A DNA stretch of 64,000 nucleotides from Halostella pelagica (GTDB lineage: Archaea > Halobacteriota > Halobacteria > Halobacteriales > Natronoarchaeaceae). The notes beneath the pieces were generated by a model. That model searched no databases, had not been told where the DNA came from, and saw only the letters and a list, made by a program, of their open reading frames with translations. The position numbers and the translations under genes are program-made. The DNA is taken from positions 1,302,001-1,366,000 of the forward strand of contig CP040678.1 in NCBI GenBank assembly GCA_005954745.1. Reading direction: 5' to 3'. Of the stretch, positions 1 through 64,000 are shown piece after piece; the first letter of the stretch is position 1; each line of letters begins with the position of its first letter.

Positions 1-1
1 G

Positions 2-124
2 CAACCCGCCGTCGGCGCGGTGCTGGGTGCGGCCGTCCTCGGGGAAGCGCTCGGCGCGGGCTATCTCGTCGGCGGTACGGTCATGTCCGTCGGTATCTAC
101 GCGGTGACGACGGCCCGACGGTGA
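2..124 (+). CDS. C-terminal end of an EamA/DMT-family transporter (partial)
   Basis: Only the last 40 codons are in the window; the gene begins upstream of base 1. The reading frame starts at base 2 and stops with TGA at 122-124. The visible peptide is a hydrophobic, Gly/Ala-rich segment with a short loop (LGEALG) followed by a membrane span ending in TTARR. This matches the last hairpin of drug/metabolite (EamA) transporters, where a conserved Glu in a 'GE' turn precedes the final helix. Substrate cannot be judged from this piece. The family call is an inference from a short fragment. Confidence 0.6.
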   Translation, partial: QPAVGAVLGAAVLGEALGAGYLVGGTVMSVGIYAVTTARR

Positions 125-185
125 CTCCAGGAGTCGTGTTGCTATTCCAACACTATTTTTGTGATCCACGGCCACTCCAGTTGAT

Positions 186-935
186 ATGACAGCGACGATT
201 CGAGGTACGATTCAGGGAATGGGCGCACGCGCGAACCCGGCGTTCGCAGTCGGCGCAGTCGCGGTCCCCGTCGGAGTACTCGCGTACACAGTGCTGTTCG
301 CATCAGTCCAACTGCACACCTACGCACACGTGATGGCGGGCGTTCTCTGGACGGGTATCGACCTGTTCATGGCGCTCGTCCTCGGCCCGGTGCTCGGGGG
401 GCTTGCCGTCGAGGAACGGGCGAACGTCTTCGAGCGGTTCACGCCGAAGATGACGTTCCTGATGCCGTCGCTCGCTCTCGTGACCATCGTCGGCGGTATC
501 ACGCTCGCGGGGGAACTCGGGTACTTCCCGCACGCCGACCCCTGGCTCGCGCTCTTTACCGCCGCGAGTCTCCTCCCCGCACTTCTCCTGATCGGCTGGC
601 AGTTCGACGCGTTCCGCGACTGGCGGTGGCTGGCGGCGTTCGGTGTCGCCGCCGTTGTCAGCGCCGCATCTCTCGCCGCGACGATGCCTGACTTCGCGTG
701 GACACGGCCCGTCATCGTCGTCTCACTCGCCATCGTGACCGTCCTCAGCGTTCTCGGGTTCGGCGTGTTGCTTCCCGGGGAAGTCCGCCTCTATCGCGAG
801 ATGATATCGAACGACCCCGACCCGGACGTGATCAGTCGTATCGGGATGCGCAACGCGAAACTGAGCGGCGTCCAGGGAGCGTTCCAGTTGGCCGTCGTCG
901 CGGCGATGGTGTACCTTCGGTGGGGCGGGTTCTGA
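186..935 (+). CDS. Polytopic membrane protein, DUF2269/CopD-like
   Basis: 249 residues with about six predicted membrane spans. Spans are seen near residues 22-40, 45-70, 90-110, 120-140, 150-170, 180-200 and a last one near 225-245. The second and third spans carry H-x3-H-x3-G-x-LW-x-G-x-D, resembling DUF2269/CopD-like integral membrane proteins, whose His-rich first helices may bind metal or heme. ATG at 186 is the first start after the upstream gene, with a 61-bp gap. A copper or heme role is only an analogy; no redox partner is adjacent. Confidence 0.6.
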   Translation: MTATIRGTIQGMGARANPAFAVGAVAVPVGVLAYTVLFASVQLHTYAHVMAGVLWTGIDLFMALVLGPVLGGLAVEERANVFERFTPKMTFLMPSLALVTIVGGITLAGELGYFPHADPWLALFTAASLLPALLLIGWQFDAFRDWRWLAAFGVAAVVSAASLAATMPDFAWTRPVIVVSLAIVTVLSVLGFGVLLPGEVRLYREMISNDPDPDVISRIGMRNAKLSGVQGAFQLAVVAAMVYLRWGGF

Positions 936-1035
936 GCGGCGGAAGGAGAACTGGACCCGCGTTGCGCGATGCTTTTACCGGCCTGACAACGCCGCCAATT
1001 ACTTCTCGCTGGCCTCGAAATCACCCGACGATCGA

Positions 1036-1770
1036 ATGAGCCTGGGGGACGTAATCACGGACGTTGAGAACCGCCGGAAGACGCTGACCGTCTTCAACCC
1101 CGGACCCGACGATACCCTCTATCGCGACCTCGAGGAGTACTTCGACACCCAGAACGTCGAGGTCCGCTCCGAGACGACAGAGTCGGGCCGACCGGAGGGG
1201 ATCGCAGTGCTGAGCCAGGGCGACGCCCATCTCACGTCGACATCGACCGACGTGTTACGCGCCCTGATGGACGAGACGCATCCCGGGGACGGAGGGCTCG
1301 GAATCGACGACGCCGCGCACGCCGACGTGTTGCGGTTTCTGGAGGAAACGACCTTCGCGTCGTACTCTCCCGAGCAGATGCTCGCAGCCTCCCGGGAGAT
1401 AGAGGACCGCGCCTGGCGCGTCGGCGCCGGGTGTCTCCACGCCGGATTCCAGAACGTCTCTACCCTCAACGGCACGGCTAACGTCTACCGCGACCTCGCC
1501 GAACGTCCGCTTGACGTTCACGCTTACGCGACGCCCGACCGCAGGCCGCCGACGTTGCCGGGTGTCACCGTCTATCTGGAGGAGACTGAAGAGATCGAAC
1601 GGTCCTGGTTCGTCGTCTTCGACGGCGCGGGCGAGGACGAACAGAAGTGTGCGCTCTTGGCCGAGGAACGCGAAGAAGGGGCGTTCTACGGCTTCTGGAC
1701 GTACGACCCGGCCGTCGTCGACCGTATTCTGGACAACCTGACGACGCGGTACGGCGGCGGTTCGTCGTAG
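1036..1770 (+). CDS. DICT sensory-domain protein
   Basis: 244 residues, soluble and acidic, no membrane segment. The N-terminal region (SLGDVITDVENRRKTLTVFNP) and the overall layout match haloarchaeal proteins annotated with a DICT domain, a sensory module found with diguanylate cyclases and two-component proteins. In this version the domain fills most of the protein, with no recognisable output domain. The segment around residues 105-165 contains a helix-rich stretch ending in LAERPLDVHAYATPD, followed by a beta-rich half ending in FYGFWTYDPAVVDRIL. The ligand is unknown. It stands as a single gene with its own start at 1036 (ATG). Confidence 0.65.
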   Translation: MSLGDVITDVENRRKTLTVFNPGPDDTLYRDLEEYFDTQNVEVRSETTESGRPEGIAVLSQGDAHLTSTSTDVLRALMDETHPGDGGLGIDDAAHADVLRFLEETTFASYSPEQMLAASREIEDRAWRVGAGCLHAGFQNVSTLNGTANVYRDLAERPLDVHAYATPDRRPPTLPGVTVYLEETEEIERSWFVVFDGAGEDEQKCALLAEEREEGAFYGFWTYDPAVVDRILDNLTTRYGGGSS

Positions 1771-1827
1771 CGTCGCACGTCGTTTCTCGCAGAAGGTATA
1801 AAGACAGACACCTGTTTGTCGAGCGTA

Positions 1828-2343
1828 ATGGATTCGCTTTCAGATCCCGGTTCCCTCCGCGAGCGGGCGGACGTTGCGTTCCGCGAGGAGCGGAGTGTCG
1901 ACGAACGAGACGGGTTCGAGTACTTCGCGTCTATCCAGGGTATGGTCGCGGTCGGCATCACGAACGAGGCGGCCGAAGTACTGCTGATGAACAGCCCGCA
2001 CGGGTGGAGGCTGCCGTACGGACCGGTCGGTACGGACGAAGACTGGGTAGACGCCGGTCGACACGTCGGCGAGGAACTGACCGGTGTCGATGTCGACATC
2101 GACCGGGTGGAGCGAGTCGGGCAGACGACTCACTGTTTGAACGGCGACGAGACCAGGGAAACGACGAGCTACGATGTTATCCTGCGCGCGCGGACGGTCC
2201 AGGGGTCCCCCATCGCTGGCGACCCGAGTTTCGGTCCGTGGGACGAGTTGGAGATGGGCTGGTTCGACGCGGTCCCGGACGATGCGTACTGGGACCACGG
2301 CGATGCCGTCGACGATATCCGACGTTTCGTCACGGGAGAATGA
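1828..2343 (+). CDS. Nudix-fold protein with degenerate Nudix box
   Basis: 171 residues from ATG 1828; a TTG twelve bases upstream is in frame but less likely. Around residues 70-92 the sequence GPVGTDE-x7-HVGEELTGV follows the spacing of the Nudix box (G-x5-E-x7-RE-U-x-EE-x-G-U). However, the RE pair and one of the metal-binding Glu residues are missing. This suggests a Nudix fold with weak, altered or absent pyrophosphohydrolase activity. Many haloarchaea carry such proteins, usually annotated simply as NUDIX hydrolase. The start lies just after a TATA-like AAGGTATAAAG at 1792-1803, consistent with a leaderless transcript. Confidence 0.6.
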   Translation: MDSLSDPGSLRERADVAFREERSVDERDGFEYFASIQGMVAVGITNEAAEVLLMNSPHGWRLPYGPVGTDEDWVDAGRHVGEELTGVDVDIDRVERVGQTTHCLNGDETRETTSYDVILRARTVQGSPIAGDPSFGPWDELEMGWFDAVPDDAYWDHGDAVDDIRRFVTGE

Positions 2344-2476
2344 GCGGCCGCTCGACTGACCGTCTTTCGCCCGTCAACGTCCGAAAGTATCGGAACCGAA
2401 TCGGTCCCGGTATCCGAAGAGGGGACGGAGGCAGAGTTATGATATTCCGGTGATACTCGCGACGATGGCCGCGACA

Positions 2477-2482
2477 TTTATC
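2477..2482 (+). promoter_or_regulatory. TATA box of the HalX response regulator at 2574
   Basis: TTTATC lies in an A/T-rich patch between GC-rich flanks, placing a transcription start near 2505. That leaves a 5' leader of about 70 bases holding two small inverted repeats. Confidence 0.45.
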
Positions 2483-2508
2483 AACCCCTATTCCATTTGA
2501 ACTACTAA

Positions 2509-2560
2509 CCGAGAAACTGACTCGGGACTAACCGAAATACGCCCGAGAAATCGATTCGGG
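2509..2560 (+). repeat. Two similar small hairpins in the 5' leader of a HalX regulator
   Basis: CCGAG (2509-2513) pairs with CTCGG (2521-2525), and CCCGA (2542-2546) pairs with TCGGG (2556-2560). Both have the form CCGAGAAA...TCGGG and are spaced about 34 bases apart, so they are also a diverged direct repeat. They could be regulator half-sites or RNA hairpins. Confidence 0.4.
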
Positions 2561-2573
2561 GTCCGACTCAACC

Positions 2574-3146
2574 ATGTCCGATGACTCTCTCGAAGTACTC
2601 GTCGTAGACGACGAATCGCGCCTTGCCGACCTGTTTGCAACGTGGCTTCGCAGCGAGTGGACCGTCGATACAGCCAACGACGGCGAATCCGCGCTCGACC
2701 TGCTGACGGACTCTGTCGAACTCGTTTTCCTCGACAGGCGTATGCCCGGCCTTTCGGGCGACGAAGTACTCGAAGAGATCAGGGATCGGGGCTACGACTG
2801 TCGCGTCATCATGGTGACCGCCGTGGATCCTGACTTCGATATCATCGAGATGGGGTTCGACGACTACCTCGTCAAACCCGTCTCGAAAGACGACCTCGTC
2901 GCCATCGCGGAGAAGATGTTGACCCGTTCGACCTACGCTGAAGAGATCCAGGAGTACTACTCTCTCACCTCGAAGAAGGCCCTACTGGAGTCCGAAAAGT
3001 CCGAACGGGACCTTGCGGAAAACGAGGAGTATCAGGAACTCTGTGACCGGGTCGATGAACTCGACTCCCAGGTCGACGACACCATGTCCGGCCTCTCGAA
3101 CCACGACGATTTCGTGGGGGCGTTCGAGGACCTCCCGGACGGATAG
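2574..3146 (+). CDS. HalX-domain response regulator
   Basis: 190 residues. Residues 1-120 form a receiver domain with the acidic pair D12-D13, phospho-acceptor D54 in FLDRRMPG, the Thr in MVTA near residue 82, and Lys in VKPVS near 102. Residues 125-185 form the HalX domain, a helical haloarchaeal output module with no obvious DNA-binding motif, seen as RSTYAEEIQEYYSLTSKKALLE followed by a coiled-coil stretch. It faces a histidine kinase tail to tail across a 56-base gap, so the two are a likely cognate pair. It is a close paralogue of the regulator at 29755, sharing DFDI(I/V)EMGFDDY(L/V)VKPVS. Confidence 0.92.
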   Translation: MSDDSLEVLVVDDESRLADLFATWLRSEWTVDTANDGESALDLLTDSVELVFLDRRMPGLSGDEVLEEIRDRGYDCRVIMVTAVDPDFDIIEMGFDDYLVKPVSKDDLVAIAEKMLTRSTYAEEIQEYYSLTSKKALLESEKSERDLAENEEYQELCDRVDELDSQVDDTMSGLSNHDDFVGAFEDLPDG

Positions 3147-3202
3147 CTGTCGGGTCATCTCTCCACCGACCGCATGCGGCGGTCCGTGTGACCGTTCGCG
3201 GT

Positions 3203-5230
3203 CTACTCCGACTCGGGGAACTCGACGCCCGAGAACTCGAACCGCGCGCCACCACTCTCGCTCTCTCGCGCTGTCACAGTCCATCCGTGAGCGCTCGCGA
3301 CCTCGCGGACGACCCACAGTCCGAGGCCGAGACCGTCCTCAGATGTCGTAAACGAGGACTCGAACGCGTTCTCCCGGATGTTTTCGGGGATGCCCGTCCC
3401 GTCGTCGGCGATGAAGAAGCCGACGGGCTGTGTGCCGTCCGGTGATCCAGCGGCCTGTTCGGTCTGTATATCACCCATAAGCAAGCCTGCTCGCACCGTG
3501 AGGGCCGCCTCGTCGTGATCCTCGTCTCCATCGGAGGACGGACCGGTTTTCGGAGAGCCGTGTTCGACGGCGTTCCGAAACAGGTTTTCGAGCATGCGTA
3601 GCACCCGCGACCGGTCAGCGGCCGCAGTTCCGAGGTCGTCCACGGACAGCGACGCCCCGTCCGTGCTGACGTTCCCCCACGCTTCCTCGACCGTCGCGGT
3701 CAGGTCGGTCGGTTCGGTTTCCGTGACAGTCTGGCCGTGACGTGCTAACGCGAGCACGTCGCCGATGATGTCTTCCATCCGATCGAGAGCGCCGACGACG
3801 TGGTCCAACTGGTCCGTCTCGTCCGTCTCGACGGCGAGGTCGAGATACCCCTGCGCGACCGACAGCGGATTCCGGAGGTCGTGGCTGACGATCTCGGCGA
3901 ACGCTTCCAGACGTTCGTTCTGGCGCTCGAGTTCCCGTTCCCGCCGTTTCCGTTCGGTGATGTCCCGCACGACGCCGACAGTCCCGTGGAACTCGCCCTC
4001 GTCTTCGAGTAAGGCGATCTGGTTCTCGCAGGGGATCACGCGGCCGTCTTTCGTGTACAGGTCCATCTCCACTGACGCGTTGTCATCGTCGGCGGCAAGC
4101 AGTGCGCGGATCTCCGCACGGCCAACTTCGACGGCCTCGTCGTCCATGACGATGGAGATGTGCTCGCCGAGCAACCCCTCCCGCGAGTAGCCGGTCATTT
4201 CGAGCAACCCGTTGTTGACGGTCATGAAATGGCCCTCGTCGTCCAGGGCGTACATCCCGTCGCCGACGGTTTCGACGAGTCGCTCGTATCGGCGGAGCGC
4301 CCGGTCCTGTTGCTCGATTCGACCCTGGAGCGCCATGGCGTGGAGGACGTTCGAGACGTCCTCCGCCATCTCCTCGAACGCGGAGCGCTCCATATCGTCG
4401 AACCCGTCCTGGGCGTCGGTGTACACACCGAGTACGCCGTACAGTTCGTCCTCGATCGCAAGCGGTGCGAGGGCGGTCGCGGTGCAGCCACGGTCGACGG
4501 CCGCTTTCTTCCACGGGACCGTTCCAGAGTACGCCGGGAGGTCTTGGACCACTTCGGTTCGGCGTTTACGCAGGACGCGTTCGACGAGGGTCTCCGGCGT
4601 TCCCGTGCCGACACTGAACGTCTCGGACACTGGCCAGTCGTCGACCGCTGACCCCGTTACCCAGGGAACAACCTGCTGTTCTCCCGTGTCGTACTCGCCG
4701 ATCCAGGCGAACGTGTACCGCCCGCCGAGCGTCAACTGGTCGCAGACCGCCTGCTGGATCTCCATCGGCGACGACGCGTCGACGAGTCCCTGTTTAACGT
4801 CCCGAACGATATCTTCCGGTCGAGGTCCTCCCGGCGGCGCAGCGTCGGATGGGTCCCGGGCGACGGAGGTAGCGACCCGCCCGGCGAACGCCTCGTCCGA
4901 CCCGGGGTCGTTCATCTCGTCGACGAAATCGACGACCTCCGCGATGGCCGTGCCGGCTCCCGCGTCGGCGTCGTACTCCGAAACAGTCAGTAGCGTCAGG
5001 TCCGGGTGCCGTTCACGGATCGCCTGCATGATCGCCGGGGAACGGGCGAGCGTTTCGTGGTCGCTCACGACGCAGTCGACGTTGCCTCGTTCGATGTAGT
5101 CGATCGCCGCATCGAATCCGGCCGCTGTGTGAACTGCTACTTGTGGGTACGCCCGTTCGAGCGGCGCTGCGAGTTGCTCTCGGAGCGACGCGTTATCGCA
5201 GACACAGAGAACCTGACTCGATTCGTTCAT
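3203..5230 (-). CDS. GAF/PAS hybrid sensor histidine kinase
   Basis: 675 residues, no membrane segment, so a cytoplasmic sensor. Residues 1-115 look like a receiver-type fold with an Asp at the acceptor position (near D57) but without the usual acidic pair. A GAF domain spans about 145-300 and a PAS domain about 315-425. The kinase core has the H-box IVSHDLRNPLS with H450, an N-box NLFRNAVEH, a G1 box DDGTGIPENIREN and a G2 box GLGLGLWVV. It is convergent with the HalX regulator at 2574. The ligand or light signal is not evident; the GAF domain has no clear chromophore Cys. Start ATG 5230 is supported by the short AT-rich upstream region. Confidence 0.9.
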   Translation of the reverse strand: MNESSQVLCVCDNASLREQLAAPLERAYPQVAVHTAAGFDAAIDYIERGNVDCVVSDHETLARSPAIMQAIRERHPDLTLLTVSEYDADAGAGTAIAEVVDFVDEMNDPGSDEAFAGRVATSVARDPSDAAPPGGPRPEDIVRDVKQGLVDASSPMEIQQAVCDQLTLGGRYTFAWIGEYDTGEQQVVPWVTGSAVDDWPVSETFSVGTGTPETLVERVLRKRRTEVVQDLPAYSGTVPWKKAAVDRGCTATALAPLAIEDELYGVLGVYTDAQDGFDDMERSAFEEMAEDVSNVLHAMALQGRIEQQDRALRRYERLVETVGDGMYALDDEGHFMTVNNGLLEMTGYSREGLLGEHISIVMDDEAVEVGRAEIRALLAADDDNASVEMDLYTKDGRVIPCENQIALLEDEGEFHGTVGVVRDITERKRRERELERQNERLEAFAEIVSHDLRNPLSVAQGYLDLAVETDETDQLDHVVGALDRMEDIIGDVLALARHGQTVTETEPTDLTATVEEAWGNVSTDGASLSVDDLGTAAADRSRVLRMLENLFRNAVEHGSPKTGPSSDGDEDHDEAALTVRAGLLMGDIQTEQAAGSPDGTQPVGFFIADDGTGIPENIRENAFESSFTTSEDGLGLGLWVVREVASAHGWTVTARESESGGARFEFSGVEFPESE

Positions 5231-5314
5231 TTCTGATAAGTTGTGGCTGCCACGTCACGCAACTAAGCGGCCGAGACCTATGAAGCGTGACAATACCTGC
5301 TTTCACAGGTGTTA

Positions 5315-5362
5315 GCCAACACGGTGTAATAACGTTTGTTGTCCGCCAACCCGGTGACAATA
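5315..5362. repeat. Imperfect 18-bp direct repeat upstream of the histidine kinase
   Basis: GCCAACACGGTGTAATAA (5315-5332) and GCCAACCCGGTGACAATA (5345-5362) share 13 of 18 bases, 30 bp apart start to start, about three helical turns. A small palindrome ACCTG-N6-CAGGT lies just before at 5295-5310. The site is upstream of the kinase start and could be an operator. Confidence 0.4.
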
Positions 5363-5389
5363 GCCGGACCGAGCGCGGGGAGTGTCGGC

Positions 5390-6583
5390 TTACGACTGGT
5401 TGTACACGAGGTTTCGCTGTATCTCGTTGGCCCCCTCGTAGATGACTGGTATGCGAACGTCTCGATAGACGCGTGCGATCCGCCGGTCGGACAGAACCGA
5501 GCGGCCGCCGTGGAACTGCATCCCTTGTTCGGCGCAGTCGACCGCCGTCTCCGTAGCCGTCGTCTTCGCCATGGCCGCCCACAGCCCGGCGTCGTCCCCT
5601 TCAGCGACCTTCTCGGCGGCGCGGTAGGTCAGTGCCCGGGACGATTCGAAGTCCATCCGCATCTCCGCGAGGCCGTGCTGGACGGCCTGAAAGTCGCTCA
5701 CGTCCCGACCGAACGCCTCCCGTCCGTGGGTGAACTCCCAGGCCTCCTCGATCGCGGCCGCCGCGAGACCGAGCCCGTGTCCCGCGACGACGACGCGACC
5801 GTGATTGAAGAACTCGGCGAGTATCATGAACCCGGTCCCCTCGTGACCGATCAGGTTCTCCTCGGGGATCCGGCAGTCGTCGAAGACGACGTGGCCCTGC
5901 TTCGAGGCGCGCATTCCCATCTTCTCCGGGATGTGCTCGGCGTGGTAGCCCTCGGCGTCCGTCGGGACGATAAACAGCGAGTGGTTCCCGTAGCGGTTCT
6001 CCTCGTCATCACCGGTCCGGGCGTACACCGTCAGCCAGTCCGCCTCGACCGCGTTTCCTATCCAGTACTTCTCGCCGTTCAGGACGTACTCGTCCCCGTC
6101 TTTCTCCGCGGCTGCACCGCTCCCTTCCGTGGCTTCCGCCCCGCGTTTGTCCGCGCGGGTCGTCATCCCTGCGAGGTCGCTTCCGGTTTCCGGTTCGGAG
6201 ACGGCCAGCCCCGTGATCTGTTCGCACTCGGCGACAGGACGGAGGTACTCCTCTTTTTGCTCCTCGCTCCCGTACTCCTCGACGATCTCCGCGCCGAAAC
6301 TCGCCAGTTGCAGCGTCAGCGCGATGCCGGCGTCGGCGCGGAAGAACTCCTCCGCGACCGCGAGGATCTCGATCAGACTCAGCCCTCGCCCGCCGTACTC
6401 CTCGCCGATGTCCTGGGCGACGAGTCCGGCCTCCTGTCCCGCTTCGAGTATCTCCCACGGGTACTCGCCGCTACTGAAGTACTCCTCCGCGTTCGGCCTG
6501 ATATGTGCGTCTGCGAACTCTCGTGCATCCAGTTTCACGTCCCGGGCGTGTTCCGGGACGATACTCTCGTCGAGCAGTTCCAT
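5390..6583 (-). CDS. Acyl-CoA dehydrogenase
   Basis: 397 residues, the normal length for the family. The N-terminal helical domain is followed by the FAD-binding beta domain with TGLAVSEPETGSDL (residues 125-138) and KYWIGNA. The C-terminal helical domain carries GREAFGRDVSDFQAVQH and ends with IPVIYEGANEIQRN, where the Glu of YEG is in the catalytic-base position of MCAD-type enzymes. It introduces the alpha,beta double bond in acyl-CoA during fatty-acid or branched-chain degradation, passing electrons to ETF. An insertion rich in Gly/Ala/Glu near residues 150-165 is unusual but surface-like. No other beta-oxidation gene is adjacent, so the chain-length preference is open. Confidence 0.9.
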   Translation of the reverse strand: MELLDESIVPEHARDVKLDAREFADAHIRPNAEEYFSSGEYPWEILEAGQEAGLVAQDIGEEYGGRGLSLIEILAVAEEFFRADAGIALTLQLASFGAEIVEEYGSEEQKEEYLRPVAECEQITGLAVSEPETGSDLAGMTTRADKRGAEATEGSGAAAEKDGDEYVLNGEKYWIGNAVEADWLTVYARTGDDEENRYGNHSLFIVPTDAEGYHAEHIPEKMGMRASKQGHVVFDDCRIPEENLIGHEGTGFMILAEFFNHGRVVVAGHGLGLAAAAIEEAWEFTHGREAFGRDVSDFQAVQHGLAEMRMDFESSRALTYRAAEKVAEGDDAGLWAAMAKTTATETAVDCAEQGMQFHGGRSVLSDRRIARVYRDVRIPVIYEGANEIQRNLVYNQS

Positions 6584-6763
6584 GAACGATACAGGGACTG
6601 CTCGGGCATATAACCACGTAAACGGCTAACGCGGTTGTAGAAATTGTTTCTGCGTTGTAAGTTCCCACCATCCTCGGGTGAACGGTCAGCACTTCTGCGG
6701 CGAGCCGTCCAATCGGTGATCTGAGTCGGGGGACTTTACTGTTCGCCGCTCCTACGATCAGAT

Positions 6764-6955
6764 ATGGGTTTTGGTAGCTACGACGAGTCCGAACAACAAG
6801 AACAGACAGTCGACGAGGACGACGAGGGCGAGAGCGTCAACGTACACGAACACGACCATCAGGGGGAAGTGTCTATCGAGGACGCGGACAGCGAGGAACT
6901 GATCGACCAGCTCCAGACCATCAAGGAAAACGAAGAAGAAGACGCGGAAGAGTAG
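6764..6955 (+). CDS. DUF5786-type small acidic haloarchaeal protein
   Basis: 63 residues, very acidic, beginning MGFGSYDESEQ, which is the signature of the small haloarchaeal DUF5786 family. There is no membrane segment or cysteine; the centre has VNVHEHDHQGEVS, and the tail is a run of Glu/Asp likely to be disordered or helical. Function is unknown. It is a single gene with a start 60 bases after GGACTTTACT, a possible TATA region. Confidence 0.8.
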   Translation: MGFGSYDESEQQEQTVDEDDEGESVNVHEHDHQGEVSIEDADSEELIDQLQTIKENEEEDAEE

Positions 6956-7312
6956 CGAACGCTGTCGTAGCCGTGCGGATATCGGGCGGTCTGGCCCGGC
7001 CACCCGGAAAGTGATCCGCGGACAGTTCGCATCGGCCGGAGACGGGAACGGGGTCGTATCCGGTGTACTCGGGGCCGTTACGGGACGTTTTCTTCCTTCA
7101 ACTCGAATCGTCGAGGAGCGCACAAACCTCGGTCCGACGGACAGAGTTGACGGGCGACGATGAGCCGTTGAATCCGCATCTCCCCAACGGCAATCGCTTG
7201 ACAGTTCTGCGCCCGCTCCCGCGGTTTCCGGAACCTCTGTCGACCGCAGCACGTCTCCCAGAGTGGGTTTCGATTCGAAACAAATATCACGAATTTCTCC
7301 GTACCGTGCGAT
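6956..7312. other. Non-coding gap with aminopeptidase promoter
   Basis: I see no convincing gene in this 357-bp stretch; frames on both strands give Arg/Ser-rich peptides of shadow type. Near its end, CAAATATC at about 7280-7287 is a plausible TATA box some 30 bases before the aminopeptidase ATG, suggesting leaderless transcription. Confidence 0.5.
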
Positions 7313-8404
7313 ATGGACCCACGCGTTCGGGAACACGCAGAGGTACTGGTCGATACCTGCGTCGATATCTCGGAAGGAGACGAAGTGGTCGTCTCGGCAC
7401 CGTCCGTGGCTGACGACCTCACTGTTGCACTGTACGAGAAAATAGGGGAACGCGGCGCTATCCCGTCCGGACGGGGCGTTACTTCCCGGGCGACGAGGGC
7501 GTACATGCGCGCCGCCGACGAGGACGACTTTCAGGAGTCGGCGGTCGGTATGGCGATGTCGGAGGCCGCGGACGCGTTCATCGGCGTGCGCGGAGCGACG
7601 AACACGTTCGAGAAAAGCGACGTCGACCCCGGGAAGAACGCCGCTCGTCGCAAAGCGAACGAAGCGGTCATGGAGAAGTTCATGGAGAACCGCTGGGTCG
7701 CGACCCAGTACCCCGCACCGGCGAACGCGCAGGACGCCGAGATGAGCACCGAGGCGTACGAGGACTTCGTCTGGAGCGCCGTCAACAAGGACTGGGACGC
7801 CCAGCGCGAACACCAGGAACAACTCGTCGAGATCCTCGACCCGGCCAGTGAGGTCCGGATCGTCAGCGGCGACGAGACGGACATCTCGATGAACGTCGAC
7901 GGGATGATCGCGGAGAACGACTGGGGCGACGTGAACATGCCGGCGGGAGAGGTGTTCACCGCGCCGGTTCCCGACAGCGTTGAGGGGACAGTGCTTTTCG
8001 ATATGCCCGTGATGGTACAGGGCCGCGAAGTCGACGATGTCCGCCTCACGTTCGAGGGGGGTGAGGTAGTCGAACACAGCGCCGGCAAGAACGAGGACCT
8101 CCTGACTACCCTGCTGGAAACGGACGAGGGCGCGCGTCGCATCGGTGAACTCGGCATCGGGATGAACCGCGACATCGACCGGTTCACCTACAACATGCTG
8201 TTCGACGAGAAGATGGGCGACACCGTCCACATGGCGATCGGCCGGGCCTACGAGGAGAACGTTCCGGAGGATCGCGAGCGGAACCAAAGCGTCGTCCACG
8301 AGGACATGATCGTCGATATGAGCGAGGACTCCTACATCGAGATCGACGGCGAGGTTATCCAGCGCGACGGTACGTTCAGGTTCGAGGACGGGTTCGAGGG
8401 GTGA
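7313..8404 (+). CDS. M29-family metallo-aminopeptidase
   Basis: 363 residues, close to the usual 360-410 of the family. Metal-ligand positions of M29 (AmpS/AmpT) are present with matching spacing: E213 in MPAGEVFTAP, E279 in IGELGIG, H306 in DTVHMAIG, and H329 and D331 in VVHEDMIVDM. The enzyme removes N-terminal residues from peptides with a two-metal (Co or Zn) centre in the cytoplasm. It lacks a signal peptide. The start is ATG 7313, supported by an upstream AT-rich promoter. It is a stand-alone gene and probably takes part in general peptide turnover. Confidence 0.9.
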   Translation: MDPRVREHAEVLVDTCVDISEGDEVVVSAPSVADDLTVALYEKIGERGAIPSGRGVTSRATRAYMRAADEDDFQESAVGMAMSEAADAFIGVRGATNTFEKSDVDPGKNAARRKANEAVMEKFMENRWVATQYPAPANAQDAEMSTEAYEDFVWSAVNKDWDAQREHQEQLVEILDPASEVRIVSGDETDISMNVDGMIAENDWGDVNMPAGEVFTAPVPDSVEGTVLFDMPVMVQGREVDDVRLTFEGGEVVEHSAGKNEDLLTTLLETDEGARRIGELGIGMNRDIDRFTYNMLFDEKMGDTVHMAIGRAYEENVPEDRERNQSVVHEDMIVDMSEDSYIEIDGEVIQRDGTFRFEDGFEG

Positions 8405-8534
8405 GGTCGCGGCGTCAGGTCCAGTTTTTGCGAGCGAGACAAAAAGCGGACACTGCGACGTTCCTCTATCCAGGCCGGTCCATTGTGACAAACAGTGCCA
8501 AATAGTACCCTCCCGAGCGGTACTGCGTCGCACG

Positions 8535-8542
8535 TATAAATA
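8535..8542 (+). promoter_or_regulatory. TATA box of the transducer gene at 8583
   Basis: TATAAATA is an almost ideal archaeal TATA box, giving a predicted start near 8566 and a leader of about 15 bases. Confidence 0.65.
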
Positions 8543-8582
8543 TTATAAAATCAACATATCATGGAACGCCCGGCTGCAAACG

Positions 8583-10850
8583 ATGACCGGAGGGCTCAGA
8601 CGACTCGTCCCGTCCCGTATTCGGAACAGCTACGCGGCGAAGTTCGGTATCGCGCTCGCCGCCGTGATTATCGTCATCGGGGTCGCGGGCGGCGTCGTCT
8701 ACGCGCACACCGGCACCGTTCTCGAAGACGACACCGAGCAACGACTGGAGACGGTAGCGAGCGTCGAAGCGAACCAAGTCGGACAGTGGCTTCGCAAGAC
8801 GCGCGTCCAGCAGTCCGCCCAGGCGAACTCCCGTGCGTTTCGGACGGACGACGACGACGAGATATCGACGCGGCTCGCTAGCACGGTCGAGAGTGACAGG
8901 AACGTACAGGGGTCCTATCACGTCAACGTGACGACGGGGGGCGTTCTCGAAGGGACGGGAACCGGCGCGGTCGAAGCCGACGGACGATTGCGTCCGGCGG
9001 TCCGGGACCGCGTACGGGCAGTAGCGGCGAGGAGTTCCGGCGTCTCCCAGTCGCAGGCGTTCCGCCCGAGCGACGGGGCATCGCCGGTGTTCCTGTTCGT
9101 CGCCTCGGTACCTGCGGACGGGAAACGCGTCATCGTCACCGTGGTCGACGTCGAACGGTTTTCGCGGTCGATGCTCCAGAGCAGGGGCGGCAGTGATCCC
9201 GTCGTGACGAACGAGTCAGGGGTCGTCATGATGGCACGGAACTCGTCGCTGTTGCTCACCCAGTCGGATATCGACCCGAGCGGTGAGACCGCCTCTAGCG
9301 GGTTCGTGACGGGGACTGACCGGACCGGAACCGAACAGGCCGTCGGGTACGCGGCAGTCGGACAGAACGGCTGGACTCTCTCCGCACGGACGCCCACCTC
9401 GGAGGCGTACGCACTCCAGACCGTCGTTTCGCGGGGCGTTCTGGCGATGGTACTTCTCGCCGCCGGCGGCGCGCTCGCTATCGGACTGACGGTCGGCCGC
9501 AACACGGTCGCCGCCGTCCGGGGGCTTTCAGAGACGGCGACCGAACTCGAACGCGGAAACCTGGACGCAAGCGTGGAAACGGACAGGACCGACGAGTTCG
9601 GGCGACTGTACGGGTCGTTCGACAGTATGCGCGATTCGCTGCGCGAACAGATCCGCGAGGCGGAGGACGCGCGCGAAGAGGCGGACCGCCGCCGCCGGGA
9701 ATCCGATGCGTTCGCCGATCACCTCGAATCGACCGCGGACGAGTACGGCGGCGTGATGCGTGCCTGCGCAGAGGGCAACCTCTCACGCCGGATGACGCCG
9801 GACGAGGAAAGCGAGGCGATGGCCGCGATCGCTCACGAGTACAACCAGATGCTGAACCAGTTAGAGACGACTGTCGCCCACGCGAAAGAGTTCGCGGACG
9901 CGGTGGCAGCGTCGAGCGAACAGGTGACTGCGAGCGCGGACGACGTACAGCGCGCCTCGGAGCAGGTGGCCGACTCCATCCAATCGATCTCGGAGGGCGC
10001 TGACCGGCAGAACGAGCAGTTCCGCTCCGTCTCCGCCGAGATGGACGACCTCGCCGCCTCCGTTCAGCAGGTGGCTGCGTCCGCGGACGACGTCGCGACG
10101 GTCGCGTCGGAGACGGCGGCGACCGGGCGCGAAGGCCGGGGGGACGCCGAGAACGCTATCGAGGAGATCGATGCGGTCACTCGCACCTCCCGGAACGCCG
10201 TGGCCGCCATGGACGAACTCCGAGAGGAGATAGAGGAGATAGAGGACGTGGTCGAACTGATCGCCGAACTGGCCGAGCAGACGGACCTGGTCGCGCTGAA
10301 CGCGAGCGTCGAGGCGGCCCGTAACGAACACGGTGACGGCGAGGAGTTCAACGTCGTCGCGGAAGAGGTCCGGTCGCTCGCCGACGACACGAAGGCGGCA
10401 GCGACGGAGATAGAGGACCGTATCGAGACGGTCCGCGACCAGACGGAAGACACGGCGACGGAAGTTCGTGAGGCGAGCGAGGCCGTCGCGGACAGCGCCG
10501 AGACGGTACGAGACGTGACGGACGCCCTCGCGTCTATCGCGGACTACGCCGAGGAAACGAACCGGGGCGTTCAGGAGATCCGGACGGTGACGAACCAGCA
10601 GGCGGCATCGACCGAGGAGGTCGTTTCGATGGTCGGGGACGCCGCCGCGGTCAGCGAATCCACGAGCGCGGAGGCGGAGACGGTCGCCGCGGCGGCCGAG
10701 GAACAGACGTCGACGCTCGGGGAAGTTGCGAACAGCGCGTCGGACCTCGCTTCGCAGGCGGACCGGCTCCGGACGGCGCTCGACCGGTTCGACACCGAGG
10801 TCGACCCGGACGACGTGCAGGCCACGCCCAAGTTATCGGCATCGCGGTAG
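8583..10850 (+). CDS. Methyl-accepting chemotaxis-type transducer
   Basis: 755 residues. TM1 is near residues 20-42, a large extracellular sensor region runs to about 275, and TM2 is near 280-305. A HAMP linker follows (AVRGLSETATELERGNLDASVETDRTDE), then a long methyl-accepting helical domain to about 735. The tip region contains LIAELAEQTDLVALNASVEAARN, matching the conserved hairpin that contacts CheA and CheW. The sensor region (FLFVASVPADGKRVIVTVVDV) suggests a dCACHE-like fold that binds an extracellular small molecule. No che or fla genes are nearby. ATG 8583 fits the promoter; an earlier ATG at 8561 is out of frame. Confidence 0.9.
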   Translation: MTGGLRRLVPSRIRNSYAAKFGIALAAVIIVIGVAGGVVYAHTGTVLEDDTEQRLETVASVEANQVGQWLRKTRVQQSAQANSRAFRTDDDDEISTRLASTVESDRNVQGSYHVNVTTGGVLEGTGTGAVEADGRLRPAVRDRVRAVAARSSGVSQSQAFRPSDGASPVFLFVASVPADGKRVIVTVVDVERFSRSMLQSRGGSDPVVTNESGVVMMARNSSLLLTQSDIDPSGETASSGFVTGTDRTGTEQAVGYAAVGQNGWTLSARTPTSEAYALQTVVSRGVLAMVLLAAGGALAIGLTVGRNTVAAVRGLSETATELERGNLDASVETDRTDEFGRLYGSFDSMRDSLREQIREAEDAREEADRRRRESDAFADHLESTADEYGGVMRACAEGNLSRRMTPDEESEAMAAIAHEYNQMLNQLETTVAHAKEFADAVAASSEQVTASADDVQRASEQVADSIQSISEGADRQNEQFRSVSAEMDDLAASVQQVAASADDVATVASETAATGREGRGDAENAIEEIDAVTRTSRNAVAAMDELREEIEEIEDVVELIAELAEQTDLVALNASVEAARNEHGDGEEFNVVAEEVRSLADDTKAAATEIEDRIETVRDQTEDTATEVREASEAVADSAETVRDVTDALASIADYAEETNRGVQEIRTVTNQQAASTEEVVSMVGDAAAVSESTSAEAETVAAAAEEQTSTLGEVANSASDLASQADRLRTALDRFDTEVDPDDVQATPKLSASR

Positions 10851-10926
10851 TCGTACCGACGGGCGTACTCGTCGAACGAGTCGCGGAGAGATCCCACGAA
10901 CTAACTGAAACAGGTTTCTGACGGCG

Positions 10927-11592
10927 TCAGGCGGTCCGATAACTCACGGCTATCCCCTCACCCAGCGGAAGCACGACCGTTTCGAAATCGTCGTCCCGTC
11001 GGACTCGATGGAGGTACTCCGCGATCCCTCGCGTGTTTTCGTTCACGTCGTCGGGGTCGTCGCCTTCGAGGAGCGCGAGCAGTTTCTCCGTCTGGATGAT
11101 GCCGGCTTTCATCGCGTTGTCGGCGACGATCACCCCGCCGGGCGGGACTTTTGCTCGGACCGCCTCGAACGCCTCTCGGTAGCGGTGTTTCTGGTGGTCG
11201 ATCAGCACCACGTCGAAGGGGCCGTCGTAGCGTTCTATCGCGTCGAGCGCGTCGCCGCCTTCGTATTTCGCCAGGTCGTCGAACCCGCCCCGGGACATGT
11301 TCTCCCGCGCCATATCGAGTTCGTCCTCGTCGTGTTCGGTGAGGACTATCTCCCCGTCCTCGGGGAGCGCCTCGGCGAACCAGTACGCGGAGTAGCCGTA
11401 GCCGGAACCGAACTCGAACACCCTGCGGGCGTCGGCCATCCGCGCGAGGAGACGCAGTGTCGCACCGACCTCGTGACCCACAGTAGGAAACCCGTGTTCC
11501 TCGGCGTACGCGGCCATCTCCGCCTGTACTTCGTCGGGTTCGGGCGCGGCGGCGCGGACGAACCGAGCCGCCTTCTCGGAGAGAATGTCCAT
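10927..11592 (-). CDS. Class I SAM-dependent O-methyltransferase
   Basis: 221 residues, the size of caffeoyl-CoA/catechol-type O-methyltransferases. SAM motif I is FEFGSGYGYSAYW (residues 60-72), the acidic residue after strand 2 is in LTEHDEDELD, and VLIDHQKHRYREAF gives the Asp at the end of strand 4. PPGGVIVADNAM supplies the Asp-Asn metal-binding step. The fold strongly suggests divalent-metal-dependent methyl transfer to a hydroxyl group. The natural substrate in haloarchaea is unknown. It converges on the transducer gene. Confidence 0.85.
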   Translation of the reverse strand: MDILSEKAARFVRAAAPEPDEVQAEMAAYAEEHGFPTVGHEVGATLRLLARMADARRVFEFGSGYGYSAYWFAEALPEDGEIVLTEHDEDELDMARENMSRGGFDDLAKYEGGDALDAIERYDGPFDVVLIDHQKHRYREAFEAVRAKVPPGGVIVADNAMKAGIIQTEKLLALLEGDDPDDVNENTRGIAEYLHRVRRDDDFETVVLPLGEGIAVSYRTA

Positions 11593-11702
11593 GACCTACA
11601 GTGGCACGGTCATCTCCGTAACCGTTGGGTTCTCGGCATTCCGCGAATCGGGGCCGGGACAGCGAATTACGTCGTTTCGGTTCGCTCACCGCGGCACCAC
11701 CG

Positions 11703-12656
11703 TCAGCGGTTCCGGCTGACCGGGAACGCAACCCGGTCGGGATGGTCGTTAAACCGTTCGAGAATGCGCTCGTACAGTTCGTTTTTCACGCGCTGGCCGC
11801 GGCGCGGATGGGTCAGATATCGTAAGCGGAGTTCGACCCACGATTCTCCCTGAACGACGTTGACGGTCGGTCGGTCCTGAACCTCCATCTCGACGGCCGT
11901 CTCGGCGAGTACCTCGCGGTACCGTTCGACGTTCCGCCGCATCTCGTCGCCGAGGAGTTCGTCGGCAACGTCGACCATCTCGCTCCGAGCGAACGCGAGG
12001 TCGGTCTCGTAGGCCACCTGGATCGATATCTCGTTCCAGACGAAGGGGAACTCGTCCCAGGAGTAGTTGAACACCTCCGAGGAGAGAACGACGCTGTTCG
12101 GTACCGTAACGATACGTCCCGACGGCTGGTTCGAGGAGACGAGTTCGCCGTTTATCTCCCACAGCGTCGTGACGAGGAAGTCCACGTCGATGACGTCGCC
12201 CTTTGCGCTCTCGATGCGCACGCGGTCCCCCACCTGATAGGGGCGCTTCACGAGGATGTACACCCAGCCGAGCAGCGAGAACAACGGCTGCTGAAGCGCG
12301 AACGTCACCGCGAAGCCGACGACCCCGAGCGAGAACAGCACACCGAGCCACTGCTCCGTCAGCGCGCCGAACACGCCGACCAGCGCCGCTGCACCGAACG
12401 CTAATCGGAGAACGTTCCGAAGGTCGTGTAGGCGGCGCTTGCTCCGGGACCGACGTTCGACGGTGTCGACGACGACGAGATACAGACCGTGGGCGCCGAG
12501 GGCGACGGCCGCGGCGGTCAGCAGTTTTACGACGGCGAGAGTCGTCGGAATGCCGACGATCCCCGGCCATTCCACCGCGGCGGTCCCGGCGGCGACGCTC
12601 AGGATAGCGACGACGAGAGCCGCTCCGAGAGACAGGTATCCGAGGCGACGGGTCAC
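11703..12656 (-). CDS. MscS-type mechanosensitive channel
   Basis: About 317 residues from GTG 12656; an in-frame TTG at 12683 would add nine residues, but translation from GTG begins directly before the first membrane helix. There are three membrane spans (about 6-26, 35-58 and 80-105), then the pore-type helix with LGVVGFAVTFALQQPLFSLLG and the beta domain entry KRPYQVGDRVRIE, both MscS landmarks. The conserved VTVPNSVV loop follows. The channel opens on hypo-osmotic stress to release solutes, which matters for salt-in organisms. It is divergent from the msrA genes. Confidence 0.88.
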   Translation of the reverse strand: MTRRLGYLSLGAALVVAILSVAAGTAAVEWPGIVGIPTTLAVVKLLTAAAVALGAHGLYLVVVDTVERRSRSKRRLHDLRNVLRLAFGAAALVGVFGALTEQWLGVLFSLGVVGFAVTFALQQPLFSLLGWVYILVKRPYQVGDRVRIESAKGDVIDVDFLVTTLWEINGELVSSNQPSGRIVTVPNSVVLSSEVFNYSWDEFPFVWNEISIQVAYETDLAFARSEMVDVADELLGDEMRRNVERYREVLAETAVEMEVQDRPTVNVVQGESWVELRLRYLTHPRRGQRVKNELYERILERFNDHPDRVAFPVSRNR

Positions 12657-12789
12657 TGCTTCGGAATGACCCGGACGACACAAAACCGTTCCGCCCCGCC
12701 TGCCGACGGTTCGAGCCGGGACACCTCGGCGGACAGACCGTTAGTCCGCGACCGACAGAAGAATGTCTCGGGACCCCCTACTGACGCGT

Positions 12790-13332
12790 ATGACGACTAA
12801 GCGCGCAACGTTCGGCGGCGGTTGCTTCTGGTGCGTCGAGGCCGCGTTCAAGGAACTCGACGGCGTCGAATCGGTCACGTCGGGGTACGCCGGGGGCGAC
12901 GTTACGGACCCGACCTACCGTCAGGTGTGCAGCGGAGACACCGGTCACGCGGAGGTCGTACAGGTCGAGTACGACACCGACGATATCACGTATCCGGACC
13001 TGCTGCAGGTGTTTTTCACCATCCACGACCCGACGCAACTGAACAAGCAGGGACCGGACGTAGGGACGCAGTACCGCTCTATCGTTCTTGCCCATGACGA
13101 CGAACAGCGAGAGCAGGTGGAGCGGTTCCTCGTCGAACTCGAGGAGGAAGGCGCGTACGACGACGATATCGTCACCGAGGTCGAAGCGCTCGACACGTTC
13201 TACGAGGCCGAGGAAAAACACCAGGACTACTACGACAAGAACCCGAACGACCGCTACTGCGGCTACTACGCCGAACCGAAGGTGAAGAAAGTCCGAGAGA
13301 AGTTCGGCGACAAGGTGGAGGCCGAACCGTAA
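12790..13332 (+). CDS. msrA: Peptide-methionine (S)-S-oxide reductase MsrA
   Basis: 180 residues from ATG 12790; an upstream in-frame ATG at 12763 is possible but adds nine residues before the conserved core. The catalytic motif GGGCFWCVEAAF has the nucleophile Cys12 and a second Cys15. Further family landmarks are SGYAGG, GHAEVVQVEYD and IHDPTQLNKQGPDVGTQYRS. One Cys lies in VCSGDTGH and one in RYCGYY near residue 160, a likely resolving Cys. It reduces S-methionine sulfoxide in proteins with thioredoxin-type electrons. Four bases separate it from the second MsrA gene, so they form an operon. Confidence 0.95.
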   Translation: MTTKRATFGGGCFWCVEAAFKELDGVESVTSGYAGGDVTDPTYRQVCSGDTGHAEVVQVEYDTDDITYPDLLQVFFTIHDPTQLNKQGPDVGTQYRSIVLAHDDEQREQVERFLVELEEEGAYDDDIVTEVEALDTFYEAEEKHQDYYDKNPNDRYCGYYAEPKVKKVREKFGDKVEAEP

Positions 13333-13336
13333 CTCG

Positions 13337-13957
13337 ATGAGCCTGTACCCGTCACGTATCACCGAGTACGACGAGTGCGCGCCGACCGCGAACGAGACGG
13401 AGACGGCGACGTTCGCTCTGGGGTGTTTCTGGGGGCCCGACGCGACGTTCGGCGCGGTAGACGGCGTCGTCCGAACGCGAGTCGGCTACGCCGGCGGGAC
13501 GAAGGCGGATCCGACGTACCACGCCCTTGGCGACCACTCCGAAGCGGTGCAAGTCGAGTACGACTCGACCGAACTCGACTACTCGGACCTCGTCGCGATC
13601 GCGTTCGAAAACCACGACCCGCGGAGCCAGCCTCGCAAGCGTCAGTATCAGAACGTCGTGTTTTACGGGTCGGACGCGGAGCGAGACGCGGTCGAGACGC
13701 ACCTGCGCGAGAGCGACTGGCCGGAGGACGCGGTCGATACCCGGATCGAACGTCTCGACGACTTCCACCTCGCGGAGGACTACCATCAGAAGTTCCACCT
13801 GAGCAGCACGCCCAGTTTGTTCTCCCCGTTCGAGGAGGCCGGATACGACGACGACGAAATACGCGAGTCGTCGGCGGCCGCGAAAGTAAACGCCCACACT
13901 GCGGGAAACGACGTGGCGGCGTTCGAGGACGCGTTGTCGTACGACCCGCGGCAGTAG
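13337..13957 (+). CDS. Second MsrA-family reductase, divergent paralogue
   Basis: 206 residues. The catalytic Cys is kept in ALGCFWGPDATF, followed by VGYAGG and DHSEAVQVEYD. It differs from its neighbour: the second Cys of CFWC is Gly, the loop GHAE is DHSE, the NKQGPDVGTQYRS segment is RSQPRKRQYQNVV, and there is no C-terminal resolving Cys. The only other Cys is near the N-terminus. The chemistry of sulfenic-acid formation may be kept, with recycling by another thiol or by Cys14. Tandem position four bases after msrA argues for duplication and co-transcription. Confidence 0.85.
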   Translation: MSLYPSRITEYDECAPTANETETATFALGCFWGPDATFGAVDGVVRTRVGYAGGTKADPTYHALGDHSEAVQVEYDSTELDYSDLVAIAFENHDPRSQPRKRQYQNVVFYGSDAERDAVETHLRESDWPEDAVDTRIERLDDFHLAEDYHQKFHLSSTPSLFSPFEEAGYDDDEIRESSAAAKVNAHTAGNDVAAFEDALSYDPRQ

Positions 13958-14404
13958 CCTGAGTCCAGAACGGCATCACCGTTCGTTCCCTCTTTCTCGT
14001 TTCACGTTCCGCTATGTGGTCGAGACCATTCCAGTGGTCCTCCTACGCCACGAACACCGGGCCTACCAATCCTCTTGCCGTGACGGCCAGTGGCTATTCT
14101 GTGGACTCTCCTCGATTTGGTATAGCGACATATGGTTTTCAAGTAGCGTTTCGAACAGTTCTCTGTCCCTTACGATAGGTCAGGACATGCGTTCTGTTCG
14201 CGATCACCCCCGAATCCCCCCGTGTCAGCACCATCTCTCTGAATCGGGCCGACGCTACCGGGGTCCTGTCCCTCGCTCTGGTCGCCGATAGCGACGGAGT
14301 TCCGGCGGACGGGGCGAGTGCGCCAGAAACGGCCCAGATGCGTCACATCTGTACCCTTACCTTTCCGTGGCGTTATTACCGATTGGTGCGGAGTAACACA
14401 TGCC
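13958..14404. other. 447-bp gap without a recognisable gene
   Basis: No ORF here resembles a protein in composition; the AT content is locally raised around 14080-14170. The end of the gap has GCGTTATTACC near 14370-14380, about 28 bases before the next ATG, a plausible weak TATA box for the DJ-1/PfpI gene. Confidence 0.5.
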
Positions 14405-14992
14405 ATGTCCGAGATACTGCTACTCGCGGGCGACTTCGTAGAGGATTACGAGATAATGGTGCCGTTTCAGGCGCTCGAAATGGTCGGCCACGACGTCGAT
14501 GCGGTCTGTCCGGAGCGGGGGGAGGGCGAAACCGTGAAAACCGCCGTTCACGACTTCCGGGGCGACCAGACATATGTCGAAACCCGTGGGCACGACTTCG
14601 AACTGAACGCCGCGCTCGACGACGTGGACCCGGCCGAGTACGACGCGCTCGTCGTCCCGGGCGGGCGTGCGCCCGAGTACCTCCGGACTTACGACGAGAT
14701 ACTGGACGTGACCCGGCACTTCTTCGAGGAGAAAAAGCCCGTCGCGGCGCTGTGTCACGGCCTGCAGATCCTTGCGGCTGCGGACGTGCTGGACGGCCGC
14801 ACCTGCACGGCGTATCCCACGCTCCAGTCCGAGGTGGAGATAGCCGGCGGGGAGTGGGCTGACAGCGTCACGCGCGACGGGAACCTCGTCACGGGACAGG
14901 CGTGGCCGGACCACCCGGAGTGGCTCGCGGAGTTCCTCGACGTGCTCGGGACCGAGATAGACCACGGTGAACCCGTTGCGGCTGACGACTAA
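14405..14992 (+). CDS. DJ-1/PfpI-family protein
   Basis: 195 residues from ATG 14405. The nucleophile elbow [10 protein letters not shown] has the Cys near residue 118 followed by His, the typical PfpI/YhbO C-H pair, and an upstream acidic residue lies in the early EDYE motif (residues 14-17). The [13 protein letters not shown] loop is the oxyanion region. Members act as glyoxalase III/deglycases, chaperones or, in Pyrococcus, peptidase; here a role in protein or carbonyl damage control is the safest reading. It is a single gene. Confidence 0.85.
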
Positions 14993-15078
14993 CGTCGACC
15001 TGTTTTCCTGCCGACCTGCTCCCGGTTTCAGTACGCCTTTCAGTACCGAACGCCGAGTCGGTTCCGACAACGAGCTAC

Positions 15079-16641
15079 ATGGCACACGAAGAGTCACAGG
15101 CGTCGTCAGCGACGGGCGACGACATCGAGTACGGTATCGACGATAAACCACCGGCCGGTGAATCCCTGCTTCTCGGCGTCCAGCATTACCTGACGATGGT
15201 AGGGGCGAACATCGCCGTGCCGCTGTTGCTCGCAGATGCGATGGGAATGCCCGACGACGTGACGGTTCGGTTCATCGGCACGTTCTTCGTCGTTTCGGGG
15301 ATCGCCACGCTGGCACAGACGACGCTCGGCAACCGCTACCCCATCGTCCAGGGCGCACCGTTCTCGATGCTCGCGCCGGCCATCGCTATCGTCGGCGTCG
15401 TGAGCGCGACCGGTGGGGCGGCCTGGCAGGCGAAACTCCTCGCGTTACAGGGGGCGATCATCACGGCGGCGCTCGCCGAAGTCGTGATCGGCTATCTCGG
15501 CATCGTCGGCCGACTGCGGCGATACCTCTCGCCGGTCGTCATCGCGCCAACCATCGCGCTCATCGGCCTCTCGCTGTTCGGCGTCACGCAGATCGCGGAG
15601 GCGACGAACTGGTGGTTACTCGGTCTGACCGTCCTCCTCATCGTCGGCTTCTCGCAGTATCTGAACGCCTCTCACCGCGCGTTCCGCCTGTTTCCCGTCC
15701 TTCTGGGGATGGTCACGGCCTGGCTCATCGCGGCGACCCTCTCCGTCGCTGGCGTTTACACCGCAGAAACGTCGGGCTACGTCAACCTCGCACAGGTCGC
15801 CGATGCGCCCGCCGTCCTCGCAATCTATCCGCTCCAGTGGGGGATGCCTGAGTTCCAACTGTCGCTCGCTATCGGCATGTTCGCTGGCGTCCTGGCCTCC
15901 ATCGTCGAGAGCTTCGGGGACTACCACGCCGTCGCCCGGATCGCGGGCCACGGCGCACCCAGCGAGAAGCGGATCAACCACGGTATCGGCATGGAGGGGT
16001 TGATGAACGTCTTCTCCGGGATCATGGGGACCGGCGGCTCGACCTCCTACTCCGAGAACATCGGTGCGATCGGGCTGACGGGCGTCGCCTCCCGGTACGT
16101 GATCCAGATCGGTGCGGTGGCGATGATCGTCGTCGGCTACGTCGGCTACTTCGGCCAACTCGTCGCGACGATCCCGGACCCCATCGTCGGCGGCCTGTTC
16201 GTCGCCATGTTCGGGCAGATCGTCGCGGTCGGCGTCTCGAACCTCGAATACGTCGACCTCTCGTCGTCGCGGAACACGTTCGTCGTCGGATTCGCGCTGT
16301 TTGCGGGACTCGCGATACCGGCGTACATGGGCGGGTTCGAGAGCGCCGCGGCGTTCCGCGAGGGGATGGCGAGCGTGTCGGTGTTCGAACCGATCGTCGG
16401 CGTCTCCGTGCTCGGTCCAGTCCTCGGGTCGCGACTCGTCGCCGACACCCTCTTCGTCATCGGCGGCACCGGCATGGCCGTCGGCGGCATCGTCGCGCTG
16501 GTCCTCGACAACACCATCGCCGGCACGCCCGAGGAACGCGGTCTCGTCGCCTGGGAGCGGATCACCGAAGACGAGAGCGACTTCCGGACCGCGTGGGAGC
16601 GCTGGCGCGACACGGGCGAGGCTTCGGAACCGGCGGACTGA
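15079..16641 (+). CDS. NCS2-family nucleobase (uracil/xanthine) permease
   Basis: 520 residues with about 14 hydrophobic spans. NCS2 landmarks are the early GVQHYLTMVGANIAVP helix, QGAPFSMLAP, the substrate-site motif ASIVESFGDYHAVARIAG (Glu and Gly-Asp of TM8), and GTGGSTSYSENIGAIGLTGVASR in TM10. The family uses proton or sodium symport to import uracil, xanthine or uric acid. The exact base cannot be assigned. The nucleotidase gene begins 72 bases downstream in the same direction, suggesting a salvage unit. Confidence 0.9.
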   Translation: MAHEESQASSATGDDIEYGIDDKPPAGESLLLGVQHYLTMVGANIAVPLLLADAMGMPDDVTVRFIGTFFVVSGIATLAQTTLGNRYPIVQGAPFSMLAPAIAIVGVVSATGGAAWQAKLLALQGAIITAALAEVVIGYLGIVGRLRRYLSPVVIAPTIALIGLSLFGVTQIAEATNWWLLGLTVLLIVGFSQYLNASHRAFRLFPVLLGMVTAWLIAATLSVAGVYTAETSGYVNLAQVADAPAVLAIYPLQWGMPEFQLSLAIGMFAGVLASIVESFGDYHAVARIAGHGAPSEKRINHGIGMEGLMNVFSGIMGTGGSTSYSENIGAIGLTGVASRYVIQIGAVAMIVVGYVGYFGQLVATIPDPIVGGLFVAMFGQIVAVGVSNLEYVDLSSSRNTFVVGFALFAGLAIPAYMGGFESAAAFREGMASVSVFEPIVGVSVLGPVLGSRLVADTLFVIGGTGMAVGGIVALVLDNTIAGTPEERGLVAWERITEDESDFRTAWERWRDTGEASEPAD

Positions 16642-16713
16642 TAGCGGGACCCGTCGGGAGACCACTGTACGAAAGCCGACAGTCTGATACTGCGCCTGCC
16701 CCTCTCGGAAGGT

Positions 16714-18093
16714 ATGTCGCTTCGCCTGCTGCACTATTCGGATCTGGAGACGGCGATCGACGACCCGGAGCAGTGCGCCCGGCTCGTCGGTGCCATCAAC
16801 TCGCTACGGGACGGGAACTCGGTGGTCATTGGAACCGGTGATAACACCGCTCCCGGCGCGCTCTCGCTGGCGACCCAGGGGCGGGCCGCTCTCGACTTCT
16901 TCCGTGCCGTGTCCCCCCACATCGACACCTTCGGCAATCACGACTTCGATTTCGGCCACGAGACCGCCCGGGAACTCGCCGCCGCGGCCCCTCAGCGATG
17001 GCTCTGTGCCAACGCCGTCCGGAACGGCGACCGCTTTGCTGCCGACGCGACGGCACCGAGCACGCTCGTCGAAACCGACGACTACCGCGTCGGCGTCGTC
17101 GGCGTCGCACACCCCGAAACGGACGGGATCAATCCGGCGGCAGACGGCGTCGACTTCACTGACCCCGTCCCCGCCGTCCGCGAGGAGGCCGCCGCGCTTC
17201 GCGACCGCGGTGTCGACGTCGTCGTCGTCGCCTCCCACTGCGGGAAACGCGACGACCGCATCGCTCGTGAGACGGACGTGGATGTCGTGTTGGGCGGCCA
17301 CGTCCACGACGTTCACGTCGAAACCGTCGCGGACACCTTCGTGGTGCGGCCCGGCCGCGCCGGAACGCACTTCTCGGAAGTGACGCTCAACGCGACACCC
17401 GACGTCACGATCCACAGCGTCGACGGAACCGACCGGGACGACGACCTGGCGGCGACTCTCCGCGACCGACTGGCCGAACACGGTCTCGACGAGGTCGTCG
17501 CGACCGTCGAAACGCCGGTCGAACTGACCGAGGAGACGGTGAACGCTGCCGAGAGCCGCGCCGGAAACTTCGTCGCCGACGCCCTTCGGTGGAGCGCCGA
17601 CGCTGACGTCGCCATCTCCCCGGCCGGGGCGCTCAGAGCGGACGGACCGCTCGACGGCGACGTGACGGTCGCGGAACTGGTGAATCTTACCCCCTACGAG
17701 GACGACCTGGCCGTGCTCTCTCTATCGGGCGAGCGCCTCCGCGACGCACTCGACGAGATCCCGATCGGCTACCACTACGACGATTTCCCCCTGCACTACT
17801 GCAGTCACGTCAGCGGCGCGCGGATCGTCTGGGACGACGACGAGGGCGAACTGACAGACGCGACCGTCGGCGGCCACCCCCTCGACTCCGACAGGCGGTA
17901 CACGCTCGCTGTCGCCGACTATCTGGTCGAAACCGACCACGTCAGCGATGCGTTCGATGAGGAAGATGTCGTCCGGCGGTGCGGCCTCGCCCGCGACGCT
18001 ATCGTCGAGTACGCCCGCGAGGAAGGGATCACTCCCGACATCGAGGGCCGCATCGACCGTCCGACGCTCTCGGGTCGTCGCTCGGATCGCTGA
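16714..18093 (+). CDS. UshA/YfkN-type 5'-nucleotidase/metallophosphatase
   Basis: 459 residues. The N-terminal calcineurin-type metallophosphatase domain shows HYSDLE (residues 7-12), GTGDNTAPG, the hallmark GNHDFDFG (about 75-82), SHCGKRDD and GGHVHDVHVE. The C-terminal 5'-nucleotidase domain starts near 265 with ESRAGNFVADALRW and includes VTVAELVNLTPYEDDLAVLSLSG. There is no signal peptide, unlike secreted bacterial UshA, so action inside the cell is likely. It would hydrolyse nucleoside monophosphates or cyclic nucleotides, fitting the neighbouring nucleobase permease. Confidence 0.88.
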   Translation: MSLRLLHYSDLETAIDDPEQCARLVGAINSLRDGNSVVIGTGDNTAPGALSLATQGRAALDFFRAVSPHIDTFGNHDFDFGHETARELAAAAPQRWLCANAVRNGDRFAADATAPSTLVETDDYRVGVVGVAHPETDGINPAADGVDFTDPVPAVREEAAALRDRGVDVVVVASHCGKRDDRIARETDVDVVLGGHVHDVHVETVADTFVVRPGRAGTHFSEVTLNATPDVTIHSVDGTDRDDDLAATLRDRLAEHGLDEVVATVETPVELTEETVNAAESRAGNFVADALRWSADADVAISPAGALRADGPLDGDVTVAELVNLTPYEDDLAVLSLSGERLRDALDEIPIGYHYDDFPLHYCSHVSGARIVWDDDEGELTDATVGGHPLDSDRRYTLAVADYLVETDHVSDAFDEEDVVRRCGLARDAIVEYAREEGITPDIEGRIDRPTLSGRRSDR

Positions 18094-18224
18094 AGCGCTC
18101 TCGTTCGCTCGGCGGCGTCTCTCTCGTGAGAGATCCCAGTCACACTTTCGACGCATTGGTTGCAGTCCCGGCAAACCAGGCCCCCACCCCGTCGGCTTTC
18201 CCTCCGAGACCGTAATTCACCACG

Positions 18225-19316
18225 ATGAGCGACGACCTGTTCACGCCGCTGACGCTGCGCGGAACGGAAATACCGAACCGCGTGACGGTGTCGCCGATGT
18301 GCCAGTACTCCTGTGAGGCCGGGGACGGGCTCGCGACGGAATGGCACCGAGTCCACCTCGGGAGCCGGGCCGTCGGCGGTGCCGGTCTCGTACTGACCGA
18401 AGCCACCGCGGTCGAGCCGCGCGGACGAATCTCCCCGCAGGACCTCGGCATCTGGAGCGACGACCACGCCGACGCGCTCGCCCCGATCACCGAATTCATC
18501 CGCGACCAGGGGCGCGTCCCGGGCATCCAGCTCGCGCACGCGGGCCGAAAGGGGAGCAAGACCCGCCCCGCGGACGGCAGCGTTCCGCTGCAACCGGACG
18601 AGGGTGGCTGGGAGACTCTCGCGCCCTCCGACCACTACCCCTACGGTGGCGACGAGCCGCCGGCGACGCGGCGGATGGACAGCGACGATATCAGCGACGT
18701 GGTGACGGCGTTCGAACTGTCGGCCGAGCGCGCGCTGGACGCCGGGTTCGAGGTGGCGGAGGTCCACGCCGCACACGGCTATCTCCTCCACGAGTTCCTC
18801 TCGCCGGTCGCCAACGACCGCGACGACGAGTACGGCGGGAGCTTCGAGAACCGCACCCGCCTCGTGCGCGAGGTGACGGCGGCGGTCCGCGACGTTTGGC
18901 CCGACGATAAGCCGGTGTTCGTCCGGGTTTCGGCGACGGACTGGCTTCCGGACCGGGACTCGTGGACCGTCGAAGATACCGTCCGCCTCTCCGGCCGCCT
19001 CGCCGACGCAGGAGCGGACCTGATAGACGTCAGCGCCGGCGGTCTCCACCCCGACCAGCGGGTGCCAGACGGCGGGCCGAACTATCAGGTCCCGTACGCC
19101 GAACGCGTTCGGAAGACGACGGACGCCGCCGTCGGCGCGGTCGGCGGCATCACGACCGGCCAGCAGGCCGACGCGCTGATCCGCAACGACCGCGCCGACC
19201 TCGCTATCGTCGGGCGGGAACATCTTCGCGACCCGTACTTCGCGCTGAACGCCGCACGAGAACTCGGGATGAGCGACCGTATCGACCCCCCGGTCCAGTA
19301 CCAGCGCGTGTTCTGA
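18225..19316 (+). CDS. Old Yellow Enzyme family (YqjM/NamA-like) flavin oxidoreductase
   Basis: 363 residues, a single TIM-barrel domain with no iron-sulfur extension. The start TPLTLRGTEIPNRVTVSPMCQYS carries the Cys (residue 25) and Tyr of the YqjM subgroup, which tune FMN. LAHAGRKGS provides the substrate-binding His pair with HAAHGYLLHEFLSP, and VGGITTGQQADALI and VGREHLRDPYF bind the FMN phosphate. It reduces alpha,beta-unsaturated carbonyls using NAD(P)H. In haloarchaea this is usually annotated NADH:flavin oxidoreductase. The physiological substrate is unknown. Confidence 0.9.
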   Translation: MSDDLFTPLTLRGTEIPNRVTVSPMCQYSCEAGDGLATEWHRVHLGSRAVGGAGLVLTEATAVEPRGRISPQDLGIWSDDHADALAPITEFIRDQGRVPGIQLAHAGRKGSKTRPADGSVPLQPDEGGWETLAPSDHYPYGGDEPPATRRMDSDDISDVVTAFELSAERALDAGFEVAEVHAAHGYLLHEFLSPVANDRDDEYGGSFENRTRLVREVTAAVRDVWPDDKPVFVRVSATDWLPDRDSWTVEDTVRLSGRLADAGADLIDVSAGGLHPDQRVPDGGPNYQVPYAERVRKTTDAAVGAVGGITTGQQADALIRNDRADLAIVGREHLRDPYFALNAARELGMSDRIDPPVQYQRVF

Positions 19317-19433
19317 GACCTGGTGCAGTACCACAGCAGTTCTGGCCCCGGCTCACTACCAACGCGCCCTCTGGGACGGCCAACTACCAGCGCCCCTTCC
19401 GCTCTCCGTCGTCTGACCGCGGTTCCGTCTCCG

Positions 19434-19997
19434 CTACTGCTCTTTCCACTTGATCGAGCAGCCCTGTGACGGCTGCCACTCTATCTCGACGTCGTCGCCC
19501 GCGAGGACGGCGTCGATCGCCTCTCGGACGTGGAATCTCGTCGGCTCGTCGTCAGGGTTCAGTGCGTCGTCCAGACGGCCGTGGTACGTCAGGCGGAACG
19601 ACCCACCCTCTCGCTCGAACAGGAACGGATCCGGCGTGCAGACGGCACCGTACGCTTTAGCGACCTCCTGGGACTCGTCGCGGAGATAGGCGTCGTAGTC
19701 GATCCGCCCGTCGTCGACGAACTCGCGCATCGCGTCGAACGAGTCCTCGGGATACTCCTCGGCGTCGTTCGAGTTGATGCCGACGACCGCCACCTCGTCG
19801 TACTCGGCCGCTAACTCGTTCAGCAGACCGAACTTGGCCTGCGCGTACGGACAGTGGTTACAGGTAAACACGACCAGCAGCGCCTCGCACCCGTCGAACG
19901 AATCCGGATTGTATGTCTCGCCGTCGACGCCCGACAGTTCGAACGCCGGCGCTTCGTCGCCCGGTTCGAGTTCCGAGTCCGACTCAAGTAGAACCAT
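19434..19997 (-). CDS. Thioredoxin-fold (AhpC/TSA-redoxin) protein
   Basis: 187 residues from ATG 19997; a longer in-frame ATG at 20063 would add 22 residues of atypical sequence. The start GDEAPAFELSGVDGETYNP resembles peroxiredoxin/TlpA redoxins. The active-site motif is TCNHCPYA (C-x2-C near residues 48-51), where one expects WCxxC; the acyl-chain resembles the 'CNHCPY' thioredoxin-like family. A third Cys pair is at GAVCTPD and SQGCS. It likely acts as a disulfide reductase or peroxidase-like protein in the cytoplasm. The substrate is unknown. Confidence 0.85.
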   Translation of the reverse strand: MVLLESDSELEPGDEAPAFELSGVDGETYNPDSFDGCEALLVVFTCNHCPYAQAKFGLLNELAAEYDEVAVVGINSNDAEEYPEDSFDAMREFVDDGRIDYDAYLRDESQEVAKAYGAVCTPDPFLFEREGGSFRLTYHGRLDDALNPDDEPTRFHVREAIDAVLAGDDVEIEWQPSQGCSIKWKEQ

Positions 19998-20131
19998 GGT
20001 CGACCGGAAGGCGTTCTCCGGCTTATCTGTTATCGATCCAGCTAGAACGACAGAGCGGCCCAAACATCGGAACCCCGGACCGTGGCGGACCGACGAGCGC
20101 CGCTACACTTCGCCACGCGACGGTCGGATCG

Positions 20132-21130
20132 TTACTCGCCGTACCGCGACTGGTCCTCCGCGTTCCCTCTGGAGGCCGGCGGACCCTCGTTCCGCGTCGT
20201 CTCCGATCGTTCCTGGGTTTCCGTCCCCTGACCCGCTTCCTTGCGTGCGCCGGCCGTCGTTCCCTGACGGCTGGAGGGTTCGTACCCTATCGGGTTCCGA
20301 TAGGCGGTTTCCGTCCGCGGCTCCTGTCGCTGTGTCCCTTGCTGGGCCCGCTCGATGGGGTACTGTTTCTGACTTCCTCCGGACTGTCGGACCTGAGGTG
20401 CCTGATGTTGTCGAGATTGCTGGAGTTGCTGTGTCTGGGGCTGTTGCGTTTGGGGTTGCTGTGTCTGTTGCCGGTGCTGCGTCTGGGGCTGTTGCCGGTG
20501 CTGTGTCTGGGGCTGTTGCCGGTGCTGCGTCTGGGGTTGTTGCTGTGGGGTCTGGTACTGTGGTTGCTGGAACTGCTGACTTCCCTGCGTCTGTTGGGTC
20601 GGCTGGTACTGTTGCTGGGTATGCTGTTGAGGCTGCGACTGCTGGTTCGCCTCCGCCCAGAACCGCTGTCCGGCGGTCGACTGCGGGAACTCCTGTCCAG
20701 TTGCCCGGGACTGCTGCGGTTGTCGGTGACTCTGGGTCGCTGGTGTCCCCTGCTGGAGCGACTCCGCCCCCTGTGACGCGAATCGCTGCTGAGCCTGCGT
20801 CGCCTGTCGGATCCCCTGTTCCGCCTGCTGGCCCATCTCTCTTGCCGCCTGTCGACCCTGTTCGCTCATCGTCTGACCGGCCGAGGCTATCGAGTTGGCG
20901 CTGTCGAAGTAGTTCCGCATCGCCGACCTCGTCATATCGAGCGTCTGGCGTTGCAGCGACGCCCCCATCTCCATCCCGTCGACCAGCAACTGGGCGGCGT
21001 TTCGCTGGAAATCGAGCCCCCGCTCCATCGCGTTTTGCCCCTGCGACATCGTCTCCTGTTGCATCTCGACTGCTCCCTCGACCGGGTTCGTTAGCGCTTC
21101 TTGCAGTTGCTCGGTGTCGTCGTCTGTCAT
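20132..21130 (-). CDS. Glutamine-rich protein with phasin-like N-terminal helix
   Basis: 332 residues from ATG 21130. Residues 1-120 are an amphipathic, Met/Gln-rich helical region (MQQETMSQGQNAMERGLD, MGASLQRQTLDMTRSAMRNYF) of the sort seen in phasins that coat polyhydroxyalkanoate granules. Residues about 120-290 are low-complexity Gln/Pro/Thr/His, including three exact QPQTQHRQ-type octapeptides encoded by the 24-bp repeats at 20465-20536. The tail is Arg/Glu/Thr-rich. Haloarchaeal proteins are rarely so glutamine-rich. The phasin idea is an inference from shape only; no pha gene is nearby. A TATA-like GTTTATT lies 33 bases before the start. Confidence 0.65.
   Translation of the reverse strand: MTDDDTEQLQEALTNPVEGAVEMQQETMSQGQNAMERGLDFQRNAAQLLVDGMEMGASLQRQTLDMTRSAMRNYFDSANSIASAGQTMSEQGRQAAREMGQQAEQGIRQATQAQQRFASQGAESLQQGTPATQSHRQPQQSRATGQEFPQSTAGQRFWAEANQQSQPQQHTQQQYQPTQQTQGSQQFQQPQYQTPQQQPQTQHRQQPQTQHRQQPQTQHRQQTQQPQTQQPQTQQLQQSRQHQAPQVRQSGGSQKQYPIERAQQGTQRQEPRTETAYRNPIGYEPSSRQGTTAGARKEAGQGTETQERSETTRNEGPPASRGNAEDQSRYGE
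20465..20536 (-). repeat. Three tandem 24-bp repeats coding for QPQTQHRQ octapeptides
   Basis: Copies at 20465-20488, 20489-20512 and 20513-20536 on the plus strand are near identical (one C/T difference in the middle copy). They keep the frame of the Gln-rich gene and indicate recent slippage or unequal exchange. Confidence 0.85.
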
Positions 21131-21305
21131 CGTACCGACTGTACCGGCAACCGGGTCGGGAATAAACAGGCCCAATCGTTGCGATCCGTTCGAACCCGTA
21201 AACTCCGTATTTCTGGCTGTATAGACGGCCTGTGTCGTTCCGCGCGCGAAACCACCACAGCCGAAGTCGCCCAGGTAGTACACCGTTTCCCCGTACAAGC
21301 CGGCG

Positions 21306-21722
21306 TTACTCGACCGTCGTGAAATACACCGCGAGTATCGCGAAGCCCACACCAACTAGCTTGCGCGCTGTGAACGGTTCGTCCAGCAAGACGACTCCGA
21401 GTACTGAACTCGTGACCAGAAAGAGACCGAAGACGGGCGTCACGATACTGATCGGGCCCATCGACAGGGCTCGATAGTAGGCGAGGATACCGACTGCAAG
21501 ACAGGCTCCCGCTGCGTACATGTAGGGGGATTTTGGATGCGTGACGTAGTCGGTGATATGGTGGTTGCCGCGGAGTGCGATGACGAGAGCGACGGCGACG
21601 AGAACGAGATTGGAGACGAACGCGGCCACCTCACTCGGAATGGACTGTGTCGCGACTTTCATCAGTGGCGCGACGAGCGTGTATGCGAGGAGAGCGACCA
21701 CCGCCCAGCCGACGTAGTTCAT
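21306..21722 (-). CDS. Half-size EamA-type membrane transporter
   Basis: 138 residues from ATG 21722; an in-frame longer reading begins at 21866 but its extra N-terminus overlaps the promoter of the divergent Lrp gene. About five membrane spans, one EamA repeat rather than two. Landmarks: MNYVGWAVVALLAYTLVAPLMKVA, and the second half LAYYRALSMGPISIVTPVFGLFLVTSSVLGVVLLDEPFTARK with the conserved Glu in the turn before the last helix. Such short DMT proteins usually act as dimers. Substrate unknown. Confidence 0.8.
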   Translation of the reverse strand: MNYVGWAVVALLAYTLVAPLMKVATQSIPSEVAAFVSNLVLVAVALVIALRGNHHITDYVTHPKSPYMYAAGACLAVGILAYYRALSMGPISIVTPVFGLFLVTSSVLGVVLLDEPFTARKLVGVGFAILAVYFTTVE

Positions 21723-21855
21723 ACTGTATCCGGGTATTCGAACGGAGGATAGGGTTTCGAAATCGAACGGCGTCACGTCTCCGCCTGCCCACGGCTTCGT
21801 CATCCCCTCGCACGGACTGGAAACTCTTATGTCGCCGCCACCGACTCTCGTACAC

Positions 21856-22344
21856 ATGACCGACAAGCGCGAACTGCTCGACCTCTTGCTCGAAAACGCG
21901 CGCTACTCGACCGAGGACCTCGCGCGCATGACCGACCTCTCCGAGGCGGAGGTCGTCTCGACTGTCGAAACCCTCGAAGACGAGGGTATCATCCGGGGCT
22001 ATCAGGCCGTCGTGGACTGGCACCGCGTCAAGGAGGAACACATCCGTGCCGAGGTAGAACTCAACGTCACGCTGGACCGCGAGACCAGTTACGAAGACAT
22101 CGCGGAGCGACTCGCCAAATTCCCTGAAGTGAAGACGCTCCAACTCGTCAGCGGTGATTACGACTTCCACCTCGAAGTGGAGGGCGACTCGCTTCAGGAG
22201 GTATCGAACTTCATCAGTGAGAAGGTCGCACGCGCCCCCGAGATCACCCAGACGGTCACTCACTACGTCATGGAGACCTACAAGGACCGCGGCATCGAGT
22301 TCGAAGACGACCACGGCGACGACCGGTTGTCTATCTCACCATGA
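21856..22344 (+). CDS. Lrp/AsnC-family transcription regulator
   Basis: 162 residues from ATG 21856. A winged-helix domain is at about 5-50 (LLDLLLENARYSTEDLARMTDLSEAEVVSTVETLEDEGIIRGY), followed by the alpha/beta RAM ligand domain (about 65-145). TCTTATG at about 21824-21830 gives a leaderless start. The stop overlaps the ATG of the aminotransferase by four bases, a coupled pair, so it probably regulates this enzyme in response to an amino acid. The ligand is not known. Confidence 0.9.
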   Translation: MTDKRELLDLLLENARYSTEDLARMTDLSEAEVVSTVETLEDEGIIRGYQAVVDWHRVKEEHIRAEVELNVTLDRETSYEDIAERLAKFPEVKTLQLVSGDYDFHLEVEGDSLQEVSNFISEKVARAPEITQTVTHYVMETYKDRGIEFEDDHGDDRLSISP

Positions 22345-23477
22345 ATCTGTCCGATAGGGTCGAACGCGTCCCTCCGTCGGGGATACGGAAGTTCTTCGAA
22401 CTCGCTGAAGAGATGGACGACGTCATCTCGCTCGGCGTCGGCGAACCGGACTTCTCCGCGCCGTGGGCCGCCCGAGACGCGGCTATCCAGTCCCTGGAGC
22501 GCGGCCAAACGTCGTACACCGCAAACCGCGGCATGCGCGAGTTGCGAGAAGCGATCAGCGACCACGTCGCAGAGCGGTACGCTCTCGAATACGACGCCGA
22601 CGACGAGATACTCGTCACGACGGGCGTCAGCGAGGGGGTCGACGTCGCGATGCGTGCGCTGGTAGACCCCGGCGACACAGTCGCGGTCCCTCAGCCGTCC
22701 TACATCTCCTACGCGCCGGGCGTCATCTTCGCTGACGGAGACCCACTGCCGGTGCCGACCCGGGAGGCCGACGAGTTCAAACTCACCTACGAGCGTCTGG
22801 AGGCGAGCGGTGCCGCGGACGCGGACGTTCTCATCGCCTGTTACCCGAACAATCCCACGGGTGCGGTGATGACCGAGTCCGAACTCGAACCCGTCGCGGA
22901 GTTCGCCCGAGAACACGACCTCACGGTCATCTCCGACGAGATATACGCCGACCTGACGTACGGTCACGACCACACCTCCATCGCCACGCTCCCGGGAATG
23001 CGCGAGCGGACCATCGTGTTCAACGGCTTCTCGAAGGCGTACGCCATGACCGGACTCCGCCTCGGATACGCCCTCGCCCCGCCGGAGGCTATCGCGGCGA
23101 TGAACCGCATCCACCAGTACTCGATGCTGTCTGCCCCGACGACTGCTCAACACGCCGCGATAGAAGCGCTCGAATCCTGCGACGACGAGGTCGAGGAAAT
23201 GGTTCAGACGTACGACCGTCGCCGTAACCTCGTTCTCTCGCGCTTCGAGGAGATGGGAATGGACTGCTTCGAGGCCAAGGGCGCGTTCTACGTCTTCCCG
23301 GAGGTTCCCGGCGGCGACGCCGAGACGTTCGCCGAGGAGTTGCTTCAGGAACAGGGCGTCGCCGTCGTCCCCGGCGACGTGTTCGGGTCGGGTGGCGAGG
23401 GGCACCTTCGCGTCTCCTACGCGACCGGTACGGAAGACCTGAAGGAAGCGATGGACCGGATCGAGGCGTTTCTGTAG
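22341..23477 (+). CDS. Class I/II pyridoxal-phosphate aminotransferase
   Basis: 378 residues, normal for aspartate-family fold I aminotransferases. Landmarks: ISLGVGEPDF (N-terminal substrate loop), TSYTANRGMRELREA, YPNNPTGAVMT, SDEIYADLTYG, the Schiff-base Lys in FNGFSKAYAMTGLRLGY (near residue 234), and HLRVSYAT with the carboxylate-binding Arg. It transfers amino groups between amino acids and 2-oxo acids. It is translationally coupled to an Lrp regulator, a common haloarchaeal arrangement. Likely acts on branched-chain, aromatic or aspartate-type substrates; unresolved. Confidence 0.9.
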   Translation: MNLSDRVERVPPSGIRKFFELAEEMDDVISLGVGEPDFSAPWAARDAAIQSLERGQTSYTANRGMRELREAISDHVAERYALEYDADDEILVTTGVSEGVDVAMRALVDPGDTVAVPQPSYISYAPGVIFADGDPLPVPTREADEFKLTYERLEASGAADADVLIACYPNNPTGAVMTESELEPVAEFAREHDLTVISDEIYADLTYGHDHTSIATLPGMRERTIVFNGFSKAYAMTGLRLGYALAPPEAIAAMNRIHQYSMLSAPTTAQHAAIEALESCDDEVEEMVQTYDRRRNLVLSRFEEMGMDCFEAKGAFYVFPEVPGGDAETFAEELLQEQGVAVVPGDVFGSGGEGHLRVSYATGTEDLKEAMDRIEAFL

Positions 23478-23751
23478 TCGACCGCCGGCATCTGTACGTC
23501 GGTGAGCAGACCCCCGGAACGGCGGGCGAGTTCGTCCTCCCGGGATCAGTCCACAGTATCTCACGCCGTTGGACTCCAGCGGCTTCGGATCTTGCTTCGA
23601 GACCGCCGCTAGTGGACACATGGAACCGAACCCGAACAGCCGGTCGACACTGTGACGAGGGCGTTTCCCCGTAAACCGAACTGTGCTGCGGTCGTTCTCG
23701 GCGACAGAGGGCACTAGAGGTTTCTCCCGTGTCGTCGTATCTCTATGCGCA

Positions 23752-24462
23752 ATGGCTCGCGACCATGAAGAGTTCGACCCCGAAGCACCGGAGGAGCGCG
23801 AGATCGGTCGCGAGATGGTCGACCAGAGCACTGGGCTCGGTTCGGTGGTCGCGCATCTCTATCGGGGCGAGATGGATCGCGCGGTCAACTGGCGGGGACG
23901 GCTGGATTCGACGACGAACTGGGCGGTGACGATCATCTCGGCTATCCTCGCGTACGCGTTTTCCAGCAGCGATGTCGCGCACACTATCATTCTGGTCGGG
24001 ATGGCGACCGGGGTCGTGTTCCTGCTGATCGAATCCCGACGGTTCCGACGCTACGACATCTGGCGGTCCCGGGTTCGCTCCATGCAGGAGAACCTCTTCG
24101 CGAACGCGCTCGACCCCTCCGAAGGCATCGAACAGCGGGACTGGCGGAAACAGTTGAGCGAAGACTACAGGCGTCCGGCGGTGAAAATGCCGCTCCGGAA
24201 CGCGGTCGCACACCGTCTCCGCCGGGTGTACCTTCCGCTGCTGATCGGCCTGTTGCTCGTCTGGTTAGTTCGACTGAGCGGCGAGAGCGAACCGATAGTG
24301 GAGGCCGCATCCGTGTCCGGGACGCCCGGTTGGATCGTCTTCACCTGCGTCATCGCCGGGTACGTCTGTGCCTTCGCTATCGCTTTCTGGCCCGACGCGC
24401 AAGCGTCGACGGAGACGGACAGTGAGGTCGACCGCGGCGACCTGGGTTCCGACGACGAGTGA
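23752..24462 (+). CDS. DUF2270 membrane protein
   Basis: 236 residues from ATG 23752. An N-terminal acidic segment precedes a region with MVDQSTGLGSVVAHLYRGEMDRAVNWRGRLDSTTNWAV, diagnostic for DUF2270. About four membrane spans are seen, in pairs near 63-100 and 165-215, with the basic segment SRRFRRYDIWRSRVRSMQENL between them. Function unknown. The TGA stop is also the first bases of a 77-bp palindromic element. Confidence 0.85.
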   Translation: MARDHEEFDPEAPEEREIGREMVDQSTGLGSVVAHLYRGEMDRAVNWRGRLDSTTNWAVTIISAILAYAFSSSDVAHTIILVGMATGVVFLLIESRRFRRYDIWRSRVRSMQENLFANALDPSEGIEQRDWRKQLSEDYRRPAVKMPLRNAVAHRLRRVYLPLLIGLLLVWLVRLSGESEPIVEAASVSGTPGWIVFTCVIAGYVCAFAIAFWPDAQASTETDSEVDRGDLGSDDE

Positions 24463-24538
24463 TACCGTCGGCTGTACCTTCGAAACGATGATCGGCTCCG
24501 GGGTCCGATAGTCTTCGCGGGAGTACAGCCGAAAGTAT
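24462..24538 (+). repeat. Palindromic element, copy A (overlaps the stop of DUF2270)
   Basis: ATACCGTCGGCTGTAC (24462-24477) is inverted at 24523-24538 (14 of 16 matching), with an inner ATCGG...CCGAT stem. It aligns over its full length with the copy at 30742. The left end shares the A of the DUF2270 TGA. Confidence 0.75.
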
Positions 24539-24648
24539 GAGCGTCCTGCGCCACGAACGTCGGTCTCCGAGACCCGTGTCAGCGAAAGCGGTACTGGCGA
24601 CTGGAGTGACACCCTGAATTTAATGAGTGTGTACTACGACGTACGTGT

Positions 24649-24852
24649 ATGGTATCTTACCGTCTCAAGCGGGCATTGAGTCGCTCTCGTCACGCCGCAC
24701 TCGGCGCAAGCATCGGGGCCGCAATCGGCGGCCTGATCAGTCGCAACGCCGCGAGCACCGGTGCCGGCATCGGTGCGTTAGCCGGCGCGATAGTCGGCGA
24801 GAAACGCGTCTCCGCTCGCTCCCGCGTCGAGGAGGCCGTCGACCAGGAGTAG
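24649..24852 (+). CDS. Small glycine-zipper membrane protein
   Basis: 67 residues. One or two short hydrophobic, Gly/Ala-spaced helices (ALGASIGAAIGGLI and GAGIGALAGAIVGE) resemble glycine-zipper motifs, between a basic N-terminus (RLKRALSRSRH) and an acidic tail. This composition favours membrane association and helix packing. Function is unknown. The start codon follows TTTAATGAGTGTGTACTACG, where TTTAAT near 24618 may be the TATA box and a symmetrical ACGTACGT sits just after. Confidence 0.65.
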   Translation: MVSYRLKRALSRSRHAALGASIGAAIGGLISRNAASTGAGIGALAGAIVGEKRVSARSRVEEAVDQE

Positions 24853-24934
24853 TAACGCCTGAGCGTATCGCGTACCGCGGTCGCCCGGTCGCCCAGGTGA
24901 CTCTGTCGTCTGAACAGCCCACTCGGCGTCGCGG

Positions 24935-25720
24935 TCAGACGCACCCGGGGAACGACTCGCCCGTGATGTGATGCGAGTCCACGTAGTCGGGGCGTTCTTC
25001 GGCAGATAGCGTGAACCGCGACCGGGCGGTCATGTACGACATGATGAGCGCGCGTCGCCAGTCGCTCGTCGTATTCTCTGCGGTGTAGTGTGGCACGAGA
25101 CAGTGAGAGAACAGCGCGCTCCCCGGTTCCATCGGCACTTCGACGGCATCGTCCGTGTCGTACGTATCGTCCGAAACGACGATGTCTGTGTCGTATTTGC
25201 GCGTCTCGTGGTCGAGTAACCCGTCCGTGTGACCGCCGGGGACGACGTTCATACACCCGTTTTCGGGGGTCGCCTCGTCCAGTGCGATCCAGACGGTGCA
25301 GTGGTCGAGCGGCCTGATCGGGTAGTACGGTGCGTCCTGATGGAAGCTCTTTTCGCTACCGATCTCCGGGGGTTTCAGCATCGCCGCGCTCCGGAGGAGT
25401 TTGAGGTTCGGCCCGAGGAGTTCTCGGGCGACGCTGACGATGCCCTCGTGGTGTGCCACGTCCCGAAAGACGCTGTCCTCCTCGACCATGCCGAGGCCCT
25501 CCATTTTCCGCACCGCGTTACCGGGGTCGTCGATGTCGACATCGCCGCGTTCGACCGCGGGTTCGGTCTGGGTGGCGAAGCCCTCCGGCTCCCGGTCGCC
25601 GTGCGTGTACTCTCTGAGACGCGACTTGACCGTCGCGCGCTCGTCCTCGTTCAGGACGTCCTCGACGACGACGTACCCTTTCTTCTGGTACTGCGCGAAC
25701 GCATCGTCTGTGAGTGCCAT
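24935..25720 (-). CDS. Phytanoyl-CoA dioxygenase (PhyH) family protein
   Basis: 261 residues. Iron(II)/2-oxoglutarate oxygenase motif: the HxD pair in FHQDAPYYP (residues 125-133), and the distal His in LVPHYTAENTTSDWRRA with the Arg that binds 2-oxoglutarate. NVVPGGHTDG is a further family feature. It would hydroxylate a small substrate in the cytoplasm using O2. In halophiles relatives include ectoine hydroxylase, but no ectoine genes are here, so the substrate is open. It is divergent from the Nramp-like transporter, sharing an intergenic of 66 bp. Confidence 0.85.
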   Translation of the reverse strand: MALTDDAFAQYQKKGYVVVEDVLNEDERATVKSRLREYTHGDREPEGFATQTEPAVERGDVDIDDPGNAVRKMEGLGMVEEDSVFRDVAHHEGIVSVARELLGPNLKLLRSAAMLKPPEIGSEKSFHQDAPYYPIRPLDHCTVWIALDEATPENGCMNVVPGGHTDGLLDHETRKYDTDIVVSDDTYDTDDAVEVPMEPGSALFSHCLVPHYTAENTTSDWRRALIMSYMTARSRFTLSAEERPDYVDSHHITGESFPGCV

Positions 25721-25786
25721 TGCGTATTACCGCGTGGTACAACCGTATGAAAATACCTATACGTTCTCATAAGAACGGAGAAACCG

Positions 25787-27142
25787 ATGAGTGAACAGAC
25801 GGGCAACGCAGCGGTCGACGACGCGACAGCGTCGGACCGCGGAGTCGTATCGAAGCTATCGAACATGGGGCCGACGTGGCTAGCGGGCGCTATCGCCGCG
25901 GGACCGGCGAGCATGGCGAGTCTCCTCGGCGCAGGGTCGGCCTTCGGCTACTCGCTGCTTTGGGTCGTCGTGCTTTCGGCGGTTCTCGGAACGGTGTCTC
26001 AGTATCTCGCGATGCGTCTCGGCCTGCTCACCGAGGACGGCATCGTCTCGGTCGTCGAGCGACACGTCGGCGAGACGTGGGCCTGGCTCCTCGTCGTCGA
26101 CGTCATCTTCGCCTCGGGGCTAGCGCAGTTAGTGATAATGAAAACCGTCGCCGACGTCAGCGCGACGGTGACCGGCGTGGACGCGCGGGTCTGGGGCGTC
26201 GCCTGGGCGGTCGTTCTCGCGGTCGGCCTCGCCGGGCGCGGCTACCGCGTCGCCGAGGTCGGCGCGAAGGTTCTCGTCTCGGCCGTCGTCCTGGCGTTCG
26301 TCGGCTCCGTGTTCGTGGTCCCGATCGACCTGTCAGCGGCCGCTGGCGGCCTCAAGCCGACGATCCCGGCCGGCGTCGACGGCGCGTTGCTCGCCGCCGG
26401 TATCCTCGGCGGCGCGGTCCACATCACGCTCGTGACGATGCAGTCGTACACGATGCGGTCCCGGGGCTGGACCCGCGACGACTACGACCTCGCGCTGTTC
26501 GACGTCGGCGGGTCGATGCTCGTCGCCTTCGGTATCTACAGCGTCGCCATCTTCCTCGTGGCTGCGAGCGTTCTCGATTCGCCTGATATCGGCGCTATCG
26601 GTGCGGCGAAGGCGCTCGAACCCGCAGTCGGGGCGAACGCCAAGTGGCTGTTCCTGCTCGGCCTGTGGGGAGCGGCGGTGTCGACGCTCGGCAGCAACAC
26701 CGTCGTCCCGCCGTACCTCGTCGCCGACAAACTCGACTGGGACACGGACGTTTCGGACCCGCGGTACCGCGGACTGCTCGTCGTCGTCGCGCTCGCGAGC
26801 GCCGGCGGCGCGTTCCTCCAGGGCGCGTTCTTCCCGCTGTTAGTGCTGGTACTCGCGTTCGGCCTCGTCGGAACGCCGTTCGCGCTCGCGCTGGTGCTGT
26901 ACCTGCTCAACCACGACGACGCCGTCCCGGTGCGGAACTCCGCGGCGGCGAACGTCGGCGGACTCGTGCTCATCGGCGTCACGGCCGTCACCGCCGGCAC
27001 GTTCCTCCGGGGGCAGTACGCGGCCGGCGTCGACGGGGTAACCGCGTTCGTGCTCCTGTTCGCAGCCGTCTTCACCGGGGCGACGCTGGTGCTTCTCGGT
27101 CGGTTCGTCCGTGAGACAGTGACCGCCCGAGGGGCGGCCTGA
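25787..27142 (+). CDS. Nramp-related membrane transporter lacking the canonical metal-site motifs
   Basis: 451 residues with about 11 membrane spans. The N-terminal THxGPTWLAGAIAAGPAS region aligns with the first helix of Nramp, where the usual DPGN metal motif is replaced by GPAS (residues 39-42). In the sixth helix the MPH motif is replaced by VHIT within GGAVHITLVTMQSYTMRSRGW. So both metal-liganding positions are lost, which is rare and hints at a non-metal or altered cation substrate. Relatives in haloarchaea are annotated Nramp/Mn2+ transporters. The P-loop gene follows after three bases, so they are co-transcribed. Confidence 0.75.
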   Translation: MSEQTGNAAVDDATASDRGVVSKLSNMGPTWLAGAIAAGPASMASLLGAGSAFGYSLLWVVVLSAVLGTVSQYLAMRLGLLTEDGIVSVVERHVGETWAWLLVVDVIFASGLAQLVIMKTVADVSATVTGVDARVWGVAWAVVLAVGLAGRGYRVAEVGAKVLVSAVVLAFVGSVFVVPIDLSAAAGGLKPTIPAGVDGALLAAGILGGAVHITLVTMQSYTMRSRGWTRDDYDLALFDVGGSMLVAFGIYSVAIFLVAASVLDSPDIGAIGAAKALEPAVGANAKWLFLLGLWGAAVSTLGSNTVVPPYLVADKLDWDTDVSDPRYRGLLVVVALASAGGAFLQGAFFPLLVLVLAFGLVGTPFALALVLYLLNHDDAVPVRNSAAANVGGLVLIGVTAVTAGTFLRGQYAAGVDGVTAFVLLFAAVFTGATLVLLGRFVRETVTARGAA

Positions 27143-27145
27143 CCC

Positions 27146-27727
27146 GTGACCGGCCACTCCGTTCCCCTCTCGGGGACGACGCTCGTCACCGGACCCTCGA
27201 ACGTCGGGAAGACGCGCCTGACCGTGCGAGCGCTAGAGCGGTGGCTCGACGCGAACGGCCCCGACGGCGTCGTCGTGTTCGATTTCGCTCCCGTCGTCGA
27301 ACGCGACGGGACGGTTCTGGGCGGCCGCCTCACGCAGTTCACTGACGTTCCAGACGAGGTGTGGTACGGCGTTCTGGCGGCGCACGCCCCGCGGACGGAC
27401 GCCACTGACGAGGACGGGTCGCTTCGTCTCGCCGCCGACAACGCCCGCCGTGCGCGACAGCTCGTGGCTGCGGCCCCGCCCGCCCCGGCCGCTGTGTTCG
27501 TAAACGACGCCACGATCCCGTTCCAGCACGTGGACGGCGACCCACAACTGCTCGCCGACTACTGCGACGGCGCGACAGCCGTTCTCAACGCCTTCGACAG
27601 CGACGAACTGGGCGCGACGGACGCCGTTTCCCGACAGGAGCGGGCGTCGCTCGCGGCGTTTCGGCAGTGGGCCGACCGGGAGTACCGGCTGGACGAGTCG
27701 GACACCTCTCCGTCGAGCGAGCCGTGA
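27146..27727 (+). CDS. P-loop NTPase of unknown role, coupled to the Nramp-like transporter
   Basis: 193 residues from GTG 27146, three bases after the transporter stop. A clear Walker A, TLVTGPSNVGKTRLTV, is at residues 11-26. A possible Walker B-like VVVFDF is near residue 43-48, and AAVFVND near 120. The rest is Ala/Asp-rich. No partner domain identifies its reaction. Close genomic coupling suggests that it assists or gates the transporter, which is inference. Confidence 0.7.
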   Translation: MTGHSVPLSGTTLVTGPSNVGKTRLTVRALERWLDANGPDGVVVFDFAPVVERDGTVLGGRLTQFTDVPDEVWYGVLAAHAPRTDATDEDGSLRLAADNARRARQLVAAAPPAPAAVFVNDATIPFQHVDGDPQLLADYCDGATAVLNAFDSDELGATDAVSRQERASLAAFRQWADREYRLDESDTSPSSEP

Positions 27728-27797
27728 CGGTCCCGTGGCTTCTCCGCCGGGCGGCCACGAAAGGTAAGTGTCATCGCCGTCTAGGCTCACTGTACTG

Positions 27798-27857
27798 ATG
27801 ACGGGCGACTCCGCGCCGGCCGGGCCGGCGCGGCTCGGATCGGAGGGTTCGAGATGA
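27798..27857 (+). CDS. Possible 19-codon leader ORF overlapping the next start
   Basis: ATG 27798 opens 19 codons ending in TGA at 27855-27857, overlapping the ATG at 27854 (ATGA). It encloses the perfect palindrome at 27811-27833. It may be a translational leader or chance; no protein homology is recognised. Confidence 0.25.
   Translation: MTGDSAPAGPARLGSEGSR
27811..27833. repeat. Perfect 23-bp GC palindrome in the leader of the PAS/GAF gene
   Basis: Eleven bases on each side of a central G at 27822 are fully complementary (CCGCGCCGGCC and GGCCGGCGCGG). It lies 21 bases before the ATG of the sensor gene. Confidence 0.7.
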
Positions 27858-29731
27858 CAGACAGCGACGCCGTAGACGAACACGGGATATTAGACCGCAT
27901 CACGGACGCGTTTTTCGCGCTCAACGCCACCTGGCGGTTCGTCTACGTCAACGAGCAGGCAGAGCGGATGCTCGACCGCGACGGCGAGGGGCTTCTCGGC
28001 CGGGTCATCTGGGACATGTTTCCGGAAACGGCACACACGCCGTTTCCCACGCAGTTCCACCACGCCATGGACGAGCAGGTCCCCGTCGCGTTCGAGACGT
28101 TCTACAACCCACTGGAGACGTGGTTCGAGGTCCGTGCGTACCCGTCTGACGACGGCCTGTCGGTGTACCTTCGCGACATCACGGAGCGAAAGCGCCAGGA
28201 GTCCGAGGCCAATCAGCACGCGGCCATCGTCGAGGCCGTCCACGACGGCGTCATTACGGTCGACGACGAAAACGAGATCACCTACGTCAACCGCGCCATC
28301 GAGGCGACGTTCGGCGTCCCCCGAGAGCGACTCGTCGGCAAGAACGTGTCGTCGCTTCCCCGGATCGCGACCATCGACGAAGACAGCGCCGAGGCCGTCG
28401 ACGACGCCCTCGAATCGCTTCACTCCGGTGAATCCCGCGAACGGCGACTCGAAGTGACCTTCGAGATGGCTGACGGTGCAACCCGGGTCGGCGAGATCCG
28501 GATGGTACCCATCCCGGGAGCCAACACGGACAGCGTCACGGGCGTCATCCGAGACGTGTCCGAGCGCCACGAGTACGAACGCGTCGTCACGTCGCTCCAC
28601 GACGTGACGCGGCACCTGTACAAGGCCGAGACGCCGGAGGAGATCTGCGCCGTAACGGTCCACACCGCTTCGGAACTGCTCGGCCTCCCGATAAGCGGCG
28701 TCTGGTTGCTCGACGAGGAGCGCGACTTCCTCGACCCCGTCGCGGCGACGGCCGGCGCTCACGACTTGATCGACGGTCTCCCCCGCTTCAGGCAGAACGA
28801 GGGCCTGATCTGGGACGTGTTCCACAGCGGCGACTCGGCCCTGTACTCAGACCTGAAAGAGGTCGACGGGAAGTACAACCCGGACACCCCGATCCGGAGC
28901 GAACTCATCGTTCCGATCGGTTCGCACGGCATACTGATGACCGGCGCACGGACCGTCGACGCCTTCGACGAACGCGACCGGGAACTGGCCGAGATACTGG
29001 CCGCCTCGACCGAACTCGAACTCGACCGGGCGGAACACGAACGGCTGCTCTCCCAGCGGGAGTCCGCGATCAGCCAGCAGACGGACCGGTTGACCGTCCT
29101 CGAAACCGTTCTCGGAAATCGCGCCGACACCCGGATCGAGGACGCGATGGCGACGCTCGAGGACGCGGACCTCCCAGACGGCGTGCGAGACCAACTGCGG
29201 TCCGACCTCGCCGTCGCCGAACGCCTCGTGGACGACGCTACCGAACTCTCGACGGGGAATGCATCGCTCGGATCGCGCTCGTTCGTCGACGTGTCTGACG
29301 CGGCCGCGGCCGCCGGGGAGAACGTCGTCGAAGACGACAGTATCGCGGTCGACGACCTGTCGCTTACCATCGCGGAGGACGCATCGCTCCGGGCCGACCG
29401 CGACCGTCTGGTCCGACTGTTCGAGACGCTGTTCCGATGGTCCGAAGACGGGACGAAAGCCGAGGGACGGATCGGCCTGTTGGCGGAAGCAGAGGCTCGG
29501 TCGGTCGCTGACGGCGGGTATCCGAGCGGTTTCTACGTCGAGCGGGTCGACGCCACAGCGCCCGACGACGCCTCCGCGTTGACCGACCCTGACGCGGATC
29601 CGGTCGGTCCCGCGATAGCGCGCGAGTTCGCCCACGCTCACGGGTGGAAGTTCGCGGTCGCTCGAACGGACGACGGTACCCCCCGATTCGAGATATCGGA
29701 TATCACGACACTCGAAACAGACGCTGCCTGA
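27854..29731 (+). CDS. PAS-PAS-GAF signalling protein with degenerate kinase-like C-terminus
   Basis: 625 residues, soluble. PAS domain 1 is about 8-115 (ending DITERKRQ), PAS 2 about 125-245 (ending RDVSERHEYERVV), and GAF about 260-400. The C-terminal 200 residues have the layout of a haloarchaeal histidine kinase, with LRADRDRLVRLFETLFRW in place of the N-box and a final AREFAHAHGWKFAV. But no H-box (SHDLRNP) and no G1/G2 glycine boxes remain, so it is probably a catalytically dead, signalling-only relative. It is convergent with the HalX regulator at 29755. Confidence 0.85.
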   Translation: MTDSDAVDEHGILDRITDAFFALNATWRFVYVNEQAERMLDRDGEGLLGRVIWDMFPETAHTPFPTQFHHAMDEQVPVAFETFYNPLETWFEVRAYPSDDGLSVYLRDITERKRQESEANQHAAIVEAVHDGVITVDDENEITYVNRAIEATFGVPRERLVGKNVSSLPRIATIDEDSAEAVDDALESLHSGESRERRLEVTFEMADGATRVGEIRMVPIPGANTDSVTGVIRDVSERHEYERVVTSLHDVTRHLYKAETPEEICAVTVHTASELLGLPISGVWLLDEERDFLDPVAATAGAHDLIDGLPRFRQNEGLIWDVFHSGDSALYSDLKEVDGKYNPDTPIRSELIVPIGSHGILMTGARTVDAFDERDRELAEILAASTELELDRAEHERLLSQRESAISQQTDRLTVLETVLGNRADTRIEDAMATLEDADLPDGVRDQLRSDLAVAERLVDDATELSTGNASLGSRSFVDVSDAAAAAGENVVEDDSIAVDDLSLTIAEDASLRADRDRLVRLFETLFRWSEDGTKAEGRIGLLAEAEARSVADGGYPSGFYVERVDATAPDDASALTDPDADPVGPAIAREFAHAHGWKFAVARTDDGTPRFEISDITTLETDAA

Positions 29732-29754
29732 TCGAAATCGGCTGTCGGCCCGGG

Positions 29755-30363
29755 TTACGGTCGCGAGTGGGAAATGTCGTTACAGATCCGCTCGTACGCG
29801 TCGTGGCTGGAGAGTTCGGCGATCGTATCGTCGATCTGCTCGCGAAGGACCGCCAGCCTGTCCTCTAACCGGGCGTACTCCTCGCTCGCTCGGGTCTCCG
29901 CCTCGCTCTTCTCCGAGTCGAGGATGGCCTTCTTCGACGCCAGCGCGAAGAACTCCTGGATCTGTTCGTCGTAGGTCGACCGCAGTAACAGTTGGTCTAC
30001 GGTTTCGAGCAAGTCGTCCCGAGAGACCGGCTTGACGACGTAGTCGTCGAACCCCATCTCGACGATATCGAAGTCGGGTTCGACGGCCGTCACCATCGCG
30101 ACGCGGCAGTCGAGGTCACGCTCGCGGATGGCGGTCAACACTCTGTCGCCGGAGATACCCGGCATCCGCCTGTCGAGGAGAACGGCGTTTACGTCTTCGT
30201 CCGTGGCATCGAGCGCCTGGCTCCCGTTGTACGCGGTTCGGACGGTACAGTTGTCGCGGAGCCACGACGTGTAGAGGTTCGCTAGGTCGGGCTCGTCCTC
30301 GACGACGAGAACGACCGGCTCCTCAGACCCAGTCACGCCGGGCCCCCTGCCGTGAGACGACAC
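29755..30363 (-). CDS. HalX-domain response regulator
   Basis: 202 residues from GTG 30363; GTG 30336 is an alternative, but the TATA-like site at 30388-30396 lies about 27 bases before 30363 and favours the longer leaderless form. Receiver domain: acidic pair in VVEDEPD, D64 in LLDRRMPG, Thr in MVTAVEPD, Lys in VVKPVSRDD. The HalX part is RSTYDEQIQEFFALASKKAILD plus a coiled coil to the end. Tail-to-tail with the PAS/GAF protein, 23 bases apart. It resembles the regulator at 2574 closely. Confidence 0.9.
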   Translation of the reverse strand: MSSHGRGPGVTGSEEPVVLVVEDEPDLANLYTSWLRDNCTVRTAYNGSQALDATDEDVNAVLLDRRMPGISGDRVLTAIRERDLDCRVAMVTAVEPDFDIVEMGFDDYVVKPVSRDDLLETVDQLLLRSTYDEQIQEFFALASKKAILDSEKSEAETRASEEYARLEDRLAVLREQIDDTIAELSSHDAYERICNDISHSRP

Positions 30364-30741
30364 ATCGTGGTAACGCTGTCGACGGAGCTATTTGAATATG
30401 GTGGCTCCCCCGGAGGAAATCACACGGCTCTGCTCGCAACTGTATTGTTCTCTCGTCGGGAGGGCTCATCACGAGAGCCACCGCCGGTCGTTCACCGCGA
30501 CGAAGAGACGGTCGGCGACGGCCGCTGCCCCAGGCGGTTCCGTGGCCCCAGTGTTGTCCGTCGTCACGACCGTCTTCGGCCATTCTGTCAGGGATACTCC
30601 TGATACCACCTTATCACTTTCCGTGTCGGCGGGACGCGGAGACGACTCGACAGGTGGCCGAGAACCGGTGTCGGTCGAGTCCGAACTGAATGCCGTTGAC
30701 AGGTAGAAAACCGGACGCCGTCGACAACGGGTCCACAGTTC
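30364..30741. other. 378-bp non-coding gap
   Basis: Nothing protein-like is visible in either strand apart from Arg/Ser-rich shadow frames. It holds the promoter of the minus-strand HalX gene at its left end and ends at the palindromic element, copy B. Confidence 0.5.
30388..30396 (-). promoter_or_regulatory. TATA-like box of the HalX gene at 30363
   Basis: On the minus strand the sequence reads TTCAAATA, about 27 bases before the GTG start. Confidence 0.45.
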
Positions 30742-30820
30742 GTACTGTCGGCTGTAACTTCGTAAAGATAATCGGACCCTCGGGGGCCGATATTCTTCAA
30801 GGGATTACAGCCGACAGTAT
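30742..30820. repeat. Palindromic element, copy B (overlaps the stop of purL)
   Basis: TACTGTCGGCTGTAA (30743-30757) is a perfect 15-bp inverted match to 30805-30819, with an inner AATCGG...CCGATATT stem and a GC loop. It matches the copy at 24462 throughout, with small length changes in the loop. On the minus strand it begins at the TGA of purL. Confidence 0.8.
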
Positions 30821-33039
30821 CAGTCCATCTGTTCGGCGATGACAGACCGCAAAGAGGCGATGTCGTCCGCGTCGTACGTCAGGGTCACGTCGTCGACCGC
30901 CAGCGACAGCGTGTCGTCGTCCCGGCCCTCGCCGATCCGATGAACGGAAGCGACGCCGTCGAACGCCTCGCGGACGCGCTCGGGGGCGGTCGACTGGACG
31001 ACGACGCGGCCCGGACGCTCGTGGAACAGCGCGGTAACGGGGTCGGCGGCGTCGGGGAGCGTGGCGTCGAGACCGTTCTCTCCGACCATCTCGGCCAGTG
31101 CGACGGCCAGGCCGCCGTGGCTCACGTCGTGGACGGCGAGCGTCCGGTCGTCGTCGGCCACCGCGGCCAGCGTCTCGACGAACTCACCGGGGGTTTCCGG
31201 TAGTTCGGGGAACTCGTCCGTCCCGCCGAACGTCGCGAGATATTCGGAACCGCCGAGTGGCACGTCCTCGCCTGCGAGCGCCGGGTCGCCAACGACCAAG
31301 AGCGCGCCCTCGGATTCGACGGACTGCGGCGGCGCGTCGTACCCGTCTTTCGTCCCGGTCATCGCCAGAGTCGGCGTCGGCGGGATGGGTCCGCTTGACG
31401 AGTCGTTGTACAGTGAGACGTTCCCGCCGACGACGGGCACGTCGAGCGCCGAGCACATGTCCGCGAGACCGTCGACGATACCCTTGAAGCCGCCGTACAC
31501 GTCGGGTTTCTCGGGGTTCCCACCGTTCAGGCAGTCGACTGCGGCCAGCGGCGTCGCGCCTTTCGCAGCGAGGTTTGTCGCGTTCTCCAGTGCGACAGCG
31601 CGAGCGCCGTCGTACGGCGCAGCGTCGGTCCAGTTCGGATCCGCGCCGGAGGAGAGAGCGAGCCCCTGCTCCGCCTCTCGGATCGCGAGCACGGCGGCGT
31701 CGTCGCCCGGTGGCACGCTCGTTCTAACTCCCACCTCGTGGTCGTACTGGCGGTACACCCACCGTTTGGAGGCCGTGTTCGGACTTCCGACGACTGCGTC
31801 AAACGCCGTGCCCGCGTCGGCGTCCGGGAGGTCGCGTTTCGGTTGGCTCGGCGCTTCGTGCGGCAGGTCGTTCATCGGTGCGCCGTCGTCGAGGAACTCC
31901 GCCGGGGCATCGACGACGGTTTCGCGCCCCTCCGTCTCGCTCCCCTCGAACGTACACGTGTAGTTCCCCTCGGTCACCTCGCCGATGACCGAACAGCCGA
32001 GGTCGTAGCGCTCGGCTATCTCGCTGACGCGGTCGACGTTCTCCGGAGCGACTTCGTAGCACATCCGCTCTTGGGACTCGGCGAGCAGTATCTCCAGAGC
32101 GTTCATGTTCGGTTCGCGCTGGTGGACGCGTTCGAGTTCTATCTCGGCTCCGAGACCGCCTTTGGCGACGAGTTCGCTGGACGCGCCGCCGAGGCCGGCC
32201 GCGCCCAGGTCCCGCGCGGACTCGATCAGTCCCTCGTCGATCAGTTGCTCGTTGGCCTCGATGAGCAACTTCTCAGTGTACGGGTCGCCGACCTGCACCG
32301 CGGGGCGGTCCTCCGTCTCGGCGTCCTCCGAGAGGTCCTCGCTCGCGAAGGAGGCCCCGCCGAGGCCGTCGCGGCCGGTGCCGTTTCCGACGAGGACGAG
32401 TTTGTTGCCCGGGTCCTGGGCCTCCGCGGTCACCATGCGCTCTGCGTCGACCAGACCAACGCAGGCGACGTTGACCAGTGGGTTGCCCTCGTAATCGTCG
32501 TGGAAGGCGACGCTGCCCGCCACGGTCGGAACGCCGATGGAGTTCCCGTAGTCACTGATCCCCTCGACGACGCCGTCGAACAGGTATCGGGAGTGTTCGC
32601 GGTCGATATCGTCGGACTCCGTCGGACTGGCAGTCGAACGCGGTTCGACCAACCCGCCGAAGTACAGCGAGTCGGCCAGCGCGATGGGGTACGCGCCCAT
32701 CGACAGCGTGTCGCGGACGATGCCGCCCACGCCCGTCGCCGCGCCGTCGTACGGGTCGACGTAGGACGGGTGGTTGTGGCTCTCGATGCCCATCGTGATG
32801 TACGTGTCCGAGTACCCCTCCCCGTCGGGGGCAGGGAGCGCAACGACGGCGGCGTCGTCGCCCGGGCCGACGACGACCTGTTCGCCGTCGCTCTCGAACG
32901 CGGATCGGTAGAGCGGTCTGGAGGATCGGTACGCGCAGTGTTCGCTCCAGAGGTTCTCGAACAACGCAGCCTCGACTGGCGTCGCCTCCCGTCCGAGCTC
33001 CTCCTCGACGAGTTCGCGGTCCGAATCGGCGAGACTCAT
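30820..33039 (-). CDS. purL: Phosphoribosylformylglycinamidine synthase subunit PurL
   Basis: 739 residues, the size of small (archaeal/Bacillus-type) PurL. Landmarks: [16 protein letters not shown] near residue 30, the AIR-synthase-like domains with [39 protein letters not shown] (catalytic His in HNHP), [19 protein letters not shown], and a second ATP-fold half with [13 protein letters not shown]. It converts FGAR to FGAM in purine synthesis using ammonia from PurQ; PurS and PurQ are not in this window. A GGAG ribosome site precedes the ATG. Confidence 0.97.
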
Positions 33040-33169
33040 TCACTCTCCTGTTCAAACAGGCCGAATAAGAGGCTTTCTATGTGCACGTTCATGTATAAAA
33101 AACACCTGTCGAACTGGCACTCGGGGGAAGACCGGGGCGTTTTTGCCACCCTCCTACGAATAGCGACTT

Positions 33170-33856
33170 GTGCTGTCGGCCGAACTCCACTGCCACTCGT
33201 CGCTGTCGTACGATGGTCGTGACCCAGTCGAACTCCTCCTCCAGCAGGCGGAGGCAGTGGGTCTCGACGCGCTCGCCGTGACGGACCACGACGAGATAGA
33301 CGCGAGCCTGGCGGCCGCCGAGAAGGCCGAGGAGTACGGGTTAGTCGGCATCCCCGGTATGGAAGTCTCCAGCGCCGCAGGGCATGTACTCGCCCTCGGC
33401 GTCGAGGAGCGAGTCCCGGCGGGGCTGACGTACGACGAGACGCTAAACCGAATCCGGGACCTCGGCGGCATCGCCGTCGTCCCGCACCCGTTTCAGGAGT
33501 CCCGCCACGGCGTGCTGGCGAAGGTTTCGAAGGACGCGCTCGCCCGGGCGGACGCGATCGAAGTGTACAATTCGCGCCTGCTGACCGGCCGCGCCAACCG
33601 ACAAGCGGAGCGGTTCGCCAAGGGGCGCGGGCTCCCGATGACCGCCGGAAGCGACGCCCACATCAGCGAGATGGTCGGACAAGCGGTCACTCGAATCGGC
33701 GCTGAGGAGCGGAGCCTCGACGCCGTCCTCGACGCCGTCCGCGAGGGGCGGACAACCGTCGAGGGAAAGCGCACGCCCTGGCACATTAGCTTCCGCCAGG
33801 CGGCCGGCGGGGCGAAGCGCCGGGTGAAAAGCGGTCTGTTCTCGCTGTTTCGATGA
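33170..33856 (+). CDS. PHP-domain phosphoesterase
   Basis: 228 residues from GTG 33170 (in-frame GTG at the start of MLSAELHCHSSLS). PHP metal motifs: ELHCHSSLSYDG (residues 5-16), AVTDHDEID (near 36-44), GIPGMEVSS, VVPHPFQESRH, and TAGSDAHISE near 165. These bind a trinuclear metal centre to hydrolyse phosphate esters. The gene overlaps the next start by four bases (ATGA), implying translational coupling. Specific substrate unknown. Confidence 0.88.
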   Translation: MLSAELHCHSSLSYDGRDPVELLLQQAEAVGLDALAVTDHDEIDASLAAAEKAEEYGLVGIPGMEVSSAAGHVLALGVEERVPAGLTYDETLNRIRDLGGIAVVPHPFQESRHGVLAKVSKDALARADAIEVYNSRLLTGRANRQAERFAKGRGLPMTAGSDAHISEMVGQAVTRIGAEERSLDAVLDAVREGRTTVEGKRTPWHISFRQAAGGAKRRVKSGLFSLFR

Positions 33857-34938
33857 TTCTCCAAGGAGCATCCCCGGAGACGATACGGCGTGCGATCGAC
33901 GAGACAGATCCGCTTCCGGGCACCCGTGGGTTCGCCGGCACCGTCGACGGGACGCTCGTCCGGGACGTCCTCGGGCGTTATCCGCTGTTCGTCGACGGCG
34001 ACGAGTGGGCGGCGACCCCAAACGAACTTGACGACCCGACTTCCTTCCCGGCGGGACATAGCCGGCCTGCGGACGACGCTGCTGTCCCTGCCCGGCGCGT
34101 CTGGTCGCTCCCCGACCCGGACCCGGTCGACGACGAACGCGTCGCCGTTCGGAACCTGCGGGACGCGATCGGTTCGAGCCTGGCCGCGGTCGACGGGACG
34201 AACGCCGCCGTCGCGTTCTCGGGCGGCGTCGACAGCGCCGTCGTCGCCAGCGAGATCGACGGACCGCTGTACGTCACCGGCTTCCCCGAGAGCCACGACA
34301 TCGCCGCGGCCCGGGAGGCGGCGCGAGCGATGGACGTCGACCTCCGCGTGGTCGAACTGTCGCTCGCCGACGTCGAACGCGCGGTTCCCGAGGTGGCCCG
34401 AGCGACGGGGCGGACGAACGCGATGGACGTGCAGATCGCGCTCCCGCTGTATCTCGTCGCCGAGCGCGCGGCCGCGGACGGCTACGAGCGACTGGCCGTC
34501 GGACAGGGGGCCGACGAACTGTTCGGCGGGTACGCGAAAGTCGCCCGCGCTCCGGACGACCCCCGCGTCGACGCCGACACAGTTCGGGCCGCCCGCCGTG
34601 AAGTTCTCGGGTCGCTCCCCGACCAACTAGAGCGGGACGTACTGGCGTTACGCGGCGCGGGAGTCGAGCCCATCGCGCCGCTACTCGACGACCGCGTGGT
34701 GGCTATCGCCCTGGGACTCGGCGGCGACATGCTCGTCGACGACCGCGGCGAGCGAAAGCGTGCCTTCCGCCTCGCCGCTCGCGAGTTCGTCCCCGACAGC
34801 GTCGCCTTCCGCGAGAAGAAGGCGGTGCAGTACGGGAGCCTGGTCGCCCGCGAACTCGACCGCCTCGCGCGGCAAGCCGGGTTCAAGCGCCGGATGGACG
34901 ACCACGTCTCACAGTACGTCGCTTCGCGGGTCCGGTAA
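33853..34938 (+). CDS. Asparagine-synthase-like protein with reduced glutaminase region
   Basis: 361 residues, much shorter than AsnB (about 550). The ATP-PPi loop is VAFSGGVDSAVVAS (near residues 118-131), and GQGADELFGGY is the typical synthase signature. The first 110 residues hold a remnant of the glutaminase domain (LVRDVLGRYPLFVDGDEW), but there is no catalytic Cys2, as the protein begins MILQGAS. It may use ammonia, or make a different amide or adenylated product. It is coupled to a PHP phosphatase by ATGA overlap. Confidence 0.8.
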   Translation: MILQGASPETIRRAIDETDPLPGTRGFAGTVDGTLVRDVLGRYPLFVDGDEWAATPNELDDPTSFPAGHSRPADDAAVPARRVWSLPDPDPVDDERVAVRNLRDAIGSSLAAVDGTNAAVAFSGGVDSAVVASEIDGPLYVTGFPESHDIAAAREAARAMDVDLRVVELSLADVERAVPEVARATGRTNAMDVQIALPLYLVAERAAADGYERLAVGQGADELFGGYAKVARAPDDPRVDADTVRAARREVLGSLPDQLERDVLALRGAGVEPIAPLLDDRVVAIALGLGGDMLVDDRGERKRAFRLAAREFVPDSVAFREKKAVQYGSLVARELDRLARQAGFKRRMDDHVSQYVASRVR

Positions 34939-35033
34939 CCGCCTTCGTACGGCGAGAGATCCGCCTTCGTTCCACGAGTACCAGCGCGAAACGGATCTGC
35001 TGTTTATATCTCCAGGCGTGCTAGGCCGTACCG

Positions 35034-36473
35034 ATGCGTCGCTCACTCGTGATCGCCGCTATCCTCGTTCTCATAGCGCTGGTTGCGACCGGCGGTCTGT
35101 CGCTGTTCGCGCCGTTTACGACCGAGGACGTGGCTCCCCAGCACGACCTCGAACCGAAACTCGTCCACCCGAACGACAGCGAAAGCGGGTTCTATCCGTA
35201 CCTCAACGCGAATCCGCGGTTCACTCAGCGGAGCCCCGTCAACATCATCGTCCACGGGAACGCCTCTCGGGTCACCCAGTTGATGCAGGAGGACACGCCG
35301 TCACGCTGGAACGAGACCGCGCCAGACGAGCAGGACATCGGCGGACAGACGCTGTTCGACGGCGAAAACGAAACCCTGGAGAACGGGACCGTCATCAACG
35401 AGTCCGTCGCGGCAAACAGGTCAGACATCAACAGGAACTTCGTCAACGAGTCGGAACGGAACCGGTCCGATGGCGTTCCCAACGACTCGGCGGGCGACGC
35501 CGGGGCAGAGAACGGGTCCGAGAACGAATCGTTCATCGACCGGATCGACCCCACGACTGCGTGGGCGCGGACGACCGGCGCGACGAGATGGGCGTACGTC
35601 GACCCCGGTCCGAACGAGAGCGGCAGTTGGGTAACGGAAACGATGCAACTCGACTACGGCGACTACTTCGGCACGCGCGTTCACATCCGGATGTACGAGA
35701 GCCCCAACGAGAGCGAAGAGTGGGTGTTCATGCAGGCCCACAAGGAGCACTTCGACTGGTTCACGCTCCGCCACCGGGTCGACAGTTCCGAACAGGCCCA
35801 GTCCTACGTCGAGCAGGAGTTCATGGGGCAACCGTTCGTCGAGGACGACGGCATCTACCGGATCTACCTCGACAACGGCGGTCCCTCGGACTCCGACGGG
35901 TGGGCAACGGTGATCGAACTCGCCTTCCTGCTCCCGTTTGTCCTCGGCAGAGCGGGGATAGGACGGGCCGCCCGGTCGCCGCTGCAGGAGGCCGAAATTC
36001 AGCGGTTACGTGAGATCCGCGAGCGGATGACCGTTCGGCACCTGCTCCTGCCGCTGATCGTCATCACACTCCTCCTCGGCGTCCGGTTCGGGGGCATCTA
36101 TCTCGAATACAACGCGCCGGAACTCTCGATGTACGCTATCATGGCGCTTCTGTACCCCGTGATGGCCGTCGGCATCCCGGTCGCGACGTATCTGGTCGCG
36201 AGCGGCATCGACCGGCAGTTCGATGCGGCGGTGCTCGCCTCGGCGTCGCTCTCAGTCGGGATCTGGCTCGACTACGGGTACCTAGGAATCGCGACGCTCC
36301 CGATCGACGTCGTCCTCCAGCGGATCGTCGTCATCCTCGCGCTCGGCCTCATCGCCGGCGGGGCGGCCCGGCAGGGCGTCGAGATGGCTCGATCCCGGTG
36401 GAACGAGATGCTCATCGGCGGTATCGCACTGTGGGTCATCGTGCTCGTGGGAACTCTGCTCGGCTATTTCTGA
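35034..36473 (+). CDS. Membrane protein with a sequon-rich extracellular domain
   Basis: 479 residues. TM1 is near 5-27, followed by an extracellular domain to about 295 and then several membrane spans (about 295-315, 340-362, 370-395, 398-415, 420-445, 455-478). The extracellular domain contains 14 N-x-S/T sequons, nine of them in the roughly 60-residue stretch around residues 105-165. That is the target of archaeal AglB glycosylation. No recognisable enzyme motif. The function is unknown; it could be an exposed surface or envelope protein. Confidence 0.6.
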   Translation: MRRSLVIAAILVLIALVATGGLSLFAPFTTEDVAPQHDLEPKLVHPNDSESGFYPYLNANPRFTQRSPVNIIVHGNASRVTQLMQEDTPSRWNETAPDEQDIGGQTLFDGENETLENGTVINESVAANRSDINRNFVNESERNRSDGVPNDSAGDAGAENGSENESFIDRIDPTTAWARTTGATRWAYVDPGPNESGSWVTETMQLDYGDYFGTRVHIRMYESPNESEEWVFMQAHKEHFDWFTLRHRVDSSEQAQSYVEQEFMGQPFVEDDGIYRIYLDNGGPSDSDGWATVIELAFLLPFVLGRAGIGRAARSPLQEAEIQRLREIRERMTVRHLLLPLIVITLLLGVRFGGIYLEYNAPELSMYAIMALLYPVMAVGIPVATYLVASGIDRQFDAAVLASASLSVGIWLDYGYLGIATLPIDVVLQRIVVILALGLIAGGAARQGVEMARSRWNEMLIGGIALWVIVLVGTLLGYF

Positions 36474-36485
36474 CCCCCTCGTCAC

Positions 36486-36959
36486 TTACCGACTGTCGAC
36501 GGTCTCGATCGCTCGCTGGCCCACGTCTACCACGTCCGCCTCGATCCCTTCGTCGTTCTCCGCCAACTCCGCGGCCGTGAACCACCGCCAGGCGTCGGCG
36601 GGCGCTTCACCGGGTGCCGGTGACAGATCCCGCGAGTCGGCCTCGGCGTAGTAGACGTGGTCGATGTGCTGGTGACCGACTTCGCCGTCGTGGACGTTGA
36701 CGTCGGCGAGAATGAAATGCTGCGGCCTCGGGAGCGACGTGACCGACGCCGACTCGACGTCGTCGGTGTCGGCCACGAGAGACACGTCTAGCCCGGTCTC
36801 CTCGCGGACCTCTCGCTTCGCGGAAACGTGGGGCACCTCGTCCCTGTCGACGTGGCCGCCCGGCGGGAGCCACTTGCCGAGGCGCTCGTGTTCGTGGAGC
36901 AACGTCGCGCCGTCGTCGACGACGTACACGGTCGCGGTGAAATGTCGAGTCGTCTCCAT
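36486..36959 (-). CDS. NUDIX hydrolase
   Basis: 157 residues from ATG 36959, a longer in-frame extension upstream being unlikely. The full Nudix box is present: GHVDRDE-x7-REVREETGL near residues 34-57, with all metal-binding residues. It hydrolyses a nucleoside-diphosphate-linked or similar compound. It is divergent from gatC, sharing a 138-bp gap. Substrate not evident. Confidence 0.88.
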   Translation of the reverse strand: METTRHFTATVYVVDDGATLLHEHERLGKWLPPGGHVDRDEVPHVSAKREVREETGLDVSLVADTDDVESASVTSLPRPQHFILADVNVHDGEVGHQHIDHVYYAEADSRDLSPAPGEAPADAWRWFTAAELAENDEGIEADVVDVGQRAIETVDSR

Positions 36960-37097
36960 ACGGTGGCCGAACCGCGCGGACGGCTTGTAGCCGTCGCTCT
37001 GTGGCGACGAGGAGTCGACCGGAACGGACAGACGCGACGCCCACGCGGGTCCGGGCGTATCGAAACGCTTACTCCGCGGAAGGCAGTGGCTGAGAGC

Positions 37098-37376
37098 ATG
37101 AGCGACACGCCCGTCGACCCGGACGAGGTCCGCCACGTCGCGGACCTGGCGCGGGTGGACGTAGATGACGACGACGTCGACCGCTTCACGGAGCAGTTCG
37201 CGGACATCCTCGACTACTTTGAGACGCTAGACGAGGTGCCCGAAGTCGAACGCGACGCCGACCTCGTCAACGTCATGCGACCCGACGAGGTCCGCGAGAG
37301 CCTGAGCCAGGAGGAGGCGCTCGCCAACGCCGAAGAGACCGAAGACGGCTACTTCAAGGGGCCGAACGTCTCATGA
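37098..37376 (+). CDS. gatC: Asp/Glu-tRNA amidotransferase subunit GatC
   Basis: 92 residues from ATG 37098. GatC pattern: DPDEVRHVADLARVDVDDDDV, FTEQFADILDYFETLDEVPEVE, MRPDEVRE at the C-terminal half. GatC is the small belt subunit that stabilises GatA with GatB in making Gln-tRNA or Asn-tRNA by transamidation. Its stop overlaps the gatA start by four bases. gatB is not in this window. Confidence 0.93.
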   Translation: MSDTPVDPDEVRHVADLARVDVDDDDVDRFTEQFADILDYFETLDEVPEVERDADLVNVMRPDEVRESLSQEEALANAEETEDGYFKGPNVS

Positions 37377-38644
37377 GCGATCACGGGATCTTCATCTCCG
37401 AGGAAACGATCGAGGGCGACGGCGACGGGCCGCTCGCCGACAAGACCGTCGCGGTCAAGGACAACATCTCGACGGAGGGCGTGCGTACGACCTGCGGCTC
37501 GGAGATGCTCGCGGACTACGTCCCGCCGTACGACGCCACCGTCGTCGAACGGCTGAAAGACGCCGGCGCGACCATCGTCGGCAAGGCAAACATGGACGAG
37601 TTCGGCATGGGCTCGACGACCGAAACGTCCGCCTTCGGCCCGGTCGAGAACCCCGCCGCCGAGGGCCGCGTCCCCGGCGGGTCCTCCGGCGGAAGTGCGG
37701 CGGCCGTCGCCGCCGGTGAGGCGGACCTCGCGCTCGGCTCCGACACCGGCGGCTCGGTTCGTAACCCCGCCGCGTTCTGCGGCGTCGTTGGCATCAAACC
37801 GACCTACGGCCTCGTCTCGCGGTACGGGCTCGTCGCCTACGCCAACAGCCTCGAACAGATCGGCCCGCTCGCGCCGACCGTCGAGGGTGCCGCCGAGCTG
37901 TTAGACGTGATCGCGGGAGAGGACCCGCAGGACGCGACGACCCGCGACGAGGGAACCGACAGCGACTACGCCGCTGCGGCCGACGGCGACGTCGACGGCC
38001 TCGACATCGGCGTCCCGACGAACCTGGTCGACGGAGCCGACGAGGGCGTCGTCGAGGCGTTCTGGTCCGCCATGGACGACCTGGAGGACCGCGGCGCGAC
38101 GTATCACGAAGTCGAACTCCCGTCCGTCGAACACGCCGTGGAGGCGTACTACGTCATCGCCACGTCCGAGGCCTCTTCGAACCTCGCGCGGTTCGACGGC
38201 ATCCGCTACGGCCACCGGGCCGACGCCGAGGGCAACTGGAACGAGGAGTTCGCACAGACCCGCAAGGAGGGCTTCGGCGAGGAAGTCAAGCGCCGGGTCC
38301 TGCTCGGCACGTACGCGCTCTCCGCGGGCTACCACGACAAGTACTACAAGAAGGCGCAGGACGCCCGCGCCTGGGTGAAACAGGACTTCGACGAGGCGCT
38401 CGCCGAGACGGACGTGCTCGCGAGCCCGACGATGCCTGTGCCGCCGTTCGAGCGCGGCGAGAGCCTCGACGACCCGCTCCAGATGTATCTCGCCGACGCC
38501 AACACCGTCCCGGTCAACCTCGCTGACCTGCCCGCGATCTCCGTCCCCGCGGGCGAGACCGACGGCCTCCCCGTCGGCGTCCAGTTCGTCGGGTCGGCGT
38601 TCGACGAGGAGACTATCATTCGAGCGGGAAGCGCCCTGGCCTAG
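37373..38644 (+). CDS. gatA: Asp/Glu-tRNA amidotransferase subunit GatA
   Basis: 423 residues, amidase-signature enzyme. The catalytic triad Lys-cisSer-Ser is placed as in bacterial GatA: Lys29 (AVKDNIS), Ser104 (PGGSSGGSAAAV) and Ser128 (SDTGGSVRNPAAF), with spacings 75 and 24 as in the family. It supplies ammonia from Gln to mischarged Glu-tRNA(Gln) or Asp-tRNA(Asn). Archaea use GatDE for Gln in many cases, so GatABC likely serves Asn-tRNA. It follows gatC with overlapping ATGA. Confidence 0.95.
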   Translation: MSDHGIFISEETIEGDGDGPLADKTVAVKDNISTEGVRTTCGSEMLADYVPPYDATVVERLKDAGATIVGKANMDEFGMGSTTETSAFGPVENPAAEGRVPGGSSGGSAAAVAAGEADLALGSDTGGSVRNPAAFCGVVGIKPTYGLVSRYGLVAYANSLEQIGPLAPTVEGAAELLDVIAGEDPQDATTRDEGTDSDYAAAADGDVDGLDIGVPTNLVDGADEGVVEAFWSAMDDLEDRGATYHEVELPSVEHAVEAYYVIATSEASSNLARFDGIRYGHRADAEGNWNEEFAQTRKEGFGEEVKRRVLLGTYALSAGYHDKYYKKAQDARAWVKQDFDEALAETDVLASPTMPVPPFERGESLDDPLQMYLADANTVPVNLADLPAISVPAGETDGLPVGVQFVGSAFDEETIIRAGSALA

Positions 38645-38742
38645 CGGGTTTCGGTGCACGTTTCCCCGAGACGGTGCGTCTCTTTCTCCGAGACCTGCAG
38701 GGGTAACCAAACGTTTAGTTCCTCTACGGGGTTTCTCTCCCA

Positions 38743-40581
38743 ATGGCAGGGTCTGACCCCGACGAGAGTCTCCACGACGAGGACCTCCCCGATCCCGAAG
38801 AGAGCGTCCGGGAAGCCGTCGAACGGTCGCGAAGCGGCGCTCCGGCCGCCGGACGGGTCGTTCGGGACCGCTTCTCGTCCGACGAGGTGTTTCAGCGTAT
38901 CGTCGCCGCCGCGGACGAGGAGATAACTTCAGGCAACCGCGAACTGTTCTTCAGTGGTCTGGCCGCTGGGTTCGCGATCACCGTCACCTTCCTGCTTCTC
39001 GTCTCGCTGACGGCCTCGACGGGCGGCCATCCCATCCTCAGCGCCTTGCTGTACCCGCTAGGGTTCGTCTACATCATCATCGGCGGCTATCAGCTGTACA
39101 CCGAACAGACCCTGCCGCCGGTGGCGCTGACGCTCGAACGGCTGGCGAGCATCCCGGCACTGTTGCGAAACTGGGGCGTCGTGCTGGCCGGGAACTTCAC
39201 CGGCGGCGCGTTCGGCGCGGCCGCCCTCGCCTTCGGCGGCGTGCTCTCGCCGGAGGCGGCGACCGCGGCGGCGGACATAGCCGAGAAAGGGATCGCGACG
39301 GGATGGTGGCCCCTCTTCTCGAAGGCCGCCTTCGCAGGCCTGATCGTCGCCGGCGTCGTCTGGGTGGAGTACGCCGCCCGCGACACCATCTCGCGCCTCG
39401 TCGTGGTGTACATCGCATTCCTGTCGATCCCGCTCGGCGGACTCTTTCACTCGGTCGTTTCGTTCACCGAGATGGCGTATCTGGTGTTTCTCGGCGATCT
39501 TGCCCTTCTCGTCGGCCTGACGGAGTTCGTCCTGCCGGTGTTGCTCGGTAACACGCTCGGCGGCGTCGTCCTCGTGACCGCCGTCAACTACTTCCAGACG
39601 ACCGAGGAGCGCATCGATTCCGCCCGCTTCCACGGCGCGGACCGGCAGCTCTCGGTCAACGAGTGGCTGTTCGGCGGCCTCGCCGGGAAGTCGTACGTCC
39701 CGCTGGTCGACACCGTCGAGGAGACCCCGGCCGACGACGGGCCGTACCGCGTCGTGGTGCCGATATCGAACCCGCGGACGGAAGCCGGTGTGGTGGACCT
39801 CGCCTGCAAACTCGCCGGAGACAAGGAAGACGCCGTCGTCCACGCCGTCCACGTCGTCCAGAAACCGCAGCGGACGTCTCGATTCAGCGGCCAACAGAGC
39901 GAACGGATAGTCGCCGAGTCCGAGGCTCTGATGGAACGTGTCCACGATCAGGTCGGCGACCACGGCGTCGACTGCGTGACTTCGACCGTCGTCTCGCACC
40001 GCTCGTTCGAGGAGGTGTTCCACATCGCCGAGCGCGACCGCGCCGACCTCGTCGTGATGGGGTGGGGCGACGACAGGCTGTGGGACGCCGCCCGCGCGGA
40101 GCGGCCGCTCAGCGAACTCACGAACCGTCTTCCCTGTGATTTCCTCGTCATCAGAGACACCGACGTCGACACGTCGCGGATCCTCGTTCCGACGGTGGAC
40201 GACCCCAACTCCGACCTGAGTGCCGATGTCGCACGGACGCTCCGGTCGGCCGACGGGTCCGCGATCACGCTCATGCACGCCGTCGACGGCCCCGACGAGC
40301 GCGAGGCCGGCGAGAAGTTCCTCGCGGACTGGGCCGCGGACCACGGTCTCAGCGACGCCGTCCTCACGGTCGACGATTCCGGAAACGTCGAGGAAGCGAT
40401 CGCCCGCGAAGCCGAGGACCACACGCTAATGCTGATCGGCGCGACGGAGCGCGGCCTGCTCTCCCGTCTCGTTCGCGGGTCGTTACATTTCGACGTTCTC
40501 GAAGAAGTCGACTGCTCGGTGATGCTCGTCGAGCGACCGACCGACCGGAGCATCGTCGAGCGACTGTTCGGTCGGCGGTAA
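38743..40581 (+). CDS. FNT-type channel fused to two UspA domains
   Basis: 612 residues. A formate/nitrite-transporter-like region spans about 40-300 with six membrane spans, recognised from LSALLYPLGFVYIIIGGYQLYTEQT, NWGVVLAGNFTGG and the GNTLGGVVLVTAVNYFQ segment. The C-terminal half contains two universal-stress (UspA) domains, about 325-470 (PYRVVVPISNPRTE...) and 472-600 (RILVPTVDDPNSDL... ending LIGATERGLLSRLVRGSLHFDVLEEVDCSVMLVER). In FNT the channel is ~280 residues, so the fusion brings ATP-binding regulatory modules to the channel. It may gate formate, nitrite or hydrosulfide flow by cell energy state. Confidence 0.88.
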   Translation: MAGSDPDESLHDEDLPDPEESVREAVERSRSGAPAAGRVVRDRFSSDEVFQRIVAAADEEITSGNRELFFSGLAAGFAITVTFLLLVSLTASTGGHPILSALLYPLGFVYIIIGGYQLYTEQTLPPVALTLERLASIPALLRNWGVVLAGNFTGGAFGAAALAFGGVLSPEAATAAADIAEKGIATGWWPLFSKAAFAGLIVAGVVWVEYAARDTISRLVVVYIAFLSIPLGGLFHSVVSFTEMAYLVFLGDLALLVGLTEFVLPVLLGNTLGGVVLVTAVNYFQTTEERIDSARFHGADRQLSVNEWLFGGLAGKSYVPLVDTVEETPADDGPYRVVVPISNPRTEAGVVDLACKLAGDKEDAVVHAVHVVQKPQRTSRFSGQQSERIVAESEALMERVHDQVGDHGVDCVTSTVVSHRSFEEVFHIAERDRADLVVMGWGDDRLWDAARAERPLSELTNRLPCDFLVIRDTDVDTSRILVPTVDDPNSDLSADVARTLRSADGSAITLMHAVDGPDEREAGEKFLADWAADHGLSDAVLTVDDSGNVEEAIAREAEDHTLMLIGATERGLLSRLVRGSLHFDVLEEVDCSVMLVERPTDRSIVERLFGRR

Positions 40582-40599
40582 CGAGCGTTCGGGAGAGAA

Positions 40600-40779
40600 T
40601 CAGGCGCTGCGGCGTCGCCGGCGAATCTTCCGCACCGCGATTACCACGGCTCCGGTCGCGGCGAAAGTCACCGCGGCCGCCACGGCCTTCTCCGTCATCG
40701 CGGCAAAGGGCGTCTTCGGTGGTGAGCCGTTGTCACCTGCCTCTTCGCTACTGCCGTGTTCGTCGATCCTGTTGTCCAT
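40600..40779 (-). CDS. Small single-span membrane protein (59 aa)
   Basis: 59 residues, ATG at 40779 and TGA at 40600-40602. Polar N-terminus (MDNRIDEHGSSEEAGDNGS), one hydrophobic helix of about 22 residues (AAAVTFAATGAVVIAVRK type) and an Arg-rich end (RRRRRSA). The positive-inside rule would place the C-terminus inside. No family is recognised. It lies convergent to the FNT gene. Confidence 0.5.
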   Translation of the reverse strand: MDNRIDEHGSSEEAGDNGSPPKTPFAAMTEKAVAAAVTFAATGAVVIAVRKIRRRRRSA

Positions 40780-40877
40780 ACGGAAATGAGGGGCTTGAGC
40801 GGTATAAGGGCCGCGTGCTACTCGCTACCATCTTGTGGAAAACCGCAAGCATGAGCCGGTGTTTCAGCGTCCGGACG

Positions 40878-41033
40878 CTATAATCGCCTGTCGTCTCTGA
40901 GATACAGCACCGCTATCCCCAGTGCCAGCAACAGGAAACCCCACCACATCGAATCACCGGGAAGGATCTTCAGTATCAGCGTGACGATACCCGAGGAGAG
41001 CAGGGACCAGCCGAGCGTCGTGTTGTACCCCAT
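40878..41033 (-). CDS. Small hydrophobic membrane protein (51 aa)
   Basis: 51 residues, ATG at 41033 and TAG at 40878. Two short hydrophobic segments (LGWSLLSSGIVTLILKIL and WWGFLLLALGIAVLYLR) with the charged end DDRRL. It resembles short haloarchaeal membrane hypothetical proteins (two-helix hairpin). It lies on the minus strand between the 59-aa protein and the winged-helix regulator, both on the same strand. Function unknown. Confidence 0.55.
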   Translation of the reverse strand: MGYNTTLGWSLLSSGIVTLILKILPGDSMWWGFLLLALGIAVLYLRDDRRL

Positions 41034-41121
41034 ACGCCCAATACGCCGTCGATTTCCTTAGTCGAAACCCCTGCTGGAACGCGGTCGGCGCGCACCGCGC
41101 GGTGAGACTGCGTCCCGCCGC

Positions 41122-41532
41122 TCACCGATCGGGGCGCGGCGCGGACTCGTACGTCGCTATCTTGTCGGTCTTCTCCACGGCGTCGTACGCCTCTCTGAGA
41201 GAGTCCTCCGCGCGGAGCAGTCCGTGGCGGTTGAGGAACTGCCGGCCGTCCTCCGCGATTCCGTAGAAGACGTGCGGGAGGTCCCGACTGCGTCGCTCGG
41301 ACGGGAGTTCGACCCGCTCGACGACGCCGACTTCGACGAGTGCGTCGAGATGCTCCCGGATGGTGGAGTCGCTCTTGCTCGGGTTGACGTAATCGAGTTC
41401 CTTCAGCGTGGGCAGTTGCTTGGGATGGCCCAGCACGTCCTGCAGGAGCGCGAACCTGGTCTCCTGCGTGACGACGCGCAAGCGCTCGCGCTCCCGGTCG
41501 ACCCCGCCGGTAGCCGCGTCGGGTTGGCTCAT
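41122..41532 (-). CDS. Winged-helix transcription regulator (ArsR/MarR-like)
   Basis: 136 residues from ATG 41532; an ATG at 41565 is an in-frame alternative adding 11 residues. Helix-turn-helix region about 20-75: ETRFALLQDVLGHPKQLPTLKELDYVNPSKSDSTIREHLDALVEVGVVERVELP, then the wing and a helical tail with HVFYGIAEDGRQFLNRHG. No metal ligand pattern is obvious. Strong nested palindromes at 41581-41604 upstream could be its own operator. Confidence 0.8.
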   Translation of the reverse strand: MSQPDAATGGVDRERERLRVVTQETRFALLQDVLGHPKQLPTLKELDYVNPSKSDSTIREHLDALVEVGVVERVELPSERRSRDLPHVFYGIAEDGRQFLNRHGLLRAEDSLREAYDAVEKTDKIATYESAPRPDR

Positions 41533-41580
41533 ACCTACGTATTGTTCCGTATCGGCCTTAACCATTGTGGTGAAATACGG

Positions 41581-41604
41581 TTTGGTTGTAACCAAACTGG
41601 TTAC
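41581..41604. promoter_or_regulatory. Nested palindromes upstream of the winged-helix regulator
   Basis: TTTGGTT-GT-AACCAAA (41581-41596) and GTAACCA-AAC-TGGTTAC (41588-41604) are each perfect 7-bp inverted repeats that share bases. They lie 49-72 bases before the ATG 41532 of the minus-strand regulator, suited to repressor binding. Confidence 0.5.
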
Positions 41605-41691
41605 CGTAGTGGGAACCGGTGTAGCTACCGCTTCATTCCACTTTCACTGTGTGGCGTGCGCTTATGTATCAGGTCTTCGACGCGCCGACGT

Positions 41692-42384
41692 ATGCGAGAC
41701 GACCAGCCGCCGAACGGTCCCCCCGACGACAGCGGTCGCGACGGTCACGGTTCGCCTGACCCAGCCGAATCATCGGCGGATGACGACCAGTCGTCCGCCG
41801 GCGACTCCGCCGACGAATCGCCCGCGCCGGCTCAGGTCATCGCCGACGCCGAGGACCACCGCCACGACCGCTCGCTCACCCCAGAGGAGTACGAGCAGCT
41901 CAAACACGCCGTCGCTGAACTGACGCCGATATTCACCCACGACAGTTCCTACTTCGTCCTCGGGAGCTACGGCGACCCCGAGATCCGACGCCTCCAGTTC
42001 GTCAAGGACCGACTGAACCGCCGGCGCGACACGTACGCCTTCCTCATGGTCGACGTCCGGCGCGAGTGGACGAACACATACCTCAAGTTCCGGATCCTCG
42101 CCGACTACGCCGACACCATCGTCGGCGTCGCGGAACACGACGGCGGCGGCTTCCTCGTCGAACAGGGACTGTTCGTCGCGGACGAGAAGTACTTCGAGAA
42201 AACGCACGTCTGCAAGCGCGAGTACGACGGTCTGGACGCCACCGATCTCGACACCGACGCCGACCCGGAACGCCCGTACAGTGGCATGCAGACGCCGATA
42301 TTCGAGATGCTGGACGAGTCCGGACGGCTTCACCGCTGGACGACGACGGACGACCTAGCGAAGTGCGTGGCGGAGATAGAATAA
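41692..42384 (+). CDS. Haloarchaeal conserved protein with possible Rossmann-like core
   Basis: 230 residues from ATG 41692. Residues 1-70 are a low-complexity acidic linker (Asp, Ser, Pro). The core (about 75-225) has SSYFVLGSYGDPEIRRLQFVKDRLNRR, then YAFLMVDV, FRILADYADTIVGVAEHDGGGFLVEQGLF. The pattern of a strand with GSY, a charged helix, and a late GGGFLVEQG with a Glu is reminiscent of nucleoside-deoxyribosyltransferase/TIR-like folds, but I cannot confirm it. No membrane segment. Its neighbours give no functional clue. Confidence 0.55.
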   Translation: MRDDQPPNGPPDDSGRDGHGSPDPAESSADDDQSSAGDSADESPAPAQVIADAEDHRHDRSLTPEEYEQLKHAVAELTPIFTHDSSYFVLGSYGDPEIRRLQFVKDRLNRRRDTYAFLMVDVRREWTNTYLKFRILADYADTIVGVAEHDGGGFLVEQGLFVADEKYFEKTHVCKREYDGLDATDLDTDADPERPYSGMQTPIFEMLDESGRLHRWTTTDDLAKCVAEIE

Positions 42385-42575
42385 CCGTCGTGGCCGAGAG
42401 CGCGGCGCGAGGCGGGGCGGCGAGCGCCGCGCGACCCGGGGAAGGGCAGGCCGTCGTCGAGCGGGAGATCCGCGAGTGAACGGAGCGAACGAGCGGCCTT
42501 TTTTGATCGACATGTGTTGGCCGAGCGGTGCGTGAGCAGAGCGAGCGCACCCGAGGCGAAAAACGGTAGTCGTTG
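42385..42575 (+). other. GC-rich intergenic stretch with terminator-like tract
   Basis: A run of GCGGCGCGAGGCGGGGCGGC-type sequence is followed by GTGAACGGAGCGAACGAGCGGCC and six T. The pattern is common in haloarchaeal intergenic DNA. No gene is seen. Confidence 0.4.
42499..42504 (+). terminator. Oligo-T terminator
   Basis: Six consecutive T directly after GAGCGGCC, 115 bases downstream of the stop at 42384, fits the archaeal T-tract terminator. Confidence 0.45.
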
Positions 42576-42926
42576 TTACTCCTCGTACGCGAGGTTCATG
42601 ATCCACTGCGAGAAGGCGTCGCTGTTGGCGTCGACCTCCTCCTCGCCGATGAACGGAGAGAGCATGTCGCCGGCCATCAGCAGCGAGAACTCCAGGTCGC
42701 GCGCGGTGGGCGAGATGAGGTAGGTGTTGTGCCCGTCGTAGACGGTCTCCTCTCGGTCGACGAGGCCCTGCTCTTCGAGGGAATCGGCGATGCGACTCCC
42801 CTTCCGGGATGAGACGTCGAGTTCCTTCCAGAACTCGCTCTGGTGGATGCCGCCCGTCTCGCGGACGAGTTCGAGCGCTGCGCGTTCCTCCTCGGTCAGG
42901 TCCTCTTCCCTCGCGGAGACGCTCAC
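42576..42926 (-). CDS. MarR-type winged-helix regulator
   Basis: 116 residues from GTG 42926. Winged-helix region about 8-60: EEERAALELVRETGGIHQSEFWKELDVSSRKGSRIADSLEEQGLVDREETVYDGHNTYLIS. The tail has DMLSPFIGEEEVDANSDAFSQWIMNLAYEE, a short haloarchaeal C-terminal module. The GTG start is chosen because GGAGG at 42935-42939 lies eight bases before it, and because the stop of a 13-codon upstream ORF overlaps it. Ligand unknown. Confidence 0.7.
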   Translation of the reverse strand: MSVSAREEDLTEEERAALELVRETGGIHQSEFWKELDVSSRKGSRIADSLEEQGLVDREETVYDGHNTYLISPTARDLEFSLLMAGDMLSPFIGEEEVDANSDAFSQWIMNLAYEE

Positions 42927-42964
42927 GCGGACCACCTCCGGACGTTGACGGTCGCGGCTAGCAT
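42923..42964 (-). CDS. 13-codon upstream ORF (leader) of the MarR-type gene
   Basis: ATG 42964 opens MLAATVNVRRWSA and ends in TGA at 42923-42925, which overlaps the GTG at 42924-42926. The ribosome site GGAGG for the regulator lies inside this ORF. A TATA box TTTAAA at 42993-42998 puts transcription start about five bases before the ATG, so it would be the first ORF translated. Confidence 0.45.
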   Translation of the reverse strand: MLAATVNVRRWSA

Positions 42965-42992
42965 TGTGATCACCACAACGTGTGCCAACCTG

Positions 42993-42998
42993 TTTAAA
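42993..42998 (-). promoter_or_regulatory. TATA box for the leader ORF and MarR-type gene
   Basis: TTTAAA, with start expected near 42969. The palindrome-like TTGTGGTGATCACAA at 42964-42978 sits on the start site and could be an operator. Confidence 0.5.
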
Positions 42999-43740
42999 GA
43001 TGCGCTTCGAGGTCGACCTCGCCGTAGTCCGTCTCGCAGGGTGGCCCGTCAGCAAACCAGTAGCGGGCACCCGCCTCGCCGAGGAGTATCAGCGACGAGG
43101 AACGGGTCCCGAACCCGTCTCCATGAACGCAGACGCCGTACTCGTGGTCTGACAGTACGTCCGCGGCGCGGTCAAGCCACGCCTCCGCCGTCTCGCCCGG
43201 CTTCGGAGTCAGCGCGGCCCGCACCCCGCGGGCGTTGGCGGCTTGCTCACGAGCCGCGTCGGGACGAGTCTCCGGAACGTCGAAGGCGTCGTCGGCACCG
43301 ACGTTGACGACGACGTGAACGCCCGGTTCGAGGCGCGAGAACCCCAGATGGCCGTCCCACTCGTACAGCAACGCCGCGGCATCGTCGGCGAGGACGAGAT
43401 TGAACCCGTCGAACTCGTTGTCCTCTACCTCGCGCTCGACGAAGCGGGCGGCGTCCTCGGCGGAGTCGTGTCTGAGAGCGTCGCGGACGAGCAATCCACG
43501 GGAGCGGTCCCCGGCGAGGTCGGCGTCGGTCCAGCGGTTCGTGACGGCGACCAGCAGGCCGTGTTCGTTGTAGCCGATCCACGTCCCACCGGCCTCGGCG
43601 TCGCGCGGCGCGACGACCCGGGGGTCCGATTCGACGACCGCCGGCGGTTCCGAGGGACGACCGACCAGTTCGTCGCGGTTCGCGGCCACGACGACCGGCG
43701 CGTCCGCGAAGACCCGCCAGGCGAGGGTGAGCGTACACAC
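42994..43740 (-). CDS. NRDE (TANGO2-like) family protein
   Basis: 248 residues from GTG 43740. The NRDE signature is AANRDELVGRPSEPP at residues 19-33, following the N-terminal MCTLTLAW with Cys at position 2, the likely N-terminal nucleophile-type residue. GGTWIGYNEHGLLVAVTNR and NVVNVGADD are further family features. Human TANGO2 is linked to heme or lipid trafficking; in archaea function is unknown. Its last bases overlap the TATA region of the MarR-type gene. Confidence 0.85.
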   Translation of the reverse strand: MCTLTLAWRVFADAPVVVAANRDELVGRPSEPPAVVESDPRVVAPRDAEAGGTWIGYNEHGLLVAVTNRWTDADLAGDRSRGLLVRDALRHDSAEDAARFVEREVEDNEFDGFNLVLADDAAALLYEWDGHLGFSRLEPGVHVVVNVGADDAFDVPETRPDAAREQAANARGVRAALTPKPGETAEAWLDRAADVLSDHEYGVCVHGDGFGTRSSSLILLGEAGARYWFADGPPCETDYGEVDLEAHL

Positions 43741-43781
43741 GATAGACCGTAGGCGCTGAGGCCGCTTAAATCGTCGTTCGG

Positions 43782-44384
43782 TTATCTGGGGTTGACGTCG
43801 ATCTCGACGATGTCGTCGCTGCGGTCGTGTTCGAGTTCGAGAGCGACGTTCGCCGAGAGGTCGTGGTCGGCGAACCGTTCGACGAGCCACAGCGAGAGGT
43901 CGATCCCCGCCGTGATCCCCCCGGCGGTTATCACGTCGCCGGTGTCGACAACGCGGGCTTCCTGTAGCGTTGTGAACTCCCGCAGGTCGTCGGTCGCCGT
44001 GTGATGAGTCGTCGCCGGACAGTCGTCGAGTACGCCTGCTTTGGCGAGCAACAGCGCGCCGGTACAGACGGAGGCGACCGTCGTCCCGTCCCGATACTGG
44101 CTCTCGATAACGTCCGGGAGGACACCGTCCTCGAACTCCCGCCTGACGCCGCCGTCCGAGTTCCAGCCGCCGCCGGGGACGAGGAGGAGGTCCGGGTCGT
44201 CGACGACGCCGTCGGTGATTATCTGTGTGCCGTGCCTCGCCGTAACCGTGTCGACGACTTCGCCGGTACCGTAGGAGACGTCGAACTGGCCGCCCATCTT
44301 GTCAGCCGTCGTGAACACCTCGTACGGCGCGACGGCGTCGAGTTCGTCGAAGCCATCGAACAGCAGGATCGAGACGTCGATCAT
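43782..44384 (-). CDS. DJ-1/PfpI-type glutamine-amidotransferase-like protein
   Basis: 200 residues. N-terminal VSILLFDGFDELDAVAPYEVF is typical for the isonitrile hydratase/ThiJ branch, with the Asp/Glu of the metal-like loop. The nucleophile elbow is VASVCTGALLLAKAG (Cys near residue 107) and the following ATTHH has the branch's His. VITAGGITAGIDLSLWLV closes the fold. It may act on small isonitriles or as a damage-control enzyme. It is unrelated in detail to the DJ-1/PfpI protein at 14405. Confidence 0.8.
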   Translation of the reverse strand: MIDVSILLFDGFDELDAVAPYEVFTTADKMGGQFDVSYGTGEVVDTVTARHGTQIITDGVVDDPDLLLVPGGGWNSDGGVRREFEDGVLPDVIESQYRDGTTVASVCTGALLLAKAGVLDDCPATTHHTATDDLREFTTLQEARVVDTGDVITAGGITAGIDLSLWLVERFADHDLSANVALELEHDRSDDIVEIDVNPR

Positions 44385-44423
44385 GCTCGTACAACGACCG
44401 CGACGCGTAAAACGACAGCGGGG

Positions 44424-45998
44424 TCAGCGGTCCCGGAGGCGCTCGCGGACGACCTCGCGGTCGACGGTTCCCGACGCCGTCCGCGGTAGTTCATCGGCAA
44501 ACCCAACCGTCCACGGGTGTTTGTACCCGGTCAGACGCCCCGCGCAGTGGTCGCGGATGGTGTCCGGTGATAGGCCGTCCGCGGCGGGCTCTCGGGCGAC
44601 CAGCGCTGCGACGCGTTCGCCCCACTCGGGGTCGTCGAGACCGACGACGGCCACGTCGCGGACGTCGGGGTGGTCGCGGATCACGTTCGCCACTTCGCTG
44701 GGGTCGACGTTCTCGCCGCCAGTGACGATCCGGTCCTCGCGGCGGTTGAGAACTCGCAGCCGACCCGCCTCGTCGACGTAGCCGATGTCGCCGGTGTGGA
44801 GGCCGTGCTCCCCGAACGCGTCGGCGGTTTCGTCCGGGTCGTCGTAGTATCCCGGCGTCACCGTCGGCCCGCTAACGACGAGTTCGCCCGATTCGTGCGG
44901 CGGTAGCGACTCCCCGTCCGCTCCGACGACGGTCACGTCCGTCATCGAGAGCGGGCGGCCGACCGTCCCGAGGTGGTCGAGCGCTACGTCGGGCCGAGCG
45001 GTCGCTAGCTGGGACGCGGTTTCGGTCAGCCCGTACGTCGGACAGACCGGGACACCGGCCTCGCCGCAGCGCTCGATGAGCGCGTCGGGCGTGGGCGCGC
45101 CGCCGAGCAGAACGAACCGGAGCGAGTCGGACAGGGTTTCGCGGGCGTCCAGCATTCGCCGGAGCATCGTCGGAACGAGCGAGATGCCCGTTGCGTCCCG
45201 CTCGTTCAGGGCGTCCGCCGTCTCGCGGGCGTCGAACTCGCGCTGGATGACGACCGTGGTTCCGTACAGCGCCGAGCGCACGACGGGGGCCAGACCGCCC
45301 ATGTGGTACATCGGAAGGGGGTCGAACCAACGGTCGTGTGGAAGGACGCCGAGGCGGAAGGCTGAGGCCGTCGCGTTCGCCAGCATGTTGCCGACAGTCA
45401 GGGAGACGGCTTTCGGTTGTCCCGTCGTCCCCGAGGTGTAGAGGACGTACTGTCGGTCGTCGAGGGAGCGCTCGATGGGAGTGACCGTCACGGGGTCGAC
45501 GTCGGCGAATGCGCCGACCTCAGCCTCGCTCCGGCCAGTAGCCGGCGCGTCAACGGAAGTGACCGGCACGTCGCCGGCGGCGTCGACTGCCGTCGTCTCC
45601 GTGTCGCTTTCGCAGACAAGCAGCATCAGGTCCGCGCGGTCGACCTGCGAGTCGAGTTCCGCGGCCGTCAGGCGCGCGTTCAGCGGAACGAGCGTCGCGC
45701 CGAGCCTGGCCGTCGCGTGGACGAGGCGGACGAACGCCATCCGCGTGTGCATGAGGACGCCGACGTGGTCGCCCTCGCGAACGCCGAGCGCCGCGAGGCG
45801 GCCGGCGGTTTCGTCGACCGCCGAATCCAGTTCGGCGTACGTCAACGTCTGTCCGGTCCCGTGAACGACGACAGCCGGTTCGCCCTCGTGAGCCAGAGCG
45901 AGCGCGGGCTCGAACGATTCGCCGCGTCGGGTGGCGTCTGACGCGCCGGCGGTCTGGAGAGAGACCGGGTCACGGAGGGTCCAGGTCACAGCGCCCAC
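44424..45998 (-). CDS. menE: o-Succinylbenzoate-CoA ligase MenE
   Basis: 524 residues from GTG 45998, or GTG 45989 three codons later. AMP-forming acyl-CoA ligase motifs: YTSGTTGQPKAVSLT (about 190-204), CPTYGLTETASQLA, HTGDIGYVDEAGRLRVLNRREDRIVTGGENVDPSEV and a final TASGTVDREVVRERL with Lys replaced in the A10 region. Assigned to menaquinone synthesis by position: it overlaps menC and lies in the men block. It activates o-succinylbenzoate to its CoA ester. Confidence 0.88.
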   Translation of the reverse strand: MGAVTWTLRDPVSLQTAGASDATRRGESFEPALALAHEGEPAVVVHGTGQTLTYAELDSAVDETAGRLAALGVREGDHVGVLMHTRMAFVRLVHATARLGATLVPLNARLTAAELDSQVDRADLMLLVCESDTETTAVDAAGDVPVTSVDAPATGRSEAEVGAFADVDPVTVTPIERSLDDRQYVLYTSGTTGQPKAVSLTVGNMLANATASAFRLGVLPHDRWFDPLPMYHMGGLAPVVRSALYGTTVVIQREFDARETADALNERDATGISLVPTMLRRMLDARETLSDSLRFVLLGGAPTPDALIERCGEAGVPVCPTYGLTETASQLATARPDVALDHLGTVGRPLSMTDVTVVGADGESLPPHESGELVVSGPTVTPGYYDDPDETADAFGEHGLHTGDIGYVDEAGRLRVLNRREDRIVTGGENVDPSEVANVIRDHPDVRDVAVVGLDDPEWGERVAALVAREPAADGLSPDTIRDHCAGRLTGYKHPWTVGFADELPRTASGTVDREVVRERLRDR

Positions 45999-47017
45999 GC
46001 CCCCGTTGTTCCGTTTCCGGGCAGTTGCGGGACGTGTGCCACGCCGTCGCTAACGGGGGCTGGGTCCGCAGTGAGGTCCGCCTCGATCCAGTCTGCGGTC
46101 GAGAGGCCGCACGGCGGTGCCGCCGGCAGCGACGCCGCGAGATGGACTGCCGCGGTGCGAGCGACGACGGCGTCTATCGTCGTCGTGACGACCGGCGTGA
46201 GTCCCGCGCTCCGGGCGCTGAGGGCGGCGTCGCGGGCACGGTCGACCCCGCCGAGTGCCATCGGTTTGAGGATCAGGACGTCCGCCGCCCCGGCGTCGAG
46301 AACGGTTTCGACGCTGTGGGCGGCGAGCGTCTCGTCGACCGCGACGCCGACCGGCCCTCCACGAAGCGCCGCATGGCCCGCCAGGTCGTCCGCCGGCAGC
46401 GGTTGCTCGACGAACGAGACGCCCGCGTGTTCGAACTGTGCGAACGCCCGTTCGGCCGCATCGTGCGTCCAGGCACCGTTCGCGTCGGCCCGGAGTTCGA
46501 CGCCTGAACCCACCGCGTCGCGGACCGCCTGAACGCGGGCGGCGTCCGCGTCGACTGGGCGAGCGCCGACCTTGACCTTCACGCATTCGAAGCCGTCGGC
46601 GACGGCGTCGCCCGCTCGGCGGGCGGTCTCCTCCGGGGGGGCGTCCCCGACCGTCGCGTTGACCGGCACCTGCATAACCGGCGCGTCGCCGCCGAGATAG
46701 CGGTAGAGCGGTATCCCCGCCCGGGACGCGCGCAGATCTGCGAGGGCGAGCGAGAATGCGTGTCTCGCGGCGGGACTGTCAGCGACGGCCAACGCGGCAC
46801 CAGGCCCCTCCGCAAGCGCTTGCTCCGCTCGGTCAAGCGCCTCGTGGCACTCCGCGAGGGACTCGGTCCAGCCCGGCAACGGCGTCGCCTCGCCGATGCC
46901 GGTCCGCCCGCCGTCTGTGAGTCGAACGATGACTCCTTCCCGGGCGGTGATATCCCCGCGTGCCGTCCGTAGCGGTCGCGCGAGCGGTACCGTGAACTCC
47001 CGGCGTTCCAGACGCAT
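45986..47017 (-). CDS. menC: o-Succinylbenzoate synthase MenC
   Basis: 343 residues from ATG 47017. Enolase-superfamily signs: VKVKVGARPVDADAARV holds the catalytic Lys pair (KVK near 152-154), ELRADANGAWT supplies the first metal Asp, FVEQPLP the Glu, and VDETLAAH the Asp, followed by ILKPMALGG with the second Lys. It dehydrates SHCHC to o-succinylbenzoate. menE starts inside its last codons and menA ends on its start codon (TGATG), so the three are one operon. Confidence 0.9.
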   Translation of the reverse strand: MRLERREFTVPLARPLRTARGDITAREGVIVRLTDGGRTGIGEATPLPGWTESLAECHEALDRAEQALAEGPGAALAVADSPAARHAFSLALADLRASRAGIPLYRYLGGDAPVMQVPVNATVGDAPPEETARRAGDAVADGFECVKVKVGARPVDADAARVQAVRDAVGSGVELRADANGAWTHDAAERAFAQFEHAGVSFVEQPLPADDLAGHAALRGGPVGVAVDETLAAHSVETVLDAGAADVLILKPMALGGVDRARDAALSARSAGLTPVVTTTIDAVVARTAAVHLAASLPAAPPCGLSTADWIEADLTADPAPVSDGVAHVPQLPGNGTTGAWAL

Positions 47018-47964
47018 CAGGTGACCACCATTCCGAGCGCGAACAGCGCCGAATGCGCCGCAAGCAACTTGCCGGTCCGCTCCAGCGCCGGGTTGAGCGC
47101 CTCGCCGGAGCGCTCGGTGCAGACCGTCCGGGCGACCACGGCTGCGTAGGGGAGCGTCAGTAGCGGCAGCAAGACGGTCGGCCCGAAATCGTTCAGCCAG
47201 AACCACACCGGGACGGCGTAGGCGAGCGCGAGCAACGCGATGAACTCGACGCGACTCCAGCGGTAGCCGAGCAGGACGGCCAGCGTCGTCTTGCCCGCTT
47301 CGGCGTCCGTTTCCATGTCTCTGACGTTGTTCACCACGAGAATGTTCGTCGAAATCCCCGCAACTGGGAGGCTCGCGAGAAACGCCGTGAGGGAAACCGT
47401 TCCCGCCGGAACTCCGACGGTGAGCGGATCGGCGAGCACCTGCGCCGCCTGCACGTAGAACGTCCCGGTCACGGCGACGATACCGAAAAAGAGGAACACG
47501 AAGAGGTCGCCGAGGCCGTAGTAGCCGAGCGGGTACGGGCCACCGGTGTACGCGACGCCGCTCGCGACGGAAAGCAGCCCGATCACGAGTATCGGGAGGC
47601 CGCCGACGTAGACGAGATACGTCCCCGTCAGGATCGCGAGAGAGAAGGTGATAGCCGTCGCCCGCTTTACCTCCTCCGGTGCGATGATCCCCGACTGGGT
47701 GACGCGGGTGAACCCCTCGCGGTCGTCCGTGTCGGCACCTTTTACGGCGTCGTAGTAGTCGTTCGCGAAGTTCGTCCCGACCTGAATCAGCGCCGCGCCG
47801 ACGAACGCCATCAGCGCGGGGAGCGGCGCAAACAGCCCCTCTCGGACGGCCAGCCCGGTCCCGACCAGCACCGGTGCCGCCGCCGCGGGTAACGTCTGCG
47901 GCCGAGCGGCCATCAGCCACGCCTTCGTCCGGGAGACGTCGGCCGCGTTGGCGACTCCTGTCAT
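47017..47964 (-). CDS. menA: DHNA polyprenyltransferase MenA
   Basis: 315 residues with about nine membrane spans, UbiA superfamily. The first polyprenyl-diphosphate/Mg motif is GTNFANDYYDAVKGADTDD (N-x3-D-x3-D pattern, near residues 64-80), and the second is VVNNVRDMETDAEAGKTTLA (near 213-231). It attaches the isoprenoid tail to 1,4-dihydroxy-2-naphthoate in the membrane. It ends on the start codon of menC. Confidence 0.93.
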   Translation of the reverse strand: MTGVANAADVSRTKAWLMAARPQTLPAAAAPVLVGTGLAVREGLFAPLPALMAFVGAALIQVGTNFANDYYDAVKGADTDDREGFTRVTQSGIIAPEEVKRATAITFSLAILTGTYLVYVGGLPILVIGLLSVASGVAYTGGPYPLGYYGLGDLFVFLFFGIVAVTGTFYVQAAQVLADPLTVGVPAGTVSLTAFLASLPVAGISTNILVVNNVRDMETDAEAGKTTLAVLLGYRWSRVEFIALLALAYAVPVWFWLNDFGPTVLLPLLTLPYAAVVARTVCTERSGEALNPALERTGKLLAAHSALFALGMVVT

Positions 47965-48268
47965 TGCCTGGCCTTAGGACAGGGACGCCATATGGACTGC
48001 GGTTGGCGGAGAGAATCGGATCGCTGCGGTGGAACGGAACGAGCAAACGGCGGCGAAGCCGCTACAGTAGTCACTGAAAGTCATCGCACTCCTGATCGCA
48101 CGACACCGATGCGATCAGCATGTGAACCGTTCCAGCGACTACTGTATTCCCTAAAACTGCGTCCGCGGACGTAGTGAACGGTTTATCGGCCGGGCCGTGC
48201 GAACGGGGTGAAGGCCCGTTCGCAGAGAGTGGTGCGCCAGCGGCGTACCGACCGCGAAAACGGTCGTC
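47965..48268. other. Intergenic region carrying a palindromic element
   Basis: No gene is seen in this 304-bp gap between menB and menA. An 84-bp palindrome occupies 48063-48146; the rest is ordinary GC-rich sequence. Confidence 0.5.
48063..48146. repeat. 84-bp imperfect palindrome between menB and menA
   Basis: Perfect 10-bp ends TACAGTAGTC/GACTACTGTA flank middle arms that still pair imperfectly. An inner stem CTGATCGCA (48092-48100) pairs with TGCGATCAG (48110-48118) over a 9-base loop. Both ends fit a continuous hairpin. No flanking target duplication is seen. Confidence 0.7.
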
Positions 48269-49156
48269 CTAGTAGTGCCACGGGTAGTCGTCGAAGTCCG
48301 GGTCCCGCCCCTCGTTGAAGGCGTCCCGGCCCTCCTTCGCTTCGTCGGTCATGTAGCCGAGGCGAGTGGCCTCGCCGGCGAACACCTGCTGGCCGACCAT
48401 GCCGTCGTCCGTGGCGTTGAATCCGAACTTCAGCATGCGCATCGCGGTGGGGCTCTTGCTCGCCATCGTCTCGGCCCACTCCAACGCGGTGGCTTCTAAG
48501 TCCTCGTGCGGGACGGCCTCGTTGACCATTCCCATCTCGGCCGCTTCCTCGGCGTCGTAGTTCTTCCCGAGGAAGAACACCTCTCGGGCCTTCTTCTGGC
48601 CGACCTGCTTGGCGAGATAGGCCGAGCCGAAGCCGGCGTCGAAACTCGCCACGTCAGGGTCGGTCTGTTTGAAGACGGCGTGGTCCTCGCTCGCCAGCGT
48701 CATGTCGCAAATGACGTGGAGGCTGTGGCCGCCGCCGACCGCCCACCCCGGGACCACGGCGACGACGGGTTTCGGCATGAAACGGATGAGCCGCTGGACT
48801 TCGAGGATGTGGAGGCGTCCGGTGTCGGACGCTCGCTTCTCGTCTCCCTCGTACTGGTAGCCGTCCTCCCCGCGGATCGACTGGTCGCCGCCGGAACAGA
48901 ACGCCCACCCGCCGTCCTTCGGCGAGGGGCCGTTTCCGGTCAGCAGGACACATCCCACGTCAGTCTGGCGTTTCGCATGTTTCAGCGCGTCGTACAGTTC
49001 GTCCACCGTTCCGGGACGGAAGGCGTTGCGAACCTCGGGCCGGTCGAACGCGATGCGGACGGCATCCGCGTCGACGGCCCGGTGATAGGTGATATCCTCG
49101 AAATCGAAGGCGTCGACTCGCTCCCAGCGCTCCTCGTCGAACAGTTCCGAGACCAT
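48269..49156 (-). CDS. menB: 1,4-Dihydroxy-2-naphthoyl-CoA synthase MenB
   Basis: 295 residues, crotonase fold. MenB-typical: the long N-terminal segment, FCSGGDQSIRGEDGYQYEG (about 86-104), AVVPGWAVGGGHSLHVICDMTLAS (oxyanion hole), and KQTDPDVASFDAGFGSAYLAKQVG. The C-terminal DPDFDDYPWHY matches. It cyclises o-succinylbenzoyl-CoA to DHNA-CoA. It is on the same strand as menA but separated from it by a 304-bp gap with the 84-bp element. Confidence 0.95.
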   Translation of the reverse strand: MVSELFDEERWERVDAFDFEDITYHRAVDADAVRIAFDRPEVRNAFRPGTVDELYDALKHAKRQTDVGCVLLTGNGPSPKDGGWAFCSGGDQSIRGEDGYQYEGDEKRASDTGRLHILEVQRLIRFMPKPVVAVVPGWAVGGGHSLHVICDMTLASEDHAVFKQTDPDVASFDAGFGSAYLAKQVGQKKAREVFFLGKNYDAEEAAEMGMVNEAVPHEDLEATALEWAETMASKSPTAMRMLKFGFNATDDGMVGQQVFAGEATRLGYMTDEAKEGRDAFNEGRDPDFDDYPWHY

Positions 49157-49256
49157 CGGTGTTCGAACTCCGGACGGGAGAGAGAAATAGGTTCCCGTCC
49201 GTCCGTCGAGAGGTTTTTGTCAGTTCACCTGATACACCGGTCTACCAAGTTCCCGT

Positions 49257-50126
49257 ATGGCAGAGACGTATTACGACGTACTCGGTGTTTCCCCCGACGC
49301 TTCCCCCGAGGAGATCCAGTCAGCGTACCGGGAGCAGGTGAAAGCGACCCACCCGGACGTGAGCGACGATCCCGACGCCGGGGACCGGTTCAAACGGGTC
49401 GTTCGCGCGGAGGAAGTGCTCGGCGACGAGAGCGAACGGGAGCAGTACGACCGACTCGGCCACGAGGCGTACATCCGGCGCGTTCAGGGTCAGAACGCGG
49501 CGGGCGCAGAGCAGTCACCGTGGACGACGAGTAGCCGATCTGACTCTGCCGACCGAACCGACACGGACGGCCGGTCGCGGGGACGAACGACGGCCAACGA
49601 GGACGACGAGTGGGGCCGTGGTTCCGAGTGGGGCGAGTCGTCGCGGAACGGGGGTTCTGCGGACGAACGCACGGCCGAACGAGGCGAAACACGGTCACAG
49701 TCCCAACGTCGTCAGGAGTTCTACCGCGAGCGGACCGGTGGCGAGTCCGAGGGCTACGCCGTCCACGACTGGGACGACGGCGTTGTCACGGAGGACCGCG
49801 TCAGCGTCCCGCTGACGCAGGAGCGCGTGCTCTTTCTCGTCGTGATGATCTTTCTCTACCCCGTTCTCGTGTTCTCGTCGGTGACGCCCGTCTTCCCGCT
49901 GATCGTGAAACTCGTCGTCGGCATCTGTACGCTTATCGTCACGGGGTATCTGGTCACCGTTCCGCCGATAGGAACCACCGTGTTCGGCGTCTGGAGCGTA
50001 CTCGCACCGCTTGCCCTGCTGGTGCTACCTATCGACTTTCTGTCGCTCGCGGGGCTGTTCGCGCTCGGCGTGTGCTGGATCCCGTTCGGATACTCGCTCG
50101 CGGTGGCGACGGTGCTCCGGCGATGA
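49257..50126 (+). CDS. J-domain membrane protein
   Basis: 289 residues. The J-domain is residues 1-70 (YYDVLGVSPDASPEEIQSAYREQVKATHPDVS, with HPD at 33-35), which stimulates DnaK ATPase. An acidic/Gly/Ser/Arg linker (about 75-180) and four hydrophobic helices (about 185-285) follow. It thus anchors Hsp70 at the membrane. It sits alone on the plus strand in the middle of the men cluster, with 98 bases to the end of menD. No link to quinone synthesis is known. Confidence 0.88.
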   Translation: MAETYYDVLGVSPDASPEEIQSAYREQVKATHPDVSDDPDAGDRFKRVVRAEEVLGDESEREQYDRLGHEAYIRRVQGQNAAGAEQSPWTTSSRSDSADRTDTDGRSRGRTTANEDDEWGRGSEWGESSRNGGSADERTAERGETRSQSQRRQEFYRERTGGESEGYAVHDWDDGVVTEDRVSVPLTQERVLFLVVMIFLYPVLVFSSVTPVFPLIVKLVVGICTLIVTGYLVTVPPIGTTVFGVWSVLAPLALLVLPIDFLSLAGLFALGVCWIPFGYSLAVATVLRR

Positions 50127-50224
50127 GGTGTCTTACCGTCGGACGAAAGCCCATGGAGAATCACGCCACACAGCGGTGTCGAATCTCTCACGACGGTCCG
50201 TCCGACAGTATCAGTACGCGACTG

Positions 50225-51973
50225 TCAGCGTGACAGGCTCTCGACGACGGCGTCGCGGAGCGCGTCGCGGTTCCGATGACTCTCCTCGGCGTCGAACTCC
50301 ACGGCGATCACCTGCGTCCCGTCGCTGTCGAGGGAGGCGTTGTACGCGTCTCGGAAGGCGTCCCGGTCGCTGACGCGCGAGAACTCGAGGCCGTAGAGGT
50401 CGGCCGAGGGCTCGAAGTCGAGGCCGTGAGGCGTCTTGAACTGCTCGGTAAAGGGCGGGTCGAACTCCTCGACCGGGAGTTTATGGAAGATACCGCCGCC
50501 GTCGTTGTCGATCACGACGATAGTGGCGTCGACCCCACAGCGCCCGACCGCGAGCAGACCGTTCATGTCGTGGTAGTACGCGATGTCGCCCGTGACGAGG
50601 ACGAGGGGGTCGTCAGCGGCACTGCCCGCGCCGAGTGCGGTGCTCGTGACCCCGTCGATACCGCTCGCCCCGCGGTTCGCGAGCACGGTGAGGTCGGCCG
50701 TTCGCGGGCGGCCGAAGCGGTCCAGATCCCGAACGGGCATGCTGTTCGAGACGAACACGGTGGCGGGGTCGGGCGCGTCTTCGACGACCGTCGCCAGCAC
50801 GTCGCCTTCGAACGACTGTTCGCCGCGTTCGTCGGCGATACGGTCCCAGTACCGTCGCTCGGCGTCGGCGAAGCGCTCGCGCCACTCGGAGTCGCCGTCC
50901 GAATCGCCGGCGGCCGCGGCGTCGACGAGACGGGAGAGCGTCGGTTCCGGGTCGGCGACGATCAGATCCGTCGCGGTGAACTCCGCCTCGCGCCACTCGC
51001 CGGCTGGGTCGATCAGGAACTGGCGGCAGTCGGCGCGGGCGAGATACTTCCGGAGCGGCTTCGACGTCGGCGACGCGCCGAACCGGACCACGAGGTCGGG
51101 GTCCGGCCACGACCCGGTCACTCGCTCGTCGACGAAGCCGTCGTATCCGCCGACGACGGGCGCGTCGGCGACGTGCGGTCCGTACCGAACTCCCGACAGC
51201 GGGTCGGCGAGGACCGGGAAACCGAACTCGTCAGCGAACTCGGCGACGACAGTCGGGTCGGGCGTCGCGTCGTCTGCCGGGCCCGCGACCACGAGTCCGC
51301 GGGCGGCGCGCTCGACGGTGCGGGCGATATCCTGAAGGCCGTCGTCGTCGAGAGCGGGCGTTCCCGCCGTCGTCCGGACGTGCGGGTGTTCTGGCGCGCT
51401 CGTCCGCCGCTCGACGTTATCGGTTCCCTCGGGGGGTTCCAGACGTTTGCTGAAGGGGACGTTGAGGTGGACCGGTCCGGACGGCGTGCCGGTCGCCGCC
51501 GCGAGCGCCCGCGCAGCGGTGGTCCGGACAGAGCGAAGCGTCCGCCCCTCGGCGCGCGGTTCGGGGAGGTCCTGATACCACCGAACCGCGTCACCGTACA
51601 GCTTCTCCTGGTCGATAGTCTGGTTCGCGCCGCTCTCGCGCAGTTCCGGCGGTCGGTCGGCGGTGAGCAACACCAGCGGAATCCGCGCCTGGCTCGCCTC
51701 GATGACAGCGGGATGGAAGTTCGCCGCGGCCGTCCCCGACGTACAGACCAGCGGGGTCACGGTTCCGGTTCGCTTCGCCCGCCCCAGCGCGAAGAACGCG
51801 GCGGAGCGCTCGTCCAGGTGCGAGTACACCCGAACGTCTTCGTTCCGGGCGAACGCCATCGTCAGCGGCGTCGACCGACTACCGGGAGCGATACACGCCG
51901 CGTTCACGCCGCCTGCGGCGAGTTCGCCGACCATCGCGTCCGCCCAGGCCTCGTTGTGTTCCGCGGTGTCCAT
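50225..51973 (-). CDS. menD: 2-Succinyl-5-enolpyruvyl-6-hydroxy-3-cyclohexadiene-1-carboxylate synthase MenD
   Basis: 582 residues from ATG 51973, one base after the menF stop. ThDP-enzyme motifs: NAACIAPGSRSTPLTMAFA in the N-terminal Pyr domain, HLDERSAAFFALGRAK with catalytic Glu, GTAAANFHPAVIEAS, and GDIAYYHDMNGLL with the ThDP/Mg GD...N motif near 440-470. It condenses isochorismate with 2-oxoglutarate. A short TGATACTGTCGG match to the palindromic element lies in the bases just after its stop. Confidence 0.94.
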   Translation of the reverse strand: MDTAEHNEAWADAMVGELAAGGVNAACIAPGSRSTPLTMAFARNEDVRVYSHLDERSAAFFALGRAKRTGTVTPLVCTSGTAAANFHPAVIEASQARIPLVLLTADRPPELRESGANQTIDQEKLYGDAVRWYQDLPEPRAEGRTLRSVRTTAARALAAATGTPSGPVHLNVPFSKRLEPPEGTDNVERRTSAPEHPHVRTTAGTPALDDDGLQDIARTVERAARGLVVAGPADDATPDPTVVAEFADEFGFPVLADPLSGVRYGPHVADAPVVGGYDGFVDERVTGSWPDPDLVVRFGASPTSKPLRKYLARADCRQFLIDPAGEWREAEFTATDLIVADPEPTLSRLVDAAAAGDSDGDSEWRERFADAERRYWDRIADERGEQSFEGDVLATVVEDAPDPATVFVSNSMPVRDLDRFGRPRTADLTVLANRGASGIDGVTSTALGAGSAADDPLVLVTGDIAYYHDMNGLLAVGRCGVDATIVVIDNDGGGIFHKLPVEEFDPPFTEQFKTPHGLDFEPSADLYGLEFSRVSDRDAFRDAYNASLDSDGTQVIAVEFDAEESHRNRDALRDAVVESLSR

Positions 51974-51974
51974 C

Positions 51975-53369
51975 TTATTCAAGGGTGTCGAGCATCGGTC
52001 TGTATTTCAGCTGTACCTCGTCCCACTCGCGGTCCGGGTCGCTGTCCGCCACGATGCCCGCGCCGGCAAACAGCGTGGCGTTCGTCCCGTCGGCGACGGC
52101 GGAGCGGATGGCGACGGCGAAGGTGCCGTTCCCCGCGGCGTCGAACCAGCCGACTGGCGCGGCGTACCACCCCCTGTCGAACGTCTCCGTCTCGCGGATC
52201 GTCCGCCAGGCGAGGTCCGGCGGCAACCCGCCGACTGCGGGCGTCGGATGCAACGCTTCGACGAGACCGAGGACGTGCTCGACGTCGGTCAGTTCGGCAG
52301 CTATCGGCGTCTGGAGGTGCTGGACGGTGTCGAGCTTTCGAACGGTTCGCTGGCCGGTCCGAACCGAGTCGGCGAAGGGCGCTAACTGGTCTCTGACGGC
52401 GTCGACGACGAGGTCGTGTTCGTGGATGTCCTTCTCGCTCTCTAGGAGTTCCTGAGCGAGCCACTCGTCTTCCTCGGGCGTATCGCCGCGGCCGGTCGAC
52501 CCGGCGAGGCCTTCCGTCCGGATCTGTCGCCCGCTGAGCGAGACGAGCCGTTCGGGCGTCGCACCGAAGAGCGTAGGGCCGGACCGCCCGACGGTGTCGG
52601 ACCGCGTTTCGTCGGTCGCGTCGTCGCGTCCCGTACAGTCGATCATGAACCGATAGCAGTCCGGATACGTCGACCGCAGGCGCGCGAGAGCGTCCGGCAC
52701 GGACAGTTCGTCCGCCAGAGTGACTTCGAGGGCCTGCGCGAGGACGACCTTCGTCAGGCCGCCGCGTCCGATACGCTCCAGGGCCGAGCCGATCTGGTCG
52801 CGCCACGCACCCCGTGATGTCGTCGCCCGCCGGTCCGTGACGCCCGGAGGTTCCCTGACCGGCCCCTGCGCCGGTAGTTCCCGTATCGTCTCAGCGACGG
52901 CGTCGATGTCGTCTTCAACTGCGTCCGTGCCCTCGGGAGCGACCGCGTTGACCGTCAACTGGACGTTCTCGTCGGTCCGTGCGACCTGTACGCGCGGGAG
53001 AAAGAAGTACCCGGAGGGAAAGCCCTCCCACGGTGGTGCCGGATCGTGATCGTCGTGGAACGCGAACCCGCCGAACAGGCGGGGACGGGCCGCCGAAGTC
53101 GGGGCCCCAGTGTCGAACGCGGCGAACAGGTCGTCCGCGCCGTCGCGGACCGCGTCGAACCGGTTCTCCTCGCCGCCGTCGACTGTGATCGCCGCCACGG
53201 CCCCACAACCCACGACCGCCGGCTCATCCGGGGCGGTCCACACTGCTCGGGGGCCGTCGAACGCGTCGAGTATCGCCCGAAACGAGACGTCGGGGATCTC
53301 TCGACTCCGCGTCAGAAGCGACGGCTCGCCGGGCGCGTCCGCCCACGCCCCACTGCGCAGGATCTCCAT
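51975..53369 (-). CDS. menF: Isochorismate synthase MenF
   Basis: 464 residues, chorismate-binding fold. Landmarks: GGLTKVVLAQALEVTLADE (with the catalytic Lys), TLFGATPERLVSLSGRQIRTEGLAGSTGRG, the HEHDLVVDAVRDQL segment, HLQTPIAAELTD and ALHPTPAVGGLPPD. The final GWFDAAGNGTFAVAIRSAV is the C-terminal glycine-rich chorismate end. It makes isochorismate for menaquinone. It starts the men operon and is followed by menD after one base. Confidence 0.92.
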   Translation of the reverse strand: MEILRSGAWADAPGEPSLLTRSREIPDVSFRAILDAFDGPRAVWTAPDEPAVVGCGAVAAITVDGGEENRFDAVRDGADDLFAAFDTGAPTSAARPRLFGGFAFHDDHDPAPPWEGFPSGYFFLPRVQVARTDENVQLTVNAVAPEGTDAVEDDIDAVAETIRELPAQGPVREPPGVTDRRATTSRGAWRDQIGSALERIGRGGLTKVVLAQALEVTLADELSVPDALARLRSTYPDCYRFMIDCTGRDDATDETRSDTVGRSGPTLFGATPERLVSLSGRQIRTEGLAGSTGRGDTPEEDEWLAQELLESEKDIHEHDLVVDAVRDQLAPFADSVRTGQRTVRKLDTVQHLQTPIAAELTDVEHVLGLVEALHPTPAVGGLPPDLAWRTIRETETFDRGWYAAPVGWFDAAGNGTFAVAIRSAVADGTNATLFAGAGIVADSDPDREWDEVQLKYRPMLDTLE

Positions 53370-53444
53370 ACCGTGAACCTGTGAATCCTGATCCCTTCAG
53401 CCTGTCTTTTCGTGGGAGACTCCTCACCAAGCGAATGCCGTTCG

Positions 53445-53837
53445 CTAGTCCTGACAGCAACCGCCGGCCTCTTCGCCGAAATCGACCGAAAGCGGTTCCG
53501 AGATGGCCTCGTTGACCGCTTCGAGACGGGCGTCGAGTTCGTTCTGCGTGTCTAGATACTCGGACATGACCGGGACACTGTGGAGTTCCTGCTGGGCCTC
53601 CTGGACCTCCCGGAGGTCCTCCTGAGTCGCGTCGCCAGTCTGGCGAGCGAGCATGAAGTCCTGCCGGATCTGCTCGAACTCCTCTATTTTCGCCTGCGCC
53701 TCGTCGGATCGCTCGACCGCTTTCTTGGCTTCCTCGAACGCCCGGTACTCGGGCATCTCGGCGATGGTTTCACCGAGTTCGCGGCCGAGTTCTTCGACGT
53801 CAACCTCGTCTTCACCCGCGTCTATCTCGATGCTCAT
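53445..53837 (-). CDS. YlbF/YmcA-family protein with C-terminal Cys pair
   Basis: 130 residues, helical and acidic. The Com_YlbF-type domain runs from VDVEELGRELGETIAEMPEYRAFEEAKKAVERSDEAQAKIEEFE to the middle QRD-like QTGDATQEDLREVQ. The tail EAGGCCQD has two adjacent Cys. In bacteria YlbF-YmcA-YaaT act on RNA decay and [Fe-S]-dependent regulation, and the YmcA/YlbF proteins bear cluster-binding Cys at the C-terminus. Role here is inferred. Confidence 0.75.
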   Translation of the reverse strand: MSIEIDAGEDEVDVEELGRELGETIAEMPEYRAFEEAKKAVERSDEAQAKIEEFEQIRQDFMLARQTGDATQEDLREVQEAQQELHSVPVMSEYLDTQNELDARLEAVNEAISEPLSVDFGEEAGGCCQD

Positions 53838-54121
53838 ACCGTGAGATCAGGTTCGGACAGTGTTAGGTTTGCCGGTGTCAGTCGTTTCCTGCGGGCGCGA
53901 CAATGGAGAACCTCCCGATTGACGGCCGCTATCTCTCGGGACTGACGGTATCTGCCGGAGCATCTTCGGAACCCCACGGACGATCACGAGAAATATTCCG
54001 TTCCAGTGAGGAAAACACCACTGTGTTGCTGTGTGGTATGGTAACGATGCTTCGAGAATATTGATGTTTCAGGGGCAATAAGTAGTGATATCCTCGGCAT
54101 CTACTGCTGGAGGGATGTACA

Positions 54122-55105
54122 ATGAATATATACGAATTCAGAAATGTTGGGGCGTTTATCGCCCTCGCCGTCGTCTGGGGCTCGTCGTTCGTTGCGATCG
54201 AAGTCGGTCTGGCATCGCTGCCGCCGGTGCTTTTCGCGGCAATGCGGTACGACATCGCCGCGCTCGTCGTGCTCGCTTACGCGGCCTACAGTGCCGACCG
54301 ATGGATACCGCGAACGGCCAGCGAGTGGAAACTCGTCAGCGTCGGCGGGACCTTAGTCATCGGACTGCACTTCGCTCTGCTGTTCATCGGACAGCAGTAC
54401 GTGACGAGCGCGATCGCCGCCATCGTGTTGAGCCTGACGCCGGTCGTGACGCCGCTTTTCGCGTACCTGTTACTGCCCGGCGAGAAACTGTCGCGAACCG
54501 GGTTCGTCGGTGTACTGCTGGGCCTGCTGGGCGTCGCCATCGTCGCTCAGCCGTCCCCGTCCACGCTGAACGGACAGCTCGTCGGCGTCGGGATCTTGTT
54601 CCTCGCGGCCGTCAGTTTCGCGCTCGGGTCCGTGCTGACCCGACGGTTCACCGTCGCACTGCCCGCCGTTCCGACGCAGGCCTGGATGATGGGTATCGGC
54701 GCGGGAATACTACACGGGATCAGCGCGCTGTCGGGCGAGTCCTTCGCCGATGCCACGTGGACGCCGACGGTCGTCGCCGGGCTGTTGTATCTCGCAGTCG
54801 TCGCCGGCGCGGGCGGACTGATGATCTACTTCGACCTGCTGGAGCGACTCGGCCCTAACGAGACGAGCCTCGTCAACTACGTGACGCCCGCCATCGCCGC
54901 CGTCGTCGGCTGGTTCGCCCTCGGAGAGACGATCAATGCGGCGACAATCGCCGGGTTCGGCGTGATCGTCTGCGGGTTCGCGGTCATGAAACGCGGGTCT
55001 ATCCGCCGCATCGTCTCCAAGTCCGACTCGACGCCTCGCCGTTCCTCCGGCGGGACTGGAACCGTGGTCGTCGACGGAAACGCCTACCTGAAAGACGCGG
55101 AGTAG
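54122..55105 (+). CDS. EamA/DMT-family transporter
   Basis: 327 residues with ten membrane spans in two EamA repeats: AFIALAVVWGSSFVAIEVGLASLPPVLFAAMRYDIAA (first) and GVGILFLAAVSFALGSVLTRRF (second), ending with TSLVNYVTPAIAAVVGWFALGETI. A GGAGG ribosome site eight to nine bases before the ATG is seen. Substrate unknown; DMT members export amino acids, nucleosides or drugs. The upstream 280 bp is unusually AT-rich. Confidence 0.88.
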   Translation: MNIYEFRNVGAFIALAVVWGSSFVAIEVGLASLPPVLFAAMRYDIAALVVLAYAAYSADRWIPRTASEWKLVSVGGTLVIGLHFALLFIGQQYVTSAIAAIVLSLTPVVTPLFAYLLLPGEKLSRTGFVGVLLGLLGVAIVAQPSPSTLNGQLVGVGILFLAAVSFALGSVLTRRFTVALPAVPTQAWMMGIGAGILHGISALSGESFADATWTPTVVAGLLYLAVVAGAGGLMIYFDLLERLGPNETSLVNYVTPAIAAVVGWFALGETINAATIAGFGVIVCGFAVMKRGSIRRIVSKSDSTPRRSSGGTGTVVVDGNAYLKDAE

Positions 55106-55184
55106 TTCCCGCACCCCTAATCGCAGACGACGTGCGTTAATCGTCCATCGAGTCCTGCTCGTCCGCCGTGCGCTGATCGTTCGT

Positions 55185-55199
55185 CGTACTGTCGGCTGT
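55185..55199 (+). repeat. Half-site matching the palindromic element
   Basis: CGTACTGTCGGCTGT is identical to 15 bases of copy B at 30741-30755. No full partner arm follows, so this is a fragment or chance. Confidence 0.4.
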
Positions 55200-55296
55200 T
55201 TTCCGCTGTCTCTGCGCGTGTTTTTCGCCGAATGTAGCGTTTGAACCGTTTAAACGATCACTCGGGTTCATAGGCGAAGGACGCCGAGGATACGTC

Positions 55297-55896
55297 ATGC
55301 CCCGCGAAGTGGACTCCGTCTTTCTTGCAGGTCCCCGTCCGCTCGTCGAACGGGTCCGGGAGTGGTTGCGAGACGAGTATCGGGTGTCGACGACGACTGG
55401 CCCCGCGGCGGTCCCGCGCGACGCCGACCCGGACGCCGCTATCGTCGACCATCGCCCGCCGTCGACATCGCTCGACGCTCTCACCTCGTCCGTCGACGAC
55501 GACTGTCGGATCGCGGCGGTCGTCCGCGACCCACCGTCGTCGCCCACAGCACACTCTTTGCCCGTCGATGCTGTCCTCGTAGAACCGCTCTCTCCCGCTC
55601 GGGTGCTGAAGACGCTCGAACGGTTCGACCGTCGCCTGGCGTACGCCGACGCGCTCGAAGCGCTTCCAGAAGTCGCGGCGACGCGGGCCGCGGTGAACGA
55701 GATTGTCTCGTCGTCCGTCCCCGGCACCGCCGGCGCGGTCGAACCCGCCAGAGCCGCCTGGACGGTCGCCCAGAACGCCGCGACCGAACACCTGGCCGAG
55801 TTCGATGCGGCGGATTACCGGGCCGCCTTCCGCCGCACGGAGTTCGAGGATTTCGAGGCCGAGCGAACCGGTAACGGCGGGGGCAGTTCGGCATAA
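55297..55896 (+). CDS. Degenerate receiver/HalX-like protein
   Basis: 199 residues. The first 100 residues have the beta-alpha rhythm of a receiver (VDSVFLAGPRPLVERVREWLRDEYRVSTTTG, AIVDHRPP, VDAVLVEPLSPARVLKTLERF), but only a weak phospho-site candidate (D in AIVDHRPP) and no Thr or Lys partner. Then RRLAYADALEALPEVAATRAAVNEIV resembles the start of HalX (R-x2-Y-x2-x-L-x-L). The rest is helical. It may be a dead HalX regulator. It precedes dph2 by 45 bases. Confidence 0.55.
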   Translation: MPREVDSVFLAGPRPLVERVREWLRDEYRVSTTTGPAAVPRDADPDAAIVDHRPPSTSLDALTSSVDDDCRIAAVVRDPPSSPTAHSLPVDAVLVEPLSPARVLKTLERFDRRLAYADALEALPEVAATRAAVNEIVSSSVPGTAGAVEPARAAWTVAQNAATEHLAEFDAADYRAAFRRTEFEDFEAERTGNGGGSSA

Positions 55897-55941
55897 CACG
55901 AAGCGTCGCCGTTAAACGGCCTCGGTGGCTAAGACGGTTCA

Positions 55942-56979
55942 ATGAGCCAGGAGTCTGAGTTTTCCGAGGGAGACCTCCGAAACACCGGGATGTCGCTCAA
56001 ACACGACCGGGAGTGGGACTACGAACTCGACCGCATCGTCAAGCAAGTCGAAGAGAAAGGCGCGAAGAAAGTCGGGCTTCAGTTCCCCGAGGGACTGAAG
56101 CGCCGCGGTCCGCGGGTCGCAGACGACATCCGCGAACTCGTCGGCGACGACGTCACCGTCATGCTGTCGGGCCAGCCCTGCTACGGGGCCTGCGACCTCG
56201 ACACCTTCCTGATGAAACGGACCGACGTGTTCGTCCACTTCGGCCACAGCCCGATGAAGAACACGGACAAGGTGATCTACGTTCCGCTGTTCTCTAACGT
56301 CGACGTGTTCCCAATCATGGAGGACGCGCTCGAAGAACTACCCGAGGACGAGGTCGGCCTCGTCACCACGGCCCAGCACATGAACCAGTTCGAGGACATG
56401 AAGGAGTGGCTGGAGGAACGCGGCTACGAGGTCCACACCCGGCGCGGCGACGACCGTCTCACCCACGAGGGCCAGGTTCTCGGCTGTAACTACGCCTCTG
56501 CGCAGGTCGACGCCGACCAGATCCTCTACGTCGGCGGTGGCAAGTTCCACCCCCTCGGCCTGGCGATGGAGCATCCCGACAAGAAAGTCGTCATCGGTGA
56601 CCCGGTCAACAACGTCGTCACCGTCGCGGACACGGAGAAGTTCATGAAACAGCGCTACGGCGCGGTCCACCGCGCGATGGACGCCGAAAAGTGGGGCGTC
56701 ATCTACTGCACGAAGATCGGACAGGGCCGCTGGGAACAGGCTCAGGACATCCTCGACGACAACGAAAACGCCTACCTCATCACGATGGACGAGGTAACGC
56801 CCGACAGATTGCGCAACTTCGACATGGACGCCTTCGTCAACACGGGATGCCCGCGTATCACGACCGACGACGGTCCGCAGTTCCACAAGCCGATGCTGAC
56901 GCCCGGCGAGTACGAGATAGCGGTCGGCAACAAACCGCTTGACGAGCTATCGTTCGACACGTTCCACGGCACCTGGTGA
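55942..56979 (+). CDS. dph2: Diphthamide synthesis radical SAM enzyme Dph2
   Basis: 345 residues, close to archaeal Dph2. Three cluster Cys are placed: GQPCYGACD (C80 or C84), VLGCNYASA (C182) and VNTGCPRI (C303). They hold the [4Fe-4S] that cleaves SAM to give a 3-amino-3-carboxypropyl radical, transferred to a His of elongation factor 2. The N-terminal 25 residues are a linker. In archaea Dph2 works as a homodimer, without Dph1. Confidence 0.93.
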   Translation: MSQESEFSEGDLRNTGMSLKHDREWDYELDRIVKQVEEKGAKKVGLQFPEGLKRRGPRVADDIRELVGDDVTVMLSGQPCYGACDLDTFLMKRTDVFVHFGHSPMKNTDKVIYVPLFSNVDVFPIMEDALEELPEDEVGLVTTAQHMNQFEDMKEWLEERGYEVHTRRGDDRLTHEGQVLGCNYASAQVDADQILYVGGGKFHPLGLAMEHPDKKVVIGDPVNNVVTVADTEKFMKQRYGAVHRAMDAEKWGVIYCTKIGQGRWEQAQDILDDNENAYLITMDEVTPDRLRNFDMDAFVNTGCPRITTDDGPQFHKPMLTPGEYEIAVGNKPLDELSFDTFHGTW

Positions 56980-57010
56980 GCGACGACTCGTAGTTCCGCG
57001 TCGCTTTTCT

Positions 57011-57352
57011 CTATCTTTCGTATCTCTCGGATAGCTGTATCCGCCGGCTGTCGCGGTCGGCCGGCAGGTCGAGAGCGTCCGCGAGAAACGGTAGCGCGAG
57101 TTCTGCGCGGGCGGTGCCCGCGGCCCCGCTGAACTTCGCTACCGACAGCACCCCGTTCCGCCGGAGTTCCTCCCACGCGCGCCGCCAGTTCTTCCGGAAG
57201 ATCAGGTCGGTCCGACCGTTCTCGAAGACGACGGCCTCCCGTTCGGCATCGTAGGCGAGTTCGCGCCGCTTTCCGCGGTCGAAGGGGCGCACGAACTCGG
57301 CCGTTCTCGCGTGGTTCACGAGGTCGGGCCAGATCTCTTCGAACTCGGCCAC
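57011..57352 (-). CDS. Haloarchaeal conserved small protein
   Basis: 113 residues from GTG 57352. Basic and acidic patches (RPFDRGKRRELAYDAEREAVVFENGRTDLIFRKNWRRAWEEL) lead to a hydrophobic C-terminal half. No motif is known to me. The layout is compact, without signal or membrane helix. It ends 31 bases from dph2's stop and is convergent with it. Confidence 0.6.
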   Translation of the reverse strand: MAEFEEIWPDLVNHARTAEFVRPFDRGKRRELAYDAEREAVVFENGRTDLIFRKNWRRAWEELRRNGVLSVAKFSGAAGTARAELALPFLADALDLPADRDSRRIQLSERYER

Positions 57353-57421
57353 GCTGGATCCTACCGCGGAGTTCTATTTCAATGTCTGGACCGTCCGTCC
57401 CGGAGCGCCTTCGCCGTCCGC

Positions 57422-57695
57422 TCACACCTCGTTCTCGAACACCAGGCAGTACGAGTAGTCGAAGCCATAGCCGAATTTCCGTCGCTGTCCGGAAACTCGT
57501 CAGTGTCGAATTCGAGAGCGTCGCCACGACGAGCGTTCTCGGATGCGTCGAGGTACTCTCGGATGTACTCGGCGAGTTCCGGTTACGCGGAGATTCGAAC
57601 GCGAACGCAAATACGTTCCGAGCATCAGACAGTTCGCGGTTTCGGTACCATTTGCTGTCGTGCCACCGCAGGCGAAGAAAACCGGCGGAACCCAC
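57422..57695 (-). pseudogene. Frameshifted remnant of an unrecognised acidic protein
   Basis: Three consecutive coding-like segments on the minus strand need two frame changes. The first is WHDSKWYRNRELSDARNVF in one frame, next ELAEYIREYLDASENARRGD continuing to EFPDSDGN in another, then FGYGFDYSYCLVFENEV before TGA at 57422-57424. The segments look haloarchaeal (acidic, with D-F-P and F-E-N-E) and run in order, so a gene has decayed or the DNA has two indels. The 5' end is uncertain; no family is known. Confidence 0.5.
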
Positions 57696-57792
57696 ACTCT
57701 CTGCGGACAGAGAACGGGCGCAGCGGGACCCGCAAGGGGACGAGGGTATCGGGGCAAAGAATCATAGTAGTGGCCTCAGTAAGGCCTCGTTA

Positions 57793-58692
57793 ATGACCGA
57801 AAGTGACGAATACGAAAACCGACTCTTCGAGTGGTACGAGCAGTACTTCGGAGAACCAGACGCACGTATCGACGTGTATCTCGGGTTTGGACTGTTCTTC
57901 GCGGGGATCACGATGGGCGTACTCGCGCTCGCGCTCTTCTTCTGGGGGAGCCTCGCAGAACCGCGGACCGCCTCATACTTCGCCCGTATCGGCCCGGCGT
58001 ACACCCTGGGAATGCTTTCGTTACCGATGGCGATGATCGGCATCGTCACCCTGTTGCCGGTGGAGAAGAAGGCGCGCTACGCCGCTGCAGCGGGCGGAGT
58101 GATCAACCTCGCCGCAGTCATCTGGTTCAACGTCGCGTACCCCGACGACTGGAACGGGTACGGCGCGGACCTGACGATGCAGGTCGTCACTGTCTACGCG
58201 ACGGGCCTGACTGTCGTCGTCGGCGCGACCGGCGCAGCGCTTGTCGCCCACCAACTGGCGCAGGTGCGACCGAATCCCTCCGACATCGACCCCGTCGAAG
58301 CGGACGAACCGGACGAGAGCTACTCCGACGAGGAGATCGAACAGGACATAGAACAGGCGATGGAGGACGTCGACCTCTCGTGGGGCGGCGTCGAGAAGCA
58401 GGAGGGGCGGAAGATATCGTTCAACAGCGATACGGATATCGACGCGTCCGGATTCGACGTCGAGGCTGAATCGACGCGCTCGTCGGGCGTTGATTCGCAG
58501 GTTCAGGGCCTGAAACAGATGAAAGGCGGCGAGAAAAAGACCGCGACCTCGGAATCGACCGTCGACGACCAGACTGCGAAACTCACGGAACTCCGCGAGC
58601 AGAAACGCAAGGAGGAGGCGAGCGACGACGCCCGCAGTCCATCGGGGGACGGCTTCCTCAGTTGGCTTCGCAGTAAGCTCGGCGTTCGCTGA
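57793..58692 (+). CDS. Haloarchaeal membrane protein, DUF7139-like, upstream of salactin
   Basis: 299 residues from ATG 57793. Four membrane spans fill about 30-155 (VYLGFGLFFAGITMGVLALALFFW, PAYTLGMLSLPMAMIGIVTLL, AAAGGVINLAAVIWF, VVTVYATGLTVVVGATGAALVAH). The cytoplasmic tail (about 165-299) is acidic with a Glu/Asp coiled-like start (SYSDEEIEQDIEQAMEDVDLSWGG) and ends basic (SWLRSKLGVR). The salactin homologue begins 84 bases downstream on the same strand. A membrane anchor or partner for the filament is a plausible guess. Confidence 0.65.
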   Translation: MTESDEYENRLFEWYEQYFGEPDARIDVYLGFGLFFAGITMGVLALALFFWGSLAEPRTASYFARIGPAYTLGMLSLPMAMIGIVTLLPVEKKARYAAAAGGVINLAAVIWFNVAYPDDWNGYGADLTMQVVTVYATGLTVVVGATGAALVAHQLAQVRPNPSDIDPVEADEPDESYSDEEIEQDIEQAMEDVDLSWGGVEKQEGRKISFNSDTDIDASGFDVEAESTRSSGVDSQVQGLKQMKGGEKKTATSESTVDDQTAKLTELREQKRKEEASDDARSPSGDGFLSWLRSKLGVR

Positions 58693-58703
58693 AGCTAGTC
58701 CGT

Positions 58704-58725
58704 AATTATTGCATTAGTAATAATT
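58704..58725. promoter_or_regulatory. Inverted repeat upstream of the salactin-like gene
   Basis: AATTATT-N8-AATAATT is a perfect 7-bp inverted repeat in a very AT-rich patch, lying 20 bases before a TATA-like TTTTATTATC at 58745-58754. It may be an operator or BRE-proximal site. Confidence 0.5.
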
Positions 58726-58744
58726 CTGAATACTTTTCACATAG

Positions 58745-58754
58745 TTTTATTATC
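58745..58754 (+). promoter_or_regulatory. TATA box of the salactin-like gene
   Basis: TTTTATTATC ends about 23 bases before ATG 58777, so the transcript is probably leaderless. Confidence 0.5.
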
Positions 58755-58776
58755 AGTGGGTGGACTTGTGTCACGC

Positions 58777-59805
58777 ATGGCCAAAGGCCTAGACGTCGGC
58801 ACGATGAACATCTTGTCGGCACAGCAGGATGGGAACGACACGGTGTTCGTGCAACAGCGTAACTCCTTCGTAGAGATCGATTACTCCGATATGGCGGAGC
58901 AGATGCTCTCTCGAAGCGAAGTCCTCCACATTAGAAAAGACGATAAAGTGTACGTCGTAGGCGACGACGCACTTAACTTTGCAAATATTTTCAATCGGGA
59001 GACACGTCGCCCGATGAAACACGGGATCCTCTCGAGCGACGAGCAGTCCGCGATCCCGATGATGAAACTCATCATCGAGCAGGTCGTCGGCGAACCGGAC
59101 CGCCCCAACGAGAAACTGTACTTCTCGACCCCCGCCGATCCGATGGACTCCGACCTCTCGACGCTGTATCACCAGAAGACGATCGAGTCCTTCCTCGACG
59201 ACATGGGATACGACGCCGAACCGATCAACGAGGGGATGTCCGTCATCTACTCCGAACTCGCTGATAACAACTTCACCGGCCTCGGTATCTCCTTCGGTGC
59301 GGGGATGACCAACGTCTGTCTCGCGTACTACGCCGTTCCGGTGATGAAGTTCTCCGTCGCACGCGGTGGCGACTGGGTCGACGAACAGGCCGCCCAGGCG
59401 ACGGGCACGCCCGTCGACAAGGTCACCTCCATCAAGGAGGACGGCTTCGAACTCGACTTCACGACGGACGTCGGCGGCGTCGAGGGAGCGCTCTCCATCT
59501 ACTACGAGAACCTCCTCGACTACGTCATCGAAAACATCGTCAAGGAAGTCGACGAGGAGGACGTCGAGGAAGGGCTCGACGTTCCCGTCGTCGTCACCGG
59601 TGGAACGTCTAGCCCGGACGGCTTCGAGGAACTGTTCCGCAGCCACCTCGAAGACGCGAACATCCCCTTCTCGATCAGCGGCGTGAGCCACGCCACCGAA
59701 CCGCTGTACAGCGTCGCCCGCGGTGGCCTGGTCGCCGCCCGCTCCGACGAGGAGAACCCCGACGCCGGCGAGGCGGAAGCAGAAGCGTCAGCCGCTGACG
59801 AGTAA
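58777..59805 (+). CDS. Salactin-type actin-family filament protein
   Basis: 342 residues from ATG 58777. Actin-fold motifs: phosphate 1 [10 protein letters not shown] (residues 4-13), phosphate 2 [17 protein letters not shown] (near 168-184), and adenosine motif [13 protein letters not shown] (near 275-287). Sequence and length resemble salactin of Halobacterium salinarum, a dynamically unstable, actin-like protein that nucleates at cell poles. The tail is acidic ([18 protein letters not shown]). It is separate from crenactin and MreB. Filament behaviour here is inferred. Confidence 0.8.
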
Positions 59806-59841
59806 CGGCTCAGTAATTCTTTTCGCGCGGACCAGCGGCCG

Positions 59842-60018
59842 TCACTCGGCGTTCTGGTCGTGGAATCGCCGGATAGCTTCCGACCAGGACTCCATCTCCA
59901 CCCGTTCGCTCTCGTGTTCGACGGAGACGCCGACGTATCCGCACCGCTCGCATACGTCCGCGTCCCGGTCCCCGAGCGTGTACGTCTCGAGCGTTGTCTC
60001 ACACCGTGGACAGTTCAT
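59842..60018 (-). CDS. Small zinc-ribbon protein (58 aa)
   Basis: 58 residues from ATG 60018 to TGA 59842-59844. Two Cys pairs, CPRC at residues 3-6 and CERC at 23-26, form one zinc site. The C-terminal half (VEMESWSEAIRRFHDQNAE) is a charged helix. Such short zinc ribbons in haloarchaea probably bind nucleic acid or protein. It converges with salactin. Confidence 0.7.
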   Translation of the reverse strand: MNCPRCETTLETYTLGDRDADVCERCGYVGVSVEHESERVEMESWSEAIRRFHDQNAE

Positions 60019-60189
60019 ATCGACATATGTGATGGTGGGTCACTAATAACCCCTTGTTTTTTGTTAGGTTTCATCCGCTATAATTTAGCACTTCCACTGT
60101 GTGGTGCTGTTGTGACCGTACTGGCAAGTATAATTACTGCCAGACATTCAATAAGGTTTTTGTATGAGCAAAGGAAATGGTGAGATAGT
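60019..60189. promoter_or_regulatory. AT-rich divergent promoter region
   Basis: This 171-bp gap between the zinc-ribbon gene (minus) and the hypothetical gene (plus) is markedly AT-rich, including TTTTTTGTTAGGTTT and ATAATTTAGCA. Several TATA-like tracts are seen (TTCAATAAGG near 60150, for the plus strand); no gene is evident. Confidence 0.5.
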
Positions 60190-60588
60190 ATGAGTACCAC
60201 GCCGAGCCCAGATATCGAACGCGCTATCGACGGCTGTCAGCAGACCGATGTAACGCCCGTCCACCTGAACGCGGATGCGCTCGATTCGACCGCTCCCGAA
60301 TACCTCCGCGACCTGAAACACGAGTTCGCGGAAGAGGGGTTTCAGCCGGCCGAGCTGACTGTTACGGGGTGTTTCGACGCTGACTGCTCGCTCGCTACCC
60401 AGGAAGAGATAGACCGGATCCGTGGGTACGTTCGCGCCGCATCGTTCCTCGGCGCTGCCCGAGTCACTATCTCAGTGGATGAGGTGGCCAACGACCAGAA
60501 GGTCCGTCCAGCCCTGAAGGCCTGTGCCGAACGCGCACGCCGGGACGGCGTCACCGTGGAACTGGACGCGCCGATAACACTCGAATAG
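60190..60588 (+). CDS. Haloarchaeal conserved protein upstream of a METTL5-type gene
   Basis: 132 residues. A helical/alpha-beta core with VTPVHLNADALDSTAPEYLRDLKHEFAEEGF, LTVTGCFDADCSLATQEEIDRIRGYVRAASFLGAARVTISVDEV and a final VTVELDAP suggests a partial TIM-barrel-like pattern, but I recognise no family. Two Cys (GCFDADCS) are close. Its stop abuts the methyltransferase start without a gap, so they are co-transcribed and coupled. Role unknown. Confidence 0.65.
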   Translation: MSTTPSPDIERAIDGCQQTDVTPVHLNADALDSTAPEYLRDLKHEFAEEGFQPAELTVTGCFDADCSLATQEEIDRIRGYVRAASFLGAARVTISVDEVANDQKVRPALKACAERARRDGVTVELDAPITLE

Positions 60589-61209
60589 ATGAGCACGCGG
60601 AGCGCCCTGGCGCGACAGCTCGGCGTCGTCGCAGGGTTCGACGACCCCGATGCGAGCCTCGAACAGTACCCTACGCCCCCGGGACTCGCCGCATACCTGG
60701 TCCACGTCGCCGACCTGCGCGGCGATATCGACGGTCGGACCGTCGTCGATCTCGGAACGGGGACCGGTATGCTCGCGCTCGGGGCCGCACTCCGGAGTCC
60801 CGAACGCGTCGTCGGGGTCGACCTCGACTGGGGCCCGCTCTGTACGGCCCGCACCAACGAGCGCCGCGTCGCCGCCTCGGCCGACATCGAGTGGGTCCAG
60901 GGCGACGCCACGCGGCCGCCACTCGCCGTAGACGATGCGACGGTCGTGATGAACCCGCCGTTCGGCGCTCAGCGCGGGAACGAACACGCCGACCGGGCGT
61001 TCCTCGAAACAGCGGCCGACATCGCCGCGGTGTCTTACTCGCTGCACAACGAGGGAAGCAAGGAGTTCGTCGAGTCGTTCGCCGCCGACAACGGCGGCGA
61101 GGTAACGGACGCGTTCCGGGCTGAACTGGACATCGACCGCCAGTTCGACTTCCACGACCGGGACAGGGCGTCGATAGACGCCGAACTGTTCCGGATCGAC
61201 TGGGCCTAA
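60589..61209 (+). CDS. METTL5-family methyltransferase
   Basis: 206 residues. SAM motif I is VVDLGTGTGMLALGAAL (near 51-67), the acidic residue lies in GVDLDWG, and the NPPFGAQRGNEHADRAFL motif (near 122-139) marks N6-adenine-type methyltransferases. The family includes METTL5, which modifies 18S rRNA, and archaeal homologues that probably act on 16S rRNA. Its stop overlaps the stop of the rhomboid gene on the other strand by CTAA. Confidence 0.88.
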   Translation: MSTRSALARQLGVVAGFDDPDASLEQYPTPPGLAAYLVHVADLRGDIDGRTVVDLGTGTGMLALGAALRSPERVVGVDLDWGPLCTARTNERRVAASADIEWVQGDATRPPLAVDDATVVMNPPFGAQRGNEHADRAFLETAADIAAVSYSLHNEGSKEFVESFAADNGGEVTDAFRAELDIDRQFDFHDRDRASIDAELFRIDWA

Positions 61210-62834
61210 CCGTTCTCTCTCTCCGCGATGCGGACGCGGGTCCCGTCCGCCACCGCGTACAGCGTCTCCCCGGTCCGGACAATACGCAGGTCGTCGACCG
61301 TCATCGACTCGCCCGATTCCGGGAGCGGTCGTTCCGCCACCGTCTCGCCGTCGGACGTGATACGGAGGGCGAACTCACCGCTAGGTCGGGGAACGACGGT
61401 GACGTTTTTGCCGCGTATCTGGGGGTCGGCTGTCGACGCCGAGGAGTTGAACACGTGCCGCGACTCGCCGTCTTCGGGCCGCAACCAGACCTGATACGCC
61501 GCTCCGCCGCCGTCGACCGACCACCCGTTACGGTCGACCTCGACGGTCGACTCCCATCCGATTCCTCCGACCCGGACCGTGGCTGACCCGCTGTACGCGA
61601 GTCGGTTCTTCGACACGGCCTGTGTCCAGATGGACCTGTCCCGGTTGACGACGATCACCCCGCTCGTCCGGACGGCGGTGTCCTCGCCGAACAGCGATAC
61701 GTCGACGGCCGGAATCATTCGGTTGCGGACGTTCTCGGCGTAGGTGACGGTGTACCCCTCGATGGTGACGGCGTTCTCGACCGGTGGGGAACCGTCGTCC
61801 GCGACGGTCAGGGAGTTCGTCGGAACCGCGGGTCCGGCGATGGCCGACAGCGCGACGATCAACACCACCGTTGCGGCCTTCCGCCGCGAGATGCTCCCGG
61901 TAAGCGGCCGTTCAGAGGCCGTGACGGCGACAGTCACGAGCATAGCTAACGCGGCGACGAGAGCGAGGCCGACCCCCTGATAGAGGACGAACTCCCCGTT
62001 ACCCCGGAACCAGTAGACGGCCCACATCCCCTGAACCACGGCGAACGCGATGACCGCTATCCAGACGCGAAGCGCGTTCGGCCCGCGGTCCCGGCCCCGA
62101 GCCACTGCGATCCCGACGAGGATGCCCAGGAGAAACCCGAGCGCGTGGCCCTGGATCGCGATCTCAGCCCACCACGGCGGGGACGGCCCGCTACCGGAAA
62201 TCCCCGCCGTGACGACCGGGTCGAGAACCGCTCTGTACGTCCGGCTGAACACCGACTGTACGCCGAGAACCGCGATTAGCGTCGTGAAAGGGTAATGGAC
62301 CAGCGCGAACCCGGCGAACGCGAAGACGACGCCCGAGAAACCGATGATCGGGCCGAGCGCGAACAGACTCGTCAGCAGGCCGATACCGAGAACGACCGCG
62401 GGGAAGATACCGAACGCGCGGACGTATGGGTTCGTCCGCAAGGAGGTGAACGGCTGGCCCTCCCGCCGGTCCGGGAAATGCCCCCAGGCGTACTCGACGA
62501 TCGGCGCGAGGACGAGCGTTCCCGTGAGGTTGCCGATTAGGTGTCCCGGGCCGCCGTGGGAGAACGCGGCGGTCAGCATCCCGACCGGATAGAGGAACGA
62601 CCACGCCCTGTACGGGAGCGTCACTGGATCGTTCCAGTGGACGAGACCGCCCTGTACGAAGAGATAGACGCCGACGACGACTGCGCTAACGACGAGCGTC
62701 CCCCACGGGACTCCGAGCAGGAGTCGGGTTCGCAACTGGTGTCTGAACTCTCCGCTGAACGAGTCCGTGTACCAGGCGACCCCCAGCGACACCAGCAGCG
62801 CACCGACGACGCCGACCGCATACGGGAGCGACAT
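61206..62834 (-). CDS. Rhomboid-family intramembrane protease with extracellular tail
   Basis: 542 residues. The rhomboid core holds [10 protein letters not shown] (H98 and N102 in the oxyanion helix), the catalytic Ser167 in GFSG (GFSGVVFAF) and His230 in IQGHALGF. More spans follow to about 330. Residues 340-542 are a beta-rich extracellular domain ([24 protein letters not shown] and so on), unusual in small rhomboids and possibly a substrate-binding domain. It cleaves membrane proteins inside the bilayer. Its stop overlaps the METTL5-type gene. Confidence 0.88.
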
Positions 62835-62948
62835 ACCCGGTTTCAGGGCCCCCTCCGATATATTCCTTCATGCTCCCGCTCGATACGCTCAGCGCCGAAC
62901 CGTCGCGGGTTCGTAAACTACAAACGGCGCTCGGCGGTACACGTGTTC

Positions 62949-63233
62949 ATGGAACTACGCGTCATCGACAACACAGAGGACGAACTCTCCATCGAAATCG
63001 GTGGCGAGGACCACACGTTCATGAACGTTCTCAAGGGCGCGCTGCTTGAGACCGACGGCGTCTCCGCGGCGACCTACGACGTGAACCCCGAGCAGTCAGG
63101 CGGACAGACCGAGCCGATCCTCACCGTCAAGACGGAGTCCAGTACCCAGCCACTCGACGCGCTGGAAGCCGCGACCGAACGCGTCACCGAGAAAACCGAC
63201 GGGTTCAGCGACGCGTTCGAGGCCGCTGTCTAA
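62949..63233 (+). CDS. rpoL: DNA-directed RNA polymerase subunit L
   Basis: 94 residues from ATG 62949. Archaeal Rpo11/L pattern: [47 protein letters not shown], with the dimerisation core and the IL(TVK) strand. It pairs with subunit D in assembling RNA polymerase. A firm archaeal marker. Single-gene unit. Confidence 0.95.
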
Positions 63234-63248
63234 GCGCTTGGAAAGAGG

Positions 63249-63992
63249 TCAACAGGCCGTCATCGTCACGAAGACGCTCCCGTCGGGGGCGACGTGAACG
63301 TCGACGCCGACCGCATCGCGGTCCGCGGCGAAAAACTCTTCATTGCGGCTGTTTCCGCTCGTGAACTCCCAGACGACCACTGTCGCGAACTCGCTCTCGT
63401 TGTCGTAGGCCGCCAGCGGTCGCTCGTCGTCTCGGGACGGAACTACGCCGACTTCTTTCGCGGGCGTGCGAGCGCACTCGTACCCCACCTCGTCGTAACT
63501 GTCTTGCAGCGACTCCCTCTCCCCGTCGCCGTACCGCGCTTCGACCAGGAGTTTGTTGTACCGCTCGGCGACGGCGTCGAGGTCGCTATCGTCGCGTAGA
63601 TCCGGGACGCCTTCCTCGGCACGACGCTCGTTGATGCGGACGGCGATCGCCGATTCGGCGTCACTCAGGTTGTGTCCGTCCGCCATCTCCGCCTCGCCCG
63701 GTACGTCGTCGAGGTCGTCCCCGCCTAGCCCCGGGATGGGGATGATCCCGGTTGCGACCAGTGCGACGACGGCGACCAGCGCGACGCTCGCGGCGATGTA
63801 CTCCTTGCCGATGTCGAAGTAGCTCGCGGACTCGAGTTCGGAGTCGTCGAACGCCTGTTCCCGCTTCTCCAGGTACATGTGCCCGCACCGACTGCACGGC
63901 GGCGAGTTCTTTGGATGGTTCCGTCCGCACTCCTCGCAGACCCAGACGTAGGTGGTGCCGGTGTTGACCGATCCCGTATCGACCTGGACCAC
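63249..63992 (-). CDS. Zinc-ribbon, membrane-anchored CAP/SCP-like protein (start uncertain)
   Basis: About 247 residues from GTG 63992; the true start may lie outside the window. A zinc ribbon CEECGRNHPKNSPPCSRCG is near 19-37, a membrane span is near 68-88 (AASVALVAVVALVATGIIPIPG), and a CAP/SCP-like domain covers about 105-247 (SAIAVRINERRAEEGVPDLRDDSDLDAVAERYNKLL). The zinc ribbon would be cytoplasmic and the CAP part extracellular, an odd pairing. CAP domains bind lipids or act as peptidases; function here is unknown. Confidence 0.65.
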   Translation of the reverse strand: MVQVDTGSVNTGTTYVWVCEECGRNHPKNSPPCSRCGHMYLEKREQAFDDSELESASYFDIGKEYIAASVALVAVVALVATGIIPIPGLGGDDLDDVPGEAEMADGHNLSDAESAIAVRINERRAEEGVPDLRDDSDLDAVAERYNKLLVEARYGDGERESLQDSYDEVGYECARTPAKEVGVVPSRDDERPLAAYDNESEFATVVVWEFTSGNSRNEEFFAADRDAVGVDVHVAPDGSVFVTMTAC

Positions 63993-64000
63993 GGCCTCCT

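Follow-up and report, generated by a model that had tools for sequence, protein, structure and literature searches.

The locus described here raises two questions, namely which of the haloarchaeal actins it encodes and whether the membrane protein encoded directly upstream is dedicated to that actin. Volactin is, in the parts of the literature covered, one of two haloarchaeal actins for which in vivo filament data exist, and a role in the rod-to-disk change and tissue-like development of Haloferax has been published, as far as the available portions of that work describe it. Its filaments have been reported to cross the cytoplasm from one membrane region to another (PMC10869688), and the openly licensed literature searched, as far as its accessible portions go, names no partner and describes volactin alone. 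The features of interest in the window, that is, the whole stretch of 64,000 nucleotides of Halostella pelagica DNA that was analysed, are collected in Table 1.

Table 1. Features of the volactin locus, with window coordinates and the evidence for each.
Feature	Coordinates	Strand	Evidence
DUF7139-B gene, four-helix membrane protein, 299 aa	57793..58692	+	PF23600 163.7 bits, cut-off 30; own clade; AlphaFold2 four helices
Membrane bundle, residues 25-158	57865..58266	+	pLDDT block means 85-98, residues 21-150
Tail motif 1, residues 178-208, DEEIxxDIEEAMxxVELSWGGVEK	58324..58416	+	conservation profile; partly homologous in non-haloarchaeal partners
Tail motif 2, residues 229-247, RSSGVDxQVxGLKxLKGGE	58477..58533	+	conservation profile; aligned counterpart in outside partners
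Tail motif 3, residues 256-272, TVDDQTAxLxELREQ, predicted helix	58558..58608	+	conservation, AlphaFold2; aligned counterpart in outside partners
Tail motif 4, C-terminal helix, GLLxRLRxLLGR	58651..58689	+	conservation profile, AlphaFold2
AT-rich inverted repeat AATTATT-N8-AATAATT	58704..58725		exact; species-specific, no conserved element
Conserved volA promoter element CACATAGWTTTATWA	58738..58752	+	39 nt before ATG
volA, volactin, 342 aa	58777..59805	+	PF25216 461.1 bits, positions 1-321 of 321
58-aa zinc-ribbon gene, convergent to volA	59842..60018	-	PF13453 26.2 bits, cut-off 22; genome distribution; gene order

Identity of the actin gene and its promoter region

The actin-family gene lies 84 nt downstream of the gene for a four-span membrane protein on the same strand (the stop codon of the latter ends at 58692 and the ATG of the former stands at 58777), and on this point coordinates and predicted helices bear out an earlier note on this DNA. 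The same note had called the actin a salactin homologue, which proved to be wrong at the family level. The 461.1 bits of the encoded protein for PF25216 compare with a Pfam cut-off of 35, with the whole model covered, and the protein is a full-length member of the family of volactin (VolA, HVO_2015) of Haloferax volcanii. PF25229, the family of salactin (VNG0153C) of Halobacterium salinarum, was not among the families matched by the window protein at E values up to 0.01, and since the two are separate Pfam families the salactin label was rejected. Salactin is a distant actin-family relative of volactin, a comparison of the two profiles aligning 86 C-terminal columns and no more, and of 15 salactin-type proteins collected, the two that were scanned scored 613 and 587 bits for PF25229. 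According to the available portion of its description, salactin possesses a long charged, acidic N-terminal tail, and its synteny is poor even within Halobacterium (PMC10746226), whereas the volactin locus is conserved. No such N-terminal tail is present in the window protein, which starts directly with the actin fold and carries its acidic stretch at the C-terminus. The genome harbours one volactin gene and no salactin gene, and a search of PDB sequences with volactin returned weak matches to FtsA, the best at E 0.0029.

The two families also occur independently of one another, as established in 243 haloarchaeal genomes where both were found in 41, volactin only in 78, salactin only in 39 and neither in 85 (odds ratio 1.15, P 0.68; three weak cross-hits of 83 were dropped from the salactin count). 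A second type of volactin-domain protein was observed at L214-L217 and at further places among the volactin matches, in which a full domain is followed by a long predicted coiled-coil in open frames of about 650-1360 aa; this type is common in family f7, is also found in f10, and occurs beside ordinary volactin, for whose filaments it is a possible candidate cross-linker or scaffold.

For the surroundings of volactin two sets of 80 loci were collected, and these 160 loci represent 151 distinct volactin genes. The inverted repeat that the earlier note had placed ahead of a TATA-like element is indeed there, being exact at 58704-58725 with the TATA-like element at 58738-58752, and it is the sole copy in the window within 2 mismatches. 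The repeat had been read as an operator controlling volA, a reading that could appeal to its arms, perfect over 7 bp, and to its place immediately ahead of the promoter element. It is exact, however, in just 1 of 150 distinct volactin upstream regions and absent from all four further genomes examined in the genus, and mononucleotide shuffles of the same 100 nt yielded a perfect repeat with arms of at least 7 and a spacer of up to 12 in 5% of cases, with 8.5% of shuffles of the AT-rich 60 nt holding a perfect repeat of that size. The repeat is thus not clearly above chance expectation, and the operator reading, lacking support from conservation, was rejected as improbable in the extreme. Across loci, a perfect repeat with arms of at least 7 was present within 100 nt in 19 of 142 against 8.5 expected from mononucleotide shuffles, its sequence and place varying among loci (18 of the 160 loci were left out, the start pattern not being found in 17 or the upstream stretch being short).

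The element CACATAGWTTTATWA, by comparison, was found with up to 1 mismatch in 62 of the 150 distinct upstream regions. Where it is well matched, it mostly precedes the ATG by 37-39 nt, in an analysis of position that excluded 12 of 160 loci for want of the start pattern or because of a short upstream stretch. In 115 of the 150 regions TTTAT is present 25-40 nt upstream of the ATG. We infer from this position that the element is placed as would be expected for the TATA/BRE element of a leaderless volA transcript. As volA has its own conserved promoter, the pair does not simply constitute one operon in haloarchaea.

The membrane protein and the zinc-ribbon gene

The upstream gene encodes a member of DUF7139 (PF23600) with predicted membrane helices at residues 25-52, 60-87, 92-115 and 128-158. 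When the protein was modelled alone by AlphaFold2 (mean pLDDT 77.6), these four helices were confident and the tail mostly loose, with short helices at 179-191, 234-245, 258-280 and 286-296 in a region of predominantly low confidence. The tail had earlier been described as acidic and coiled; residues 166-299 contain 35 D/E versus 17 K/R, so that the first attribute stands, and the second applies in part, to the short helices. Conserved positive residues in the loop between the second and third helices, together with the four-helix layout, suggest that both ends of the protein, tail included, are cytoplasmic. No other Pfam or NCBIfam family was detected in the protein at E 0.01, including any enzymatic, receiver or known sensor domain, and no PDB chain was matched by sequence at E up to 1. 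Fold searches with the protein gave generic helix bundles, among which no known relative stood out, though one may exist. Upstream of the gene, some 440 nt of the window (57353-57792) contain no recognised gene.

Three DUF7139 genes are present in this genome, and a tree of 118 DUF7139 domains places the paralogues that are unlinked to volactin in one clade of 28 with a support of 0.95. The volactin-linked type, for which we use the name DUF7139-B, forms a clade of its own and is defined by tail motifs 1-4. The window protein falls within it, its tail matching the tail profile at E 2.5e-58 in G000, where the window row is itself part of the profile (136 rows, after 2 of 148, L061 and L084, had been dropped and duplicates removed). 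The unlinked haloarchaeal paralogues share the membrane domain of DUF7139-B, and differ from it in clade and in tail, the WGG motif being absent from all 30 other DUF7139 frames examined. A few unlinked domains group with the linked type, namely L179, L180 and L182 from genus g7, L025 and L084, which are rearranged or frame-joined, and L141, which sits on a long branch. DUF7139 proteins with any type of tail occur in 228 of 243 haloarchaeal genomes (examples with other tails being L002, L004 and L165-L194), and among the unlinked tails one type ends in a CxxC zinc-ribbon-like segment and another in a different domain.

On the far side of volA a small gene is convergent to it, and its marginal score for PF13453 (Zn_ribbon_TFIIB) supports the zinc ribbon as a class and not a function; the four ribbon cysteines are invariant in 38 rows. 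At E <1e-15 the family (A6) was found in 115 of 119 volactin genomes, being missing in G050, G081, G202 and G204, and in 0 of 124 others, a threshold chosen after a gap from 1.3e-17 to 3.8e-8 had been seen, with weaker matches in 14 volactin-negative genomes. The gene is convergent and downstream of volactin in most loci and upstream of DUF7139-B in others. In all 12 of the volactin-positive g7 genomes it lies within about 0.8-1.4 kb of the DUF7139-B tail match, with volactin elsewhere; in G067 it stands beside volactin and DUF7139-B is elsewhere, and in G003 and G011 the zinc ribbon is the component that left. It was not found in the 20 loci read outside the haloarchaeal order. Judged by this distribution, the zinc-ribbon gene is a third, haloarchaeal component of the module.

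Conservation and co-occurrence of the pair

A DUF7139 gene is present on the same strand within 600 nt upstream of volactin at 131 of the 151 distinct loci (139 of 160 before removal of duplicates), the median gap between DUF7139-B and volactin in haloarchaeal loci being 97 nt; it is not so placed at 19, twelve of which belong to g7, and a contig edge cuts off the remaining locus. The other neighbours are much less conserved beyond a few families, the zinc ribbon excepted, and cluster-wide synteny was therefore rejected as the cause of the pairing; dph2, which in the window is the first gene that can be recognised on the upstream side, and the downstream methyltransferase each accompany volactin at 24 of the 80 loci from G genomes.

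The gene order of the window is the same in the Haloferax loci L072-L074 and L077-L080. With the CetZ gene of Haloferax loci included, the order there is CetZ, zinc ribbon, volactin, DUF7139. CetZ5 is HVO_2013 (PMC10927574), and this order implies that the last three genes are probably HVO_2014, HVO_2015 and HVO_2016, making HVO_2014 the probable zinc ribbon and HVO_2016 the probable DUF7139-B of H. volcanii. HVO_2014, HVO_2016 and DUF7139 were not found to be mentioned in the openly licensed literature. Three regions in which shape genes are suspected are listed in PMC10869688, one of them hvo_2013 to hvo_2020, with details given in its supplement, and part of this neighbourhood may thus already have been noticed. 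The CetZ tubulin gene adjoins the zinc-ribbon gene in Haloferax (L070, L072-L074, L077-L080, L132 and L139), rendering actin and tubulin genes neighbours there, and another CetZ gene is near the module in Halorubrum ezzemoulense (L082:2380-3843). As a general member of the module CetZ was rejected, since it is near volactin in 12 of 160 loci, confined to Haloferax-type loci and L082 apart from a weaker match at the edge of L060.

The pair also extends beyond haloarchaea. The search covered 294 genomes of the phylum, 241 of them outside the order (counted from kinship-sorted match rows), and full-length volactin was identified in 32 of the 241, in families f19, f21 and f22, which are probably methanogens and their relatives, an assignment based in part on where salactin has been reported to occur. 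These 32 genomes, and no other genome outside the order, carry a homologous partner, which is directly upstream of volactin in every one of them. Thresholds were E <1e-100 for volactin and E <1e-70 for the partner, and G344, four weak salactin-like matches and 11 partial partner matches (long frames in genomes lacking full-length volactin) were set aside; the partner profile (A8) has 18 rows, drawn from as many of the 32 genomes, so that the match of these 18 is given by construction. G344 holds volactin fragments with stops (G344:C75:129-701) that look like a decayed copy, and has no partner match. In all 20 outside loci read, the same-strand gene directly upstream encodes a membrane protein of 223-305 aa with a charged tail. 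The six partners tested passed the DUF7139 cut-off with 32-53 bits, and hhalign aligned the outside partner with DUF7139-B over 252 columns, tail included (99.1%, E 4.8e-19). The gap to volactin is at most 30 nt in 13 of the 20, and as the genes often nearly touch, the two probably form one operon outside haloarchaea. Conservation of the pair in other genera was the test on which the earlier note had staked its proposal of a functional link between actin and membrane protein; conservation was found across haloarchaeal families and in three families outside the order, and the proposal is further strengthened by complete co-occurrence.

Among 243 haloarchaeal genomes, volactin and the DUF7139-B tail were both present in 119 and both absent in 124, with no genome carrying one without the other, and both states occur within 10 genera. 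Presence of volactin was taken as a full-length match, with G014 (a fragment above the cut-off) and 19 matches below the cut-off set aside, and the profiles A2, A6 and A8 used in the searches were themselves derived from genes at volactin loci. Copy numbers of volactin and tail track each other in G161 and G240, while G010 has one volactin and two tails.

Genes that are adjacent in most genomes might be gained and lost together by hitchhiking, in the absence of any joint function, and an instance of such loss is seen in G014, where a single deletion removed both genes at once by fusing the beginning of DUF7139 with the last part of volactin, demonstrating that co-loss of neighbours also happens; a short open frame (L200:1366-1827) is the remnant of that deletion. 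The behaviour of unlinked pairs speaks against hitchhiking as the general cause. In all 12 volactin-positive g7 genomes both genes are kept at distances of 78 kb to 1.8 Mb or on different contigs, as they are in G067, again on different contigs, and the two g7 genomes without one gene (G162 and G218) are also without the other and are nested among the positives in a PurL tree, G162 being the sister of G052 at 91% in this single-gene tree with some partial sequences. These two genomes are most simply explained by joint loss of genes that were not linked. With adjacency maintained in all 32 outside genomes that have the pair and other window neighbours such as dph2 so much less faithful to volactin, we regard hitchhiking as very unlikely. 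A protein that is present only with volactin, even when the genes are far apart, is very probably its partner, and the view that DUF7139-B is an obligate partner of volactin, occurring exactly where volactin does among the genomes searched, appears well supported.

A candidate membrane anchor for volactin filaments

Several actins are known to work with dedicated partner proteins, as in the pairs ParM-ParR, MamK-MamJ, MreB-RodZ and crenactin-arcadin-2. The likeness of the present pair to these lies in an actin filament accompanied by a protein dedicated to it, which could dock onto the filament by a flexible tail or a C-terminal helix; unlike those partners, DUF7139-B has four membrane helices, and it matches no PDB sequence. 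DUF7139-B is perhaps an anchor that ties volactin filaments to the cell membrane. The earlier note had suggested a polar anchor; an anchor is plausible, a polar position being a conjecture of that note. From a place in the cytoplasmic membrane the tail of DUF7139-B would reach into the cytoplasm, where its short motifs would bind volactin subunits or filament ends, so that the membrane would be the site at which filaments are nucleated or tethered. The haloarchaeal module would also have acquired the zinc-ribbon protein, of 58 aa or more, which would most likely act as a soluble adaptor or regulator. That the dedicated partner anchors or nucleates volactin filaments at the membrane by means of its tail is the reading we favour as reasonably probable, its elements of direct binding and anchoring being inferred. 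An AlphaFold2 model of a read-through chain comprising partner, intergenic stretch and volactin (L047, 63 rows) gave the volactin half pLDDT values of mostly about 60 or lower, and with that half unfolded the model permits no conclusion on an interface.

Instead of holding the filament, DUF7139-B might serve in the membrane as a sensor or signalling protein, exerting control over volactin or being itself under volactin's control, with the zinc ribbon as the relay of the signal. Four helices and a long flexible tail with several short motifs would also suit a sensor or scaffold, volactin has been proposed to act in mechanosensing (PMC7617734, in the portion available), and obligate co-occurrence fits any dedicated partner. 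The domain searches described above, however, revealed nothing of a sensor, receiver or enzymatic kind, and strong conservation extends beyond the membrane part to the tail motifs, as is expected for direct docking; we consider such a role unlikely, albeit one to be taken seriously. Far less credible is a role as an enzyme or transporter that depends on volactin to handle its substrate. Such a role is brought to mind by the top rows of a Foldseek search, which are chains of leukotriene C4 synthase, a four-helix membrane enzyme, at E 0.088 and weaker, yet there was no fold match at E 0.001 or better, the values from VIA-align (Z about 8, rmsd near 6) are in the range of common helix bundles, and the strong conservation of the tail motifs as well as of the helices, with no obvious catalytic set, renders this role highly improbable. 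Anchoring or nucleation by DUF7139-B remains the favoured reading. A wider version of it can be put forward tentatively, as possible though short of an even chance: an ancient two-component membrane-actin system would predate the split of haloarchaea from the lineages of the three outside families, with the polytopic DUF7139-B anchor nucleating or capping the filament through its four tail motifs, and with the zinc-ribbon regulator having been added in haloarchaea.

DUF7139-B, being always present with volactin, represents a concrete candidate for holding or starting volactin filaments, with the zinc ribbon as a second, smaller candidate, and both can be tested in a genetically tractable archaeon. 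The presence of the pair outside haloarchaea indicates that it is old, and it therefore bears on how archaeal actin filaments were tied to membranes. Should the reading as an ancient two-component system be true, the pair would constitute a filament and anchor unrelated to any known actin partner.
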